This document shows, piece by piece, positions 1 to 64,000 of a stretch of 64,000 nucleotides of DNA (positions within the stretch are counted from its first letter, which is position 1; the number at the start of each line of letters is the position of its first letter). The stretch covers positions 62,001-126,000 of the forward strand of contig NZ_RKHQ01000001.1 of NCBI RefSeq assembly GCF_003751805.1, given 5' to 3'. The notes beneath the pieces are model-generated. The model made no database searches. It saw only the letters and a program-made list of their open reading frames with translations, and was not told where the DNA came from. The position numbers and the translations under genes are program-made. This DNA comes from Salana multivorans (GTDB lineage Bacteria > Actinomycetota > Actinomycetes > Actinomycetales > Beutenbergiaceae).

Positions 1-15
1 AGGAGAACAGCCACC

Positions 16-294
16 TTGACTGCGACTGACATCGACCCCATCCCCCTCGTTGACGCCGCTCTGCGCGCCGCCGACCTGTCCGCAACCGACCTTGGTGCGG
101 TGATCGAGGTGAACTCACGCGCCGGCGTCAAGCTGCGAGGCGTGCTCCAGCGGATCGACGCCCAGCTCGTGGCTCCGTCCGACTTCCCCGGCTTGGCCCA
201 CAACCCCACGGCCCAGCCCGCCATCGAGCTCTGGTTCGCGGGCGACGTGGTGGTCCAGGTTGACCCCCGCGCCCGCGTGACGGTGGCGGAGTGA
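16..294 (+). CDS. Small hypothetical protein, probably phage-derived (92 aa)
   Basis: I do not recognise this 92-aa protein. It has no signal peptide or membrane segment and reads as a small soluble, mostly beta/alpha protein. The start is TTG at 16, chosen because AGGAG at 1-5 sits at a good distance upstream and the frame is open only from the window edge. Its TGA overlaps (GTGA) the GTG start of a terminase-like fragment at 291, and a serine integrase lies opposite just downstream. That context suggests a gene from the packaging region of a prophage whose remainder lies left of the window. The phage origin is inference from neighbours. Confidence 0.55.
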   Translation: MTATDIDPIPLVDAALRAADLSATDLGAVIEVNSRAGVKLRGVLQRIDAQLVAPSDFPGLAHNPTAQPAIELWFAGDVVVQVDPRARVTVAE

Positions 295-461
295 CCGTCG
301 AGGAGTGGACGGCCCGAGCCCTCGGGCCCGACTTCAAACTCCTGCCGTGGCAACGCGACTTCCTGGTTCAGACCTTCGCAGGGTCACGATCACGTGCTCG
401 CGGCCGTACCGACGCCCCTTCCCCGCAGGGTGCACGGAGACCTGCACCAGCCTGTCGATGA
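291..461 (+). pseudogene. Truncated start of a phage terminase large subunit (fragment)
   Basis: A 56-codon frame opens with GTG at 291, overlapping the preceding stop. Its first 30 or so residues include LLPWQRDFL, which resembles the N-terminal adenine-binding motif (x-PWQR-x-x-L) of HK97-type terminase large subunits. From about base 385 the frame runs into sequence that is antisense to the serine integrase and ends at a TGA at 459-461. No Walker A or nuclease motif follows, so this can only be a decapitated remnant. The junction with the integrase 3' end suggests that a deletion removed the rest of the packaging and structural genes. Family assignment rests on one short motif. Confidence 0.4.
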
Positions 462-1743
462 TCTGACGCTTCTCATCCAGAGACATCCGCCCCCACTCCC
501 GCTTCGCATCCTCCGCCGCGAGGAAGCGAGCGAGGGTGGGGGCTTTTTCTGTTTCGGCTATCGAACGCTCGATCTCCTCAAGCCTCCCCCTAAGACCAGT
601 CGTGATGGTGCCAAGTTGCTCGATGGTGAGCACGCCCTCAGCAAAGCTCGCTGCGGCTTCGGTGAGCCGCTCCCGCAGCGCGGCGGCCTCGCCCACCAGG
701 GTCGCGCCATGCTCCGGGGTGGAGGTGTCTGGGTCTTCAATCTCAGCCATGTCGACGAGGGTGAAGATGAACCCTTCTACCGTGTCGTCGACGAGAGGCT
801 CGGGAATCATGACGTGGTAGCCCGAGGAGCAGGTGAGGTAGTACCCCAGGGGCGTGACGCGCTCCGCCCCTATCGCTCGCCGAGGCGGTGTCGAACGGCG
901 CCGGCCTGACTTGAGGGTGCTCCCACAGACTCCGCAGGTCGCGAGCGACACGAGCAGGTGCTTACGCACCTTGCGCACGGGGTTCGTGTTCCGTTCGGGC
1001 CGGTCGAGGATGGCTTTCATGGTGCGCCAGGTCGTCATGTCGAGCGGGGCTTCCCAGTCGCCCGTGCCCACCTCCACCCCGTCGTACACACGAACGCCGG
1101 CGATCCGCGGGTTCTGTAGCACCTGACGCAAGAGCGCGCCGGTCCACTTCCCGCCGCGCGCAGTCGGGTGCCCCTCTTCGTTGAGCCGCTTCGCGATTCC
1201 GTAGAGGCTGGCCCCGCCGATGAGCTCTCCCGCGGCGCGCTGGATCACGGCCGCCTCGGCCTGGTTCAGGCTGCCATCCATTTCGTTGCCGTAGGGACGG
1301 GTTGCCCACCAGCGCTTGCCCTTTCGTGCCCGCGCCGCGTTGCTGAGCCGCTGGCGGATCGCCTTCTGCTCCCCCTCGTACTGGGCCCAGGCGGTAACCG
1401 TGCGCGCCACTGCACGCCCCGCTGGTGTCGACAGGTCGAGGTGTCCGGCCTCCTTGGCGTACACGTTGATGCCGAGCTCGATGACGCGCTCCAGGTCACG
1501 GTTGGTGCGCACGAGGCGATCGGTGTGCCAGACCGCGATCGCCTCGGCGCCCGAGCGCAGTAGGGCCTCGAACCCCGGTCGGCGGGCTCCGGTCGTTGCC
1601 GAGATGTCGTTGTCCTCGTAGATCCCTACGATCCGCCACCCCTGCCGAGAACACCACTCAACGAGCGCCTCGCGCTGGTTCTCGACGCCCTCCTGGTTGC
1701 CGTAACGGTCGAGCGAGATTCTCACGTACAGGGCCACGTCCAC
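334..1743 (-). CDS. Large serine recombinase (phage-type integrase), 469 aa
   Basis: Site-specific recombinase of the large serine integrase family, which cuts and rejoins attP and attB through a phosphoserine link. The N-terminal resolvase domain (about 1-140) shows YVRIS with catalytic Ser10 and Arg8, and TDRLVR with the active-site arginines near 76-79. A recombinase domain follows (about 150-255), then a zinc-ribbon with Cys270, Cys273 and Cys305, and a helical region (about 345-400). The start is GTG at 1743. The last dozen residues are encoded by sequence antisense to a terminase-like fragment, so the C-terminus may be altered by a deletion. Integrases of this family usually lie next to their att site, so the host junction is probably just beyond the start, near 1744-1766; no second att copy is visible. 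Catalytic residues are intact. Confidence 0.93.
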   Translation of the reverse strand: MDVALYVRISLDRYGNQEGVENQREALVEWCSRQGWRIVGIYEDNDISATTGARRPGFEALLRSGAEAIAVWHTDRLVRTNRDLERVIELGINVYAKEAGHLDLSTPAGRAVARTVTAWAQYEGEQKAIRQRLSNAARARKGKRWWATRPYGNEMDGSLNQAEAAVIQRAAGELIGGASLYGIAKRLNEEGHPTARGGKWTGALLRQVLQNPRIAGVRVYDGVEVGTGDWEAPLDMTTWRTMKAILDRPERNTNPVRKVRKHLLVSLATCGVCGSTLKSGRRRSTPPRRAIGAERVTPLGYYLTCSSGYHVMIPEPLVDDTVEGFIFTLVDMAEIEDPDTSTPEHGATLVGEAAALRERLTEAAASFAEGVLTIEQLGTITTGLRGRLEEIERSIAETEKAPTLARFLAAEDAKREWGRMSLDEKRQIIDRLVQVSVHPAGKGRRYGREHVIVTLRRSEPGSRVATAGV

Positions 1744-1766
1744 GGGTGCATCGTAGGCGAATCAGC

Positions 1767-2039
1767 ATGGACCTCGTCAAGGTCGTCGTGCACCTCGGGC
1801 CGGCGGTGCCGGGTGAGCTGGCGCTCGACGTCGTCGAGCTGGCCCGGGACGTCCGGGAGCTCGACATGCGGGCGTCGCCGTACGACGTCTCGGGGTTCGG
1901 GCTGGCCCCCGTCGCCATCGAGACGGCCGCGGGCAAGGCGCAGTACGTCGCGGCCCAGCGGGCGTTCGCGGCGCGGGCGGAGCCGCTGCGCTCCGCGCTG
2001 CTCGCGGTCTGCCGCGACCTGCTGGCGTCGGCCGCCTGA
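1767..2039 (+). CDS. Hypothetical protein (90 aa) beside the prophage end
   Basis: Unrecognised 90-aa protein with no signal peptide, membrane segment or known motif; its C-terminal half is Ala-rich and helical. The start ATG at 1767 lies 24 bases beyond the integrase start on the opposite strand. No clear Shine-Dalgarno sequence precedes it, and the frame stays open back to 1596 inside the integrase. Either the gene is intact host DNA with a leaderless or weak start, or its 5' part was replaced when the prophage integrated. Normal GC-rich codon use downstream supports real coding. Confidence 0.6.
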   Translation: MDLVKVVVHLGPAVPGELALDVVELARDVRELDMRASPYDVSGFGLAPVAIETAAGKAQYVAAQRAFAARAEPLRSALLAVCRDLLASAA

Positions 2040-2054
2040 CGGCCCGCGGCCTCC

Positions 2055-2131
2055 GGGGCCGACCCGGGGGCCGACCCGGGGGCCGACCCGGGGGCCGGAC
2101 CCGGGGGCCGGACCCGGGGGCCGGACCCGGG
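2055..2131 (+). repeat. GC-rich short tandem repeat (12-13 bp unit)
   Basis: About six back-to-back copies of a unit reading roughly GGGGGCCGACCC. The first three have a 12-bp spacing and the last three a 13-bp spacing with an extra G. The tract lies between a hypothetical gene and nrdI, is not obviously coding, and is a likely slippage site. Confidence 0.8.
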
Positions 2132-2165
2132 ACCAACGTCCCGGGCGGCCGAACCGTCCGGGCGC

Positions 2166-2615
2166 ATGCTGGACGGCATGGTGCGGCAGACCCCGATCTA
2201 CTACTACTCCTCGACGAGCGGCCTCGTGCGCACGTTCGCGGAGCGGTTGGGGCGGCCCGTGTTCAACCTCGCCGAGCGGGAGAACCGGCTCTCCGAGGTC
2301 GACGGCGCCTGGGTGCTCCTGACGCCGTCGTACAAGACGGGCAACGTCGCGAACGACACGATCCCCGAGGCGATCAAGCGCTTCCTGCGCTCGCCGCACA
2401 ACCGCCGTCACCTCGTCGGCGTCATGGGCTCGGGCAACCGGAACTTCGGTGCGTTCTACCAGAAGGCCGCGCGCGAGATCGCGGCGGCGTCGGGCCGCCC
2501 GATCCTGTTCGAGTTCGAGCTGTCCGGCGAGAGCTGGGACGTCACGGAGTGCCGGCGGATCATGGCGGAGCTGGACGAGGCGCTCGCCCAGCGGGACGAC
2601 GCGCGAGCCGGATAG
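2166..2615 (+). CDS. nrdI: NrdI-type flavodoxin (class Ib ribonucleotide reductase activator)
   Basis: NrdI is a small flavodoxin that supplies oxidant to assemble the dimanganese tyrosyl radical of NrdF in class Ib ribonucleotide reductase. The 149-aa product has the family layout: an N-terminal YYYSSTSG phosphate-binding loop, a central TPSYKTG segment (usually TPxYGGG), GVMGSGNRNFG, and the C-terminal FEFELSG followed by a DVTECRR-type end. The start could be ATG 2166 or ATG 2178; the first conserved strand begins after the second, so 2178 is possible. No nrdE, nrdF or nrdH is nearby, which is unusual because nrdI is normally inside an nrdHIEF operon. The family call is firm; the substitution of GGG by KTG in the second loop is the only odd residue choice. 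Confidence 0.88.
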   Translation: MLDGMVRQTPIYYYSSTSGLVRTFAERLGRPVFNLAERENRLSEVDGAWVLLTPSYKTGNVANDTIPEAIKRFLRSPHNRRHLVGVMGSGNRNFGAFYQKAAREIAAASGRPILFEFELSGESWDVTECRRIMAELDEALAQRDDARAG

Positions 2616-2667
2616 CCCGCCGCGGGCCGTCTCGACACGGTGGCCGAATCGCGAGACGCTTGCTCCC

Positions 2668-3522
2668 ATGTCTCCGTCCGAGCCGCGCGCGTCCACTGCC
2701 AACGGCGCGTCGACCGAGGAGGCCGCTAGCGACCTGTACCGGCACAGCCCGGCCACGTTCGCGCGGCACCGCGAGGCCGTCGCCGCGCAGCTCCAGGCCT
2801 CCGGCGACGAGCTGGGGGCGGCGCGGATCCGTCGCCTGCCCGTCCCGACGACGGCGGCGTGGTGGATCAACCAGCTCGCGCTGCGCTGGCCGGACGAGCT
2901 GACGGCCCTGCTCGACCTCGGTGCGCGGCTGCGCGCCGCGTCCGAGGAGCGCAACCTGGCCCGGCTCACGGAGCTGGACCGCACGCGACGCGTCCGGACG
3001 GACGCGCTGCTCTCGCTCCTGTGGCACCACGGCGCCGAGGAGGAGCCCGACGACGACACCCCGACCGTCGACTCGACCCACCGCATCCACCCGACGCCCG
3101 AGGACCTCGCGCTCGTCCTGGAGACGGTGACGGCTGCCGTCCTCGACGACGAGGTGGCCGAGCTGGTCCGGGCCGGCTGCCTGGCCCGGACCGTCGAGGC
3201 ACCCGACCTCGACCTGCTGCGCGGCACGGCCGGCGACGGCGAGGAGTCCGTCCCCGTCACCGTGCCACGGCGGCGCGAGGCCGGTCAGGACGTCCTGGCG
3301 GTCGCGACGGCCGCCGTCGTCGACGCCGAGAACCGGCTCGCGGCCGCGACGGACACGGTCGCCTCGCTCACCGGCATGCTCGACGGCCTCGAGCAGGAGC
3401 TCGCCGAGCTGACGCGCGACCGGGACAGCACCCGCGCGCGGCTCGAGACCTGGCGGCGCACGGCGGTCGCGGCCGAGCGCGAGCTGCGGGTGGCAAGGGC
3501 GCGGCTCGGCCGCCTCACGTGA
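2668..3522 (+). CDS. Hypothetical actinobacterial protein with C-terminal coiled coil (284 aa)
   Basis: Unrecognised soluble protein. The N-terminal half (about 20-150) is helical and contains AAWWINQLAL. The C-terminal 80 residues are rich in Ala, Glu, Arg and Leu with heptad-like spacing, predicting a coiled coil. Start ATG 2668 has no Shine-Dalgarno sequence, but a GACGCT hexamer lies 7 bases upstream, compatible with a leaderless start. The stop overlaps the GTG start of the YigZ-family gene (GTGA), so the two are translationally coupled. No function can be assigned. Confidence 0.7.
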   Translation: MSPSEPRASTANGASTEEAASDLYRHSPATFARHREAVAAQLQASGDELGAARIRRLPVPTTAAWWINQLALRWPDELTALLDLGARLRAASEERNLARLTELDRTRRVRTDALLSLLWHHGAEEEPDDDTPTVDSTHRIHPTPEDLALVLETVTAAVLDDEVAELVRAGCLARTVEAPDLDLLRGTAGDGEESVPVTVPRRREAGQDVLAVATAAVVDAENRLAAATDTVASLTGMLDGLEQELAELTRDRDSTRARLETWRRTAVAAERELRVARARLGRLT

Positions 3523-4238
3523 GCCGCCCCGACGGCTTCGTCGCCCTCGCGCGCCCGCACGAGGGCGAGCTCGAGGTGAAGCGGTCCCGGTTCCTCACGT
3601 TCCTCACGCCGGTGACGACCGAGGACGAGGCGCGCGCCGCCATCGCCGCCGCGCGGGCCGCGCACCCGATGGCACGGCACCACTGCACGGCGTTCGTCCT
3701 CGCGTCGCGGGGGCCCGGTCACCCGGCCGTCGCCCGGTCGAACGACGACGGCGAGCCGTCCGGGACGGCCGGCGCCCCGATGCTCGAGGCGCTGCAGTCC
3801 TTCGGTGCGACCGGAGGCGACGGCCAGCACGGCGTCGGTGACGCGCTCGCCGTCGTCGTCCGCTACTTCGGCGGCGTCCTGCTCGGCGCCGGCGGTCTCA
3901 CCCGGGCCTACCGCGCGGCCGTCGCCGACACGCTCGCGACCGCGCCCCTGGTCCGGCGCAGCGAGCTGGAGCTGCTCGGCGTCACGCTCGACTACCCGCG
4001 GGCCAACACGCTCGACGCCGAGGCCGCGCGCCGCGGGTGGAGCGTCGAGCACACCTACGGCGCCGCGGTCGACGTCCTGCTCGGCGTCCCGCCGGCGGAG
4101 CTGGCCGAGGCGACCGCGCGGGTCGCCGCGCTCACCGCCGGCGAGGCCGAGCCGGTGCGCCTCGGGACGCGGTGGGTCGATAGACTCCCCGGACCCCCGT
4201 CCCCCAGCTCCGAGGAGGAGATGCGGCGTGGCCGATGA
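3519..4238 (+). CDS. YigZ/IMPACT family protein (239 aa)
   Basis: Member of the YigZ (UPF0029, Impact N-terminal) family, whose biochemical role in bacteria is not settled; the eukaryotic homologue IMPACT inhibits Gcn2 activation. The family signatures are clear: KRSRFL near the N-terminus, ARHHCTAF, GEPSGTAGAPM and the glycine-rich RYFGGVLLGAGGL, followed by the smaller C-terminal domain. Start GTG 3519 overlaps the preceding TGA. The last residues overlap the ribosome binding site and start of the FadR-type gene downstream, so the three plus-strand genes probably share a transcript. The C-terminal tail of about 15 residues is probably not structured. Confidence 0.88.
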   Translation: MSRPDGFVALARPHEGELEVKRSRFLTFLTPVTTEDEARAAIAAARAAHPMARHHCTAFVLASRGPGHPAVARSNDDGEPSGTAGAPMLEALQSFGATGGDGQHGVGDALAVVVRYFGGVLLGAGGLTRAYRAAVADTLATAPLVRRSELELLGVTLDYPRANTLDAEAARRGWSVEHTYGAAVDVLLGVPPAELAEATARVAALTAGEAEPVRLGTRWVDRLPGPPSPSSEEEMRRGR

Positions 4239-4989
4239 CCGCAGCGGTTCGACCATGGCGCGCAGCACCCTCGCGTTCCTGCGCACCAAGATCGTCTCCG
4301 GCGAGTGGCCCATCAACAGCCGCATCCCGAAGGAGCCGGAGCTCATGGAGCTGATCGGCGTCGGGAAGTCGACCGTGCGCGAGGCGGTGCGCTCGCTGGC
4401 GAACCTCGGGATGCTGGAGACGATCCGGGGGGTCGGGACGTTCGTGCGCTCGACGTCGCCGATCAGCCTCGTCCTGACCGAGTACATGCTCGACTACGGG
4501 CTCGAGGAGGTGCTCGTCTTCCGCCGCGCCCTGGAGATCGAGGCGGCTCAGCTCGCGGCGCTGAACCGGTCGGAGGCGCACCTGGCCGCCCTGCGCGCCT
4601 CGCTGGACTCCGACCTGCGGGCCGACCCGGACGTGCCGGACGAGATCGAGCGCGGCACCACGCCGGGCCAGTTCCACCACCTCGTGTTCGATGCGGCCGA
4701 GAGCCCGCTGCTCGGCGCGCTGTACTCCGGGGTCATGGCGGCCGTCCGCCGCGCGATGAACGAGCGACAGATCGTGTTCGCCACCGGGCAGGACCTGCGT
4801 CGTCGGGACCACGCCGCGCTGCTCGGCGCGATCGAGGCGCAGGACGTCACGCGTGCCGCCCACGCCATGGCGCTGCACGTCGAGCGCGACCTCGTGCCCG
4901 ACGACGGGGACGCCGAGTCGCTCACGCTGAGCCTGCGCGCCCGGCTCCTCGAGGAGCACGCGGCCGAGCAGGCGGACCTGCTGAGCTAG
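4228..4989 (+). CDS. GntR-family transcription regulator, FadR/FCD subfamily (253 aa)
   Basis: DNA-binding regulator of the FadR type. An N-terminal winged helix (about 10-80) carries GVGKSTVREAVRSL, the recognition helix pattern of GntR proteins, and GVGTFV in the wing. The helical FCD effector domain (about 95-240) carries the expected Asp/His scaffold (FHHLVFDA and the later HAALLGAI, HVERDL); the three histidines usually bind a metal. Start GTG 4228 is preceded by GAGGAGG. It overlaps the YigZ-family gene and converges on the esterase gene, sharing a CTAG stop palindrome at 4986-4989. The effector is unknown; such proteins usually respond to small carboxylates. No operator could be picked out. 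Confidence 0.88.
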   Translation: MADDRSGSTMARSTLAFLRTKIVSGEWPINSRIPKEPELMELIGVGKSTVREAVRSLANLGMLETIRGVGTFVRSTSPISLVLTEYMLDYGLEEVLVFRRALEIEAAQLAALNRSEAHLAALRASLDSDLRADPDVPDEIERGTTPGQFHHLVFDAAESPLLGALYSGVMAAVRRAMNERQIVFATGQDLRRRDHAALLGAIEAQDVTRAAHAMALHVERDLVPDDGDAESLTLSLRARLLEEHAAEQADLLS

Positions 4990-6275
4990 TCACGCGCAGA
5001 CGCAGCCGCTCGGTCGGACCCGCGACCCTCCGGTCGCTCCCCCGCCGGGAGCAGGTGACGCAGGCCGTCCGCGACGCCCCCGCGCCAGCACGCGTAGTCG
5101 TGCCCGCCGTTGTACTCGACGTACCGCACGTCGGCTCCCGCCGCCGCGAGCGCACGGGCCAGGCGCTCGTTCGGCTCGCGCAGCAGCCACTCCTGCGTGC
5201 CGACCTCGACGTAGCAGCGCAACCGAGCCGGAGCCGTCGCGGCAGCGAGGCCCGCGAGCTCGGCGAGGTCGGCTCGCCACAGCGACGCCGACTGGCTGAG
5301 CACCCCGCCGATCGCGTCCGGGCGGCGCAGCGCGGCCTCCAGCGCGGCCAGGCCGCCCAGGCTCTGGCCGACGACGACCACCTCCGCGGCGGACTCGCCG
5401 GAGCTCCACCGGTCGCGGACCCACGGGAGCAGGCGGTCGGCCAGCCAGTCCGCGAGACCGGCCGCGTCGAGGTCGCGACGTCGCTCCCGGCCACCGGAGT
5501 CGAGCATGACGAGGAGCGGGGGCCGCACCACCGCGTCGTCGACGAGGTTGTCGACCGTGGTGGCGAGGTCGTGGGCGCCCGTCCACACGTCGCCGTCGAG
5601 CGCGACGACGATAGGGAGCCGTCCCTCGGGCGCCGCTGGTTCGTGCACCCACACGCGACGGCCGTCCGGGCCGTCGAGACGGGTCGTCACGCCGCGGGCG
5701 ACGCCGTCGCGACGGGCGAGCCACGGCTGCGCCGGAGCCCGCGGCAGCGACACGACCGAGCGTTCGCGTCCCGCAGCGTCGCGGACGCTCTCGCGTCCCC
5801 GCGGGTCGACGCGCGCGTCGCCGAGCGCGCGCCGGAACCCCACCCGGTCCCCCGCGACCCACGTCCGTCGCTCCCCGCTGGGACGCGGGAGGAAGGCGTA
5901 GGAGGCGCGCCAGTCCGGGGCCATCCGGTAGGTGAGGTGCCAGACGTCCGTGCCCGGGACGCGACGCATGAGGCTGTCGTCGGGCCGGTGCGGGTCGGTG
6001 AGCCGGTTGACGAACAGCAGCACCTCGTCCGCGCCCGCGTCGCGCCACAGGAAGGTGACGAGCGGGTCCGCGGCTCCCCCGTCCCCGTCCGCCGATGGCG
6101 TCTCGATCAGCGGGGCGGCGGGGTGCGCGCGCCAGAAGTCATCGACGCGGGCGTCGCGCCGCTCGCGGGGCAGGTCGCGCACCTCGCGCTCGAACCGCTC
6201 GATCGCGGGGCTCGGCACGACGGGAGCCGGCGTCGCCCGCGGCGACGCGGGGGGCAGCCGCGCGCCCGGCGTCAC
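4986..6275 (-). CDS. Enterochelin/siderophore esterase (Fes-like), 429 aa
   Basis: Alpha/beta hydrolase of the Fes/IroD type, which in other bacteria hydrolyses the trilactone backbone of imported ferric catecholate siderophores so that iron can be released in the cytoplasm. An N-terminal domain typical of Fes (about 25-190, with TFLWRD and VWHLTYRMAPDWRASYAF) precedes the esterase domain (about 195-420). The nucleophile elbow GQSLGG places Ser305, and GGHDYACWR places the catalytic His at about 392. No signal peptide is seen, so it is probably cytoplasmic. GTG start overlaps the TGA of the upstream membrane protein gene; it is the last gene of the iron-box-controlled unit. The natural substrate is not known, so catecholate use is inference. 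Confidence 0.88.
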   Translation of the reverse strand: MTPGARLPPASPRATPAPVVPSPAIERFEREVRDLPRERRDARVDDFWRAHPAAPLIETPSADGDGGAADPLVTFLWRDAGADEVLLFVNRLTDPHRPDDSLMRRVPGTDVWHLTYRMAPDWRASYAFLPRPSGERRTWVAGDRVGFRRALGDARVDPRGRESVRDAAGRERSVVSLPRAPAQPWLARRDGVARGVTTRLDGPDGRRVWVHEPAAPEGRLPIVVALDGDVWTGAHDLATTVDNLVDDAVVRPPLLVMLDSGGRERRRDLDAAGLADWLADRLLPWVRDRWSSGESAAEVVVVGQSLGGLAALEAALRRPDAIGGVLSQSASLWRADLAELAGLAAATAPARLRCYVEVGTQEWLLREPNERLARALAAAGADVRYVEYNGGHDYACWRGGVADGLRHLLPAGERPEGRGSDRAAASARD

Positions 6276-6880
6276 GCGGCCGGGCCCTCGTCGCCGGGCT
6301 CGGCGGCCGACTCGTCCGACGCGATCGGCCCGTCCTCGTCCGCCTCCTCGGCCGCGGGCGCCGGACGGGACGGACGACGCCGAAGCAGGACGAGGACGAC
6401 GACGGCGAGCAGCACCGCCCCGGCGACGGCCGCGACGGCCGGCCAGGGCGTCGCGCGGCGCGGCGTGGTCTCGGCGGCCGGGGGCGCGTGGGAGTCGTCA
6501 GCCGCGAGCTCGGCACTCGCCCAGCCGATGAGCTCGCCGTCGGCGCCAAGGACGGCGATCGTGACGTCCCCCGCCGGCATGAGGGCCAGGTCGATCCGGG
6601 CCGCGCCGTCCACGACGTCGACCCAGCCGACGCTCACCGGCTCGGCGTCACCGGCGTAGACGACGGGGCGGACCCGCTCGGCGTCCACGGTGATCGTGGC
6701 GAGCGAGCCGTCCAGCTCCACCGTGACGTCGCCGGCCAGCTCGGCCGTGAGCCCCGCCCGCGCCGGGGGCGACGGGCTGGGCCCGGCGGCCGACGCCGGC
6801 GGGACGATCACCAGCAGGCCGGCCAGGAGCACCGCCACGAGGGCGGAGCTCCCGGCCGCGCGCGTGAGGACCCGCGTCAC
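6272..6880 (-). CDS. Secreted, membrane-anchored protein with one 'LLGW-type' module (202 aa)
   Basis: Unrecognised surface protein. A signal peptide (about 1-32, ending ASA) is followed by one copy of a roughly 85-residue module (about 40-125) that also occurs in the two large surface proteins of this locus; its hallmark is a terminal GELIGW. A Pro/Thr linker leads to a single membrane helix (about 147-168) and a basic RRR stop-transfer followed by an acidic cytoplasmic tail. The gene overlaps both neighbours by GTGA, so it is translationally coupled between the 2155-aa surface protein and the esterase. The context suggests a membrane-proximal element of iron or siderophore capture; this is inference, and no ligand residues are known. 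Confidence 0.75.
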   Translation of the reverse strand: MTRVLTRAAGSSALVAVLLAGLLVIVPPASAAGPSPSPPARAGLTAELAGDVTVELDGSLATITVDAERVRPVVYAGDAEPVSVGWVDVVDGAARIDLALMPAGDVTIAVLGADGELIGWASAELAADDSHAPPAAETTPRRATPWPAVAAVAGAVLLAVVVLVLLRRRPSRPAPAAEEADEDGPIASDESAAEPGDEGPAA

Positions 6881-9800
6881 GAGTCCACGTGCGTCGAGCG
6901 GCGGCGCAGGGCCAGGCTCAGCCCGCCGATCAGCAGCAGCGCGACCGCCGCGGCCGGCACGGCCGGGGACAGCCCGAGACCCGTGCCCGGCATCGGCGTC
7001 CCGCTCGGCGACGCGGAGGCCGTCGGCGACGTCGTGCCGCTGGGCGTCACGCCCGTCGGGCCGGCCGACGACGGGTCGGTCGGGGACGGCTCGGTCGGGG
7101 ACGGCTCGCTGGGCGTCGGGGACGGCTCGTCCGAGGCGAGGACGACGATCCCCCAGCCGAGCAGCTCGCCGTCGACGTCGAGCACCGCCAGCCGGTGCTC
7201 ACCCGGGCCGAGCGGGGTCAGGTCGACCGCGAAGCCGGCCTCGGCGTCCGCCTGGTGCCAGCCGAGCGGCGTCGGGGTCGAGTAGCCGTAGACGAAGAAC
7301 CACTCGCCCGCCTCGGCCCCCGGCACCGTGACGAGCGCCGTCGTCCCGTCCTGGACGATGACCACCCCGCCCTGGAGGTCCGCCGGCAGGTCGTCGCCGT
7401 CCTCGACGGGCGGCTCGGGCGTGCCGTCGGGCTCCGGGTTCTCGACGGGAGCCGCGCTCACCGTGAGCGTCGCGGCGTCCGTCGTCGCCGTGCCGGCGGT
7501 GTTCGTGAACACCGCGCGGTACCGCGTGCCGTCCTGCGCGAGCGTCGCCGCGGGCACCGTGAGCGTCGCGCCGGTGGCGCCGGCCACGGGGGTCCAGGCG
7601 GTGCCGTCGGTCGACGACTCCCACTGCACGGCCGGCTCGGGGGTGCCGGAGGCGGACGCAGTGAACGCCGCGTCCTCCCCCTCCTCGACGGCCACGTCCG
7701 ATGGGTGCCCCGACACGGTCGGCGCGACGCCGGGCTGCTGCGGTGCCGTGATGGTGACGGGCTCGCTCGAGATCACGGGCGTGGTGTACCCGTTCGGCCC
7801 GACGGGCGTCACGTCGACCCACGCCTGCTGCCCGACCTGGTCGACCGACGGCGTGAACGTCCTGCTCAGGCTGCCGGCCTCCTCGCCGTCGACGTACCAG
7901 CGGTAGAGCGCCCGGGTGACCTCGGGGTCCCACGTGCCCGTGAGGTCGACAGTGAGCTGCTCGCCGGCGACCCCCGTCCCGGTGACCGCCACGGAGCCGG
8001 TCCGGCTGCGGAGCACCGGCTCGACCGGCACCCACGCCGCGATCTCCGACTCGCGCATGACACCGGTCATGAACACCATCGAGACGGGGCTCGCGTCGTT
8101 GAACGTGAGGGCGGACCAGGACGTACGCACCCGATGGTTCTCGTCCACCTGGAACCAGTCGCCGAGGAAGCGGTTCGAGACCATCGTCTCGCCCGGCTCG
8201 AAGGGGCTGTCCGACTCGAGGAAGAGGATCGGGTAGACCCAGGTGCCGACCGGCACGTCCGGCAGGGTGACGATCTGGTCGACGCCCTCCTGCACGACGC
8301 TCGCGCCGCCCGTGTTCCCCTCGACCAGCTCCCAGTCACCGGGCGGGTTCGGGACGCCGACCGGCTTCGGGTTCGTCGGGACCTCGCCCCCCTCGTCGGT
8401 CACCGTGAAGGCGGCCGACTGGAGCGTGCGCGACTGGTCGCCCGGCTTGAGGCTGCCGGTGAGGAACCGCAGCGTGTACTGGCCCGGCGTCGCGGCCGGG
8501 ACGGAGCCGTAGCTGTCGTCCGAGTCGGCCTCGGTACCGTTCGGGAGCGGCAGGTCGATCGCGAAGTCGCCGTGCTCGTCGGCCTCGACGATCCACCAGA
8601 TGGTGCGGTTGGCGTGCGTCGAGCCGTCGAGCCGCGAGTAGGCGCCGTCGTTGATCTTGATCGCGATCGTCGAGCCCTCCTCGCCGTTCGGGTGCACGAA
8701 GCCCTCGCCCGTGACGCGGATCGTGCCGCCGAGCTCCGCGGTCTCGCCGACGGTGACCGCGGCCTGCGTCGGCGCCTCGACGACGACCGTGCGGGTCACC
8801 GTCGTGCTTCCGTCGCCGAAGGTCACCTCGAACGGCCCGGGGGGCACGTTCGCCGGGATCTGCACCCGGGTGAAGACCGGCTCGCGCTCGGTGTCGCCGT
8901 TCGCGTCGAGCTGCCAGGCGAGCTCGGAGGCGCTGACCTGACCGAGGCCGCTCAGGACCACGGTCTCGCCGCCGACCTCGGCGGTCGCGGTGAGCCTGCC
9001 GTCCGGCGCGAAGCCAACGGCGTGGAACGTCCACGTGCCGCCCCGCTGGACGAGCATGTCCTCCTCGCCGCCGGCGTGGTCGCCGGGGTTGAAGACGCGC
9101 GTCGTCGCCGCGACGACCGTCACCGGCTCGCTGGTGGCGACCACGTCGCCGGAGGCGGTGTCCCGGACCCGGACGATGTAGGGGCCCGTGGCCGCGTCGC
9201 GCGGCACCGTCACCTTCCGGTACGTCTGCCCGTCGGGGTTCGCGGTGTTGCCGTCGTCGCCGATCGTGAAGGGCCGCGAGACCACGGCGGCGCCGGCCGC
9301 GTCCGCCAGCTCGACCGACACGGCCGTGCCGGGCACGAAGCCGCTCAGGTCGAACCACACGTCGCCGTACTGCTCGACCTCGGTGGCGGTCACCGCCACC
9401 GCCGGGTCCGCGACCGCGAGGTCGTGGGTCACCGTGCGCGGCCCGACGACGACCGAGGTCCCGCCGGCACCCTCGACCACCACGCGGAACTGCGTACCCG
9501 ACGGGAAGTCGATACCGTCACGCTGCGGCCTGAGCACGAGCGCCGCCTGGGTCTGCGCTCCCGTCGCCTCACACGGGGCCCCCGGGGAGACGACGTTCGG
9601 GTTGGTCACGAACTGGGCGCGGTAGCGCTCACTCGACGTGGCCCCGATCGGGACCGGCGACCACTCGGTCTCGCCGGGCTTCAGCCACTGCCAGGTCGCC
9701 GACTCGGCCGCCGAGAGGCAGGCGTAGATGCGGTACGAGGCATCACCGCTCTCCACGGCGTCGACGTCACGCAGCAGCGTGGACCCGCCCCTGTCCAGGA

Positions 9801-12800
9801 TGCTGCCGTGCTTGTGGACCACCGGGGCTGCCCCCGAACCCTCGGTCACGGTGAGCGTCGCCGGGTCGGTCGTGACCGTGCCCGCGCTGTTGGTGAACAC
9901 CGCGCGGAGCTGCGTGCCGTCCTGACCGACCCCGACACCCGAGAGCGTCAGCGTCGTCTCGGTCGCGCCCGCGACCGGTGCCCACGTGGCGCCGTCGACC
10001 GACGACTCCCACTGCACGCTCGGCGCAGGCTCGCCCGCGGCCGCGGCGGTGAAGGTCGCGTCCTGGCCGGCCTCGACCGACACGTCGCTCGGCTGAGCGG
10101 TCACCACCGGTGCGACCGGCGCCGGACCGTCCTCACCGACGATCGTGAACTCGGCGGCCAGGGAGCGCACCCGGTCATCGGCCACGAGCGAGCCGGTCAG
10201 GATGCGGATGCTCTGGATCTGGCCGACCTGCCAGGCCGTCTCCTCGGTGAGCGTCGAGTTCTCCGGCGTCGGGAACGGGATCGTGAGGGTCCAGTTGCCC
10301 TCGTCGTCGGAGTGGAACACACCGTGGGCGCGAGCATCGGCGTAGCTCGAGCCGGGGATCTGGTTCTCGATCGTGCGGTTCGCCACGTTCACCGGGCCGG
10401 TGCCACCAGAGGGCTGGTTGATGAAGACCGGCCCGCCCGAGCCACCCGAACCGTCGGACAGGAAGAAGTCCTTGCCCGAGATGGTGATCGGCTCACCGAT
10501 CACAACGGTGCGCGGCGTGATGAGCGTGCCGCCAGCCGGGGCCGTGGTCTCGACCAGGTCGGACGGCGCGGTGACGGTGAAGTCGGCCGACCTCACCGTG
10601 CGGCTCGTGTCGCCCGCGAGCAGGCTGCCCGTCAGGAGGCGCAGCGAGTGCGTGCCCGTCGTGAAGGCGGGGGTCGAGCCGTTGCCACCCTCGGTCGTAC
10701 CGTCGGGCAGCTGCAGGTCGATGGCGAAGGTGCCGTCGACGTCCGCGTCGACGACGGCCCAGATGGTGCGGTTCGCGTGCACCGAGGCGTCGAGGTGGGA
10801 GTAGGCGCCCTCGTCGATCTTGATGCCGATGCGCGAGCCCTGCTCGGTGCTCGACGGGTGGAAGAAGCCCTCGCCCGTGACGTGGATCGTGCCACCGAGC
10901 TCGGCGGTCTGCTCCACCGTCACGCTCGCGACCGGGCGCACCGTGAGGGTCGCCGCGTCGGACGTCGCCGAGCCCGCACCGTTCGTGAAGACGGCCCGGT
11001 ACCGCGTGCCCGACTGGGCCGTCGTCGTGCTCGACAGCGACAGCGTCGCGGAGGTCGCCCCCGCGACCGGCGCCCAGGTGGTGCCGTCGGTCGAGGACTC
11101 CCACCGCACGGTCGGCTCGGGGTCACCCGTGGCTGCCGCGGTGAACGAGACGCTCTCGCCCGCGACGACCGTCCGCGCGGTCGGCTGCGTCGTCACCACG
11201 GGGGCGACGGCGACCGGACCGGTGGGCTCGTCGACGATCGTGAACCGGACGGAGATGCCGCCCTGGTAGTCCCCGCCGGCCGGCGTGAACAGGCTGCCGG
11301 TGAGGAAGCGAACGGTGTGCTGGGTGCCGACCTTCCAGTTCTCCGCGAAGAACTCGGCGGTCTGCGTCGTGTTCGTCTCGTCGGGCCACGGGATGACGAC
11401 CCGGAAGTAGCCGGGCTCCCACTCGGGGTAGTGCACGAGCTGGGCCGTGCCGTCCTGCGCGACGATGGTCTGCCCGCCCGCGTTCTCGCCGGCGCCGCCG
11501 GCCTGGACGACGTTGTGGCCGCGCTTGTCGGAGTAGGTCCCGCCGGTCTGCGGGTTGTAGACCGTGCGGGTCGTGCTCAGCGTGCGGGGGTCGCCGGAGA
11601 ACTCGGCGTCGACCAGCGCGTTCGACACCGAGCCGGTCACGCCGTCGACGGCGAGGTAGTCGAAGCCCTCGATGACGATGTCCTCGCCCTGCACGACCGC
11701 GTTCGGCGCGCTGACGCTGAACTCCTTGGGCGTCGTGCCGGCCGGGCCGTACGTCGTGCCGGTGACGGTGACCGAGGCGGTCGTGTCGAGCTGCTCGTAG
11801 AAGCGCAGCTGCGCCGGCTGGCTGTAGGCCGACCCCGAGACGTTCGTGAGCACCGCGCGGTAGAACGTGCCGTCCTGGGTCGCCGCGTCCGTGCCCGCGA
11901 CCGTGAGGGTGTCCCCCTCCGCACCGGCGACCGCGGTCCAGGTGCTCGCGTCGGGCTCGCCGTTGGCGAGCGCCGTGCTGGTCGACTGCCAGGTCACGGT
12001 CAGGTCGACCGTGCTGCTGCCCGCGGCGGTGAACGTGGCCGTCCCGCCCTCGGCGATGGTCTGACCCGTCGGGTGCTGCGTCACGGTCGGCACCGCGACG
12101 ATGCTGAGCCTCGCCGGTGCGGTGGTGACCGTCGCGCCGTCCGCGTCGGTGAAGACCGCGCGGTACCAGCGGTTGGTCGTGTTGGTGTTCGAGCCGGCGG
12201 TGAACCGGAGCGTCCCGGCGGCAAAGCTGCCGTCGAGCGTGTTCGCCGCGGTGAGGTTGACGTAGCTCGCCGGAGCCGTGCTCGCGCTCGCGGAGGTGCT
12301 GCGCTGCCACTGCACCGTCACGGGCTGCGCACCGCCGCTGGCCGCGGCCGTGAAGCTCGCCTCGGCGCCGTTCGCCACGGCCACCGGCTGCGGCTGCGTC
12401 GCGACCGCGAGCGGGCTCGCCGCCTCGACGACCGTGATCGTGTACTCGCGCGTCGCGGCCGGGTCGACGCCGTTGGCCGCCCGGACCGTGAACGTGGACG
12501 AGCCGGCCGCGCTCGGCGTGCCGGAGATGACGCCGGTGGTGGCGTCGAGCTCCAGCCCGGCGGGCAACGCACCCGAGGTGATGGCGAAGGCGTCCGGTGT
12601 CGGGTCGCCCGTCGCGGGGACGGTGAACGCCTCGTACGCGACGCCGACCGTGCCGTCCGCCGGCGCCGGGGTGTCGGCGATCGTGGGCGCGGTGCCCGCC
12701 GGCTCGTCGGTGACGACGGTGAACGTCAGGTTGATCGTCCGCGAGACGTCGGGCCTGGTGTTCGGGTCGATCCCGACCAGGTCGCCGCCGAACAGCGTGC

Positions 12801-13344
12801 CGGTGAGGAGCTGAAGGCTGAAGGTGTCGCCGGGCTCGAGCTCGACGGGGGTCGTCGCGCCGTTCGCGGCGCTCGGCCACGGCAGCTCGACAGCCCACGA
12901 GCCCGGGGTGGCGCCGTCGTACCACTCGGCGCTGCCCGCGGCCTGGATGATCTCCCAGACGTCGGGGCTGGAGTAGCCGGCATCCCCCGTGTAGGGGTTG
13001 ACGGGCTTCGGGTTGCGCACGATCGTGCCGTCCGGCCCGAAGAACTTGACGCCGATGATCGAGCCCTCGTCACCCTGGCCGAGGAAGTCGTTGGGGTCGT
13101 TGTCGCCGCTGTAGCCCTCCTTCGCCAACCAGTTCGTTCCCGACAGCGCGATCGGCTCACCCGCGACGACCTCGTTGTCGTAGGTGATCGTCGCGCCGGT
13201 CGCGTGGGTGTACGTCTGCTCGGCGGCCAGCGCGGGCGCGCCGGAGGCGACGACGCCGACCCCGAGGGCGAGCGCGGCCGCGGCGAGCAGGCTGATCCGT
13301 CGCTTCCACGGGGGCGCGACGGTCGGTGAGGGTGATCCGGACAT
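6877..13344 (-). CDS. Giant cell-surface protein with Ig-like and novel iron-locus modules (2155 aa)
   Basis: Secreted protein with a signal peptide (about 1-41, KRRISLL to APALA). After it come at least five copies of an unrecognised module of 100-190 residues (coding near 13.2-12.7, 11.8-11.2, 10.9-10.6, 10.5-10.1 and 8.7-8.4 kb), marked by IKIDEG/IKINDG, NRTIW and an LTGSL strand. These alternate with a putative-Ig (He_PIG-like) domain, about five Ig-like repeats (QPxxxxVxxG to YRAVFTN), and two copies of a second module ending in LLGW. A Pro/Ser/Thr linker, MPGTG, a membrane helix and RRR end the protein, resembling a degenerate sorting signal. Start ATG 13344 was preferred over an upstream ATG because the signal peptide then fits and GAGAGAAG precedes it. 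A DtxR/IdeR-like box lies about 80 bases upstream. Likely iron-regulated and wall-spanning; the ligand is unknown. Confidence 0.85.
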   Translation of the reverse strand: MSGSPSPTVAPPWKRRISLLAAAALALGVGVVASGAPALAAEQTYTHATGATITYDNEVVAGEPIALSGTNWLAKEGYSGDNDPNDFLGQGDEGSIIGVKFFGPDGTIVRNPKPVNPYTGDAGYSSPDVWEIIQAAGSAEWYDGATPGSWAVELPWPSAANGATTPVELEPGDTFSLQLLTGTLFGGDLVGIDPNTRPDVSRTINLTFTVVTDEPAGTAPTIADTPAPADGTVGVAYEAFTVPATGDPTPDAFAITSGALPAGLELDATTGVISGTPSAAGSSTFTVRAANGVDPAATREYTITVVEAASPLAVATQPQPVAVANGAEASFTAAASGGAQPVTVQWQRSTSASASTAPASYVNLTAANTLDGSFAAGTLRFTAGSNTNTTNRWYRAVFTDADGATVTTAPARLSIVAVPTVTQHPTGQTIAEGGTATFTAAGSSTVDLTVTWQSTSTALANGEPDASTWTAVAGAEGDTLTVAGTDAATQDGTFYRAVLTNVSGSAYSQPAQLRFYEQLDTTASVTVTGTTYGPAGTTPKEFSVSAPNAVVQGEDIVIEGFDYLAVDGVTGSVSNALVDAEFSGDPRTLSTTRTVYNPQTGGTYSDKRGHNVVQAGGAGENAGGQTIVAQDGTAQLVHYPEWEPGYFRVVIPWPDETNTTQTAEFFAENWKVGTQHTVRFLTGSLFTPAGGDYQGGISVRFTIVDEPTGPVAVAPVVTTQPTARTVVAGESVSFTAAATGDPEPTVRWESSTDGTTWAPVAGATSATLSLSSTTTAQSGTRYRAVFTNGAGSATSDAATLTVRPVASVTVEQTAELGGTIHVTGEGFFHPSSTEQGSRIGIKIDEGAYSHLDASVHANRTIWAVVDADVDGTFAIDLQLPDGTTEGGNGSTPAFTTGTHSLRLLTGSLLAGDTSRTVRSADFTVTAPSDLVETTAPAGGTLITPRTVVIGEPITISGKDFFLSDGSGGSGGPVFINQPSGGTGPVNVANRTIENQIPGSSYADARAHGVFHSDDEGNWTLTIPFPTPENSTLTEETAWQVGQIQSIRILTGSLVADDRVRSLAAEFTIVGEDGPAPVAPVVTAQPSDVSVEAGQDATFTAAAAGEPAPSVQWESSVDGATWAPVAGATETTLTLSGVGVGQDGTQLRAVFTNSAGTVTTDPATLTVTEGSGAAPVVHKHGSILDRGGSTLLRDVDAVESGDASYRIYACLSAAESATWQWLKPGETEWSPVPIGATSSERYRAQFVTNPNVVSPGAPCEATGAQTQAALVLRPQRDGIDFPSGTQFRVVVEGAGGTSVVVGPRTVTHDLAVADPAVAVTATEVEQYGDVWFDLSGFVPGTAVSVELADAAGAAVVSRPFTIGDDGNTANPDGQTYRKVTVPRDAATGPYIVRVRDTASGDVVATSEPVTVVAATTRVFNPGDHAGGEEDMLVQRGGTWTFHAVGFAPDGRLTATAEVGGETVVLSGLGQVSASELAWQLDANGDTEREPVFTRVQIPANVPPGPFEVTFGDGSTTVTRTVVVEAPTQAAVTVGETAELGGTIRVTGEGFVHPNGEEGSTIAIKINDGAYSRLDGSTHANRTIWWIVEADEHGDFAIDLPLPNGTEADSDDSYGSVPAATPGQYTLRFLTGSLKPGDQSRTLQSAAFTVTDEGGEVPTNPKPVGVPNPPGDWELVEGNTGGASVVQEGVDQIVTLPDVPVGTWVYPILFLESDSPFEPGETMVSNRFLGDWFQVDENHRVRTSWSALTFNDASPVSMVFMTGVMRESEIAAWVPVEPVLRSRTGSVAVTGTGVAGEQLTVDLTGTWDPEVTRALYRWYVDGEEAGSLSRTFTPSVDQVGQQAWVDVTPVGPNGYTTPVISSEPVTITAPQQPGVAPTVSGHPSDVAVEEGEDAAFTASASGTPEPAVQWESSTDGTAWTPVAGATGATLTVPAATLAQDGTRYRAVFTNTAGTATTDAATLTVSAAPVENPEPDGTPEPPVEDGDDLPADLQGGVVIVQDGTTALVTVPGAEAGEWFFVYGYSTPTPLGWHQADAEAGFAVDLTPLGPGEHRLAVLDVDGELLGWGIVVLASDEPSPTPSEPSPTEPSPTDPSSAGPTGVTPSGTTSPTASASPSGTPMPGTGLGLSPAVPAAAVALLLIGGLSLALRRRSTHVDS

Positions 13345-13418
13345 GGTGCTTCTCTCTCGACAGGTCGTGGTGCGGACGCGCACGGGGACACGAACCCGCG
13401 ACGTGCGACATCTGCTGT

Positions 13419-13438
13419 AGGTAACCTTAGGCTTACCT
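13419..13438 (-). promoter_or_regulatory. DtxR/IdeR-type iron box upstream of the giant surface protein
   Basis: The minus strand reads AGGTAAGCCTAAGGTTACCT, a near-palindrome (16 of 20 positions symmetric, with AGGTAA/TTACCT outer arms) close to the DtxR/IdeR consensus TTAGGTTAGSCTAACCTAA. It lies about 75-95 bases before the ATG at 13344 in the only long gap of the locus, so it probably represses this unit when iron is plentiful. Confidence 0.75.
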
Positions 13439-13492
13439 TCTTCAGATCGGAAGTGGGGAACGGTGGCGTCTTGACGGCCGAGACGGGACGCC

Positions 13493-14332
13493 TCAGCCGA
13501 TCCCCGAGGCCGTCGCCCGGTAGGACGACGTGGCCTCGGCGACCCGCGCGTTGTACGCGTCGCTGTCGTTGTACGCGGCCACCGCGGCGATCCAGCCCTC
13601 GCCCCGCGTCAGGTCGCCGCCGGCCGCGCACAGGTAGCGCGCCGCGGCGAGCACGGCGTCGTCGAGCTGGTGCGGGTCGGTCTCGCCGTCCCCGTCGCCG
13701 TCCGCCGCGTAGCGCTCCCACGTGCCCGGGATGAACTGCATCGGCCCGACCGCCCGGTCCCAGGTCGCGTCGCCGTCGAGCGCTCCCCCGTCGGTGTCCC
13801 GGATGAGCGCCGTCGACGTGCCGTCGAGCGCGATGCCGATCACCTCGGGCACCGGGCGCCCGTCGGCGCCGAGCACGCGACCGTCGATCTCGCCGTGGTG
13901 CGACTCGACCCAGCCGATCCCGGCCAGCGTCGCCCAGTCGACGCCGCAGCCCGGGAGCTCGGCGCGCAGCCGCAGCTCGGCGCCGGCGTACGACGCGACC
14001 GCGCGCTCCGGGATGCCCGTGGCCGCAGCGACCGCGGCGACCCACGTCGCGTCCACCGCGTCCGCGAGACCGGGCGCGCGGGTCTCGGGGACCTCGCGGG
14101 GCTCGGGCGTCCGGGCCGTCTCCACGGGGTCGGCGCCCCCGATCGGGTCCCGCGTCGACGCCTCGCTCGGCGTCGCCGCCGGCGCCGCGCTCGACCCGTC
14201 GCTCCCCGAGGCCCCGCCGACCGCAGCCCCCGGCCGGAACCACCCGGCGGCGGACCCGGCGACCAGCACCGCGCCGACGAGGGCGAGCGCCCCGACCGTC
14301 ACCGGTCCGGCGCGGCGACGACGCCCCGTCAC
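13493..14332 (-). CDS. Membrane-anchored lytic transglycosylase (279 aa)
   Basis: Peptidoglycan-cleaving lytic transglycosylase. A membrane helix (about 11-32) anchors it, followed by an Ala/Pro/Ser/Thr linker and the catalytic domain (about 90-275). The active-site motif GWVESHHG places the general acid at Glu143, and GPMQFIPGTW plus AYNDSDAYNARV match the family's lysozyme-like fold. The GTG start overlaps the stop of the siderophore ATPase gene, so it is translationally coupled to the importer. That placement suggests it opens or remodels the wall so the long surface proteins can be exported or threaded through it; this role is inference. It is the last gene before the intergenic iron box. 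Confidence 0.85.
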   Translation of the reverse strand: MTGRRRRAGPVTVGALALVGAVLVAGSAAGWFRPGAAVGGASGSDGSSAAPAATPSEASTRDPIGGADPVETARTPEPREVPETRAPGLADAVDATWVAAVAAATGIPERAVASYAGAELRLRAELPGCGVDWATLAGIGWVESHHGEIDGRVLGADGRPVPEVIGIALDGTSTALIRDTDGGALDGDATWDRAVGPMQFIPGTWERYAADGDGDGETDPHQLDDAVLAAARYLCAAGGDLTRGEGWIAAVAAYNDSDAYNARVAEATSSYRATASGIG

Positions 14333-15216
14333 GGACGCCCGGCGACCCACGCGGCGTCCTGGTCCAGCGGCAGCACGAGCGGCCGGCCCGTCACCGGGTC
14401 CGGCACGACCCGGCAGGGCAGGTCGTAGACGCGCTCGATGAGGTCGGCCGTGACGATCTCCTCCGGCCGACCCTCGGCGACGATCCGACCCTCGCGCATG
14501 ACGATGAGGTGCGTCGCGTACCGGAAGGCGAGGTGCAGCTCGTGCAGGACGAGCACGACGGTGCGACCGGACCGGTGCAGCCGCCGGGTGAGCGAGAGCA
14601 CCTCGACCTGGTGCGCGATGTCGAGGTAGGTCGTCGGCTCGTCGAGCAGGAGCAGCTGGGTCTCCTGGGCGAGCGCCATCGCGATCCACACCCGCTGGCG
14701 CTGACCGCCGGAGAGCTCGTCGACGTTGCGGTCGGCGAGGTCGGCGACGTTCGCGGCCAGGAGCGCCTCGACGACGGCCTGCTCGTCGCGGGCCGACCAC
14801 TGCCGCAGCAGGTTCTGGTGCGGGTAGCGGCCGCGCGCCACGAGGTCGGACACGGTGATCCCGTCGGGCGCGGTCGGGCCCTGCGGCAGCAGCCCGAGCC
14901 GGCGGGCGACCGCCTTGGGCGCCAGCGTCCCGATCGGCTGCCCGTCGAGCAGCACCTGCCCCTGGCGGGCCGCGAGCATCCGCGCCAGCGCCTTGAGCAG
15001 CGTCGACTTGCCGCACGCGTTCGGGCCGACGATGACCGTCAGCTCGCCCTCGGGCACGGCGACGTCGACGTCGTGCAGGATGTCGTCGGACTGGCCGTAC
15101 CCGACCCGCAGCCGCTCGGCACGCAGGCGGCTCGCCGCCCCGTGCCACGCCGTCCCGGCCGCCGTCGGCGTCCCGGGAGGCACCGACGTCGTGGGGCCCA
15201 TCCGCGCATCGGTCAC
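14329..15216 (-). CDS. Iron-siderophore ABC transporter ATPase (FepC/FecE-type, 295 aa)
   Basis: Cytoplasmic ATPase that powers ferric-siderophore import with the two FecCD permeases encoded directly upstream. Walker A GPNACGKST, signature LSGGQRQRVWIAMALAQ, Walker B LLLLDEPTTYLD and the switch histidine in LHELH are all intact. GRYPHQNL is the usual Q-loop neighbour of the FepC/FhuC group. GTG start at 15216 overlaps the permease stop; an internal ATG at codon 6 is an alternative. The first 30 residues are longer than usual and probably unstructured. Likely controlled by iron through the box at 24323. Confidence 0.93.
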   Translation of the reverse strand: MTDARMGPTTSVPPGTPTAAGTAWHGAASRLRAERLRVGYGQSDDILHDVDVAVPEGELTVIVGPNACGKSTLLKALARMLAARQGQVLLDGQPIGTLAPKAVARRLGLLPQGPTAPDGITVSDLVARGRYPHQNLLRQWSARDEQAVVEALLAANVADLADRNVDELSGGQRQRVWIAMALAQETQLLLLDEPTTYLDIAHQVEVLSLTRRLHRSGRTVVLVLHELHLAFRYATHLIVMREGRIVAEGRPEEIVTADLIERVYDLPCRVVPDPVTGRPLVLPLDQDAAWVAGRP

Positions 15217-16304
15217 AGCCGCTTCCTCTCGATCGCGAGCAGCCAGATCAGGTAGAGACCGCCGAGCGACCCGGTGATGACGCCGACCGCGAGCTCGGTC
15301 GGCGCGAACAGCCGGCGCGCGACGATGTCCGAGACGAGCACCAGCACGGCGCCCATGAGCGCGGAGCCGATCAGCCCGGTGCCGGGCGTCCGCGCCAGTC
15401 GCCGGACGAGGTGGGGAGCGGCGAGCGCCACGAAGGCGATCGGCCCGGTCGAGGCCGTCGCGACGCCCATGAGCCCGACGCCGACGAGCACGAGCACGAG
15501 CCGCGACCGCTCGACGCGCACGCCCAGGCCGGTGGCCGTCTCGTCACCGAGCGGGAGCTGGGCGAGCGCGCGCGAGCACCCGATCGCGACGGGGGTGAGG
15601 ACCGCGAGCGCGATCGCCACCGCCCGCGCCTCGGGCCACAGGGTGGCGTTGAGCGACCCGGCGAGCCACTGCGCGGCCGTCTGGGCCGCCTCGAGCGAGG
15701 CCTTCACGACGAGCAGCGCGTTGACGGCCCCGAGCGCGGCACCGACGCCGATGCCGACCAGCACGAGCCGGAACCCGGCGACGCCGGCCCGCCAGGACAG
15801 CCCGTAGACGATCGCGGCCGTGACGAGACCGCCGAGCAGCGCGGCGATCGCGACCGCGAGCGTTCCGCCGTCGAGCAGGATGATCTGGACGAGCGCCCCG
15901 GTCGCCGCACCGGTGGTGAAGCCGATGATGTCCGGGCTGCCGAGGGGGTTGCCGGACACGGTCTGGAAGATCGCGCCGCTCATCCCGAGCGCGGCACCGA
16001 CCAGCAGCGCGCACACCGCGCGAGGCAGCCGCACCTCCCGCACGAAGTACTGGGCGAGCTGGTCGTCCGCCACCCCGAGGATCGAGGCGCCCACCTGGTC
16101 GAGGCCGATGCCGTAGTCGCCGATCATGATGCCGACGACGGCCGCGACGACGGCGGCCGCGACGAGCGCCGCGTTGACCTGCGCCGCCCGGGTGGCGAAC
16201 CGGATCCCGGTCCGGCCCAGCCGCACGGTCGTGTGCCGGCGGCGGAGGCTGGCCGCGACGCCCCGAGCGAGCACGTCCCGGTCCGGGACGGACGCGACGC
16301 TCAC
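15213..16304 (-). CDS. FecCD-family iron-siderophore permease, second subunit (363 aa)
   Basis: Integral membrane permease of the BtuC/FecCD family with about ten hydrophobic segments. Family landmarks are LPRAVCALLVGAALGMSGA (the first cytoplasmic loop), FQTVSGNPLGSPDIIG, LGDETATGLGV (the coupling loop that touches the ATPase) and GPIAFVALAAPHLVRRL. GTG 16304 overlaps the stop of the first permease. The N-terminal 45 residues before the first membrane helix are basic and cytoplasmic. It should pair with the other permease to form the import channel. Confidence 0.93.
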   Translation of the reverse strand: MSVASVPDRDVLARGVAASLRRRHTTVRLGRTGIRFATRAAQVNAALVAAAVVAAVVGIMIGDYGIGLDQVGASILGVADDQLAQYFVREVRLPRAVCALLVGAALGMSGAIFQTVSGNPLGSPDIIGFTTGAATGALVQIILLDGGTLAVAIAALLGGLVTAAIVYGLSWRAGVAGFRLVLVGIGVGAALGAVNALLVVKASLEAAQTAAQWLAGSLNATLWPEARAVAIALAVLTPVAIGCSRALAQLPLGDETATGLGVRVERSRLVLVLVGVGLMGVATASTGPIAFVALAAPHLVRRLARTPGTGLIGSALMGAVLVLVSDIVARRLFAPTELAVGVITGSLGGLYLIWLLAIERKRL

Positions 16305-17422
16305 AGCGCCGCGATCGTGCGTCGCCGCACGATGAGGACGAACACCGGGGCCCCGATGAGCGCGGCGATGATGCCGGCCGGCAGCTCCTCGGGGCGGACC
16401 AGGACCCGGGCGAGGACGTCGGCGGCGAGCAGCCAGACGGGGCCGAGCAACACGCTGAACGCGATCACCCAGCGCTGGTCGGAGCCGACCAGCCGCCGGG
16501 CGAGGAACGGAACGGCCAGGCCGACGAACGCGATCGGGCCGACCGCGGCCGTGGCGGCGCCGCACAGCAGCGTGATCGCCGCCATCGTCCCGGCCCGCGT
16601 CAGGCCGACGCGGACGCCGAGCGCCCGCCCGGTCTCCTCCCCCAGGGCGAGCGCGTTGAGCGCGGGCGCGAGCAGCAGCGCGACGACCAGACCGGCCAGC
16701 ACGAACGGCGTGATCATCGACAGGATCGGGTAGAGCCGGCCCTCGAGCGATCCGGAGACCCAGTAGCGGAACTCGTTGTACGCGGTCTGGTCGCCCAGGA
16801 TGATCGTCTGCGTGAGGGCCTGCAGCGCCGCGCTGATCGCGACACCGGCCAGCGCCAGCCGGACCGGGGTCGCGGCGTTGCGGTGCGACGTGCCGAGGGC
16901 GTAGACGGCCACGGACGCCAGCGCGGCGCCAGCGAACGCGAACCACAGGTAGAACCCGATGCCGCTCACGCCGGTGAGCGCGACGACGAGCACGACGGCG
17001 ATCGACGCACCCGCGTTGACGCCGAGGATGCCGGGGTCGGCCAGCGGGTTCCGGGTGAGGGACTGCATGAGGCCGCCGGCCACCCCGAGCGCGGCGCCGA
17101 CCACGATGCCGAGCAGCGTCCGCGGGACACGCAGGCCGTGGACGACCGTCGCGTCCATCGATCCGTCCGGGTGCCGCAGCAGCTCCCACGCCCGGCCCAC
17201 CGGGATCGGGTTCGAGCCGACCGAGAGCGAGAGCAGGACCGCGACGGCCAGCGCCGCCAGCGTGAGGACGAGGACGCCGGCCTTGACCGCACCGGGACGG
17301 GTGATCGTCGGCGGGCCAGGGCGCACGGGTGGTGGCACGGACGCCCCGGGCGCCGCGTCGCTCGCCCCCGGCGTGACGACGAGGACGGTCTCCCCGGTCG
17401 CCTCCTCGCTCGGCCCGATCAT
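16301..17422 (-). CDS. FecCD-family iron-siderophore permease, first subunit (373 aa)
   Basis: Integral membrane permease partner of the 363-aa FecCD protein. It shows the same landmarks: LRVPRTLLGIVVGAALGVAG, LTRNPLADPGILG, LGEETGRALGVRVG and GPIAFVGLAVPFLARRLVG, over about ten transmembrane helices. A Pro/Ala-rich cytoplasmic extension of about 45 residues precedes the first helix. The ATG overlaps the TGA of the 324-aa surface protein gene (ATGA), so surface protein and channel are translationally coupled. Specificity (catecholate, hydroxamate or haem) cannot be told from the sequence. Confidence 0.93.
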   Translation of the reverse strand: MIGPSEEATGETVLVVTPGASDAAPGASVPPPVRPGPPTITRPGAVKAGVLVLTLAALAVAVLLSLSVGSNPIPVGRAWELLRHPDGSMDATVVHGLRVPRTLLGIVVGAALGVAGGLMQSLTRNPLADPGILGVNAGASIAVVLVVALTGVSGIGFYLWFAFAGAALASVAVYALGTSHRNAATPVRLALAGVAISAALQALTQTIILGDQTAYNEFRYWVSGSLEGRLYPILSMITPFVLAGLVVALLLAPALNALALGEETGRALGVRVGLTRAGTMAAITLLCGAATAAVGPIAFVGLAVPFLARRLVGSDQRWVIAFSVLLGPVWLLAADVLARVLVRPEELPAGIIAALIGAPVFVLIVRRRTIAAL

Positions 17423-18393
17423 TCCCCGCTGCCAGCCGCGGGCGCGCTCCGGCGCCGCTTGGCCAGCGCCCAGCCGAGCAGCGCCGCCGCCACGAGGACG
17501 GCTCCGCCGAGCACGACGATCCCGACGACGGGGACGCTCGAGGCCGGCGGCTGCTCGGCGACGACGACCGGGGCGACGGAGCCGTCGGCCGACGCGTCCT
17601 GCGTCGCCGCGAGCTCCTCGGCCGTCTCCGCCGGGGTGTCCTCGGTCGAGGTCACCGTCGGCTCCGCGCTCGGGGCGGCCTCCTCGCCCAGGTCGAGGGT
17701 GACCGATCCGCCGGCCGCGTCCTCACCGGACGCGGCACCGGCACCGCCGGACGCCCCGTCCGCTGCTCCGCCCGCGGCGCCGGACCCGCCGGCGGCCCCG
17801 GCCGCGCCGGTGTCACCGCCACCGCCCGTCCCGTCGGCTCCCCCGCTCGCGCCGGCGACGACCGTGAAGTCGTTGCCACCGCGGCGCGTGTAGCCCTCGT
17901 AGCCGAGCTTCTCGCCGGTCACGGAGTCGAAGACGTCCCCCGTGGCGAGCATGCGCAGCCAGTGGGCACCCTCGGCGAGGTCGGGCACGATGATCGACCC
18001 GCTCGCGTAACCGGTGGCGTCGAGCGCCTGGGTCGCGTAGACGCAGGCGCCGTGGGAGGTGTCGGAGCACATCTGTCCGTCGTCGATCTTGATGTAGACC
18101 GTCTCGTTCGCCGGGTACCCGGACACCTCGAAGTACAGCCGGTCGCCTGGCCGGACCTCGGTCGGCCAGACGCGGGAGGAGGTGCCCGGCGTCTCCGGTC
18201 CCGGACCGTCCGGCGGGAGCGCGAGCGCCGCACCGCCGAGGCCGAGCACGGCGCCCGCCGCCCCGACCAGGACCGCGAGGAGCAGGGCGAGCAGTCGCCC
18301 CGGCCCGCGTCTGGCGACGCGGCGCCCCCCGCGGGTCCGCGCGGCGGTCGTCGCGCGCGTGGTCGTCGTGCCATCGGTCGTGTGGTGGATCAT
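17419..18393 (-). CDS. Secreted, membrane-anchored protein with one 'IKIDDG-type' module (324 aa)
   Basis: Unrecognised surface protein. A long basic N-terminus leads into a signal peptide (hydrophobic core about 34-58, ending ALA). One copy of the same module seen in the two giant proteins follows (about 65-180), with YIKIDDG, a Cys pair (CSDTSHGAC) that may form a disulphide, and an MLATGDVF strand in place of LTGSL. A very Gly/Ala-rich linker of about 70 residues and an acidic segment lead to a membrane helix (about 285-308) and KRRR. Start ATG 18393 is chosen because GAGGAGG precedes it. It lies between the 1574-aa surface protein and the permeases, so it may be the membrane-proximal acceptor that hands ligand to the importer; that role is inference. 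Confidence 0.8.
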   Translation of the reverse strand: MIHHTTDGTTTTRATTAARTRGGRRVARRGPGRLLALLLAVLVGAAGAVLGLGGAALALPPDGPGPETPGTSSRVWPTEVRPGDRLYFEVSGYPANETVYIKIDDGQMCSDTSHGACVYATQALDATGYASGSIIVPDLAEGAHWLRMLATGDVFDSVTGEKLGYEGYTRRGGNDFTVVAGASGGADGTGGGGDTGAAGAAGGSGAAGGAADGASGGAGAASGEDAAGGSVTLDLGEEAAPSAEPTVTSTEDTPAETAEELAATQDASADGSVAPVVVAEQPPASSVPVVGIVVLGGAVLVAAALLGWALAKRRRSAPAAGSGE

Positions 18394-18407
18394 GTCGTCC
18401 GGCCTCC

Positions 18408-21400
18408 TCAGGCGGGCTTCGTCGTCGGTGCGGGACCGCGCAGCGTGATCGCCGCGGCGCCGGCGCCGGCCAGCACGAGGAGCGCGAGACCGACGAGGAT
18501 CAGGGTCGGCGTCGGGTCCTGCGCGCCCGCGACGGCGCCGGGCGTGCCAGCGGTCAGGGCGGCCACCGGGTCCGGGTCCGCCTGGTCGTCGGTCCTCTCC
18601 GCCTCGGCCGCGGCTGCGAGCGGCTGCGGACCGTTGACGGCGAGCCAGCCGACGAGCGTCCCGGTGGCGTCGGTGATGGTGAGGCGGTGCAGGCCGTCGG
18701 GGAGGGTGCCGAGCCGCACGGTGAACGTGTGGTCGGCCCCGACCTGGACCCAGTCGACCGGGATCACCCGGCCGTCCTCCGTGTACAGGTGGAGGAAGAC
18801 CCACGCCCCGCCCGGCACGCCGGGGAGCGTGACGACCAGGCCGTCCTCGGTCTCGACGGCGGTGACGTCGCCGACGTTCGTGTCGTCGAGGTCCGTGTAC
18901 GCCCCGACCGGGGCCGGGGCCGGGTCGGCCGGTCGCGGCTGGGCCGCGCCGAGGACCTGAGGGGCCGTCCGGATGGTCGTGCGGGGGCGGGTGAGGGCGC
19001 CCGACGACGCCTTCCCGGCGCCGTCGACCGGCTGCTGCGTGACCGGCGGCGGGGCGGTCTCGGGGGCGAGCACCGTCACCGTCGTCCAGCCGAGCAGCGC
19101 GCCCGTGCGGTCCTGGACGGACAGCCTGTTCGTCCCGACCGGGAGCGTCACCCCGGCGAGCGGCAGGGCGATCCGGCCCGTCGCGTCCACCTGGAACCAG
19201 CGCGCGCCCCACGGGAAGCGCGGCGACATCTCGTCGTAGACGTTCGCGTACACCCAGTCCCCCGGGGCCGCGGCGGGCACGGTGACGAGCCAGCGCGTCG
19301 CCTCCTGCGTCACGCTCACCCCGCCCCGCGTCGCCTGGGTGAGGTCCTGCGTCGCGTGCGGCGGGTCGGGCGCGAGCGTCGGCTCGCCCGGCGTCGCGTT
19401 GGACGTGTCGCACGTCTCGCAGACCACCGTGAACTCGGGCGTCTGCATGGTGCGCGAGGCCTCGCGGACGCCGCCGTAGTACGGGTCGCCGGCCAGCGTC
19501 GCGGTCATGATGCGCAGCGTGTACGCCCCCTCCCCGAACGCCGGCGTCGAGCTGGTCCGGTCCGGCAGGGGGACCTGGACGTCGAAGCTGCCGTCGTCGG
19601 CCGCCTCGATGACGTACCAGATGGTCTTGTTCGTCCGGCAGATGCCGGCGGCGCACAGCCCCGTCTCCTCGCCGAGCTCGGCGTTGAAGACCCTGGCGGA
19701 GCCGCTGCCCTTGTGCGAGAACGCACCGTCGTTGATCTTGATGGCGATGTAGGAGCCCTTGCCGGTGACGGTGTTGCACCACTTCTCGCCGGTGAGCCGG
19801 ATGGTCCCGCCGACGTTCGCCGCTGGCACGGCCATGCCGGGCGCGAGCTGGTAGGTCGCCTCGGCTGGCGTGGCCGTGCAGCCCTCGGTGACGGGCGCGG
19901 TCCACGGCGTCCCGTCCACCGTCAGCGGCCGGGAGGTCCACTCGCGCGCCACGTCGCCGAGCGCGGTGCCGTCGTCGCGCGTCGTGAGCCGGACCGCGAC
20001 GTAGGAGCCCGCCGTCACCTCCGCCGGCAGGTCGAGGCTCGCGTCGAGCACGCCGTCGGCGCGCACGTGGACGCGCTGCCAGATCGTCGGGTCGGCCGGA
20101 TCGTCGTGCGGGTCGTCCGCGGTGCCGGCGCGCCGGTACGGCGTGCCGTCGGAGTCCAGGAGCCGGACGTCGACGACGGAGCCCGCCGCGCGGTCCTTCG
20201 TCAGCCAGCCCGTCCCGGTGAGCTGGACGGGCAGCCCCGAGTCCGCGGTGGACGGCACCCAGGCGGTCGCGTGGTCGCCGGCGACGGCGGAGTGGTACGT
20301 CTCGTGCGGGTACACGGGCTCGGTCACCGGGATCGGGTCGGCGAGGTCCTCGACGACCGTGAAGAGCAGCGTCGAGCCGCGCTGGACGTCAGCCGGCGAG
20401 CTCAGCAGCGACCCCGACAGCATGCGGACGGCGTGGGTCGTGCCGGGCGCGAAGCGCGCGTCGAGCTCGGCCCGGGTGAAGCTCGCGCCGCCGTCCGAGG
20501 CGGGCGAGACGGTGGCGAGCGTCGGCCACGGGATGGTCGCGGTCCACGTGCCGTCGCTCGCCGCCTGGACCATCGCGTGCGTCCGGCGGTCGTCGACCGG
20601 CTTGCCCGTGATCGGGTTCGTCACGGGCCGCTTGACGTAGACGGTGCTCGGGTCGCCCGAGTAGAGCGCGTCGAGGAAGAAGTTGACGACCGAGCCGGTG
20701 CGCCCGTCCGTCGCGAGGTAACCGCGGGTGCCACGGATCACGATGTCCTCGCCGACGACGACCCGCTCGGGTCCGGTGAAGCAGAACGGCTCGCCCGCGT
20801 GGCCGGCGGGACCGTAGGAGAGCCCGCAGTACTCGCGGACGTTCGCCCGCGCGGTCACCGTCAGCGAGGCGGGGTCGGTCACGACGCCCTCGGTGGTGCC
20901 GGGGTTGGTGAACCGCGCGCGGTAGCGCCACTCGGCGTCGTCGGCCACGACGGGTCCGAGCGGGTAGACCGACGCGGTGGCGCCGCGGATCGTCTCCCAC
21001 GTGACGCCGTCCCGGCTGCGCTCCCACTGGGTCGTGATCTCGGCACCGGCCGCCGTCGCGGTGAACCGCGCCGTCTCCCCCGCCTCGACGCTCTGGTCGG
21101 TCGGCTGCGTCGTGATCGCGATGCCGCTGGCCGCGACCCTCAGGGTGGCGGCCTCGCTCGTCGCCGTGCCCGCGCTGTTCGTGAACACGGCTCGGTACCG
21201 CGTGCCCGACCGGGCCGTGGTGAGGTCGGTCAGGGTCAGCGTCTCGGTGGTGGCACCGGCGAGCTCGACCCACGGGCCGCCGGGCTGGCTGGACTCCCAG
21301 CGCACGGACGGCGCGGGCGTGCCGGACGCGGCGGCGGTGAACGTCGCGGTCTCCCCCGCGGTCACGGAGGCATCGGCCGGCTGCACCGTGACGACGGGGG

Positions 21401-23132
21401 CGGTGGCCGGGTCCGTCGCGCTCCCGACGACGGTGAAGCGCACCGTGATGCCGCGCTGGTAGTCGCCGGCAAGCTGGGACCCCGTCAGGATGCGCACCAT
21501 GTGCTGCGTCCCCGGCGCCCAGCTCGTCGCGAAGAACTCCGCGTCCCTCGTGGTGTTCGTCTCGTCCGGCCACGGGATCTCGACCCGGAACGTGCCGTCG
21601 GCGTTCGCCTGGACGAGCGCGTGCGAGCGCTTGTCGGCGAACACCTCCCCCGTCACCGGGTGGACGATGTCGCGCGTCGAGAGCAGCGTGCTCGGGTCGC
21701 CCGAGTACGAGGCGTCGATCATGAACATCGCGACCGAGCCCTGCGCGCCGTCCGGGTGGACGTAGCTGCGCCCCTCGATGACGATCGGCTGGCCGGCCAC
21801 GACGGCGTTCGGCGCACTCACGCTGAACGGCGTCGGGGTCGTCCCCTCCGGCCCGTACGACTCGCCCGTCACCGTCACCGAACCGCGGGTGTCCAGACGC
21901 TCGGTCACCCGCAGCTGCGCGGGGTAGGAGGTGGTGGAGCCGGCGTCGCTGGTGACGACGACGCGGTAGAACGTGCCGTGGTCGCCGGGTCGGACGTCCG
22001 GGACCACGAGCGTCGCCTGCGTCGCGCCGTCGACCGCGGCCCACGTGCTGTCGTCGGGCTCGCCGTTCGGGAGCGCGGTCCGGGTGGACTCCCACCGCGT
22101 GACGGCGGGCGTCTCGCTGGTCGCGGTCACGGTGAACGTGGCGTCCTCGCCGACGCGCACGGTCTGGCCGACCGGGTGCGCGGTGATGGTCGGCTTCGCC
22201 GCGATGGTGAGCTTCGCGGGGTCGGTCGCGACCGTCGCCCCGGCGTCGTCGGTGAACACCGCGCGGTACCAGCGGTTGCCCTGGTGCGGGGTGGCGCCGG
22301 CGGTCACGGTGAGCGTCGCCCTGTTCTCACCGGCGAGGTCGACCCACCGGTCGCCCGCCGGCGGGCCGGACGCCGACAGGCTCGCGCTGCGCTGCCACTG
22401 GATCCTCGCCTGGCCGACGCCGCCGGTGGCGGCGGCCCGGAACTGGGCCTGGGCACCGGTGGCGACGCTGACGTCGGACGGGTGGCTGGTCACGACGAGG
22501 CCGGCGGCGAGCGTCGAGACCCGACCCTCGCCGGAGGACGGGGCCGGCGCGGCGGCGGGGGTGGGCGCGGCCTCGTCGGTCTCGGCGGACTCCGCGGGTG
22601 CCGGGGGCGCGGCGGTCCCGGGGTCCTCGGCTGCGACCTCCTCGGCGGGCACCAGCTCGGCTGGCGTCTCCTCGGCCGGGGTCACGGTGAGCAGCGCGGG
22701 CTCGGAGGTGACGACGGTGCCGTCGGCGCCGGCCACCTGGACGCGGTAGGTCCCCTGCGCCGCGGCGTCGGCCGCGGGCAGCGTCAGCTCGGCGGTGAGC
22801 GCGCTCGGGTTCGCCGCCGCGTCGACGTCGTGCCAGGCGGTCTCGTCGGCTGCGGCGACGTCCTCGCCGTCCGCGAGCACCTGCCAGCGGTAGCCGGCGG
22901 CGTCGGCGGCCACGACGTCGAGCACGGCGTCGTCGCCCGCGGTGACCGTCACGGCCAGCGGCTGGCGGGTAATCGCGACGCCGTCGGGCGCGGCGAGCGC
23001 GACCGGGGCGCCGGCGACGAGGACCACGAGCGCGAGCAGCATCCCGATCGTCGAGCGCAGCGCGGTCGCGGAGCGGGTCGTCGGGAGCTTCGCGAACGGA
23101 CGGGTGGCGGGCTGGCCGGGGTGCGGGGTCAC
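18408..23132 (-). CDS. Large cell-surface Ig-repeat protein with novel iron-locus modules (1574 aa)
   Basis: Secreted protein: signal peptide about 1-48, five Ig-like repeats (QPxxxxVxxG to YRAVFT), four copies of the unrecognised module of 110-190 residues (coding near 21.9-21.4, 20.9-20.3, 20.3-19.9 and 19.8-19.4 kb), and two copies of the LLGW module (19.3-19.05 and 18.9-18.6 kb). The last long module carries IKINDGAF and several cysteines (two in CETC, one in CAAGIC). A C-terminal membrane helix and a short basic tail anchor it; no LPXTG-like motif is present. GTG 23132 overlaps the stop of the siderophore-binding lipoprotein gene, so both are made together. It closely parallels the 2155-aa protein at 6877-13344. 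Likely an iron-regulated surface receptor, by context only. Confidence 0.85.
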   Translation of the reverse strand: MTPHPGQPATRPFAKLPTTRSATALRSTIGMLLALVVLVAGAPVALAAPDGVAITRQPLAVTVTAGDDAVLDVVAADAAGYRWQVLADGEDVAAADETAWHDVDAAANPSALTAELTLPAADAAAQGTYRVQVAGADGTVVTSEPALLTVTPAEETPAELVPAEEVAAEDPGTAAPPAPAESAETDEAAPTPAAAPAPSSGEGRVSTLAAGLVVTSHPSDVSVATGAQAQFRAAATGGVGQARIQWQRSASLSASGPPAGDRWVDLAGENRATLTVTAGATPHQGNRWYRAVFTDDAGATVATDPAKLTIAAKPTITAHPVGQTVRVGEDATFTVTATSETPAVTRWESTRTALPNGEPDDSTWAAVDGATQATLVVPDVRPGDHGTFYRVVVTSDAGSTTSYPAQLRVTERLDTRGSVTVTGESYGPEGTTPTPFSVSAPNAVVAGQPIVIEGRSYVHPDGAQGSVAMFMIDASYSGDPSTLLSTRDIVHPVTGEVFADKRSHALVQANADGTFRVEIPWPDETNTTRDAEFFATSWAPGTQHMVRILTGSQLAGDYQRGITVRFTVVGSATDPATAPVVTVQPADASVTAGETATFTAAASGTPAPSVRWESSQPGGPWVELAGATTETLTLTDLTTARSGTRYRAVFTNSAGTATSEAATLRVAASGIAITTQPTDQSVEAGETARFTATAAGAEITTQWERSRDGVTWETIRGATASVYPLGPVVADDAEWRYRARFTNPGTTEGVVTDPASLTVTARANVREYCGLSYGPAGHAGEPFCFTGPERVVVGEDIVIRGTRGYLATDGRTGSVVNFFLDALYSGDPSTVYVKRPVTNPITGKPVDDRRTHAMVQAASDGTWTATIPWPTLATVSPASDGGASFTRAELDARFAPGTTHAVRMLSGSLLSSPADVQRGSTLLFTVVEDLADPIPVTEPVYPHETYHSAVAGDHATAWVPSTADSGLPVQLTGTGWLTKDRAAGSVVDVRLLDSDGTPYRRAGTADDPHDDPADPTIWQRVHVRADGVLDASLDLPAEVTAGSYVAVRLTTRDDGTALGDVAREWTSRPLTVDGTPWTAPVTEGCTATPAEATYQLAPGMAVPAANVGGTIRLTGEKWCNTVTGKGSYIAIKINDGAFSHKGSGSARVFNAELGEETGLCAAGICRTNKTIWYVIEAADDGSFDVQVPLPDRTSSTPAFGEGAYTLRIMTATLAGDPYYGGVREASRTMQTPEFTVVCETCDTSNATPGEPTLAPDPPHATQDLTQATRGGVSVTQEATRWLVTVPAAAPGDWVYANVYDEMSPRFPWGARWFQVDATGRIALPLAGVTLPVGTNRLSVQDRTGALLGWTTVTVLAPETAPPPVTQQPVDGAGKASSGALTRPRTTIRTAPQVLGAAQPRPADPAPAPVGAYTDLDDTNVGDVTAVETEDGLVVTLPGVPGGAWVFLHLYTEDGRVIPVDWVQVGADHTFTVRLGTLPDGLHRLTITDATGTLVGWLAVNGPQPLAAAAEAERTDDQADPDPVAALTAGTPGAVAGAQDPTPTLILVGLALLVLAGAGAAAITLRGPAPTTKPA

Positions 23133-24259
23133 AGGAGCGTCTCCTCGATGAACTCGACGATCCCCGTCATGAGGATCGGACCGCCCGTCGACGTCCACAG
23201 CGAGCCGTCGACGAGGATGACGTGGCCGTCGCGGTAGGCCTTGAGATCCGTGAAGCCCGGGGTCCCGACGGCCTCGTCGTACGCCTGCTGGGCGCCGGTG
23301 ATGTCGGCCGTGCCGCCCGCGACGGGGTTGTCGACGCTCGAGCCGCCGAGCGTGCCGAAGAACATGTAGTCGGCGTCGGCGTCGGCGAGGTTCTCCAGCG
23401 AGATCGGCTCGGAGTGGCCCCGGCCCTCGCGGTCCTGCGCGGGCGGACGCGCCAGCCCGAGCTCGTCCAGCGCCATCCCGGGCGGCAGCTCCTTGAGGAT
23501 GAGCGAGGCGTTGGAGCCCTGCCAGCGCACGATCGAGAACGTCTTGTCGTCGTAGCCGGCCTCCCGCAGCCGCCCGCCGACGTCGGCGACGAGGGTGTCG
23601 AAGTCGCCGAGGACCCGCTCGGCCTCGTCGGAGCGGTTGAGCGCGTTCGCGACGTTGCGGAAGGTGGTGCGCCACTCCGCGCCGGCGTAGCCGACGAAGT
23701 AGACCGGGGCGATCTTCTCCATGATGGCGATCGACTCGGGGTTGTTGCCGCCCGAGGCATAGGTGAGGATCAGGTCCGGCTTCAGCGCGGCGATCGCCTC
23801 GAAGTTGAACTGCGCGACCGTGCCGACGGCCGGGATGCCCTCCGCTCGGTCGAGCAGGTAGTTCGGCATCGTGCTCTGGCCGCGCCCGTTGACCGAGCCG
23901 ACGGGTGTCACGCCGAGCGCGAGCGCACCGTCGAGGGTCGGCTCGGAGAGCGTCACGACGCGCAGCGGCTCCGCCGGGACGACGACCGGGTCGTGCCGGA
24001 CGTCCTCGACGACGCGGACGGGGGTGCCGTCCGCGACGCCGGGGACCCCCGCTGCGGGTCCCTCAGCCCCGATCTCGGTCTCCTCCGGGCCGATCCCGGC
24101 GGCGGACGCAGAGGCGCCGGCGGCCGGCGAGCCGGCGGCGGCCGAGGCGCCGCCGTCGTTGCCGGGCGTGGTCCCGGGGACGCCGCAGCCGGTGAGGGCG
24201 AGCAGGGCGCCGAGGACGAGCGCCCCCAGGCTCGCCCGAGCGCGCACGGAGAACTGCAT
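23129..24259 (-). CDS. Iron-siderophore-binding lipoprotein (FecB/FepB-type, 376 aa)
   Basis: Extracellular substrate-binding lipoprotein of a class III (FecB/BtuF) ABC importer. The lipobox ALTGC places the lipidated Cys at about 25; an Ala/Gly/Glu-rich linker of about 55 residues follows. The binding fold shows VVTLSEPTLDGALALGV, ALKPDLILT and an end with DGHVILVDGSLW, all typical of periplasmic-binding-protein-2 domains. Start ATG 24259 has CAGGAG upstream. It is the first gene of the unit and lies about 65 bases below an iron box, so iron-repressed expression is expected. It should deliver ligand to the two FecCD permeases. Ligand identity is unknown. Confidence 0.92.
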   Translation of the reverse strand: MQFSVRARASLGALVLGALLALTGCGVPGTTPGNDGGASAAAGSPAAGASASAAGIGPEETEIGAEGPAAGVPGVADGTPVRVVEDVRHDPVVVPAEPLRVVTLSEPTLDGALALGVTPVGSVNGRGQSTMPNYLLDRAEGIPAVGTVAQFNFEAIAALKPDLILTYASGGNNPESIAIMEKIAPVYFVGYAGAEWRTTFRNVANALNRSDEAERVLGDFDTLVADVGGRLREAGYDDKTFSIVRWQGSNASLILKELPPGMALDELGLARPPAQDREGRGHSEPISLENLADADADYMFFGTLGGSSVDNPVAGGTADITGAQQAYDEAVGTPGFTDLKAYRDGHVILVDGSLWTSTGGPILMTGIVEFIEETLL

Positions 24260-24322
24260 GGGTCGAAGGCTCCTGAGGGATGTGGGTGTCGATGCATCCG
24301 ACTCCGACACATCTGATGTAAC

Positions 24323-24341
24323 TGAGGTTAGGCATGACTTC
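24323..24341 (-). promoter_or_regulatory. DtxR/IdeR-type iron box upstream of the siderophore-binding lipoprotein
   Basis: The plus strand reads TGAGGTTAGGCATGACTTC. Twelve of 19 positions match the DtxR/IdeR consensus TTAGGTTAGSCTAACCTAA, with a near-perfect left half (AGGTTAGGC) and a weak right half. It lies in the 273-base divergent gap and could act on either neighbour, but the minus-strand iron genes are the sensible target. The same gap also holds a GC-rich run of overlapping GCGGGTCGCGG repeats at about 24409-24452. Confidence 0.65.
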
Positions 24342-24532
24342 CCTCTGTGGTCAAGGCGTCCGGCCGCGTCGTCTCGCCCCTCGACCCGCGGGCGGTCGCG
24401 GGCACGATCGCGGGTCGCGGGTCGCGGCCGCGGGTCGCGGCCGCGGTCGCGGCGCCCGGTGCCGACGCGCGTCGTCGCCGGGCGCCGGGGCGACGGCGGA
24501 ATGGAACGGCGGCACGCGCGGTTGCGTCGAGC

Positions 24533-25228
24533 GTGAAGATCGACATCTGGTCCGACATCGCCTGCCCCTGGTGCTACATCGGCAAGCGCCGGTTCGAGCG
24601 CGCGCTCGCCGCGTTCGAGCACCGCGACGAGGTCGAGGTCGTCTGGCACTCCTACCAGCTCGACCCGACGCTGCCCGAGCACTACGACGGCACCGAGGCC
24701 GCCTACCTCGCCACGCGCAAGGGGCTGCCGGAGGAGCAGGTCCACCAGATGTTCGCGCACGTCGCGCAGCAGGCGGCCGGCGAGGGCCTGGACTACGACT
24801 TCGACGCACTCGTCGTCGCCAACTCGATGCGCGGCCACCAGCTCCTCCACCTCGCCCGGGAGAGCGGCGTCGCCGACCAGGTCAAGGAGGCGCTGCTGCG
24901 GACGCACTTCGTCGAGGGCGGCGACATCGGCGACGAGGAGGTGCTCGTGCGGATCGGCGTCGCCGCGGGCCTGGCGGAGCAGGACGTCCGCGACGAGCTG
25001 GCCTCCGGCTCGCGGATCCCCGCGGTGCGCGCGGACGTCGCCGAGGCCGCGGCGCTCGGCATCCAGGCCGTGCCGACGTTCGTCCTCGACATGACCTACG
25101 CGGTCTCGGGCGCGCAGCCGAGCGAGGTCTTCGCGACCGCGCTGGAGCAGGCGTGGGCCGCGTCGCGGCCCCGGCTCCAGCAGCTCGCCGACGGCGACGC
25201 CTGCGGCCCGGACGGCTGCGCGATCTAG
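24533..25228 (+). CDS. DsbA-family oxidoreductase, FrnE-like (231 aa)
   Basis: Cytoplasmic thioredoxin-fold protein of the FrnE/DsbA subfamily. The active site is at the very N-terminus, SDIACPWCYIGKRRFE, giving the CPWC redox pair; the inserted helical domain follows and the fold closes with AVPTFVLD, where the cis-proline precedes Thr as in FrnE. The C-terminal CGPDGC adds a second cysteine pair, a common FrnE feature. Start GTG 24533 is chosen because the conserved first strand begins at once; the frame is open upstream through repetitive GC-rich sequence that is unlikely to be coding. It diverges from the iron locus but has no evident link to it. Confidence 0.88.
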   Translation: MKIDIWSDIACPWCYIGKRRFERALAAFEHRDEVEVVWHSYQLDPTLPEHYDGTEAAYLATRKGLPEEQVHQMFAHVAQQAAGEGLDYDFDALVVANSMRGHQLLHLARESGVADQVKEALLRTHFVEGGDIGDEEVLVRIGVAAGLAEQDVRDELASGSRIPAVRADVAEAAALGIQAVPTFVLDMTYAVSGAQPSEVFATALEQAWAASRPRLQQLADGDACGPDGCAI

Positions 25229-25290
25229 CGGCCCCGGCCCGCTGGTCGCCCCGGCTGGACGGTCGCGCTCACGCGCTGGTCGGCCCGACA

Positions 25291-25314
25291 GCCGTGCGAC
25301 CCGGGCCGCACGGC
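25291..25314. terminator. Hairpin between converging genes
   Basis: GCCGTGCG and CGCACGGC form 8-bp perfect arms around an 8-base loop, in the 97-base gap between the converging FrnE-like and antiporter genes. There is no clear T-run on either strand, so termination is plausible but not certain. Confidence 0.45.
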
Positions 25315-25325
25315 GGGCCGCCGGG

Positions 25326-26528
25326 TCAGGCCGCCGTCGCGCCGACGGCCGCGTCCCTGGCGGCGGGACCGCGGATGCCGCGCAGGGCAAGCACCGGGTA
25401 GAGCGAGACCGTGAGCAGCCCGCCCCCGACGAACGCCGCGGCCACGGCCGGGCTCAGCGCGCCCGACTCCTGCCCCATCGTCGCGAGCACCGTGACGAGC
25501 GAGATCGCCGAGGCGGCCAGCAGCCCGAGCCGGCGCGCCTGGTCGTCGCCGAGGACCCCACGGTAGGCGACGAACGACGGCAGTCCCCGGCACACGAGGA
25601 ACGCCAGCGCGAAGGCGGGGACGAGGGTGAAGGTCCACGGGCTCGCGACCATCGCGTGGATGTCGATCTTCATGCCGCAGACGATGAAGAAGATCGGGAC
25701 GAAGAAGCCGAACCCGACGGCCTCGATCTTGCCCTCGAACAGCCGGACGTCGCCGGCCTCGCGATCGATCCCGACCGCCTGGCGCACGACGAGCCCGGCA
25801 CAGAAGGCTCCGAGCAGCGCGTCGATGCCGAGGTCGTCGGCGACGATGACGAAGAACACGACGGCGAGGATCGCGACGCGGACCGGGAGCTGGGACGGGT
25901 TGTGCAGCCCGGCCGCGAGCGCCCGGCGCAGTCGCGGCCAGGGGAACCGGCGCACCGCCCACATCCAGCCGAGGACGAGCAGCGCGAACACCGCGAGGAA
26001 GCCGAGCGTCGGCAGCGGCCCAGCCGAGTCGGTGAGGAACACCGAGATGAGCACGATCGGGCCGAACTCCCCGAGCGTGCCGACCGACATGGTGGCCCGG
26101 CCGAGCGGGAGCTCGAGGACGCGGCGGTCGCGCAGGATCGGCACGAGGGTGCCGAGCGCCGTCGTGCTCAGCCCGATCGCGATGAGGACCGCCGTGTCGA
26201 CGCTGCTGACGAGGGCGACGACGACGCCGACGATCCCAGCGAGCACCAGCGAGGCGAGCCACGAGCCGCCCGAGCGGCGCAGCGCCGGTCCGCGGAAGTC
26301 GGCCAGGTTGACCTCGGTGCCCGCGACGAACATGAGCAGGGCGATGCCGACGCTCGCGAGCTCGTCGACGAGCCCGACGGGTTGGGCGAGGCCGAGCAGC
26401 GCGGGACCGATGAGCAGACCCAGCAGCATCTCGAAGATGACGCCGGGCACGACGCGTCGCGTCGCGACGGACAGCAGCGGTGCGACGACGGCGGCGACCG
26501 CGACGAGGAACAGCGAGCTGAGGGGCAC
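25326..26528 (-). CDS. Cation:proton antiporter (CPA2/KefB-like), 400 aa
   Basis: Integral membrane antiporter of the Na+/H+ exchanger family (CPA2), with about 12 hydrophobic segments. Landmarks are GVIFEMLLGLLIGP in the first helices, MFVAGTEVNL, the unwound-helix region with GLSTTALGTLVPIL, GEFGPIVLI and the GAFCAGLVVRQ segment. It lacks the C-terminal nucleotide-binding (TrkA-N) domain that full KefB/KefC proteins carry, so it is a membrane-only member. The GTG start follows directly after a hydrophobic-start codon string with no strong ribosome binding site. Substrate cation (Na+ or K+) cannot be told. Tandem repeats lie between its start and the TetR gene. Confidence 0.9.
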   Translation of the reverse strand: MPLSSLFLVAVAAVVAPLLSVATRRVVPGVIFEMLLGLLIGPALLGLAQPVGLVDELASVGIALLMFVAGTEVNLADFRGPALRRSGGSWLASLVLAGIVGVVVALVSSVDTAVLIAIGLSTTALGTLVPILRDRRVLELPLGRATMSVGTLGEFGPIVLISVFLTDSAGPLPTLGFLAVFALLVLGWMWAVRRFPWPRLRRALAAGLHNPSQLPVRVAILAVVFFVIVADDLGIDALLGAFCAGLVVRQAVGIDREAGDVRLFEGKIEAVGFGFFVPIFFIVCGMKIDIHAMVASPWTFTLVPAFALAFLVCRGLPSFVAYRGVLGDDQARRLGLLAASAISLVTVLATMGQESGALSPAVAAAFVGGGLLTVSLYPVLALRGIRGPAARDAAVGATAA

Positions 26529-26598
26529 GGCCCCACGCTAGCGGCGGGGCCGTGCGGCGGGGAGGCCGAGCGGGACCCCGTGGTGGCGCCGGACGCGC

Positions 26599-26868
26599 GG
26601 TGGCCACCGGAGAGCCGGATGACCGAACCTGTCCGGCCCAGCGGTGGACACAGACTGCGCGGTGGCCACGCCTGAGCCGGATGACCGCCGCGGCCGGCCC
26701 AACGGTGGACACGGACTGCGCCGTGGCCACACCTGAGCCGGATGACCGCCGCAGCCGGCCCAACGGCGGACACGGACTGCGCCGTGGCCACACCTGAGCC
26801 GGATCGCGGAACCCATCCGGCCCAGCGGTGGACACGGGTTGCCCGGCGTCCACACCGGAACCGGCCAG
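26599..26868. repeat. 61-bp tandem repeats between antiporter and TetR genes
   Basis: Four imperfect copies with starts of the shared GAGCCGGAT core at 26612, 26674, 26735 and 26796 (spacing 62, 61, 61). Each holds GCCGGCCCA, a GTGGACAC or GCGGACAC element, ACTGCGC and TGGCCAC. The two central copies are nearly identical and the outer ones diverged. The 340-base gap 26529-26868 is filled almost entirely by these repeats, with no gene visible. Confidence 0.85.
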
Positions 26869-27546
26869 CTAGCAGCGGGTCCCCGCGTCGAGACCCGTCG
26901 CGGCGCCTGGGCCGAGGCAGTCGAGCGCTCGCGCCAGGACCGCCGGCAGCGCGGGACGCCCGACACCGGCGAGCGACCACTCGCGCACGGCGGCGAGCAG
27001 GGCGCCCGCGAGCGCCGTTGCCCGCACCTGGGCCGCGAGCTGGTCCGACACCGCGGTGCGCAGGTGGACGGCCAGCGCGTCGCGGACGGCCACGAGCCGG
27101 CGGGCCTCGGCGAGGCGCAGGTCCTCCCCCAGGCCCATCGCGCCGGCCTGGGTGTACGCGAGCGCGACGTTCTCGGGCGGCAGGTCGGCCGCGAGCGTGG
27201 CCAGGGCGGCGCGCGCCTGCGCCTCGCGACTCTCCACGTCGCCACCCGTCGCTACATCGCCACCGATCCCGACATCGTGACCGACCCCGCCGTCCGCCAC
27301 CTCCTCCCGCAACCGGGCGAGCGTCGCGCGCAGCCGCTCGACGCCGTCGTCGAACCGCGCCCAGAGCAGGTCGGACTTGGACTCGACGTAGTTGAAGAAC
27401 GTCGACCGGCTCACCCCCGCGCGGGACGTGATGTCCGCCACGGACGTCGCGTCGTACCCCTGTTCGAGGAACAGCTCGCACGCCGCCTCCTCCAGGATCT
27501 CCCGGGACGCGGCGCGCGGTCGACCGGCGCGGCGCGGGGTGTCCAT
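26869..27546 (-). CDS. TetR-family transcription regulator (225 aa)
   Basis: TetR-type repressor. The N-terminal helix-turn-helix (about 14-60) shows EQGYDATSVADITSRAGVSR followed by TFFNYVESKSDLL, the family's recognition helix and positioning helix. The remaining ligand domain is helical with a Gly/Asp/Val-rich loop insertion near residues 85-105 (GGVGHDVGIGGDV) that is not typical. It diverges from the ABC importer operon with a 78-base gap that contains an inverted repeat, so it most likely controls that operon and itself. The ligand is unknown. Confidence 0.9.
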   Translation of the reverse strand: MDTPRRAGRPRAASREILEEAACELFLEQGYDATSVADITSRAGVSRSTFFNYVESKSDLLWARFDDGVERLRATLARLREEVADGGVGHDVGIGGDVATGGDVESREAQARAALATLAADLPPENVALAYTQAGAMGLGEDLRLAEARRLVAVRDALAVHLRTAVSDQLAAQVRATALAGALLAAVREWSLAGVGRPALPAVLARALDCLGPGAATGLDAGTRC

Positions 27547-27583
27547 GGCTCAAGGCTACGACGTCGACGATCCGCGACGCCTA

Positions 27584-27604
27584 TTGTTGGACTGCGATCA
27601 ACAA
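27584..27604. promoter_or_regulatory. Inverted repeat, candidate TetR operator
   Basis: TTGTTG and CAACAA, 6-bp perfect arms separated by 9 bases, lie midway between the divergent TetR gene and the importer's binding-protein gene. Position and symmetry fit a TetR-family operator. Confidence 0.55.
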
Positions 27605-27624
27605 CCCTCTCCGGAAGGCCACCC

Positions 27625-29301
27625 GTGCGCCGTCTCCCGCTCCTCGCCGTCGCGTCGGCCGCGACAGCCCTCGTCCTCGCCGCGTGCTCCGGCTCGCCCG
27701 CGCCCGACCCGTCGTCGCCCTCGGACGCGGCGAGCGGCGGCTCGACCGCGTCCGACGGCACGGACGCCCCCACGCAGGCGGGCGGGACGCTCGTCTACGC
27801 CAGCGGTGACGCCGAGCCGACCTGCCTCGACCCGCACGTCGGCGGCAACTACCCGCAGGCGCTCATCTCGACCCAGTACCTCGAGCCCCTCGTCGGCCGG
27901 GCAGCCGACGGCACGACGACGCCGTGGCTCGCGACCGAGTGGACGGTCAGCGAGGACGGCCTCACCTGGGACTTCACGCTCGCCGAGCGCACCTTCACCG
28001 ACGGCACGCCGTTCGACGCGGCGGCCGTCAAGGCCAACATCGAGCACCTGCAGGACCCCGACACGGGCTCGTCGACGGGTTACCTCGCCGTCGAGAAGGT
28101 CACCGAGGTGGAGGTCGTCGACGACCGTCACGCGCGCTTCCACCTCTCCGAGCCGGACGCGGCGCTCCTGGAGTCGCTCGCCCAGCAGTGGACGGCCATC
28201 CAGTCCCCGACCGGGCTGGCGCGCGGCATGGAGGAGAACTGCCTCGCCCCCGCGGGCACGGGCCCGTTCGTCGTCACGGGATGGACGCCGCAGCAGCAGG
28301 TCGACCTCGTCGCCAACCCGGACTACGTCGACGCGACGGGCGAGGCGGCCCCGCCGCTGCTGGACGGGATCACGTGGCGGTTCGTCCCGGACGCCGCGAC
28401 CCGGTACGCCGCGCTGGTCTCGGGCGAGGTCGACGTCATCGACAACCCGCAGCCGGACACGATCACGGCCGCCGAGGCCGACGCGTCGCTCGGCATCGAG
28501 CACATCGACAACCCGCGGCCCGGCAGCGTCAACCGGATCGAGCTGAACTCCGGGCAGACGCCGTTCGACGACATCCGCGTGCGCGAGGCGTTCATCCGCT
28601 CGGCCAACCCCGGCCCGGGCATCGAGGCGCTGTTCTCCAGCACCGCCGTCCCGTCGTTCTCCCCCCTCTCCAGCGTCGAGCCGGTGGCGGTCTCCCGCGA
28701 GGAGCAGTTCACCTACGACCTCGACGCGGCGAACACCCTCCTCGACGAGGCCGGCTGGACCGAGCGCGACGCCGACGGCTACCGCACGAAGGACGGCGCC
28801 CGCCTGAGCGTCCGGTTCCCCGTGAGCACGAACCAGTCGGTCCCGGCCGAGCAGGCGCTGTTCCAGCAGATCCAGGCGAACGTCAAGGAGGCCGGCTTCG
28901 AGGTCGTCCTCACCCCGCTCGACCTCGGGGCCTGGTACGCGGCCCTCGGCGCGCACGAGTACGAGGCGGTGTCGGCGCCGTACACGAAGGTGGGGCCGGA
29001 CGTCCTGCGGATCCTGTACCACTCCAGCGGCACCGAGCCGGCGCCGTCCGGCTACTTCGCGAACCACGCCTACGTCCGGGACGCCGAGCTCGACGCGCTC
29101 CTCGACGAGGCCTCCGCCACGCAGGACGCGGCCCAGCGGGCCGACCTGCTCGAGCAGGCGCAGGTCCGCATCCTCGAGGGCTACTACATCCTCCCGCTGT
29201 ACGACCAGCAGAACCACTTCCTGGTCCGCGGTGTCACGGGCATCGACACGTCGAACCCGGTCGCGACGCTCTCCTTCCAGACCGCGTCGCTCACCGACTG
29301 A
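27625..29301 (+). CDS. ABC transporter substrate-binding lipoprotein, peptide/nickel type (558 aa)
   Basis: Solute-binding lipoprotein of family 5 (DppA/OppA/NikA type). The lipobox VLAACSGS puts the lipidated Cys at about 21, followed by a Ser/Ala/Asp/Pro linker. The fold shows GGTLVYASGDAEP near the N-terminus, TEWTVSEDGLTWDFTL (a family hallmark) and ending strands with YILPLYDQQNHFLV. Start GTG 27625 follows GGAAGG and gives the signal peptide directly. It heads a four-part importer operon and is probably repressed by the divergent TetR protein. Peptides, nickel or metallophores are all possible substrates. Confidence 0.92.
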   Translation: MRRLPLLAVASAATALVLAACSGSPAPDPSSPSDAASGGSTASDGTDAPTQAGGTLVYASGDAEPTCLDPHVGGNYPQALISTQYLEPLVGRAADGTTTPWLATEWTVSEDGLTWDFTLAERTFTDGTPFDAAAVKANIEHLQDPDTGSSTGYLAVEKVTEVEVVDDRHARFHLSEPDAALLESLAQQWTAIQSPTGLARGMEENCLAPAGTGPFVVTGWTPQQQVDLVANPDYVDATGEAAPPLLDGITWRFVPDAATRYAALVSGEVDVIDNPQPDTITAAEADASLGIEHIDNPRPGSVNRIELNSGQTPFDDIRVREAFIRSANPGPGIEALFSSTAVPSFSPLSSVEPVAVSREEQFTYDLDAANTLLDEAGWTERDADGYRTKDGARLSVRFPVSTNQSVPAEQALFQQIQANVKEAGFEVVLTPLDLGAWYAALGAHEYEAVSAPYTKVGPDVLRILYHSSGTEPAPSGYFANHAYVRDAELDALLDEASATQDAAQRADLLEQAQVRILEGYYILPLYDQQNHFLVRGVTGIDTSNPVATLSFQTASLTD

Positions 29302-29332
29302 CGCGCGTCCCACCCGCCCCACCGCACGATCG

Positions 29333-30334
29333 ATGACGACGACGCCCGGCCCGTCGCGCCGCGCCCTCCTCCGGGTGGCGGCGCTGGCGGGCCGGGCGCT
29401 GCTCGTCGTCTGGGTGACGGCGACGGTCGTCTTCCTCGCGCTGCGCGCCGCGGGCGGCGACCCGGTCGAGGCCGTGCTCGGCGGGCCGGGATCGCAGGCC
29501 GGCCCCGAGGCCGTGGCCGCCGCGCGGGCGCAGTACGGTCTCGACCTCCCGATCTGGCAGCAGTACCTGCTCCAGCTGTGGCGTGTCCTGACGCTCGACC
29601 TCGGCGACTCCTACGCCCGGCGCACGCCGGTGCTCGACCTCGTGCTCTCGGCGCTCGGGCCGACGGCCGCGCTCGCGGTGTCCGCCCTGGTCCTCGGCTG
29701 GCTCCTCGCGCTGGGCGCCGCCTGGCTCGTCTCGTGGGCGCGCGCCGTCTCCGGCAGGCTGGCGCCGGTGGGCCGCGCCGTCGTCGCCGTGGTCCGCGGC
29801 TGGGAGGTGCTCGCCTCCGTCCTGCCGCACTTCTGGCTGGGGGCGGTGCTCGTCGCGCTGTTCGCCGTCGGCCTGCGCTGGTTCCCCGCGACCTCGACGC
29901 CCGGCTCGCTGGCCGGGCTCGTCCTGCCGACCGTCACGCTCGCGATCCCGCTGGCCGGGTTCCTCGGCCAGCTGCTCGGCGAGGGCGTGGGTGACGCGGA
30001 GTCGCGCCCGTTCGCGACGACCGCGCGAGCCCGCGGCGCCGGCCCCACGCGGGTGTTCGCGCGGCACACGCTGCGGCACGCCGCCATCCCGACGGTCGCG
30101 CTGACCGGGTGGGCGTTCGGCTTCCTTGTCTCGGGGGCCGTCGTGGTCGAGACGCTGTTCGGCCGGCCAGGGCTCGGCCGGCTGCTGGTCGACTCGACCC
30201 TCCAGCGGGACGTGCCGGTCGTCATGGGCGCCATCGTCGTCATCGCGCTCGTCTACGTGCTGCTCACGGTCGTGACGGAGGCCGTCGAGGGGCTGCTCGA
30301 CCCGCGCGCGGCCACGACCGGAGAGGACCGATGA
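29333..30334 (+). CDS. ABC transporter permease, DppB/OppB type (333 aa)
   Basis: First membrane subunit of the importer. It has the DppB pattern: an N-terminal helix, a large external loop with GGDPVEAVLGGPG and the YGLDLPIWQQYLLQL segment, GDSYARRTPV, then five further helices with the ATPase-contact loop ARARGAGPTRVFARHTLRHA. Start ATG 29333 is 31 bases after the binding-protein stop. Its TGA overlaps the ATG of the second permease, so the channel halves are translationally coupled. Confidence 0.92.
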   Translation: MTTTPGPSRRALLRVAALAGRALLVVWVTATVVFLALRAAGGDPVEAVLGGPGSQAGPEAVAAARAQYGLDLPIWQQYLLQLWRVLTLDLGDSYARRTPVLDLVLSALGPTAALAVSALVLGWLLALGAAWLVSWARAVSGRLAPVGRAVVAVVRGWEVLASVLPHFWLGAVLVALFAVGLRWFPATSTPGSLAGLVLPTVTLAIPLAGFLGQLLGEGVGDAESRPFATTARARGAGPTRVFARHTLRHAAIPTVALTGWAFGFLVSGAVVVETLFGRPGLGRLLVDSTLQRDVPVVMGAIVVIALVYVLLTVVTEAVEGLLDPRAATTGEDR

Positions 30335-31137
30335 GGGCCCGGCTGCTCGGCGTCGCGGGGTGGGCGGCCCTCGCCGTCGTCGTCCTCCTGCTCCTCGCCG
30401 TCGCCGCACCCGACCTCCTCGCCCCGGGCGACCCGGACGCCACCGACGTCACCACCTCGCTCCACCCGCCCGGCTGGGGGCACCCGCTCGGCACGGACGA
30501 GCTCGGCCGCGACGTGTGGACCCGCGTCGTGCACGGGGCGCGGTCCTCCCTCGGCGTCGGCCTCGTCGCGACGACGATCGGCGTCGCGATCGCCCTCGTG
30601 CTCGGTCTCGCGGCCGGCCTCGGCCCGCGCTGGCTGTCGACGGTCGTCGCGCGCATCGTCGAGATCCTCTACGCCTTCCCGACGCTGGTCCTCGCGCTGC
30701 TGCTCGTCGCCGTGCGCGGCCCGGGGCTCGCGGCGTCCGTCCTCGCCGTCGGGATCGCCACGGCGCCCGGGTACGCACGGATCCTCCGGGCACGGGTGCG
30801 GGGCGTCGCCGTCTCCGGCTACGTCACGGCCGCGCGGCTCGAGGGCGCGGGGTGGTGGCGCCGCCTGACCCGGCACGTCCTGCCGAACACGCTGTGGCCG
30901 CTGGTCGTCGTCGTGACGCTCGGGATCGGGCAGGCCGTCGTCTGGGTCGCCGGTCTCGGCTTCCTCGGCCTCGGCGCGCTCCCGCCCGCGGCGGAGTGGG
31001 GGGCCATGCTCAACGCGGGTCGCGTCTACCTCACGACGGCGTGGTGGCTCAGCGTCGGGCCCGGTCTCGCGATCACGGTCACGGCAGCCGCGCTCACGGT
31101 GCTGGGGCGTGCGCTCGGGCGGGTGAGCCCGTCATGA
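30331..31137 (+). CDS. ABC transporter permease, DppC/OppC type (268 aa)
   Basis: Second membrane subunit. After an N-terminal helix comes HPLGTDELGRDVWTRVVHGAR, the signature loop of DppC-type permeases, then about five helices and the coupling loop ARLEGAGWWRRLTRHVLPN. It is shorter than DppC of enteric bacteria because it lacks the long N-terminal cytoplasmic arm. Start ATG 30331 overlaps the preceding stop and its own TGA overlaps the fused ATPase start. Confidence 0.92.
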   Translation: MRARLLGVAGWAALAVVVLLLLAVAAPDLLAPGDPDATDVTTSLHPPGWGHPLGTDELGRDVWTRVVHGARSSLGVGLVATTIGVAIALVLGLAAGLGPRWLSTVVARIVEILYAFPTLVLALLLVAVRGPGLAASVLAVGIATAPGYARILRARVRGVAVSGYVTAARLEGAGWWRRLTRHVLPNTLWPLVVVVTLGIGQAVVWVAGLGFLGLGALPPAAEWGAMLNAGRVYLTTAWWLSVGPGLAITVTAAALTVLGRALGRVSPS

Positions 31138-32747
31138 GGACGCCGGGACGGTTCACGGGCATCGACATGACGACGGGGCAGCCGTCTCCGGTGCTCGACG
31201 TGCGCGGGCTGCGAGTCGCGTTCGACGCCGGCCGCGGTCGCCGGACGGACGTCCTGCACGGCGTCGACCTCACGGTGGCGGCCGGCGAGTGCGTCGCCGT
31301 GGTCGGTGCGTCCGGCGCCGGGAAGTCGGTGCTCGCGCGAAGTCTGCTCGGCCTCGCCGGCGAGGGCGGGGCGCGCGCACACGTGACGGCCGAGCGGCTC
31401 GCCCTCGCCGGGCGCGACCTCGCGCGCGCGTCCCAGCGGGCGTGGCGCCAGGTGCGGGGGCGCGCGGTCGGGCTCGTGCTCCAGGACGCGCTCGGCTCGC
31501 TCGATCCGCTCCGGACGGTCGGCGCCGAGGTCGCCGAACCGCTCGCGGTGCACCGCCTCGCGGCCGGAGCCGAGCGGACCGCGCGCGTCGAGACGGCCCT
31601 CGCGGACGCCGGGCTCGACCGGCCGCCGGTCCGGCGACGTCAGCGCTCGGAGGAGCTGTCGGGCGGGATGCGCCAGCGCGCGCTCGTCGCGTCGGCGATC
31701 GTGACGGCGCCGCCCCTCCTCGTGCTCGACGAGCCGACGACGGCGCTCGACGCCACGGTCGCCGTCGGCGTGCTCGACCTGCTCGCGCGGCTGCGGGACG
31801 CGGGCCACGGGCTGCTGCTCATCACGCACGACCTCGGCGCGGTGGCGCGGGTGGCCGACCGCGTCGTCGTGCTCGACGCCGGCCGCGTCGTCGAGCAGGG
31901 TCCGGCCGTGAGCGTCCTGACCTCCCCGGCGAGCGACGCCGCGCGCGGCCTGCTCGCCGCGCTCCCCCGCGGCCCGAAGCCCGTCGCGCGCGACGAGCCG
32001 ACCGGACCGCCGCTGCTGGAGGGCCGCGGCCTCCGGCGCGTCTACCCGACGCCGGCCGGACCGATCGACGCCGTGCGTGACGTCGACCTGACGCTGCACG
32101 CCGGTGAGTCGCTCGGCGTCGTGGGCGAGTCGGGGTCGGGCAAGTCGACGCTGGCCCGGCTGCTCCTCGCGGCCGAGCGACCCGACGCGGGCGAGGTCAC
32201 CCTCGCGGGCGCCCCGTGGAGCCCGGCGCCCGAGCGGCAGCGGCGGGGCCGACGCGCCTTCGTCCGGCTCGTCCCGCAGGACCCGCTGGGGGCGATGGAT
32301 CCGCGACGCAGCGTCGGCCGCATCCTGCGGGACGCGGGTGCGGCGGACGACGCGGCCGTCGTCCGGCTGCTCGCGTCCGTGCGGCTGGAGCCGGCGACGG
32401 CCGGACGGATGCCCCGCAGCCTCTCCGGTGGACAGCGTCAACGCGTCGCGATCGCGCGCGCCCTGGCGACGGATCCCGGCGTGCTCGTGCTCGACGAACC
32501 GGTCTCGGCGCTCGACGTCCAGGTGCAGGCCGGCATCCTCGACCTCCTGGCGACGCTGCAGCGCGAGCGAGGGCTGGCGCTCGTGCTGGTCTCGCACGAC
32601 CTCGCGGTGGTCCGTCGCACGTGCGACACCGTCGCGGTCATGAGCGGCGGGGAGATCGTGGAGCGCGGACCGGTCGAGCGGGTCTGGGCCCGGCCCGAGC
32701 ACCCGGTGACGCGGGCGCTGCTCGCGGCAGCGCCCGCGCTCCCCTGA
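31134..32747 (+). CDS. Fused double ABC ATPase (DppD-DppF type, 537 aa)
   Basis: Both ATPases of the importer in one chain. Half one (about 20-270) has Walker A GASGAGKSV, signature LSGGMRQR, Walker B LLVLDEPTTALD and switch His in LITHDL. Half two (about 290-535) has Walker A GESGSGKST, signature LSGGQRQRVAIARAL, Walker B VLVLDEPVSALD and LVSHDL. All four ATP-site elements are present in both halves, so two functional sites are expected. The fusion is common in actinobacteria for nickel/peptide importers, where enteric relatives use two separate genes. ATG 31134 overlaps the permease stop. Confidence 0.93.
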   Translation: MRTPGRFTGIDMTTGQPSPVLDVRGLRVAFDAGRGRRTDVLHGVDLTVAAGECVAVVGASGAGKSVLARSLLGLAGEGGARAHVTAERLALAGRDLARASQRAWRQVRGRAVGLVLQDALGSLDPLRTVGAEVAEPLAVHRLAAGAERTARVETALADAGLDRPPVRRRQRSEELSGGMRQRALVASAIVTAPPLLVLDEPTTALDATVAVGVLDLLARLRDAGHGLLLITHDLGAVARVADRVVVLDAGRVVEQGPAVSVLTSPASDAARGLLAALPRGPKPVARDEPTGPPLLEGRGLRRVYPTPAGPIDAVRDVDLTLHAGESLGVVGESGSGKSTLARLLLAAERPDAGEVTLAGAPWSPAPERQRRGRRAFVRLVPQDPLGAMDPRRSVGRILRDAGAADDAAVVRLLASVRLEPATAGRMPRSLSGGQRQRVAIARALATDPGVLVLDEPVSALDVQVQAGILDLLATLQRERGLALVLVSHDLAVVRRTCDTVAVMSGGEIVERGPVERVWARPEHPVTRALLAAAPALP

Positions 32748-32774
32748 GGGCGGACCGGTCCCCGCGTCGATCCG

Positions 32775-34007
32775 CTAGTCCCGCGTCGAGGCCGGCGGCT
32801 CGGGCGCCTGCTCGGTCGGCGAGGGCTCGGGGGATGCCTCCGGGTGCGCCGACTCGTCGGCCGGGGTGGGCGAGGCCTCCGACGCGGGCGCGGAGGGCGC
32901 TGCCGTCGCCGCCGCCGTCGTCCCGGCTGGGGCGACGGGGTCGGACAGCCGTGCCGGGGTCGGCAGCTCGCTCCCACGGGGCGGGGTGGCGGCCGGGGCC
33001 GTCGGCTCCGACACCCGCGCGGACGGCTCCGCCGGGGTGGACGGCGACGCGGGGGCCGGCGACGCGACCGTCGTGATGGTGACGGGCGTGGCCGGGCGGC
33101 GCGCGCGGAGCCAGCGCCGGCCGAGGATCCACGCGCCGCCGATCACGGCGACCACGAGCAGCCACGGGATGATGAACCCGACCACGACGAGCACGCCCGT
33201 GACGGTCGCGACGAGGCTGGTCCAGCCGGACGCGACCCCGCCGGTGAAGCCCGGTGGCGGGGAGACCGGGATCTGGTCCGGCATCGAGACGTGGAGCGTG
33301 ATCGTGGCCATCTCGACGGCGTCGCTGTAGCCCTTGCGCATCGTGAGGAGCTGCTCGAGCTCCGTCTGACGCTGGGTCAGGGTCTCCTCGGCGCTGATGA
33401 TGTCGGCGGTCGTGGTCGCCCCGGCGAGCAGCTCCTCGAGGCGCTCGATGGAGAGCTCCTTGGCCGTGATCCGGGCGTCGAGGTCGACCACCTGGGCCGT
33501 CACGTCCTCGGACGTGAGCTGGCTCTCCACGACGTCGACGGCGTCGCCCACCTGCGCGAGGATCTCGGTCAGGTGGTCGCTCGGGATCCGCGTCGTGAGG
33601 TCGGCCGAGGGGTGGCGGTACTCGGACGCCGTGACGATCTGCTGGGACTCGATCCGCCCGCCCACGGCGTCGATGATCCCGACCAGCTTCGTGGCCGCGG
33701 CGACCGGGTCGTCGGACGTGGCGTACACGTAGCCGGTCTGGATGACGCTGCGCTCGGCGCCGCTCACCCCGCCGGGGAGGCCGGGGTCGACCGGCATGTC
33801 GCCGGCCTCGGGGGCGTAGTACTCGCCACCGTCCGCGGCCGAGTCGTAGGCGGCGCCACCGCTGTCGGTCCCGCCGCTCGAGCAGGCGCCGACGAGCGCG
33901 GCCGAGACCGCGAGCGAGAGGCCGACGAGGATGCGGCGACGTGGACGGCCGCGCGCCGGGGCGGCGCCTGCGGACGTGCGGGCTGGGACGGTCGTGGTCA
34001 GGGACAT
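32775..34007 (-). CDS. DUF4349 lipoprotein with coiled coil (410 aa)
   Basis: Lipoprotein of the DUF4349 family. The lipobox LVGAC places the lipidated Cys at 42. The DUF4349 domain (about 85-295) contains IQTGYVYATSDDP, GRIESQQ, LTTRIPSDHL, a coiled coil with LEELLAGATTTADIISAEETL, and ends in a membrane helix (about 268-300). A basic stretch then leads into a tail of about 105 residues rich in Ala, Pro, Ser, Thr and Glu. Start ATG 34007 has GAGGAGT upstream. Related proteins occur widely in Gram-positive bacteria and are not functionally defined. It converges on the importer operon with a 27-base gap. Confidence 0.88.
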   Translation of the reverse strand: MSLTTTVPARTSAGAAPARGRPRRRILVGLSLAVSAALVGACSSGGTDSGGAAYDSAADGGEYYAPEAGDMPVDPGLPGGVSGAERSVIQTGYVYATSDDPVAAATKLVGIIDAVGGRIESQQIVTASEYRHPSADLTTRIPSDHLTEILAQVGDAVDVVESQLTSEDVTAQVVDLDARITAKELSIERLEELLAGATTTADIISAEETLTQRQTELEQLLTMRKGYSDAVEMATITLHVSMPDQIPVSPPPGFTGGVASGWTSLVATVTGVLVVVGFIIPWLLVVAVIGGAWILGRRWLRARRPATPVTITTVASPAPASPSTPAEPSARVSEPTAPAATPPRGSELPTPARLSDPVAPAGTTAAATAAPSAPASEASPTPADESAHPEASPEPSPTEQAPEPPASTRD

Positions 34008-34094
34008 CGGGACTCCTCGGGGGTGGAACCTGGTGATGTCCTGGCTGTGTGCCGCGGCCGGGGCCGGCTTGCACCGGTCCAGGTCACGGTTCGG

Positions 34095-35102
34095 TCACGT
34101 CGCCGCTGCGTCCCCCGATGTCGGCCCCTCGGGCGCGGGTCGTCCGATGGTCGTCGGCCGGCCGGTCGGCGCCGCGGACCGTCTCGTCGTCGGAACGCGA
34201 CCGGTTGACCGGGGCTGCCCACTCGACGCCGCGGGGCGCTCGTCCGAGGTCGAGGATCGCTCGATCGGTCCGGCGGCCGAGCCCCCCGGCTCGGGCCCCT
34301 TCGGTACCGCGGGCCGTTCGGTCGGCGCCGGCCGCGTCCCGCCCGGTGCCGCGGCGGACCCGTTCGGGTCCGCACTCCTCCGGACGCCCGACGCGGGCTC
34401 ACCCGGCGAAGGAGGCCGCGTCGCCCGCGCGGACCGGGCCGGAGCCGCCGGCGGCGTTGGCGCCTCCCGCACCCGGCGCGCGATCCGACTGAGGGCCGAC
34501 TCCGTGACGTTGAGGTAGGAGGCCAGGTCGCGCTGGCTGACCCGCGCGGCCAGCGACGAGCGGTGCTTGAGCAGGTCCCGGTAGCGCTGCTCGGCGTCCT
34601 TGAGCCGGATCGTGCGCGCCGCGGAGTACACGGACTCGATGCCGGTCCACAGGAAGGCGGCGTGGACCTGTCCCCACTGCGGGTGGCGTGCCGCCAGACC
34701 CTCCAGCACCCGATAGTCGGCACGTAACAGGTGCGAGCGCTCGATCGCGACGAGGTCGGTGGGCGAGATGCCCCAGGCCCGTGACCGGGCGCGCGTGAAG
34801 CTGAGCGGGGCCCCGGTCGAGGAGGCCCACGACGGGCGAGCGCGCGGTGCCATGACGCCCGGCGCCTCGATGAACTCCTCGACGTAGGGCTCGACGACCT
34901 CCGGGTCGGCGTTGACGATCTTGACGAGGCCACGCACCACGATGAACACGTCGCGCTCGGTGGAGGGGATGACCTCGCGCGGGTTGAACGCGAGCAGTCG
35001 GGTCGAGGCGGCGAACGTGTCCCACTCCGGCAGCGGGCCGGAGGTGTAGCGCCGGCCGAGCTGGCGCAGCATGAGCAGCACCGAGTGATGAGCCGGCGTC
35101 AC
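34095..35102 (-). CDS. Crp/Fnr-type regulator with a long disordered tail (335 aa)
   Basis: Transcription regulator. The N-terminal part (about 20-120) fits a weak cyclic-nucleotide-binding-like barrel, with REVIPSTERDVFIVVRGLVKI; a helical dimer region follows, then a helix-turn-helix near 190-212 (SQRDLASYLNVTESALSRI) typical of Crp proteins. The conserved cAMP-phosphate loop is not evident, so the ligand is unknown. Residues from about 215 to the end are Pro/Ala/Ser/Gly/Thr/Arg-rich and without recognisable fold. GTG start 35102 diverges from rlmC with a 202-base gap. The DNA-binding call is good; the sensory part is uncertain. Confidence 0.8.
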   Translation of the reverse strand: MTPAHHSVLLMLRQLGRRYTSGPLPEWDTFAASTRLLAFNPREVIPSTERDVFIVVRGLVKIVNADPEVVEPYVEEFIEAPGVMAPRARPSWASSTGAPLSFTRARSRAWGISPTDLVAIERSHLLRADYRVLEGLAARHPQWGQVHAAFLWTGIESVYSAARTIRLKDAEQRYRDLLKHRSSLAARVSQRDLASYLNVTESALSRIARRVREAPTPPAAPARSARATRPPSPGEPASGVRRSADPNGSAAAPGGTRPAPTERPAVPKGPEPGGSAAGPIERSSTSDERPAASSGQPRSTGRVPTTRRSAAPTGRPTTIGRPAPEGPTSGDAAAT

Positions 35103-35291
35103 CGATCACTCGCCCCCCGATTGGCTGCCAATGAACCCACCCCCTCGCTCGTCGACGGCCAGGCCCCCATCCGGACCCGAACCGTCGCATTCCTTCTCGT
35201 ACCCTCTAGGGTGCCTCGCATCCGCCGAGTCCGCCACCGGAACGCAGCCGCTGTGGACAGAGGCGACGAAAGACGGCCCCGCGCCGGCCCG

Positions 35292-35297
35292 TACGCT
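35292..35297 (+). promoter_or_regulatory. -10 element for a leaderless rlmC start
   Basis: TACGCT (TANNNT) ends 7 bases before the GTG at 35305, the spacing expected when transcription starts at the start codon. No Shine-Dalgarno sequence precedes that GTG. Confidence 0.5.
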
Positions 35298-35304
35298 GAC
35301 GGGC

Positions 35305-36555
35305 GTGCGGTGCGACTACTTCGAGCGGGACGTGTGTCGCTCCTGCTCCTGGTTGCCGCTGTCCTACGACGACCAGCTCGACGACAAGCTCGCGGCCGCG
35401 CGAGCCCTCCTCCCGGAGCCGAGGGAGGGCTGGCTCGCTCCGGTCCGCAGCCCGCGCGAGCGGTTCCGCAACAAGGCCAAGGTGAGCGTCGGCGGGACGG
35501 TCGACGCGCCGCTGCTCGGCATCCCCTCACTCGCGGGCCCGGTCGGCGCCGTGACGGATCTCGCGGCCTGCCCCCTGCACGTCGAGCCGATCGAGGCGGC
35601 GCTCGGGACGCTGCGGTCGTTCGTCACGCGCGCGACGCTGGTCCCCTACGACGTCGCGACCCGGCGCGGGGAGCTCAAGCACCTGCTGGTCACGGCCAAC
35701 CCGCGCGGAGAGCTCATGGTGCGGTTCGTCCTGCGCTCGCGCGAGGCCGAGACCCGCATCCGCAAGCACCTGCCCGACCTGCTCGCGGAGCTGCCCGGTC
35801 TGCGTGTCGTCTCGCTCAACCTGCTGCCGGAGCATGCGGCGCTGACCGAGGGGGCGCAGGAGATCGTGCTCGTCGGCGACACGCTCACCATGCCGGTCGA
35901 CGACCTCGACCTCCATCTGCGCCCGCGGTCCTTCTTCCAGACGAACACGGGTGTCGCGGCGGCGCTCTACCGACGGGCGGCCGCGTGGGTCGGGGAGCTC
36001 GCGCCGCATTCCCTGTGGGACCTGTACTGCGGGGTGGGCGGCTTCGCGCTCAGTGCCGCGCGGGCCGTCCCCGGGCTCGACGTGCTCGGGGTGGAGATCT
36101 CCGACGAGGCGATCGCGAGCGCGCGACGCAGCGCCGCCGACCTCGGGCTCGACAACGCGCGGTTCGAGGTCGGCGACGCCACGACGGTCGACGGCAGCGG
36201 GACCCGCCGCGGCGAGGTCGGCCGCGGCGAGGCCGACACGACGGGTGGCGCGGCGGGCCGCACGACGAGCGGCGCACCGGCCGGCGACGCGGACTCGTCG
36301 GGTCCGGACGTCGCGCCCACCCCGGACGTCGTCGTGGTCAACCCTCCCCGACGCGGCATCGGACCCGACCTGGCGGCGTGGCTGGAGCGCGGCCGGGCCG
36401 AGGCCGTCCTGTACTCCTCCTGCAACCCGACGACGCTGGCGCGCGACCTCGCCGCCATGCCCTCGCTGCGGCTGGAGCGCGCACAGCTCCTCGACATGTT
36501 CCCGAACACCCCGCACTCGGAGGTGCTGACCCTCCTGCGGCGGCGAGAGCGGTGA
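35305..36555 (+). CDS. rlmC: 23S rRNA (uracil-C5)-methyltransferase RlmC/RumB-like (416 aa)
   Basis: SAM-dependent methyltransferase that makes m5U in 23S rRNA (U747 in E. coli numbering). The N-terminal RCDYFERDVCRSCSW matches RlmC and gives 4Fe-4S ligands Cys3, Cys11 and Cys14, with the fourth at Cys89 (AACPLH). The catalytic part has SFFQTNT, the SAM loop DLYCGVGGF, NPPRRG and SSCNPTTLAR with the nucleophile Cys373. There is no TRAM domain, which separates RlmC from RlmD. Residues about 296-340 are a Gly/Thr/Arg/Ala/Asp-rich insertion that I do not expect in the family. Start GTG 35305 puts Cys3 at the expected place. It diverges from the Crp-type gene. Confidence 0.85.
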   Translation: MRCDYFERDVCRSCSWLPLSYDDQLDDKLAAARALLPEPREGWLAPVRSPRERFRNKAKVSVGGTVDAPLLGIPSLAGPVGAVTDLAACPLHVEPIEAALGTLRSFVTRATLVPYDVATRRGELKHLLVTANPRGELMVRFVLRSREAETRIRKHLPDLLAELPGLRVVSLNLLPEHAALTEGAQEIVLVGDTLTMPVDDLDLHLRPRSFFQTNTGVAAALYRRAAAWVGELAPHSLWDLYCGVGGFALSAARAVPGLDVLGVEISDEAIASARRSAADLGLDNARFEVGDATTVDGSGTRRGEVGRGEADTTGGAAGRTTSGAPAGDADSSGPDVAPTPDVVVVNPPRRGIGPDLAAWLERGRAEAVLYSSCNPTTLARDLAAMPSLRLERAQLLDMFPNTPHSEVLTLLRRRER

Positions 36556-36635
36556 CCGATGAGTTCTTGTCGGTAGCCGGGTCTACCGTCTCGACATCGG
36601 CTCCGACCGCGGGGCCACCGGCGAAGGAGCTTCCC

Positions 36636-37058
36636 ATGACGATCGCAGTCGCGCCCTACCTTCAGTTCCGTTCGAACGCCCGCGAGGCGATGACCTACTA
36701 CCGGAGCGTGCTCGGCGGGGAGGTCGGGTTCTCCACCTTCGGCGAGTTCGGCATGACCGAGGACCCGGCAGAGGCCGACCAGGTGATGCACAGCCAGATC
36801 GTCAAGGACGGCGTCGCCGTCCTCATGGGCGCCGACACCCCGGCGTCGATGGAGCTGCCCGAGCGGTCGTCCATCGCGGTGTCCCTGTTCGGCGGGGCCG
36901 AGGACGCCGAGGAGATGCACCGCCAGTGGGCGCTCCTGAGCGACGGCGCCCAGGCGATCCTCGAGGACCTGACGAAGGCTCCCTGGGGGGACGAGTTCGG
37001 CATGCTCCTCGACCGGTACGGCACGTTCTGGATGGTCAACATCGGGTCGGCGCAGTAG
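36636..37058 (+). CDS. VOC-family protein, PhnB-like (140 aa)
   Basis: Small metal-site protein of the vicinal-oxygen-chelate (glyoxalase/PhnB) superfamily. It shows the family pattern with APYLQF, EAMTYYRSVLGGE, SIAVSLFGG and the C-terminal PWGDEFGMLLDRYGTFWMVN. Members include bleomycin-resistance-like and PhnB-like proteins, often of unknown substrate. Start ATG 36636 is preceded by GAAGGAG. It follows rlmC by 80 bases on the same strand and may be cotranscribed or have its own promoter. Confidence 0.88.
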   Translation: MTIAVAPYLQFRSNAREAMTYYRSVLGGEVGFSTFGEFGMTEDPAEADQVMHSQIVKDGVAVLMGADTPASMELPERSSIAVSLFGGAEDAEEMHRQWALLSDGAQAILEDLTKAPWGDEFGMLLDRYGTFWMVNIGSAQ

Positions 37059-37166
37059 GGCCGGGCCGCGGCGCGCGCTCCGGCGGACCTACACCTGGTC
37101 AGCACGGGGGTGGCCCGGGCCGGGCAGGCCGCTTTCGCCGGACGGGCCCGGCACGCCGGACAGCCG

Positions 37167-37754
37167 TCAGCCGACTGGACGCACCTCGGGGAGCCTCAGC
37201 GCGCGCCACTCCTCGGCCAGGATCGCGTAGTGGAACGAGTCGTGCCAGATCGGCTCGCCCTCCTCATCGTCACTGAAGCTCGCCCCCTGCCTCACGTGCG
37301 CCTCGCGGCGCATCGGCACGCGCTCGAGCAGCCGCCACGACCTCTCGTTGAGCGGGTTGCAGCGGGCCACGACGCGGTGCGCCCGGCGCTGGACGAACAG
37401 ATCGGTCAGCACCGCCTCGACGGCCTCCCCGGCGAGCCCTCGTCCCCAGCGGTCGCGACGGAACACGTATCCGATGAGCCACGTCCGAAGTCGTGGCGTC
37501 CCCTCCGGGGCCACCCAGAGGTTCCCGACCAGCTCACCGTCGGCGTCGGTCACCGCGAGGAACCGCTCGTCCGCCGCGCGCTCGAGCGCCATGCGGTCGC
37601 AGTCAGCTGCCGTCTGCTGCCCGTACGGCTCGAACCGGACGACCTCCGGGTCGCCGAGCATCGCCAGCAGCCCGGCACCGTCGTCCGGCCGGAACGCCCG
37701 CAGGACAAGTCGATCCGTGCGAATCCGGTGATCGGGACGGGTCTGGCGCGTCAT
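37167..37754 (-). CDS. GNAT acetyltransferase, RimJ/RimL type (195 aa)
   Basis: N-acetyltransferase of the GNAT fold using acetyl-CoA. It shows TDRLVLRAFRPDD at the N-terminus, GYVFRRDRWGRGLAGEAV (the acetyl-CoA pyrophosphate loop, GxGxA-like) and CNPLNERSWRLLERV, all characteristic of RimJ/RimL-like enzymes that acetylate protein N-termini or small amines. Substrate cannot be told. ATG 37754 has a GATAGT hexamer 7 bases upstream, suggesting a leaderless start. It converges on the VOC gene. Confidence 0.88.
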   Translation of the reverse strand: MTRQTRPDHRIRTDRLVLRAFRPDDGAGLLAMLGDPEVVRFEPYGQQTAADCDRMALERAADERFLAVTDADGELVGNLWVAPEGTPRLRTWLIGYVFRRDRWGRGLAGEAVEAVLTDLFVQRRAHRVVARCNPLNERSWRLLERVPMRREAHVRQGASFSDDEEGEPIWHDSFHYAILAEEWRALRLPEVRPVG

Positions 37755-37977
37755 AGCCTGGACTATCGCACATCGCCGACCGGCATCCGGAGCCGATCTC
37801 GGTCGACGCACCGCCGACCGTTGGGCGGGTCGCGCCGCACGCGGTCCGCGCACCCGGACCGTCGGTCGACCGTGACGAGTAGAGTCGAGTGACGTACCGG
37901 CCCTCTGGACGAGGCTCGCGTCGGTCGCCCGACGACTCGCGCCTCTCCGGAGACGGGCCCATGACGAGAGGCCAACG

Positions 37978-38391
37978 ATGTCGGAGACACGTCCGCACAG
38001 CCGCGTCACGGCGGTACGCCGCCACACGGCAGGAGTCCTGTCAGCACTCGTCCTGATCAGCGGCGCGACCGCCGCCGGCTGCGCCCGAAGCACCGACGGC
38101 GGGGACCAGCAGCTCCCGGCACCCGTGATGGTCTCGCTCGACGACCTCGCCGGCAGCACGGTGACGATCGCCACCACCAGGCCGCTGGTGATCGAGGACA
38201 CCGGCGACGAGGCGTGGTCGGGCCGCACCGACGACGACTCGATCGCCGTCTTCTCCCACCCCCAGCAGGACGGCGCGGTCTTCAACGCGGGCTTCGAGGG
38301 CCGCTCCGAGGGGACGACGGCCGCCGAGGTCACCAGCCCGGACGGCGAAGTGACCACCTTCACCATCGTCGTGGAGGGCGCGGCGTCCTAG
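37978..38391 (+). CDS. Small secreted lipoprotein of unknown function (137 aa)
   Basis: Unrecognised. A basic N-terminus, a hydrophobic stretch (about 18-32) and a lipobox-like TAAGC place a lipid-modified Cys at 35. The mature part (about 40-137) looks like a small beta-rich domain (DDLAGSTVTIATTRPLVIE, TTFTIVVEGAA). ATG 37978 has GAGAGG upstream. A strong hairpin follows its stop. Its only neighbour on the strand is the helicase gene beyond that hairpin, so it is probably a single-gene unit. Confidence 0.7.
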   Translation: MSETRPHSRVTAVRRHTAGVLSALVLISGATAAGCARSTDGGDQQLPAPVMVSLDDLAGSTVTIATTRPLVIEDTGDEAWSGRTDDDSIAVFSHPQQDGAVFNAGFEGRSEGTTAAEVTSPDGEVTTFTIVVEGAAS

Positions 38392-38402
38392 GTGACCGCC
38401 CT

Positions 38403-38430
38403 GCGACGGTGCCGTGCCCGGCACCGTCGC
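38403..38430 (+). terminator. Hairpin terminator after the small lipoprotein gene
   Basis: GCGACGGTGCC and GGCACCGTCGC form perfect 11-bp arms around a 6-base loop, 11 bases after the TAG stop at 38391. There is no T-run, but the stem is strong and is placed as expected for a terminator. Confidence 0.6.
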
Positions 38431-38481
38431 TCCGCCCGGCGCGCGCCGGCATCGAGCCCCTCCCGCTCCATCGACGTGAAC

Positions 38482-38487
38482 TACGGT
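38482..38487 (+). promoter_or_regulatory. -10 element for a leaderless helicase start
   Basis: TACGGT (TANNNT) lies exactly 6 bases before the GTG at 38494, which supports that start and a leaderless transcript. Confidence 0.5.
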
Positions 38488-38493
38488 CGAGGG

Positions 38494-41130
38494 GTGACCG
38501 TGCTCAGCCCCGCCCACCCGCTCGCTCTCGCCGCGGGTACCTCACCGGACGAGGCGTTCGAGGCCTTCGAGGGGTACGCCAGCGAGCGCGGCCTCACGCT
38601 CTACGACCACCAGACCGAGGCCGCCCTCGCCATCGTCGGCGGCGAGCACGTCGTCCTCGCGACGCCGACCGGCAGCGGGAAGTCGCTCGTCGCGGTCGCG
38701 GCGCACGCGGCGGCGCTGGCGCGCGGGGCGCGCACCTTCTACACGGCACCGGTCAAGGCGCTGGTCAGCGAGAAGTTCTTCGACCTCGCCGCCGTGTTCG
38801 GGGCGGCCAACGTCGGGATGATCACGGGCGACGTCGCGATCAACCCGACCGCCCCGATCATCTGCTGCACCGCCGAGATCCTCGCCGCCCAGACGCTGCG
38901 CGGCCAGCTCGCGTCCGGCGCCGCGCCGTCGGGCCACGACGCCGGCGACGGCGAGAACGACGCCGACGTGGTCGTCGTCGCCGACGAGTTCCACTTCTAC
39001 GCCGACCCGCAGCGCGGCGCGGCCTGGCAGATCCCCCTGCTCGACCTGCCGGGCGCCCAGTTCGTCCTCATGTCCGCGACGCTCGGCGACATGACGGGCA
39101 TCGTCGCCGACCTGGAGCGCCGGACCGGCCGCACCGCCCAGGTCATCACGCACACCGAGCGGCCCGTCCCGCTCAGCTTCACCTACTCCCTCGAGCCGCT
39201 GACCGAGCTGGTCGAGGAGCTGCTCACGACCCACCGCGCCCCCGTCTACCTCGTCCACTTCACCCAGGCGGCCGCCCTGGAGCGCGCGCAGGCGCTCACC
39301 TCGATCCCGGTCACGACCCGGGAGCAGCGCGCCGCCATCGCCGCGGCGCTGGCGGGCGAGCGCTTCGCCGGCGGCTTCGGCAGCACGCTGTCCCGCCTCC
39401 TCCGGCTCGGCATCGGCGTCCACCACGCCGGGATGCTCCCCCGCTACCGCCGGCTCGTCGAGCGACTGGTCCAGGCCGGCCACCTGCGCGTCGTCTGTGG
39501 CACCGACACGCTCGGCGTCGGTGTCAACATGCCGATCCGCACGGTCGTGCTCACCTCGCTCGTCAAGTTCGACGGCGAGCGCCAGCGCCACCTCACGGCG
39601 CGTGAGTTCCACCAGATCGCCGGCCGCGCGGGCCGGGCCGGCTTCGACACCGTCGGCGACGTCGTGGTCCAGGCGCCCGAGCACGTCATCGAGAACGCCA
39701 AGGCGCTCGCCAAGGCCGGCGACGACGAGCGCAAGCGCCGCAAGATCGTCCGGAAGAAGGCGCCCGAGGGCCAGGTGAACTGGACCGACAAGACCTTCGA
39801 GCGGCTGCGCGACGCCGACCCGGAGCAGCTCACCTCCCGGTTCACCGTCACGCACGCCATGGTCCTCGCGGCGCTCGAACGCCCCGGCGACCCGGTGACC
39901 CGCCTGTACCGGCTGCTCACCTCGACCCACGACTCCCTCGGGCCGCACCCGAACCCGGCCAACCCGCACCTGCGCCGCGCCGTCGCGATCTACCGCTCCC
40001 TGCGTCAGGCCGGTCTCGTCGAGCACGTCCAGCGCTCACGCACGGCGCCCGGCGAGCCGACCGTCCGCCTCGTCGCCGAGATGCCGGACGACTTCGCGCT
40101 CAACTCCCCGCTCGCCCCCTTCGCCCTCGCGGCGTTCGAGCTGCTCGACCCCGAGGCCGACCCGTTCACCCGCGCGCTCGACGTGCTCTCCGTCGTCGAG
40201 GCCGTCACACCCGGCCCGCGTCCCGTCCTCATGGCACAGCAGCACGCCGCCCGCGGCGAGGCGATCGGGGCGATGAAGGCCGACGGCCTCGAGTACGAGG
40301 AGCGGATGGAGCTGCTCGACGACGTGACCTACCCGCAGCCGCTCGCCGAGCTGCTGGGCGCGGGCTGGACGGCCTACGCCAGGGCGAACCCGTGGGCCGC
40401 CGAGCACGAGCTCCAGCCGAAGTCGATCGTGCGCGAGATGGTCGAGACCGGCATGACCTTCTCCGAGCTGGTCTCGCGCTACTCGGTGCAGCGCAGCGAG
40501 GGTCTGGTCCTGCGCTACCTGACGGACGTCTACCGCGCACTGCGCCAGATCCTCCCCGACGCGCTGCGCACACCCGAGGCCGAGGACGTGCTCACGTGGC
40601 TCGGCGAGGTCGTGCGGCAGGTCGACTCCTCGCTCCTCGACGAGTGGGAGGCGCTCGCCGGAGCCGCCTCCGACGCGGCGGACGGCCTCACGGACGAGGA
40701 GGTCGAGCGCGCCGAGCGCCGCTTCGGCGACGCCGAGACCCCGCCCCCGTTCTCCGTCAACACGCGCGCCGTGCGCGTGGCCGCCCGCGGCGCGGCGTTC
40801 CGCCGGGTCGAGCTGCTCGCTCGCGAGGACTACGGCGCGCTCGGCGAGCTCGATGCGACCGCCGGCTGGGACGCGCAGCGCTGGCGGGACGAGCTCGCCC
40901 CGTACTGGGAGGAGTACGACGACATCGGCGTCTCCGGCGCCGCGCGGGCACCGTCGCTCACGATCCTCGACGAGACGGGGCGGACCTGGCGGCTCGCGCA
41001 GATCCTCGACGACCCCGAGGGCGACCGGGACTGGCGGCTGGTCCTCGAGGTCGACCTCGACGCCTCCGACGCCGCCGGGGAGCTCGTCGTGCGTCCGGTG
41101 CGCCTGGGGCCGGCGAGCCCGACAGCGTAG
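38494..41130 (+). CDS. DUF3516-type DEAD/DEAH helicase, Ski2-like (878 aa)
   Basis: Superfamily 2 helicase of the actinobacterial DUF3516 group. RecA domain 1 has Walker A TPTGSGKS (57-64), TAPVKALV and the DEAH-box variant ADEFHFY (Asp164-His167), then SATLGDM. RecA domain 2 has VVCGTDTLGVGVNMP and QIAGRAGRAGFD (motif VI). The C-terminal half (about 420-870) is the DUF3516 region, helical with a final beta-rich part. Nucleic acid target and role are unknown; the motif pattern suggests RNA or DNA unwinding related to Ski2/Mtr4 helicases. Start GTG 38494 is supported by a -10 element; an in-frame upstream GTG at 38476 is the alternative. Confidence 0.9.
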   Translation: MTVLSPAHPLALAAGTSPDEAFEAFEGYASERGLTLYDHQTEAALAIVGGEHVVLATPTGSGKSLVAVAAHAAALARGARTFYTAPVKALVSEKFFDLAAVFGAANVGMITGDVAINPTAPIICCTAEILAAQTLRGQLASGAAPSGHDAGDGENDADVVVVADEFHFYADPQRGAAWQIPLLDLPGAQFVLMSATLGDMTGIVADLERRTGRTAQVITHTERPVPLSFTYSLEPLTELVEELLTTHRAPVYLVHFTQAAALERAQALTSIPVTTREQRAAIAAALAGERFAGGFGSTLSRLLRLGIGVHHAGMLPRYRRLVERLVQAGHLRVVCGTDTLGVGVNMPIRTVVLTSLVKFDGERQRHLTAREFHQIAGRAGRAGFDTVGDVVVQAPEHVIENAKALAKAGDDERKRRKIVRKKAPEGQVNWTDKTFERLRDADPEQLTSRFTVTHAMVLAALERPGDPVTRLYRLLTSTHDSLGPHPNPANPHLRRAVAIYRSLRQAGLVEHVQRSRTAPGEPTVRLVAEMPDDFALNSPLAPFALAAFELLDPEADPFTRALDVLSVVEAVTPGPRPVLMAQQHAARGEAIGAMKADGLEYEERMELLDDVTYPQPLAELLGAGWTAYARANPWAAEHELQPKSIVREMVETGMTFSELVSRYSVQRSEGLVLRYLTDVYRALRQILPDALRTPEAEDVLTWLGEVVRQVDSSLLDEWEALAGAASDAADGLTDEEVERAERRFGDAETPPPFSVNTRAVRVAARGAAFRRVELLAREDYGALGELDATAGWDAQRWRDELAPYWEEYDDIGVSGAARAPSLTILDETGRTWRLAQILDDPEGDRDWRLVLEVDLDASDAAGELVVRPVRLGPASPTA

Positions 41131-41133
41131 TCT
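41128..41133 (+). promoter_or_regulatory. -10 element for a leaderless DUF2510 gene
   Basis: TAGTCT (TANNNT) lies 7 bases before the GTG at 41141. It overlaps the stop codon of the helicase gene and fits a leaderless start. Confidence 0.45.
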
Positions 41134-41140
41134 TTCCCCC

Positions 41141-42193
41141 GTGCTGACGAAGGAACCGGGCTGGCACCCCGACCCCGACGGGGGTCGGCAGGTGCGCTTC
41201 TGGGACGGTGAGGAGTGGACGGACTACGTCCAGCCGCTCACCCCGGTCGCCGTGCTCTCCCACGGGCCGGAGACCGCCCAGGCGGACTACCCCTACCTCG
41301 CCGACGCGAACATCGGGCCGGCGCGCGAGCCGCGGCTCGTCGAGACGTGGACGCCGGAGGTCGTGACGCCGATCGGCGGCGGTCCCGGTCGCCCGCGCCG
41401 GCAGGGCTCGGCGCTGCGCTGGTGGATCGTCGCGGGCGCCGTCGCGCTCGTGCTCGTCGTCGTGGGCGTCGTGACGGCGCTGCGACCGGACACGACGTCC
41501 CCGCTGGTCGACCCGTCGCCGTCGTCGACCGTGACGGCGTCCTCCGCCGTCGAGGTCGGCCAGGCCGTGACGGTCGACGTCCCGGCGCAGGGCACCGGTG
41601 TCGTGCCCATCCACGTGAGCGAGCCGGGGTCCTACCTCATCGAGGCCGTCGGCGAGCAGGGCGACATCGCCGGTCGCCTGCTCCAGGGCGACCAGGAGCT
41701 GTGGCGCGGCGACGACCGCGGCAACGTCCTCGCCGACGTCATCGGTGGCGAGTGGTCCGACCCCGCGGTGTTCGTCGAGCTCGAGACCGGCGACTACGCC
41801 TTCGAGGTGACCGAGCACGACGCGCTGGCCACCTCGGCGCAGGTGCTCCTCTACCCCGTCGAGACCGTCGACATCTCGCCCGACGCCCCCGTGACGGTCA
41901 CCATCCCTGAGGACCAGTACGTCGTGCTGCGTCTCACGCTCGACGCGGAGACCGACCTCGTGGTGGACGTGCGCGGCGACGGCGACTGGGACGACCCGCA
42001 GATCGCGTTCTTCCCCCGCGGCGTGCCGACGCTGTCCGGCGACCGCGGCGCGCAGAAGGCGTCCGACCTCGGCGGAAGCGAGTGGGACCCCTACGTCGAC
42101 GCGACCTTCCCGGCCGGCTCGTCGTTCCTGCTGCTCACCGAGTACTCCTGGCTCGAGGCCGACGTCACCATCACGGTGAGCCCCGCCCCCTGA
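41141..42193 (+). CDS. DUF2510 membrane protein with extracellular domain (350 aa)
   Basis: N-terminal DUF2510 domain (about 5-30), seen as GWHPDPDGGRQVRFWDGEEW, a short Trp-rich module frequent at the cytoplasmic end of actinobacterial membrane proteins. A basic stretch precedes one membrane helix (about 92-116), then Pro/Ser/Thr linker and an outward domain of about 220 residues with beta-sandwich-like repeats (SEPGSYLIEAVGEQGDIAG, LRLTLDAETDLVVDVRGDG), possibly lectin-like or pre-peptidase-like. Function unknown. It ends 10 bases from the converging HhH-GPD gene. Confidence 0.85.
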   Translation: MLTKEPGWHPDPDGGRQVRFWDGEEWTDYVQPLTPVAVLSHGPETAQADYPYLADANIGPAREPRLVETWTPEVVTPIGGGPGRPRRQGSALRWWIVAGAVALVLVVVGVVTALRPDTTSPLVDPSPSSTVTASSAVEVGQAVTVDVPAQGTGVVPIHVSEPGSYLIEAVGEQGDIAGRLLQGDQELWRGDDRGNVLADVIGGEWSDPAVFVELETGDYAFEVTEHDALATSAQVLLYPVETVDISPDAPVTVTIPEDQYVVLRLTLDAETDLVVDVRGDGDWDDPQIAFFPRGVPTLSGDRGAQKASDLGGSEWDPYVDATFPAGSSFLLLTEYSWLEADVTITVSPAP

Positions 42194-42203
42194 CGACCCG
42201 GGC

Positions 42204-42794
42204 TCAGCCCTTGGCCGCGCGCGCCGTGGCCTTGGCCGCCTGCTTCGTCTCGCGCACGCGGTGCAGGCTCTCGGCGTCGCGCACGTCGGCGATGGAGCGG
42301 AAACCGTCCAGCCCGTAGTCGCCCGCCGCCTCGCGCCATCCGGTCGCGTCGACGCCCCGCTGCTTGCCAAGGAGAGCGAGCATGATGCGGGCCTTCTGGT
42401 CGCCGAAGCCCGGCAGGGCGCGGAGCCGCGCGAGCAGCTCGGCACCCGTGACCGTCGTGCCGTCCGTCCCGCGCCACAGTCCCGACGTCTCGCCGCCGTA
42501 CTGCTCGACGACGGCGCGCGCGAGGTCCTGGATCCGGCCCGCCATCGAGCCCGGGTAGCGGTGGACGGCCGGCGGCGTGCGGCACAGCTCGACGAACTCC
42601 TCCGCCGGGACCGTGGCGATCGCCGCCGGCGAGAACGCGCCGAGGCGCTGCTCGATCTTCCACGGGCCGGCGAACGCCGTCTCCATCGGGACCTGCTGGT
42701 CGAGCAGCATGCCGACGAGCAGCGCGAAGTCGTCGCGCGTCAGCAGCTCGTCCGCCTCGTCGTTGCCCGAGAGCCACAGGTGGTCGGTGGTCAT
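42204..42794 (-). CDS. HhH-GPD base-excision DNA repair family protein (196 aa)
   Basis: Helix-hairpin-helix protein of the HhH-GPD superfamily, which includes DNA glycosylases. The hairpin region reads LPGFGDQKARIMLALLGKQ with the glycine-rich HhH loop PGFG; QVPMETAFAGPWKIEQRL is typical of this compact actinobacterial group. It lacks the Cys cluster of EndoIII. A catalytic Asp typical of classical glycosylases is not obvious, so activity is uncertain. The C-terminal 20 residues are Ala/Lys-rich. ATG 42794 has GGAGGAGAC upstream. It follows the lipoate ligase gene by 13 bases and is probably cotranscribed. Confidence 0.85.
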   Translation of the reverse strand: MTTDHLWLSGNDEADELLTRDDFALLVGMLLDQQVPMETAFAGPWKIEQRLGAFSPAAIATVPAEEFVELCRTPPAVHRYPGSMAGRIQDLARAVVEQYGGETSGLWRGTDGTTVTGAELLARLRALPGFGDQKARIMLALLGKQRGVDATGWREAAGDYGLDGFRSIADVRDAESLHRVRETKQAAKATARAAKG

Positions 42795-42807
42795 GTCTCC
42801 TCCTTCG

Positions 42808-43869
42808 TCACGGCACGCGGTTCAGCCACTCGGGCGTGGAGAACTTCTCCGCCGCGAGCCGCTCGGCCTCGGCGCGCTCGGCCGCCGTGATCTCCCCCGG
42901 CACCGTCGCGTACCGCGCCGAGAAGGACGCGGCGAACGAGTCCATGATCGACTCGCGGCTCATCCCGGTCTGGCTGCGCAGCGGGTCGACTCGCTTGTTC
43001 GCGCTCTTCGTCCCCTTGTCGGACAGCTTCTCGCGGCCGATCCGGAGCACGTCGAGCATCGCGTCGGCGTCGATGTCGTACGCCATCGTGACGTGGTGCA
43101 GCACCGCGCCCGACGCGTAGCGCTTCTGCGCGGCACCCGCGATCTTGCCGGCCGGCGAGGCGATGTCGTTGAGCGGGACGTAGGTCGCCTCGATCCCGAT
43201 CTCGCGCAGCGCGCCGAGCACCCAGTCGTCGAGGAACGCGTACGACTGCTCGAAGCTGAGGCCCTCGACCAGCGACGCCGGCACGTACAGGGAGTAGGTG
43301 ATCGTGTTGCCGGGCTGGATGAACATGGCGCCCCCGCCGGAGACCCGACGGGTCACCGTCACGTCCTGCCGGTCGCGACCCTCGGGGTCGATCTCGTTGC
43401 GCATCGACTGGAACGAGCCGATGACGACGACGTTGCGCTCCCACTCCCAGAACCGCAGCGTCGGCCCGCGCGTCCCGGCGCCGACCGCCTGGGCCAGCAC
43501 CTCGTCCAGCGCCATCTGCACGAACGGCGCCTCGGCACCGCCCCGGATGACCTCGAACGTGTGGTCCTGCCAGCTCGTCGCGTGCCCCAGCGCGCGGCGC
43601 ACCGCGATCGCGACGGCCTCGGGCGTGAACCCGACCATGACCGCCTCGTCGCCGACGGCGCGCGCGACCAGGCGCGCCATCGCCTCGACCGACGTGGCGG
43701 CCGGGAGGCCGGTGATCGCGCCGACGATGTCACCGAGCGCCTCGTCCGGCTCGAGGAAGAAGTCACCGGAGATGACGACGTCGCGGATCGTCGCGTCCTC
43801 GCCGTCGCCGTCGGTCTCGAGGTCGACGACGACGAGCTTCCCGCCCGGAACCTTGTACTCACCGTGCAT
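42808..43869 (-). CDS. lplA: Lipoate-protein ligase A family protein with N-terminal accessory domain (353 aa)
   Basis: Attaches lipoate (or octanoate) to the E2 and H subunits of 2-oxo acid dehydrogenases and the glycine cleavage system. The ligase domain (about 110-345) has RRVSGGGAMF, the lipoyl-AMP loop, FLDDWVLGALREIG, and GKIAGAAQKRY with the conserved Lys. Residues 1-105 (GEYKVPGGKLVVVDL, ISGDFFLEPDEAL) resemble the small accessory domain that sits at the C-terminus in E. coli LplA, so the order here is reversed. Start ATG 43869 fits the conserved first strand. It is followed by the HhH-GPD gene. Confidence 0.88.
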   Translation of the reverse strand: MHGEYKVPGGKLVVVDLETDGDGEDATIRDVVISGDFFLEPDEALGDIVGAITGLPAATSVEAMARLVARAVGDEAVMVGFTPEAVAIAVRRALGHATSWQDHTFEVIRGGAEAPFVQMALDEVLAQAVGAGTRGPTLRFWEWERNVVVIGSFQSMRNEIDPEGRDRQDVTVTRRVSGGGAMFIQPGNTITYSLYVPASLVEGLSFEQSYAFLDDWVLGALREIGIEATYVPLNDIASPAGKIAGAAQKRYASGAVLHHVTMAYDIDADAMLDVLRIGREKLSDKGTKSANKRVDPLRSQTGMSRESIMDSFAASFSARYATVPGEITAAERAEAERLAAEKFSTPEWLNRVP

Positions 43870-43952
43870 GGGTCCATCCAACCCCACACGCCGCGCTCGG
43901 CGGTACGTCCGCCGTGCGCCGAACGTGCCCGCGGCTGTGTCAGGCTTGGCGC

Positions 43953-44624
43953 ATGGCATGGTTCCCGTGGCGGAAGAAGCGGTCCGAGGACGAGGCGCCG
44001 GACGAGGTCGCCCCCGTCGAGAGCGGCGTCCTGCCCGGGCAGGCGGAACCGACGACGCCGGAGCCCGCGGAGCCCGCGAAGCCCGAGCCCGCGGACGTCG
44101 AGCCCGTCGCGCCGAGCGAGCCGGCTGTCCCCGCCGAGGCCCCCGCGCCGACCGTCGCCGCCCCCGTCGAGGCGGCACCCGCGCCGGTCGAGCAGCCCGC
44201 GGCGCCCCAGACCCAGACCCAGACCACGACGCCGACGTCGGCGCCGGTCGAGGCGTCACCAGCGCCCCAGCCCTCCCAGGCTCCCGCTCCGGCGACGTCC
44301 CCGTCGTCGCCCGGTGCTCCGGCCTGGAACCCGAACCTGCGCGGCGTCGTCGCGCGGCTGGAGCTCGCGGACGCGAGCGACGCCGGGGCGGCGACCGACC
44401 TGCGCTCGGCCGTCGAGACCGCGCTGGCCGCGGCCGTGGGCCCGGACTCGCCCGCGCCGGCGGACGCGCCGGACGACCACCCGATCGTCCTCCAGGTCAC
44501 GATCGCGGAGGAGATCGTGGACGCCGAGGTCGACGCCACCATCGCCGCGATGCGCAAGCAGCTCGCCCGCAAGGCCGAGCGGGTCCGTCTCGTCGTCGAC
44601 CAGGTCCCGCGCGCCGAGCTCTGA
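43953..44624 (+). CDS. Hypothetical protein with Pro/Ala-rich linker (223 aa)
   Basis: Unrecognised. A short basic start (MAWFPWRKKRSEDE) is followed by about 110 residues rich in Pro, Ala, Glu, Val and Thr, probably disordered, and a C-terminal domain (about 125-223) with NLRGVVARLELADASDAG and a helical end (EEIVDAEVDATIAAMRKQ). ATG 43953 has CAGGCT 6 bases upstream, compatible with a leaderless start. The MAWFPWRKK start is seen on other actinobacterial cytoplasmic proteins of unknown role. It converges on cimA with 20 bases between. Confidence 0.65.
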   Translation: MAWFPWRKKRSEDEAPDEVAPVESGVLPGQAEPTTPEPAEPAKPEPADVEPVAPSEPAVPAEAPAPTVAAPVEAAPAPVEQPAAPQTQTQTTTPTSAPVEASPAPQPSQAPAPATSPSSPGAPAWNPNLRGVVARLELADASDAGAATDLRSAVETALAAAVGPDSPAPADAPDDHPIVLQVTIAEEIVDAEVDATIAAMRKQLARKAERVRLVVDQVPRAEL

Positions 44625-44644
44625 GCCCGGCACGGTCGAGCCGC

Positions 44645-46255
44645 TCAGCGCGGCTCGATGCCCGCCTGCATGAGCCCGAACACGAGCGCGTCGACGAGCG
44701 CCTCGTAGGACGCCTCGAGGATGTTCGGCCCGACGCCGACGGTGCTCCACACGCGCTCGCCGTCCGTCGTCTGGATGAGCACCCGCGTCACGGCGTCGGT
44801 GCCGTGCGAGGTGTCGAGCAGGCGGACGCGGAAGTCGACGAGGTCGAACGCCTCGATCTCGGGGTAGACCTCGCACAGCCCGAGGCGCAGGGCGTGGTCG
44901 AGCGCGTTGACCGGCCCGTTCCCCTCGCCCGTGCGGACGAACCGCTGGCCCCCGGCGTGGACCTTGACGGTCGCCTCGCTCTCCCCGTCGCCCCCGACCT
45001 TCTCGGAGTAGGCGACCGAGGCCCGCCAGGACTGCACGCGGAAGTAGGTCGGTCGCTGTCCGTCGAGCTCCTCGCGGAGCATGAGGGCGAACGAGGCATC
45101 GGCCGCGTCGTAGGTGTAGCCGGCGGCCTCGGCGTTCTTCACCCGGTCGACCACGCGGCCGAGCACCTCCGGGCGCCCCGTGAGGTCGATCCCCAGCTCG
45201 CGGCCCTTGAGCTCGACGGACGCCCGGCCGGCCATCTCCGAGACGAGCATCCGCATGTCGTTGCCGACGAGCGTCGGGTCGATGTGCTGGTAGAGGTCGG
45301 GGTCGACGCGGATCGCGCTCGCGTGCAGACCGGCCTTGTGCGCGAACGCGCTCGCGCCGATGTAGGGCTGGCGTCCGTACGGCGGGATGTTCGTGACCTC
45401 GCTGACCGCGTGCGCGATCCGGGTCGCCTCGGCGAGCCGGCCCTCGGGCAGGCAGGTCGCCCCGAGCTTGAGCTCGAGGTTCGCGACGATGGTGAGCAGG
45501 TCGGCGTTGCCCGTCCGCTCGCCGTAGCCGTTGATGCAGCCCTGCACCTGCCGGGCACCCGCGAGAACGGCCGCGATCGAGTTCGCGACGGCGCAGCCGG
45601 AGTCGTTGTGCGCGTGGATGCCGAGCGCACCGTCGCTGCGCAGCCGGACCGCAGAGACGATCTCGTGCACCCAGTCGGGCAGCATCCCGCCGTTGGTGTC
45701 GCACAGCACCACGTCGCTGGCCCCGGCCGCGAACGCCGTCTCCAGGGCGCTCAGCGCGTAGGCGGGGTCGAACCGGTAGCCGTCGAAGAAGTGCTCGGCG
45801 TCGACGATGACGCGTCGCCCCTCCCCCACGAGATACGCGACGGTGTCCGCGATCATCGCGAGGTTCTCCTCGCCGGTCGTGCGCAGGGCGCGCTCGACGT
45901 GCCGGATGTCGCTCTTGGCCACCAGCGTCACGACGTCGGCGGCGGAGTCCAGCAGCGCGCGGACCTGCACGTCGTCGTGCGCGCGGGCCCCGGGCTTGCG
46001 GGTCGAGCCGAACGCCGCGAACGTCGCGTGCTCGAACTCGATCTCCTTGTCGACGAGGCCGAAGAACTCGGTGTCCTTCGGGATCGCGCCCGGCCAGCCG
46101 CCCTCGATGACGCCGACGCCGAGCTCGTCCAGCAGCGGCGCGATGATCAGCTTGTCCGCGACCGTGAGGTTCATGCCCTCCTGCTGGGCGCCGTCGCGCA
46201 GGGTGGTGTCGTAGATCTCGACGGTCACGCCGTCGAGCGCGCGGGGCGTCGTCAT
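44645..46255 (-). CDS. cimA: Citramalate synthase (536 aa)
   Basis: Condenses pyruvate with acetyl-CoA to (R)-citramalate, the first step of the threonine-independent route to isoleucine; the family also includes 2-isopropylmalate synthase. The TIM barrel shows IYDTTLRDGAQQEGMNL with the metal/substrate residues, LCDTNGG, and GIHAHNDSGCAVANS with the metal-binding His pair. A linker and a C-terminal regulatory domain (about 405-530, LIQTTDGERVWSTVGVGPNILEAS) follow, as in Leu- or Ile-inhibited enzymes. The GVIEGGWPGA pattern and size match CimA more than LeuA. Start ATG 46255 follows an AGCAGGAC site. It is preceded by a Leu/Ile-coding leader peptide and an attenuator. Confidence 0.88.
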   Translation of the reverse strand: MTTPRALDGVTVEIYDTTLRDGAQQEGMNLTVADKLIIAPLLDELGVGVIEGGWPGAIPKDTEFFGLVDKEIEFEHATFAAFGSTRKPGARAHDDVQVRALLDSAADVVTLVAKSDIRHVERALRTTGEENLAMIADTVAYLVGEGRRVIVDAEHFFDGYRFDPAYALSALETAFAAGASDVVLCDTNGGMLPDWVHEIVSAVRLRSDGALGIHAHNDSGCAVANSIAAVLAGARQVQGCINGYGERTGNADLLTIVANLELKLGATCLPEGRLAEATRIAHAVSEVTNIPPYGRQPYIGASAFAHKAGLHASAIRVDPDLYQHIDPTLVGNDMRMLVSEMAGRASVELKGRELGIDLTGRPEVLGRVVDRVKNAEAAGYTYDAADASFALMLREELDGQRPTYFRVQSWRASVAYSEKVGGDGESEATVKVHAGGQRFVRTGEGNGPVNALDHALRLGLCEVYPEIEAFDLVDFRVRLLDTSHGTDAVTRVLIQTTDGERVWSTVGVGPNILEASYEALVDALVFGLMQAGIEPR

Positions 46256-46380
46256 CGTGTAGTCCTGCTCTCTGCTTGCATGCTCACGGATCGACCGGCT
46301 GGGGTGGTGCCGGTGGCCCGTCCGTGAGCTCATCGCCCGTCCGCTGTGCCGACTCGTGCGTCCAGCGGGGTCGTCCGGAC

Positions 46381-46408
46381 ACACAAAAGCCTCCCGGGTA
46401 GGGGAGGC
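46381..46408 (-). terminator. cimA leader attenuator terminator
   Basis: On the minus strand GCCTCCC and GGGAGGC form 7-bp arms around a 6-base loop, followed by TTTTGTGTGT. It lies 26 bases after the leader peptide stop and 134 bases before cimA. A competing hairpin (GCGTCCGG with CCGGACGC at 46410-46432) sits between. The arrangement is that of amino acid attenuators. Confidence 0.75.
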
Positions 46409-46433
46409 GGCGCGTCCGGGTGGGCCGGACGCG

Positions 46434-46463
46434 CTAGGTAATGAGAAGGGCCTTGTGTGCCAC
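46434..46463 (-). CDS. cimA leader peptide (9 aa, V-A-H-K-A-L-L-I-T)
   Basis: GTG to TAG open frame encoding VAHKALLIT (the GTG is read as Met), with two Leu and one Ile codon in a row, immediately upstream of the terminator hairpin. Ribosome stalling at LLI when Leu or Ile is short would allow the antiterminator form and read-through into cimA. There is no ribosome binding site; a CACACT hexamer ends 6 bases before GTG, so the leader looks leaderless. Its content suits an isoleucine-pathway gene. Confidence 0.7.
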   Translation of the reverse strand: MAHKALLIT

Positions 46464-46469
46464 GCATCC

Positions 46470-46475
46470 AGTGTG
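46470..46475 (-). promoter_or_regulatory. -10 element of the cimA leader
   Basis: CACACT on the minus strand, 6 bases from the leader GTG, keeps the A and final T of TANNNT. The same spacing is seen at the ilvB leader. Confidence 0.5.
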
Positions 46476-46522
46476 CCACAGGTCACGCCCCCGCCCCGCC
46501 CGGTTCGCGACGCCGTGTCTCC

Positions 46523-47548
46523 TCAGCCGGTGCCGGCGTCGAGCACCGCGAGCTCCTCGGCGCGCGTCAGGCCGGTCACGGCGGCTCCCGGAGCCGCCCG
46601 GAGCCACGCGGCGACGTCGGCGAGCGTCGCGGCGAGCGGGCGCGGCGCGAGCCCGGCGGCGATCGCCTCCTCACCCGGCCAGCGCTGCATGCCGGCGAGG
46701 TCCGCGTCGCCGCCGAGCCACATCGGGAGCGACCGGGGGCCGGCCCACGGCCGCACGTCGGCCGCGAGCAGCTCGGAGTCGCTGCGCCGGCGAGCATCGA
46801 GGCGGGTGCCGACGGCGTGCTCGAGGGCGGCGACGACGTCCGCCCACGCGGTCGGCGTGCCGACCGCGTCGAGCGTGCCCGTGCGCCGCGCCTCGGCCGA
46901 GTCGACGAGGAAGGTCGCCAGGTCGCGGGCGTCCAGGACCTGCGCGCGGGCCTCGGGATCGCCGGGGACGAGCAGGCGCGGGTCGCCGTCGGTGGCCGCG
47001 GCGAGGGCGTGGGCCGGCCAGTACGCCAGGCGCCCCGTCTCGTCGCCGGGTCCGCCGAGCAGACCCGGCCGCACGACGAGGGTGCCGGCCGGCTCGGCGC
47101 CGGGGCGCTCCCGCACGGCGTCCTCGGACGCCGCCTTCATCCCGCCGTACTCGGCCGCGGTGGCCGGCGGCGCGAGAGCGTCGGGCAGCGGCGCGTGACG
47201 CGGGGTGGCCGTGCCGGTCGGCGCGGAGTGGTCGGCGTAGACGCTCACGGAGGAGACGTAGGTCCAGTGCGCGCCGGGGGCGCTCGACGCGAGCGCGTCG
47301 AGCGCGTTCCGGACGGCCAGCGGCGTCGTGACGACGTCGATGACGATCTCCGGCGCGAGGTCGGCGAGCGCGGCCCGCACGTCGTCGGGAGCCGGGACGA
47401 GCCGGTCCCAGACGAGCGCGTCGACGCCGTCCGGCAGGCGACCGCCCCGGCCGCGCGTCACGCACGCGACCGAGTGGCCGCGCGCGAGCGCCTCCCGCGC
47501 GACGAGCGCGGACAGGTAGCCGGTCCCGCCGAGGACGAGCAGTCTCAC
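46523..47548 (-). CDS. NAD-dependent epimerase/dehydratase-like protein (341 aa)
   Basis: Extended short-chain-dehydrogenase-like protein. The N-terminal GGTGYLSALVAREAL gives the Rossmann dinucleotide loop, VTRGRGG and VWDR follow, and the YGGMKAASE segment carries the YxxxK-type catalytic pair (Tyr-x-x-x-Lys as YGGMK). No upstream Ser of the triad was positioned with confidence. Substrate is unknown; related proteins act on nucleotide sugars or as mRNA-binding factors in plants. GTG 47548 is preceded by GGAGGAGG. It sits between ilvE and the cimA leader on the same strand. Confidence 0.82.
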   Translation of the reverse strand: MRLLVLGGTGYLSALVAREALARGHSVACVTRGRGGRLPDGVDALVWDRLVPAPDDVRAALADLAPEIVIDVVTTPLAVRNALDALASSAPGAHWTYVSSVSVYADHSAPTGTATPRHAPLPDALAPPATAAEYGGMKAASEDAVRERPGAEPAGTLVVRPGLLGGPGDETGRLAYWPAHALAAATDGDPRLLVPGDPEARAQVLDARDLATFLVDSAEARRTGTLDAVGTPTAWADVVAALEHAVGTRLDARRRSDSELLAADVRPWAGPRSLPMWLGGDADLAGMQRWPGEEAIAAGLAPRPLAATLADVAAWLRAAPGAAVTGLTRAEELAVLDAGTG

Positions 47549-47581
47549 GCAACCTCCTCCGTTGGTGTCACCGCGTGGATG

Positions 47582-47599
47582 CGTCCGATGCGTCGGACG
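47582..47599 (-). terminator. Hairpin in the ilvE-epimerase gap
   Basis: CGTCCGA and TCGGACG form 7-bp arms around a 4-base loop, 58 bases downstream of the ilvE stop and just upstream of the epimerase start. No T-run follows, so this is a weak call. Confidence 0.3.
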
Positions 47600-47656
47600 T
47601 GTCCACGTGTCCGCCCGGCGCCGCTGGCCGGTGCCGGCCGCCGGACACCGCGTCGA

Positions 47657-48769
47657 TCAGACGAGGCGGGTCAGCCAGCCGTGGGAGTCCTCGGCGCGCC
47701 CGTACTGGATGTCCGTGAGCGTGCGGTGGACCCACTCGGTCACGGGACCGGCCTCGCCGCCCCCGACCTCGAGGTCGAAGCCCTCGCCGGCCAGCCGTCC
47801 GATCGGGGAGACGACGGCGGCCGTCCCGCACGCGAACACCTCGGCCACCTCCCCCGAGCGGACGCCGTCGATGAGCTCGGCGACCGGGATGTCCCGCTCG
47901 CGCACCTCGAGGCCGCGCTCGGTCAGCAGCGTGAGGATCGAGGAGCGCGTGACGCCCTCGAGGATCGAGCCGGACAGGCGCGGGGTCGACGCGACGCCGT
48001 CCTTCCCGACGACCACGACGTTCATGCCGCCGAGCTCCTCGACGTAGGTGTCGCTCGCGTCGGTGAACAGGATCTGGTCGAAGCCCTTGGCGGCGGCCTC
48101 GGCCTGCGGCCGCAGGCTCGCGGCGTAGTTGCCGCCGCACTTGGCCGCGCCCGTGCCGCCGGGGGCCGCGCGCTTGTAGTCGCGGCTCACCCAGATCGCG
48201 ACGGGCTTGAGGCCCTTCGCGAAGTAGGGCCCGACGGGCGAGGCGATGACGAGGTAGTCCACCCGGTTCGCCGCACGCACGCCGAGGAACGCCTCGGACG
48301 CGAACATGAACGGACGCAGGTAGAGCGAGGAGCCCGGCGTCGTCGGCACCCACTCGACGTCCGTGTGGACGAGCGTGCGCAGCGAGTCGAGGAAGTCCTG
48401 CTCGGGCAGGACGGGCAGCGCGAGACGCTCGGCGCTGCGGGCGAACCGCGCGGCGTTGGCCTCCGGGCGGAAGGACCAGACGGAGCCGTCCGGGTGGGCG
48501 TACGCCTTGAGGCCCTCGAAGACCTCCTGCGCGTAGTGCAGGACGGCGGCTGCGGGGTCCATCTGGAGCGGCCCGTAGGCCTCGACGCGGCGGTCGTGCC
48601 AGCCCTCGTCGACGGTCCAGACGGCGCGGGCCATGTGGTCGGTGAAGGCGGTGCCGAACCGGAGGTCGGCGAGGACGGCGGCGCGCTCGGTGACCGTGCG
48701 CGGGCTGGAGGAGGGACGCACCTCGAACGACGACACGGTCGCGGGAGACGTCAGGGTGGACTCGGACAC
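47657..48769 (-). CDS. ilvE: Branched-chain amino acid aminotransferase (370 aa)
   Basis: PLP enzyme for the last step of Leu, Ile and Val synthesis. The class IV aminotransferase fold shows HYAQEVFEGLKAY, FRPEANAARF, LYLRPFMFA, the PLP-Lys segment GAAKCGGNYAAS, EELGGMNV and ACGTAAVVSPIG. The length and FEG/EELGG features match the longer actinobacterial/eukaryotic type. GTG 48769 has GGAGGT upstream. It follows leuB by 131 bases on the same strand and lies upstream of the epimerase and cimA. Confidence 0.95.
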   Translation of the reverse strand: MSESTLTSPATVSSFEVRPSSSPRTVTERAAVLADLRFGTAFTDHMARAVWTVDEGWHDRRVEAYGPLQMDPAAAVLHYAQEVFEGLKAYAHPDGSVWSFRPEANAARFARSAERLALPVLPEQDFLDSLRTLVHTDVEWVPTTPGSSLYLRPFMFASEAFLGVRAANRVDYLVIASPVGPYFAKGLKPVAIWVSRDYKRAAPGGTGAAKCGGNYAASLRPQAEAAAKGFDQILFTDASDTYVEELGGMNVVVVGKDGVASTPRLSGSILEGVTRSSILTLLTERGLEVRERDIPVAELIDGVRSGEVAEVFACGTAAVVSPIGRLAGEGFDLEVGGGEAGPVTEWVHRTLTDIQYGRAEDSHGWLTRLV

Positions 48770-48900
48770 AGCAGAAACCTCCGTGGTTCGCGTTGGGTAG
48801 AACCTACGCCCTCTGACGGGCGGGAGAGCGCACGACGACGCGTGCCGCTACGGCTCCTCCGGCGACCCTGGTCACCGACGGAGGACGGGAGAGCTCGATG

Positions 48901-49950
48901 TCAGCCGCGTACTCGCGCGACGATCGAGTCACCGACCTCGGTCGTGCTGCGCGGGGCGGGGTTCCCCGCCCGGTCGGCGATGTCCTGCTCGACGGCAGCC
49001 TCGATGCCGGCGGCCTGCTCGTCGAGGCCGAGGTGGCGCAGGAGCAGCGCGACGGAGAGGATCGTCGCCGTCGGGTCCGCCTTGCCCTGGCCCGCGATGT
49101 CGGGGGCCGAGCCGTGGACGGGCTCGAACATCGACGGGAACTCGCCCGTCGGGTTGATGTTGCCGGACGCGGCCAGGCCGATGCCGCCCGTGATGGCCGC
49201 GGCGAGGTCGGTGAGGATGTCACCGAACAGGTTGTCCGTCACGATGACGTCGAACCGGGCCGGGTCGGTCACGAGGTAGATCGTCGCGGCGTCGACGTGG
49301 GCGTAGTCGACGGTGACGTCGGGGAACTCCGCCGCGACCTGCTCGACCGTGCGGCGCCACAGGTGGCCGGCGTGGACGAGCACGTTGTGCTTGTGGACGA
49401 GGGTGAGCTTCTTGCGCGGGCGCGCCTGGGCGCGCTCGAAGGCGTCGCGCACCACGCGCTCCACGCCATAGGCGGTGTTGACGCTGACCTCGTTCGCGAC
49501 CTCGTGCGGCGTGCCGACGCGGATCGCGCCGCCGTTGCCGACGTAGGGACCCTCGGTCCCCTCGCGCACGACGACGAAGTCGACCTCGCCCGGGTTGCCC
49601 AGCGGCGTCGGGACGCCCGGGTAGAGGCGCGAGGGACGCAGGTTCACGTAGTGGTCGAAGGCGAAGCGGAGCTTGAGCAGGAGACCGCGCTCGAGCACGC
49701 CGCTCGGCACGCGCGGGTCCCCGATGGCACCGAGCAGGATCGCCTCGTGCTGGGCGAGGCCCTCGAGGTCGGCGTCGGTGAGCGTCTCGCCGGTGGCGTG
49801 CCAGCGCTCGGCACCGAGGGCGTACTCGGTGGTGTGGACCCCGATGCCGGAGCCCTCCAGCACGGCGTCGAGGACCTTGAGGCCCTCCGCCACCACCTCG
49901 GGGCCGATTCCGTCCCCGGCGATCACTGCGAGATCAAGCGTGCGCGTCAT
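48901..49950 (-). CDS. leuB: 3-isopropylmalate dehydrogenase (349 aa)
   Basis: NAD-dependent oxidative decarboxylation of 3-isopropylmalate in leucine synthesis. Features are GDGIGPEVV at the N-terminus, [22 protein letters not shown] with the substrate arginines, [33 protein letters not shown] (catalytic Asp residues) and [21 protein letters not shown] 49950 gives the expected N-terminus. leuA, leuC and leuD are not in the window. An ASCH protein and a membrane protein lie between it and ilvC. Confidence 0.95.
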
Positions 49951-50037
49951 GGCCGGGATGCTACTCCGCGTCCCACGTTGCGGACTCGCCGTCTCGGAGT
50001 GTGGTCAGGGGCGAGTCGGGGACAGCCGTCCGACGGT

Positions 50038-50661
50038 TCAGGCGACGGGCGAGATCTTGAGGCCGATGAGCACGACGAGACCGAACCAGCCGCCGACGGC
50101 CCACCACAGACAGGTCAGGAGGCGCGTCCAGGTCTCGGTGACCTTCGGCGGGACCAGCCAGGACAGCGCCGGCAGGTCGTCGAGGAACTCGAGCACCTCG
50201 TGCGGGAGCTTCACGACCTTCCACAGCGCGACCAGCCGCCGCAGCAGCCCGATCCTGCTCCCCCGCACCACGGCGTCGAGCTCGCCGAGGATGCCGACCG
50301 TCCCGACGACGTGCCGGGAGAAGGCGAGGGCGTCGCGCCCGACGGCCTTGGGGTCGCTCGCCGCGCGCGTCGTCGCGACGGCCGCGCGCAGGAAGGCGAC
50401 GGCGACCCAGACGCCGACGGCGCCGACGACGACCGGGACGAGCTTCCACCAGCCCGGGACGGTGAGCCCGAGCCCGATCAGGACGAGGGCCGGGAGAGCT
50501 GTCGCGATGGCGAGGGCCCACGCCGGCAGGACGAGCCAGCGCAGGACGCGGCCGATCCGGGCGACGACGGTCTCGAGCTGGGTGGTGCGGGCGACGACCT
50601 CGGGGGCGCTCGGATCCTGCGCCTGGTCGGTCCACCAGGTGGCGTCGGCGGGGGTCGTCAC
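50038..50661 (-). CDS. Hypothetical membrane protein (207 aa)
   Basis: Unrecognised. Two hydrophobic helices about residues 41-62 and 67-90, a middle helical domain, and a third helix near the C-terminus (WWAVGGWFGLVVLIGL) suggest three membrane spans. The soluble middle (about 95-170) contains SRHVVGTVGILGELDAVV. GTG 50661 overlaps the stop of the ASCH gene, so the two are translationally coupled. Role unknown. Confidence 0.7.
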   Translation of the reverse strand: MTTPADATWWTDQAQDPSAPEVVARTTQLETVVARIGRVLRWLVLPAWALAIATALPALVLIGLGLTVPGWWKLVPVVVGAVGVWVAVAFLRAAVATTRAASDPKAVGRDALAFSRHVVGTVGILGELDAVVRGSRIGLLRRLVALWKVVKLPHEVLEFLDDLPALSWLVPPKVTETWTRLLTCLWWAVGGWFGLVVLIGLKISPVA

Positions 50662-51242
50662 GCCCCGTCCCCCGGCGCGGGCGTCGGGGTCGCGGTCGGG
50701 GCGGGCGAGGGGTCGACGAGCTCGAACGTCTCGCACAGCACGAGCATGTCCGGGCCGAACGCGTCGTCGCCGAGGACGCGGCGCCAGGAGCGCTCGTGCT
50801 CGCGGCGCCAGTGCTCGAGCGATCCGTCGCCCTCGCCCTCGGCCGCCGCGAAGGCCGGCGTCACGTCGCGGAACGCGACCTGGGTGACGCTCGTCGTGCG
50901 GATGAGCGCCCGCGGGCGCTCCCGCCCGTCGAGCACGATCCACAGGTCGCCGACGCGCGGCGCCGGCTCGTCGTCCGAGAGCTCGGCCATCGCCGTCGAC
51001 GTCGCCGTCTTGCGGCCCGTGAGCACCAGCCCGAGGAGCTCGTCCGCGAGCTCCGGGGAGTCGCCGAAGGAGAAGGCGGGCGGCGGGACGGTCCCCTGGA
51101 CGCCCGGACCCGTCACGACGTGGGCCCGACTCACCTTGACCTTGGCGCGCACCGACTCCCAGTAGCGCACGAGTGCGTCGTCCGCGTCACGCGCGGCGAG
51201 GTCGAAGGCCTCCGGCGCGCGGTTCTCCTCGTCGTTCGTCAT
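50658..51242 (-). CDS. ASCH-domain protein (194 aa)
   Basis: ASCH domain (PUA-like barrel thought to bind RNA or nucleosides). The characteristic GXKXXTXXR-type motif appears as TGRKTATSTAM, within a fold that starts with FSFGDSPELADELLGLVL, continues with VGDLWIVLDG and RALIRTT, and ends with FELVDP. A His/Arg-rich helix (EHWRREHERSWRR) is typical of this subgroup. The C-terminal 15 residues are Pro/Thr-rich. ATG 51242 diverges from nothing on its side; the ilvC terminator lies just upstream. It is coupled to a small membrane protein gene. Confidence 0.85.
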   Translation of the reverse strand: MTNDEENRAPEAFDLAARDADDALVRYWESVRAKVKVSRAHVVTGPGVQGTVPPPAFSFGDSPELADELLGLVLTGRKTATSTAMAELSDDEPAPRVGDLWIVLDGRERPRALIRTTSVTQVAFRDVTPAFAAAEGEGDGSLEHWRREHERSWRRVLGDDAFGPDMLVLCETFELVDPSPAPTATPTPAPGDGA

Positions 51243-51285
51243 TCGCCCATTGAACCAGGCCCGACCGACACGCAGCCGCAGACGA

Positions 51286-51332
51286 CGAACGCGGGGCCCG
51301 GCACCCGGTCAGGTGCCGCGACCCCGCGTTCG
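51286..51332 (-). terminator. ilvC terminator hairpin
   Basis: CGAACGCGGGG and CCCCGCGTTCG give an 11-bp stem with an inner GGCACC/GGTGCC stem, 9 bases after the ilvC stop and before the ASCH gene. It should end the ilvBNC transcript. Confidence 0.7.
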
Positions 51333-51340
51333 GTGACGGG

Positions 51341-52405
<1,065 letters not shown>

Positions 52406-52930
52406 TCAGGCGGAGCGCGACAGGCGCTCGAGGGCGCGGTCGCTCATGGAGCGGGCACCGCGGCCGATGGCGACGGTACCGGACTTCACCATCTCCCGGA
52501 CCCCGTAGGGCTCGAGGGCGGTGAGCAGCGCGCCCAGCTTGTCCGGGCCGCCCGTCGCCTCGATCGTCACGGCCTCCGGGGCGACGTCGACGACGTGCGC
52601 CCGGAACAGCTCGACGACCTGGAGGACCGCGGTCCGCGAGGCGTCGTCGGCCTTGACCTTGACGAGCAGGAGCTCGCGCTGGACCGACGCGCGGTCCTCG
52701 AGCTCGACGATCTTGATGACGTTGACGAGCTTGTTCAGCTGCTTCGTCACCTGCTCGAGCGGCAGCTCCTCGACGTCGACGACGACGGTGATGCGCGACA
52801 CGTCGTCGTGCTCCGTCGGGCCGACCGCCAGGGAGTGGATGTTGAACGCGCGGCGCGCGAACAGCGCCGCGACCCGGGTGAGGACACCGGGCTTGTTCTC
52901 GACGAGTACCGACAGGGTGTGACGGCTCAT
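52406..52930 (-). CDS. ilvN: Acetolactate synthase small (regulatory) subunit (174 aa)
   Basis: Regulatory subunit that stabilises IlvB and gives valine feedback. The N-terminal ACT domain (HTLSVLVENKPGVLTRVAALFARR) carries the effector site; the C-terminal part has RELLLVKV and EATGGPDKLGALLTAL as in full-length IlvN. Start ATG 52930 is 2 bases after the ilvB stop, so translation is coupled. Confidence 0.95.
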   Translation of the reverse strand: MSRHTLSVLVENKPGVLTRVAALFARRAFNIHSLAVGPTEHDDVSRITVVVDVEELPLEQVTKQLNKLVNVIKIVELEDRASVQRELLLVKVKADDASRTAVLQVVELFRAHVVDVAPEAVTIEATGGPDKLGALLTALEPYGVREMVKSGTVAIGRGARSMSDRALERLSRSA

Positions 52931-52932
52931 GG

Positions 52933-54801
52933 TCAGTCCTCCCGCTCGAAGTCCGGGGTGATCCCCCGGGCGTACTGGATGGCGTCGTTGGAGACGCCGG
53001 AGGCCACCATCGGCCACACCATGGCGTCGCGGCTCACGGTGAAGTCGACGACCACGGGCACGTCGTCGATCTCGTTCGCCCGCTTGATGGTCGCGTCGAC
53101 GTCCTTCTCCGACTCGCACCGCAGCCCGACGCAGCCGTAGGCCTCGGCGAGCTTGACGAAGTCGGGGATCCGCCGGCTGCCGTGCCCGGTGGAGAGCTCC
53201 GTGTGGGAGTAGCGGCCGTCGTAGAACAGCGTCTGCCACTGCCGGACCATGCCGAGCGAGGAGTTGTTGATGAGGGCGACCTTGATCGGGATGCCCTCGA
53301 TGGCGCAGGTGGCCAGCTCCTGGTTCGTCATCTGGAAGCAGCCGTCGCCGTCGATCGCCCACACGGTCCGGTCGGGCTGGCCGACCTTCGCGCCCATCGC
53401 GGCGGGGACGGCGTAGCCCATCGTGCCGAGGCCGCCGGAGTTGAGCCACGAGCGGGGGCGCTCGTAGTCGATGAACTGCGCGGCCCACATCTGGTGCTGG
53501 CCGACGCCGGCGACGTAGACCGCCTCCGGGCCGGTGATCTTCCCGAGCCGCTCGATCACGTGCTGCGGGGCGAGCAGCCCGTCCTCCGTCGCGTGCCAGC
53601 CGCGCGGGTAGGTCTCGCGCAGCTTGCCGAGCTGCGCCCACCAGCCCTCGAGGTCGGGCAGGCCGTGCTGCTCGTGCTCCTTGACCAGCTCGCGCGTCAT
53701 CTCGGTGATGACGTCGTTGATCTCCCCCACGATCGGCACGTCGGCGCGCCGGTTCTTCGAGATCTCGGCGGGGTCGATGTCCGCGTGGACCACCGTCGCG
53801 AGCGGCGCGAAGCTCGACAGGAGACCCGTCACGCGGTCGTCGAACCGGGTGCCGAGCGCGACGATGAGGTCGGCCCGCTGGAGCGCGGCGACGGCGGGCA
53901 CCGTCCCGTGCATCCCGGGCATGCCGAGGTGCTGCGGGTGGGTGTCCGGCAGGGCACCGCGTGCCATGAGCGTCGTGACGACGGGGGCCCCGGACAGGTC
54001 CGTGAGGGCGCGCAGGGCCTCGCTCGCGTTGCCGCGGATGACGCCACCGCCGACGTACAGCACCGGGCGCTTCGCCGTCGCCAGCAGCCGGGCGGCCTCG
54101 CGCACCTGCTTGAGGTGCGGCTTCACGGTCGGGTGGTAGCCGGGCAGCTCGAGCTCGTCGGGCCAGTGGAACGTCATCTCGGACGTCTGCGCCGACTTCG
54201 CGATGTCGACGAGGACGGGCCCCGGACGTCCCGTGGCGGCGATGTGGAACGCCTCCGCGATGCGCGCCGGGATCTCGGCGGCGTCCGTCACGAGGAACGA
54301 GTGCTTCGTCACCGGCATGGTGACCCCGACGATGTCGGCCTCCTGGAAGGCGTCCGTCCCGATGAGGCTCGCGCCGACCTGACCCGTGATCGCGACCATC
54401 GGGACCGAGTCCATGTTCGCGTCCGCGAGCGGCGTCACGAGGTTGGTCGCCCCCGGGCCCGACGTGGCGATGCAGACGCCGACGCGGCCCGTCGCGTGCG
54501 CGTAGCCGGACGCGGCGTGGCCGGCGCCCTGCTCGTGCCGGACGAGGATGTGCCGCAGCTTGGTCGAGTCGAGCAGCGGGTCGTAGGTCGGGAGGATCGC
54601 ACCGCCGGGAAGGCCGAAGACGACGTCCGTGCCCGCGGCCTCGAGCGACCGTACGATCGCGCTCGCTCCCGTCATGCGCTCGCCCTCGCCCTCGACGGCG
54701 GACGAGGCCTGGGCACGCGGACGCGCCGGGATGGGCGACCTGGTCGGCGCGGCAGGGCCGCGGACGGCGGCCGTGCTCGACCGGTTCACAGTGGTCGACA
54801 T
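52933..54801 (-). CDS. ilvB: Acetolactate synthase large (catalytic) subunit (622 aa)
   Basis: ThDP- and FAD-dependent condensation of pyruvate to acetolactate. The catalytic Glu is in [41 protein letters not shown] and the ThDP-Mg motif [17 protein letters not shown] are present, and the region [13 protein letters not shown] matches the active-site lid. The N-terminal 42 residues before the first conserved strand are Ala/Pro/Arg-rich. Start ATG 54801 has GGAGTGAGGAG upstream. Expression is probably set by the attenuator and leader peptide upstream. Confidence 0.96.
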
Positions 54802-54856
54802 CTCCTCACTCCTTCTCGAACTCATCGGATCGGCAGCCGCTCGATGCGGCGTGCTG

Positions 54857-54897
54857 ACACACAAAAGCCCCTCGAGCCGATCGGCAGCTCCAGGGGC
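54857..54897 (-). terminator. ilvB leader attenuator terminator
   Basis: On the minus strand GCCCCT and AGGGGC pair, with inner GAG/CTC pairing and a GCCGATCGGC palindrome in the loop, followed by TTTTGTGTGT. It lies 21 bases after the leader stop and 55 bases before ilvB, and has the same T-run as the cimA attenuator. Confidence 0.75.
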
Positions 54898-54918
54898 GAG
54901 GCAGTCGCAGCGTACGCG

Positions 54919-54963
54919 TCAGTCGCCCACGGGGGGTACGACGACGAGAAGCGCGGTGAACAT
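54919..54963 (-). CDS. ilvB leader peptide (14 aa)
   Basis: ATG to TGA frame encoding MFTALLVVVPPVGD, with consecutive Leu-Leu-Val-Val-Val codons just before the attenuator hairpin. Stalling there when Leu or Val is scarce would favour read-through into ilvBNC. No ribosome binding site precedes it; TACAGT ends 6 bases before ATG, so the transcript probably begins at the start codon. Confidence 0.75.
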   Translation of the reverse strand: MFTALLVVVPPVGD

Positions 54964-54969
54964 GGGTCG

Positions 54970-54975
54970 ACTGTA
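54970..54975 (-). promoter_or_regulatory. -10 element of the ilvB leader
   Basis: TACAGT on the minus strand, 6 bases from the leader ATG. A weak -35 (around TGGTAC) lies upstream. The spacing predicts a leaderless mRNA. Confidence 0.6.
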
Positions 54976-55033
54976 GCGCACGACATCCCGTACGTACCAT
55001 TCCGTGGAATCACGGTCTCAAATGATGGACGGG

Positions 55034-55060
55034 CGTCACAGCGACGGTGCGAGCGGTGTC
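55034..55060 (+). promoter_or_regulatory. Candidate ECF41 promoter for the oxidoreductase-sigma operon
   Basis: CGTCACA at 55034-55040, then 16 bases, then TGTC at 55057-55060. This is close to the ECF41 consensus as I recall it (TGTCACA, about 16 bases, CGTC). It lies 100 bases upstream of the FAD oxidoreductase gene, which is followed by the ECF41-type sigma gene, so autoregulation is expected. Confidence 0.6.
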
Positions 55061-55159
55061 CTTCTGGTGACGGTCCAGCCACGAGGGCCGTCGCGCCGCG
55101 GCCCGGCCCCGGAGCGGTGAGCACCGGGGCGGACGGGCCAACGAACGGATGGAGGACGC

Positions 55160-56554
55160 ATGACGACGACGGTGATCGGTGCCGGCTACGCCGGGGTGAT
55201 GGCGGCGAACCGGCTCGCCGCGAGCGGGGAGGGCGTGACGGTGGTGACCCCGGCGCCCTGGTTCGTCGAGCGGATCCGGCTGCACGCCGTGGCGGGCGGG
55301 ACCCGGCCGACCGCGCGGGTGGCGCTGAGCGAGCTCCTGCACCCGGACGTCACCCTCGTCACGGACACCGTCGCGCGGATCGGGGACGTGCTCGAGCTCG
55401 CCTCCGGCGCCACGCTGACCTACGACACGGCGATCTACGCCGTCGGTTCCGGCGGACGGCGGGGTGCGGCGACAGGGGGTGACGACGACTGGGACGCGAC
55501 CGGAGAACACGGGGTCGGACCGGACGCGCCGGACGGGACCGGTGGGGACGAGGCCGAACGGGACACGACCGGTGGGCCCGGTGCCGGGACGAGCGGGGCC
55601 GCGGCCGACGCCGGGAGGCCCGGCACCGGGACGACCGTTCACTCGGTGAGCGACGAGGCGAGCGCGCTGGCGCTGCGCGCGTCGTTGGCGCACCGCCCGG
55701 AGGCGCCGGTCACCGTGGTCGGTGCCGGCCTCACGGGCGTGGAGCTGGCGGGCACGCTGCGCGCCTCCGGCCGGCGCGTCCGGCTCGTCACGGCGAGCGA
55801 GCCGGTGCGACGGGGACCCCGGGCGCAGCTCGCCTCGCTCGTGCGCGCCGGCGTCGACGTCGAGGTGCGGCGATGGTCGGCCGGCGGGGAGTCGGCGTCG
55901 ACGGACCACGCGGAACGGTCCCGGGGCGGCGCGCGGCCGGGGCCTGTCGTCGACCGCGTCGGCGCGGCGACTCCCCCGACGGACCGCGGAGACGCCCCGG
56001 CCCCGACGGCTCGCACCGCCCGCTCGGGCGAGGATCGGGTGGAACCCGCCGACCCGGACGCCATCGTCGTCGACGCCACCGGCTTCGCCTACCCGACGCT
56101 GGCGGCCGACTCCGGGCTGCCGACGGACGCGCTCGGCCGGCTGCTCGTCGACGCCTCGCTCACCGTGCCGGGCCGGCCGCGGATCCTCGGGGCGGGCGAT
56201 GCGGTCCGCATCGACGCCCCGGGGTACGGGCACCTCCGCCCGGCGTGCGCCACCGCCCTGCCGATGGGCGCGCACGCGGCCGACGTGATCCTCGCCCGGG
56301 CGCAGGGTCGGCCCGTGCCCGTCTTCGGCCTGGGCTACGTGCTCCAGTGCGTCGACCTCGGCGACGGACGGGGCCACATCCAGCTCGTGCACTCCGACGA
56401 CACGGAGCGCCAGCTCGCCGTCACGGGTCGGGCCGGTGGGATGGTCAAGGAGGCCGTGTGCCGGATGACGCTGCGCTGGCTGACCCAGGAGGGGCGGCGA
56501 CCGGGGTCCTACCGGTGGGCGGCGCCCCCGCGGAGCCGGTCGGGCGCGGCCTAG
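55160..56554 (+). CDS. FAD/NAD(P)-dependent oxidoreductase, NDH-2-like, with repeated insertions (464 aa)
   Basis: Two-dinucleotide-fold oxidoreductase of the pyridine nucleotide-disulphide/NDH-2 group. The FAD loop VIGAGYAGVMAANRL is at 5-19, the NAD(P) loop VVGAGLTGVELA at 186-197, and the FAD-ribityl end reads ILGAGDAVRI followed by ALPMGAHAADVILA. Residues about 101-158 and 241-300 are low-complexity stretches rich in Gly, Asp, Thr, Arg and Pro that interrupt the folds and are unusual. ATG 55160 is preceded by GGATGGAGG. The gene sits 1 base from an ECF41-type sigma gene, the usual partner arrangement (COE-type oxidoreductase). Confidence 0.82.
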   Translation: MTTTVIGAGYAGVMAANRLAASGEGVTVVTPAPWFVERIRLHAVAGGTRPTARVALSELLHPDVTLVTDTVARIGDVLELASGATLTYDTAIYAVGSGGRRGAATGGDDDWDATGEHGVGPDAPDGTGGDEAERDTTGGPGAGTSGAAADAGRPGTGTTVHSVSDEASALALRASLAHRPEAPVTVVGAGLTGVELAGTLRASGRRVRLVTASEPVRRGPRAQLASLVRAGVDVEVRRWSAGGESASTDHAERSRGGARPGPVVDRVGAATPPTDRGDAPAPTARTARSGEDRVEPADPDAIVVDATGFAYPTLAADSGLPTDALGRLLVDASLTVPGRPRILGAGDAVRIDAPGYGHLRPACATALPMGAHAADVILARAQGRPVPVFGLGYVLQCVDLGDGRGHIQLVHSDDTERQLAVTGRAGGMVKEAVCRMTLRWLTQEGRRPGSYRWAAPPRSRSGAA

Positions 56555-56555
56555 G

Positions 56556-57422
56556 ATGACCGCGATGGACCACGCCGCCGTCTTCGCCGAGCACAGGCCG
56601 CGGATGCTGGCCGCCGCCTTCCACATCACGGGGTCGCGGCACGACGCCGAGGACGTCGTCCAGGACGCGTGGCTCGCGTGGGCCCGCGTCGACGGCGCAT
56701 CGGTGCGGGAACCCGGGGCGTTCCTCGGCGTCATGGCATCGCGGCTGGCGCTCAACGCCGTCCGCACGCAGCGGCGACGGCGGGAGAGCTATCCGGGGCC
56801 GTGGCTGCCGGAGCCCGTGGTCGAGGACGGGTCGCCCGAGTGGGCCGTGCTGCACAGCGACGGGCTCGGCCAGGCGCTGGACTTCGTCCTCACCACGCTC
56901 ACGCCGGAGCAGGCGACCGCCTACGTCCTGCGCAAGGTGCTCGACGTGGCGTACGACGAGATCGCCGGGGTGCTCGAGACCTCGCCGGCGGCGGCGCGCC
57001 AGCTCGTCTCGCGCGCCCAGCGCGCGATCGCCGCCGACCTGGGCGCGCTCGGGGGTGGCCAGCTCGAGCGGGACGCCCGAGCGCTCGAGCGGCTGGGGGC
57101 CGCGGTCGCGGAGGGCGACGTCGAGGCGATCGTCGCCCTCCTCTCCCCCGACGCGACGCTCTACTCCGACGGCGGCGGACGCAGGACCGCCGCGCTGCGC
57201 CCCATCCTGGGCGCCGAGAAGATCGCCCGAACGCTGCTCGGGCTGGCCCGGAACGCAGGACTGCGCATCACGCCGGCGCTCGTCAACGGCGGCGCCGGCG
57301 TCCTGGTGCAGGAGCTCGGGACTCTCACGACGACGATCACGCTGCACACCACCGACGAGGGCGTTCACGCGCTGTACTTCGTCCGCAACCCGGAGAAGCT
57401 CGCCTCGATCGACGCGTCCTGA
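56556..57422 (+). CDS. ECF41-type RNA polymerase sigma factor (288 aa)
   Basis: Extracytoplasmic-function sigma factor with a fused C-terminal SnoaL-like domain. Region 2 (about 10-75) shows FHITGSRHDAEDVVQDAWLAW; region 4 (about 105-160) shows LTPEQATAYVLRKVLDVAYDE and the helix-turn-helix TSPAAARQLVSRAQ. The C-terminal part (about 180-288) carries YSDGGGRR and VRNPEKLA, close to the DGGGK and NPDKL motifs of the ECF41 group, which has no separate anti-sigma factor and uses this domain to tune activity. It follows the FAD oxidoreductase by one base, the characteristic ECF41 neighbour. ATG 56556 or the ATG 9 bases later could start it. Confidence 0.88.
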   Translation: MTAMDHAAVFAEHRPRMLAAAFHITGSRHDAEDVVQDAWLAWARVDGASVREPGAFLGVMASRLALNAVRTQRRRRESYPGPWLPEPVVEDGSPEWAVLHSDGLGQALDFVLTTLTPEQATAYVLRKVLDVAYDEIAGVLETSPAAARQLVSRAQRAIAADLGALGGGQLERDARALERLGAAVAEGDVEAIVALLSPDATLYSDGGGRRTAALRPILGAEKIARTLLGLARNAGLRITPALVNGGAGVLVQELGTLTTTITLHTTDEGVHALYFVRNPEKLASIDAS

Positions 57423-57754
57423 CGGCCGAGTCGCTGTGCGCCCGACCGCCGCACGCTCGGGCCGAGGGACCACGAGCCGACGGACGGCGGGCCGGGTCGG
57501 AGAGGCCGGCCGGTCTCGCGGACGAGCCCGGCCCTCCGGATGCCTGCCGGCGACCTGCCTCGCTGACGACATGCCCGCTGACGAGATGCGTGCCGACGAC
57601 CTCCGGGCCGTCACTGACGAGAAGCACCGCCCCGGCGACCCCTCTACGGTCAGCTCTCCCGGCGTCGCGTCCGCCGTCATGTCCAGGCCTCATCGCCGTT
57701 CGCAGAGCACGTCGTGCGGGGTCAGCCCCAGGCTCCCGACCCGCCTGGGAATAG
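57423..57754. other. Intergenic stretch after the sigma factor gene
   Basis: About 330 bases with no gene that I can support and no tRNA. It holds short near-repeats (GCTGACGACATGC and GCTGACGAGATGC near 57562-57590) and is otherwise ordinary GC-rich sequence leading to the rRNA terminator. Confidence 0.7.
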
Positions 57755-57807
57755 CGAAGAGCCCCGGAGGAGAATGACCGTTGGTCATCCCTCTCCGGGG
57801 CTCTTCG
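57755..57807 (-). terminator. rRNA operon terminator
   Basis: A long hairpin with CGAAGAGCCCCGGAG and CTCCGGGGCTCTTCG arms and a partly paired interior (AATGACC with GGTCAT). It lies 10 bases beyond the 5S 3' end, as expected for the end of the operon. The T-run is weak. Confidence 0.8.
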
Positions 57808-57817
57808 TGGTTGGGGT

Positions 57818-57936
57818 GGCGGCGGTGTCCTACTCTCCCACACCCTGGCGGGTGCAGTACCATCGGCGCTGAGGGGCTTAGCTTCCGGGTTCGGAATGGG
57901 ACCGGGCGTTTCCCGCCTCGCTGTGGCCGCCGCCAC
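57818..57936 (-). rRNA. 5S ribosomal RNA
   Basis: About 119 bases beginning GTGGCGGCGGCCACAGCGAG and containing CCATTCCGAACCCGGAAG and the end GGGAGAGTAGGACACCGCCGC, with closing-stem complementarity between the ends. Ends are approximate to a few bases. Third gene of the minus-strand rRNA operon. Confidence 0.93.
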
Positions 57937-58035
57937 GACTGTATGAACTTCTCAACCCGTGCACCCCGATGTGGGGGTGGGTTGGTGGTTCGGGAACCGC
58001 ACAGTGGACGCGTAGCACAACTCTTGATCTTTGGT
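57937..58035 (-). other. 23S-5S spacer with 23S processing-stem arm
   Basis: No tRNA or gene. GCACAGTGGACGCG at 57999-58012 and TTGATCTTT at 58024-58032 are exact complements of CGCGTCCACTGTGC (61176-61189) and AAAGATCAA (61160-61168) on the other side of 23S. In the precursor RNA they should form the long stem that brackets 23S for RNase III processing. Confidence 0.8.
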
Positions 58036-62966
<4,931 letters not shown>

Positions 62967-63347
62967 ACATTCAACAAAAGAGAGCAAGAAAACAAGCTCC
63001 AAACCCATCCACCCAGAAACGAGGAACCAGGCAGACAAGCAAAACAACAAACAACCACACCCACGACAAAACATGAGCATGATCAAATGGCATCATTCGT
63101 CACAAACACACTGTTGAGTTCTCAAACAACACACCCCACACAGACAAACCCAACCAACCAAAGCCAGCCAGACCCACCCGGGGCAACCTCTCCACCCTAC
63201 ACACTCTTAGCCAGCCGGTCAAACCGTCTCGCTGTGATCCGTGTCTCAGAGAGGGGGGTGATCCTCCGTTCGGCTCTCGCCGCCCGTTCCGGATCGAAGT
63301 CTCGCGCTCCGTCCTGGCTCAGCCAGTCCGTTCGGCGCAACTTCTCT
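62967..63347 (-). other. rRNA operon leader region
   Basis: About 380 bases between the promoter and 16S. It is A/C-rich on the plus strand and holds the conserved GTTGTTTGAGAACT element (63117-63130), probably part of the antitermination or processing signals, and the 5' arm of the 16S processing stem. No protein gene seen. Confidence 0.7.
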
Positions 63348-63377
63348 ACCTTACTCATCTCGCTCGGAGCCAGTCAA
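63348..63377 (-). promoter_or_regulatory. rRNA operon promoter
   Basis: On the minus strand TTGACT (-35, 63372-63377) and TAAGGT (-10, 63348-63353) are separated by 18 bases, about 380 bases upstream of 16S. These match strong vegetative promoters. Confidence 0.75.
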
Positions 63378-63715
63378 ATCGGCTCGATCTCGGTGAGTGT
63401 CGATAGGTGGGGATCCCGCCCGGCTCGAGAGCCGGTCAGTTCCATCCCTCGCCCGGCCTCCCGTCAGCGCTGCTGTCCGGTGCTCCGTGGCGTGAGAAGA
63501 ACGTTACGTCGGCCGCCGCCGGGGCGCAAATCCGCGGGATCTCGGGCGTGTCACGCGCGCCTACCCGGACAGACCGAGACAAACGGCTCCGATCGGCCGC
63601 ATGGCCGCCGTCCGGCTGGGCTCACCATCCCGGGGATACCGCCGGTGTCGACCGTCCCGGCTCCCCTCGGACGGCCGATCCCGGGCCTCGTGCCCGCGGA
63701 CCCGTCCGTCATGCG
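63378..63715. other. Intergenic stretch upstream of the rRNA promoter
   Basis: About 340 bases of GC-rich sequence. I see no gene with supporting start, motif or codon pattern, and no second clear rRNA promoter. Confidence 0.55.
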
Positions 63716-63755
63716 GCGAGCGCCCGAACCCCTCTCACGGGGTTCGGGCGCTCGC
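63716..63755. terminator. Perfect 17-bp-arm hairpin
   Basis: GCGAGCGCCCGAACCCC and GGGGTTCGGGCGCTCGC are exact complements around a 6-base loop TCTCAC. It is likely a bidirectional terminator separating the rRNA operon from whatever lies right of the window. No T-run. Confidence 0.6.
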
Positions 63756-63960
63756 GCCACGTCGGGCCGCAGCGCGTCCCACCTCCTCGGCCCCACCACA
63801 TCGACGACCATGCCGTCGTCGGCACCGACGGCCGGGATCGGTACGGGCCTCTCAGCGCTCGCGCCACGTCGGGTCTCGCGCGCCGCAGCTCCCGCCGCAC
63901 CCCCAGCGCGTCGACGACCCCCGCCGTCGCGGGTGCGGCGGAGCCGACCGCCGAGACCGG
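63745..63960. repeat. Imperfect direct repeat of about 110 bp at the right edge
   Basis: GCGCTCGCGCCACGTCGGG occurs near 63748 and again near 63856 (one G shifted), each followed by a CGC-rich stretch, GTCGACGAC- or ATCGACGAC-like sequence and GCCGTCG. The two copies are diverged. Neither strand offers a convincing gene. Confidence 0.5.
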
Positions 63961-64000
63961 CACCACCCCTGAGCCCCCGCCCGCCGACCAGCAGGATCGA

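Follow-up and report, generated by a model that had tools for sequence, protein, structure and literature searches.

A putative isoleucine-sensing attenuator in the cimA leader of Salana multivorans, with a hairpin abutting the terminator

What is the function of a nine-codon reading frame and two adjoining hairpins placed ahead of the citramalate synthase gene cimA? cimA commits pyruvate and acetyl-CoA to isoleucine through a threonine-independent route. In the window (the whole 64,000-nucleotide stretch of DNA from Salana multivorans that was analysed), it occupies 44645..46255 on the minus strand, starting at 46255 and matching TIGR00977 (citramal_synth) at equivalog level with 614.8 bits against a cut-off of 450. 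The element formed by the frame and the hairpins lies 181 nt ahead of cimA. An epimerase-like gene on the same strand (46523-47548) ends ~60 nt before the leader ORF, and farther upstream, again on the strand of cimA, are ilvE and leuB and then a more distant ilvB.

All features of the leader are on the minus strand. A sequence-only reading of this DNA had claimed a 9-codon GTG frame, VAHKALLIT, with Leu-Leu-Ile upstream of cimA, and the frame was read directly at 46463-46434 as GTG GCA CAC AAG GCC CTT CTC ATT ACC TAG. Its codons CTT CTC ATT (Leu Leu Ile, 46440..46448) are the proposed sensing site. The G that ends the TAG stop codon begins the base of hairpin P1, a 10-bp stem-loop at 46434-46410 recognized by folding and by covariation of the helix in the family, which is the proposed antiterminator. 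One nucleotide past P1 stands the terminator stem-loop T (7 bp, 46408-46389; terminator scan and folding), followed by its U-tract, TTTT at 46388-46385 (terminator scan and sequence), which bears out the claim of a terminator with a T-run before cimA.

A consensus promoter scan of the cimA leader region found no full promoter. The -10-like hexamer CACACT (46470..46475) ends 6 nt before the GTG, and because this is the spacing of a -10 element, the transcript is predicted to be leaderless, starting at or next to the GTG. In 79/110 cimA loci the best TATAAT-like hexamer ended 6 or 7 nt upstream of the start codon, a count to be taken as a best fit, since only 4-10 nt upstream were scanned and the start codon and hexamer were picked jointly.

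The region 46461-46384 folded with a z-score of -6.8, none of 200 dinucleotide shuffles being equally stable, and a terminator scan of 46200-46600 returned one site against a mean of 0.0 in shuffles. The pattern TAGCGCG..CGCGC..TTTT matched once genome-wide, at the cimA leader itself. Sequence comparison confirmed that the element is not a chance feature, because the ORF, TAGCGCG, P1, T and U-tract were all present in 24/24 family cimA loci with an intact 5' end (the own genome and 23 others, from 10 genera), where the stop codon lay 102-210 nt upstream of the start of the cimA match. The conservation of the 9-codon frame in related genomes, named beforehand as a check, was thereby borne out, and attenuation of cimA, as first proposed, is still the best reading of the sequence.

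A covariance model built from the 24 family leaders matched 172/396 genomes of the order (E <= 1e-3), 189/394 of the class and 46/296 of the phylum (both E <= 1e-4); these counts ignore the downstream gene, which was assigned at the fetched loci, and some matches are not before cimA. Within the class, cimA was found in 305/388 genomes (E <= 1e-100), and 183/305 of these had a model match somewhere. Inspection by eye of 20 hand-picked class genomes with cimA and without a model match revealed seven clear leaders missed by the model (L177-L182, L186) and 13 genomes with none. Six of the 13 (L171-L176) are small genomes (1.2-1.9 Mb) of one family with cimA directly behind an ilvE-like gene, where the attenuator, judged by eye, was lost or never present. 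The cimA leader was present in G412, G529, G572, G648 and G703, all of one large-genome genus. The element is thus not particular to Salana multivorans: it is spread over the class, and versions that differ in codons and downstream targets extend through the phylum.

Two observations were made in passing. One genome (G630) carries two near-identical cimA leaders on two contigs (L135, L136) with one full cimA found, which suggests a recent cimA duplication or an assembly effect; because the contig of L136 breaks off early, this locus was assigned to cimA by eye. Among four leaderless-looking cimA loci of family f36 (L167-L170, no attenuator leader), three bear upstream GTTACnnnrTAAGGT and then GGCGGYGAACCCGTC, possibly another regulatory element.

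The loci studied individually were hand-picked for spread and are non-random (60 from the order, 40 from the class, and two sets of 20). The 24 family, 60 order-level and 40 class-level loci make 124, of which 122 were parsed after exclusion of L137, which lacks a T-run of four, and of L160, which gave a single joined fold. The ribosome calculations used 120, as the ilvB loci L087 and L089, which by eye read VSRILVLT and a stop, had their frame misassigned by the script.

The codons before P1 point to the signal. Tandem Ile stood just before P1 in 96/110 parsed cimA leaders versus 73/2200 shuffles treated with the same frame choice. Ile occurred among the five codons before P1 in 110/110 cimA leaders, and since a single Ile was also found in 1128/2200 shuffles, only the tandem is telling. 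The residue preceding the last Ile was Ile in 96, Leu in 7, Val in 6 and Arg in 1, leaving 14/110 leaders without the tandem. The genome studied here belongs to this single-Ile minority, its LLI being accompanied by LVI and LLLI in a few close relatives. In 24/24 family leaders an Ile lies two codons before the stop. Isoleucine is therefore the best reading of the widest signal of cimA leaders, judged from codons, while leucine sensing in this genome would be a local feature at most, because LLI-type runs are common to only a few close relatives. Of the earlier proposal that shortage of Leu or Ile is sensed, the isoleucine part fits the codons better than the leucine part.

AUU made up 129/232 (56%) of the Ile codons among the five leader codons before P1, against 81/1947 (4%) in the coding pieces of cimA from 110 loci, nearly the same set; in seven genes of the window, ATT accounted for 0/110 Ile codons. 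Use of a rare codon where sensing would occur is compatible with a sensor, but AU-rich codons could also help to keep the stretch unpaired. The frame chosen was the one richest in I, L and V codons whose last five codons ahead of P1 contained no stop. The stop codon lay at the P1 base in 92/110 cimA leaders and beyond it, inside P1, in 18/110; L105, reading LIIRRRVGTAQG and then a stop, is an example of the latter. A recount from the tandem Ile without this frame rule (n=96) found no stop earlier than the P1 base; 78 leaders had their first stop there (-4 to +1) and 18 had it within P1. An arrest-peptide reading was considered and rejected, as the residue before the stop is variable.

P1 is supported as a helix by covariation. 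In an alignment of distinct sequences from 96 of the 110 cimA loci with P1 <= 36 nt (A2), 93.7% of cells were paired and both sides had changed in 168 cells, where shuffles gave a mean of 60; slid controls were 16.5-50.3% paired. Of 122 loci, 96 had no gap between P1 and T in the minimum-energy fold, 21 had a gap of 1 nt and 5 a gap of 2 nt. A helix of any strength within 2 nt of T also arose in 656/1100 GC-rich shuffles of the upstream sequence, so the unusual feature is the strength of P1 and not mere adjacency: a flush helix at -14 kcal/mol or better appeared in 97/1100 shuffles, and the real P1 (122 loci) has a median of -20.2 and a weakest value of -14.2 kcal/mol.

Taken together, the cimA leader is explained, with a probability of roughly 0.8, as a ribosome-mediated transcription attenuator that senses isoleucine and in which P1 abuts T. 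Transcription would start at or next to the GTG and a ribosome would translate the 9-codon ORF. Given ample charged tRNA-Ile, the ribosome would reach the stop codon with its footprint over the whole 5' arm of P1, blocking P1, and T would form and stop transcription ahead of cimA. Under a shortage of charged tRNA-Ile, it would wait on the Ile codons a few nucleotides earlier and P1 would fold first. On general grounds of RNA polymerase geometry, T would have to close to the edge of the RNA-DNA hybrid in the exit channel, which should leave no room for an abutting stable 5' helix; a P1 flush with T would thus keep the bottom of T open in the channel, with read-through into cimA. The anatomy, its conservation, the Ile codons, the change of codons with the target gene, the covariation of P1 and the computed response of P1 to the ribosome are observed; translation of the ORF, regulation by isoleucine and its direction, and the steric step are what we infer.

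The dependence of P1 on the ribosome was computed with a footprint that was assumed, from known toeprints, to extend 12 nt downstream of the first A-site base; PMC13236596 uses a 26-nt footprint centred on the codon. At the first regulatory codon a ribosome masked 2 nt of P1, at the last 5 and at the stop 11, leaving P1 a stability of -16.8, -6.4 and -0.7 kcal/mol, respectively (all medians, 120 loci). A terminating ribosome is thus predicted to remove P1 and a waiting one mostly to leave it. Computed in this way, P1 depends on the position of the ribosome and T does not. If starvation raises expression, as in tested precedents, P1 must oppose T. That it does so by position is argued because the probability of T, P(T), was unchanged by masks and two candidate pairings did not exceed shuffles; antitermination accordingly has to be argued on steric grounds, because T is predicted to be nearly equal in every state.

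Besides the near-constant T, the 14/110 leaders that lack the tandem and the 13/20 inspected class genomes that lack a leader, two points weigh against the steric attenuator. In this genome and its nearest relatives, the one remaining Ile sits so close to P1 that a ribosome waiting there would already mask ~5 nt of it. The model also predicts read-through of an untranslated leader, because P1 would fold without a ribosome, which is the opposite of what is described for loss of the start codon in C. glutamicum ilvBNC, where, in the accessible text of PMC11857589, expression was cut by 80%.

The alternative that survives best, though unlikely, is classical attenuation, in which a terminator strand would pair, in ordinary antiterminator fashion, with part of P1, with the P1 loop or with the leader, and the pairing was missed or undervalued in the folds. 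It draws on C. glutamicum ilvBNC, whose adjacent antiterminator and terminator overlap at one trinucleotide according to the available portion of PMC11857589, and it was probed by masking, because a single fold cannot show overlap. P1 and T coexisted in one minimum-energy fold in 122/122 parsed loci, and mean P(T) was 0.95-0.98 under every mask (122 loci), falling below 0.5 in 1/122 loci with the Ile mask and 2/122 with the P1 arm masked. The hairpin that the sequence-only reading had called alternative is therefore no alternative pairing of the terminator, as both coexist in one fold and the computed T stays when P1 is masked. By eye, the P1 loop of L005 and L007 is able to pair with the 3' strand of the terminator, as classical attenuation would have it, but 171/200 shuffled loops paired with the T strand as strongly (105 loci). 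Leader pairing with the 5' strand of T, before the 3' strand exists, reached a mean probability of 0.22, exceeding 0.3 in 35/120 loci and amounting to 0.32 in the leader of the window; this likewise was not above shuffled leaders (0.22 vs 0.26, higher in 47/120) and dropped to 0.005 with a ribosome over the leader. Across the 105-122 loci examined, masking and the two candidate pairings yielded no conserved pairing that competes with T, and the shared strand with mutual exclusion by pairing that marks a classical trp-type attenuator was not found.

Two further pairings were considered separately. In the window, GCACACAAG at the leader start can pair with CUUUUGUGUG past the U-tract, a pairing that was rejected and is absent in relatives by eye. 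On inspection by eye, many family members could also pair the P1 3' arm with bases past the U-tract, but this pairing was set aside, being poor in several lineages and available only after read-through.

It is improbable that the polarity is the opposite, with P1 and T stacking and terminating together and an Ile-waiting ribosome opening the base of P1 and weakening termination. The coexistence of P1 and T in the computed solution fold would suit this reading, as would the median 5 nt of P1 covered from the last regulatory codon. Opening P1, however, leaves the computed T unchanged. The opposite polarity would also leave unexplained the stop-codon site, where a terminating ribosome removes P1 too, and those lineages whose ORF continues across the P1 arm to a stop codon within the loop.

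Even less credence is due to binding of a protein or metabolite by P1 with the ORF incidental. The GCGCG/CGCGC base of P1 is nearly invariant, as a binding site might be, but the loop and upper stem vary, and what is conserved outside the helices resembles codons, for amino acids that differ by target gene. Rfam 15 gave no match at gathering score in the cimA leader region or in 12 related loci, and below that score only chance-level ones.

Scarcely credible at all is a terminator of the upstream gene beside a chance ORF, suggested by the nearby end of the epimerase-like gene, since the element accompanies cimA in 24/24 family loci though sequence farther upstream varies (by eye), codon identity tracks the downstream gene and AUU is strongly enriched.

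Sister copies of the element precede other genes. The downstream gene was cimA in 55, ilvB in 4 and leuS in 1 of the order-level loci (n=60), and cimA in 33 (one by eye), ilvB in 5 and leuS in 2 of the class-level loci (n=40). Among these 12 ilvB and leuS loci, seven ilvB were confirmed by TIGR00118 over its cut-off and two leuS by TIGR00396, the identity of the remaining three (L129, L139, L140) coming from tblastn; the leuS locus L078 has a cut-short sequence and a TIGR00396 score below the cut-off. The phylum-level loci (n=20) comprised ilvB in 12 (tblastn), leuA in 2, cimA, leuB and isocitrate lyase in 1 each, and 3 without assignment. LLL precedes P1 in 3/3 leuS leaders and, outside the class, in 2/2 leuA leaders; III was found in one leuB and one cimA leader outside the class, and ilvB leaders carry mixed branched-chain codon runs. 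The copy just before the isocitrate lyase gene (NF011645, 772.7 bits) is a weak match (L205, E 8e-5) with an ORF that ends FVAIA and lacks a convincing codon run, and could be either a spurious match or a copy that has diverged. That all these form an Actinomycetota-wide modular class, in which a leader hairpin blocks termination by folding flush with the terminator base in the RNA polymerase exit channel while sharing no nucleotide with it, and in which a change of codon cassette, with both hairpins kept, retargets the device to cimA, leuB, leuA, leuS or ilvB, is a tentative proposal to which we would give somewhat less than even odds.

At one locus outside the class (L202), leuB, followed by an ilvE relative, bears the same element with three Ile codons; this suggests that LeuB there serves the citramalate route to isoleucine. 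For the ilvB of the window a separate leader peptide, MFTALLVVVPPVGD (54963-54919, minus strand), is predicted on a leaderless transcript: TACAGT ends 6 nt ahead of the ATG, and the end of a terminator-like hairpin is near 54866. This leader contains Leu and Val codons and no Ile, and the helix preceding its terminator is 8 nt away; since flush hairpins are not seen there, the flush design is not universal even within this genome.

If the cimA leader is an Ile-sensing attenuator, cimA transcription in actinobacteria would be under direct end-product control, and a natural isoleucine sensor with interchangeable codons would be at hand. The unexpected part is that the position of the ribosome is predicted to toggle P1, yet no conserved pairing that competes with T was found, so that P1 may act by steric antitermination. 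If P1 acts by abutment, the leader would offer a clean test of the room beside a terminator hairpin in the RNA polymerase exit channel, and attenuators could exist that searches for mutually exclusive pairing miss.

Having an ORF with end-product codons and an intrinsic terminator between ORF and gene, the cimA leader resembles leader-peptide attenuators in the broad sense. The supposition that attenuation of cimA is little described agrees with the literature on actinobacterial leader attenuators available to us, mostly without subscription papers, in which no description of a cimA leader attenuator was found; a term search of the accessible text of PMC8079986, PMC13236596 and PMC2965389 gave no mention of cimA. 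In S. lividans, leaderless leader peptides before ilvBHC and leuS are among eight listed in the available part of PMC8079986, a list that does not include cimA. The LEU element of leuA is marked by a pseudoknot that pairs with the Shine-Dalgarno box; leuA leaders are said in PMC8079986 to lack a strong intrinsic terminator, whereas the cimA leader has one.

The ilvB, trp and leuS attenuators of Seliverstov et al. (2005, PMC1262725) likewise combine a short ORF of end-product codons with an intrinsic terminator in the same phylum. As far as the accessible text goes, leuS and ilvB, which are also targets of the sister copies, are among its genes and cimA is not, and it reports conserved structures in no other amino acid pathway. 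Complementary triples are common to the antiterminator and the terminator of its trp leaders, whereas P1 and T share none as folded. For M. tuberculosis ilvB1NC, the available portion of PMC13236596 describes a closely similar use of the ribosome, which masks the antiterminator from the stop codon and frees it from the LVVI codons. Codon changes were tested there, and with the LVVI codons replaced by alanine codons, expression stayed low and did not vary with the dose of inhibitor. It differs from the cimA leader in gene and signal, and in that its antiterminator and terminator are described as mutually exclusive.

Nearest in design, judged from the accessible parts of PMC11857589 and PMC10272879, is C. 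glutamicum ilvBNC, which, together with ilvB-II, resembles the cimA leader in its leaderless ORF, branched-chain codons and side-by-side antiterminator and terminator. The two ilvBNC hairpins compete over a GCC trinucleotide, after a third hairpin has acted, in contrast to the cimA leader, where nothing is shared as folded. The ORF of ilvB-II spans most of P1, while that of most cimA leaders ends at the P1 base; in the window it lies 5' of P1, with P1 and T 1 nt apart, an arrangement distinct from the ilvB-II motif and from the three-hairpin attenuator of C. glutamicum, with their uORF within P1 and hairpins that overlap at a boundary trinucleotide.
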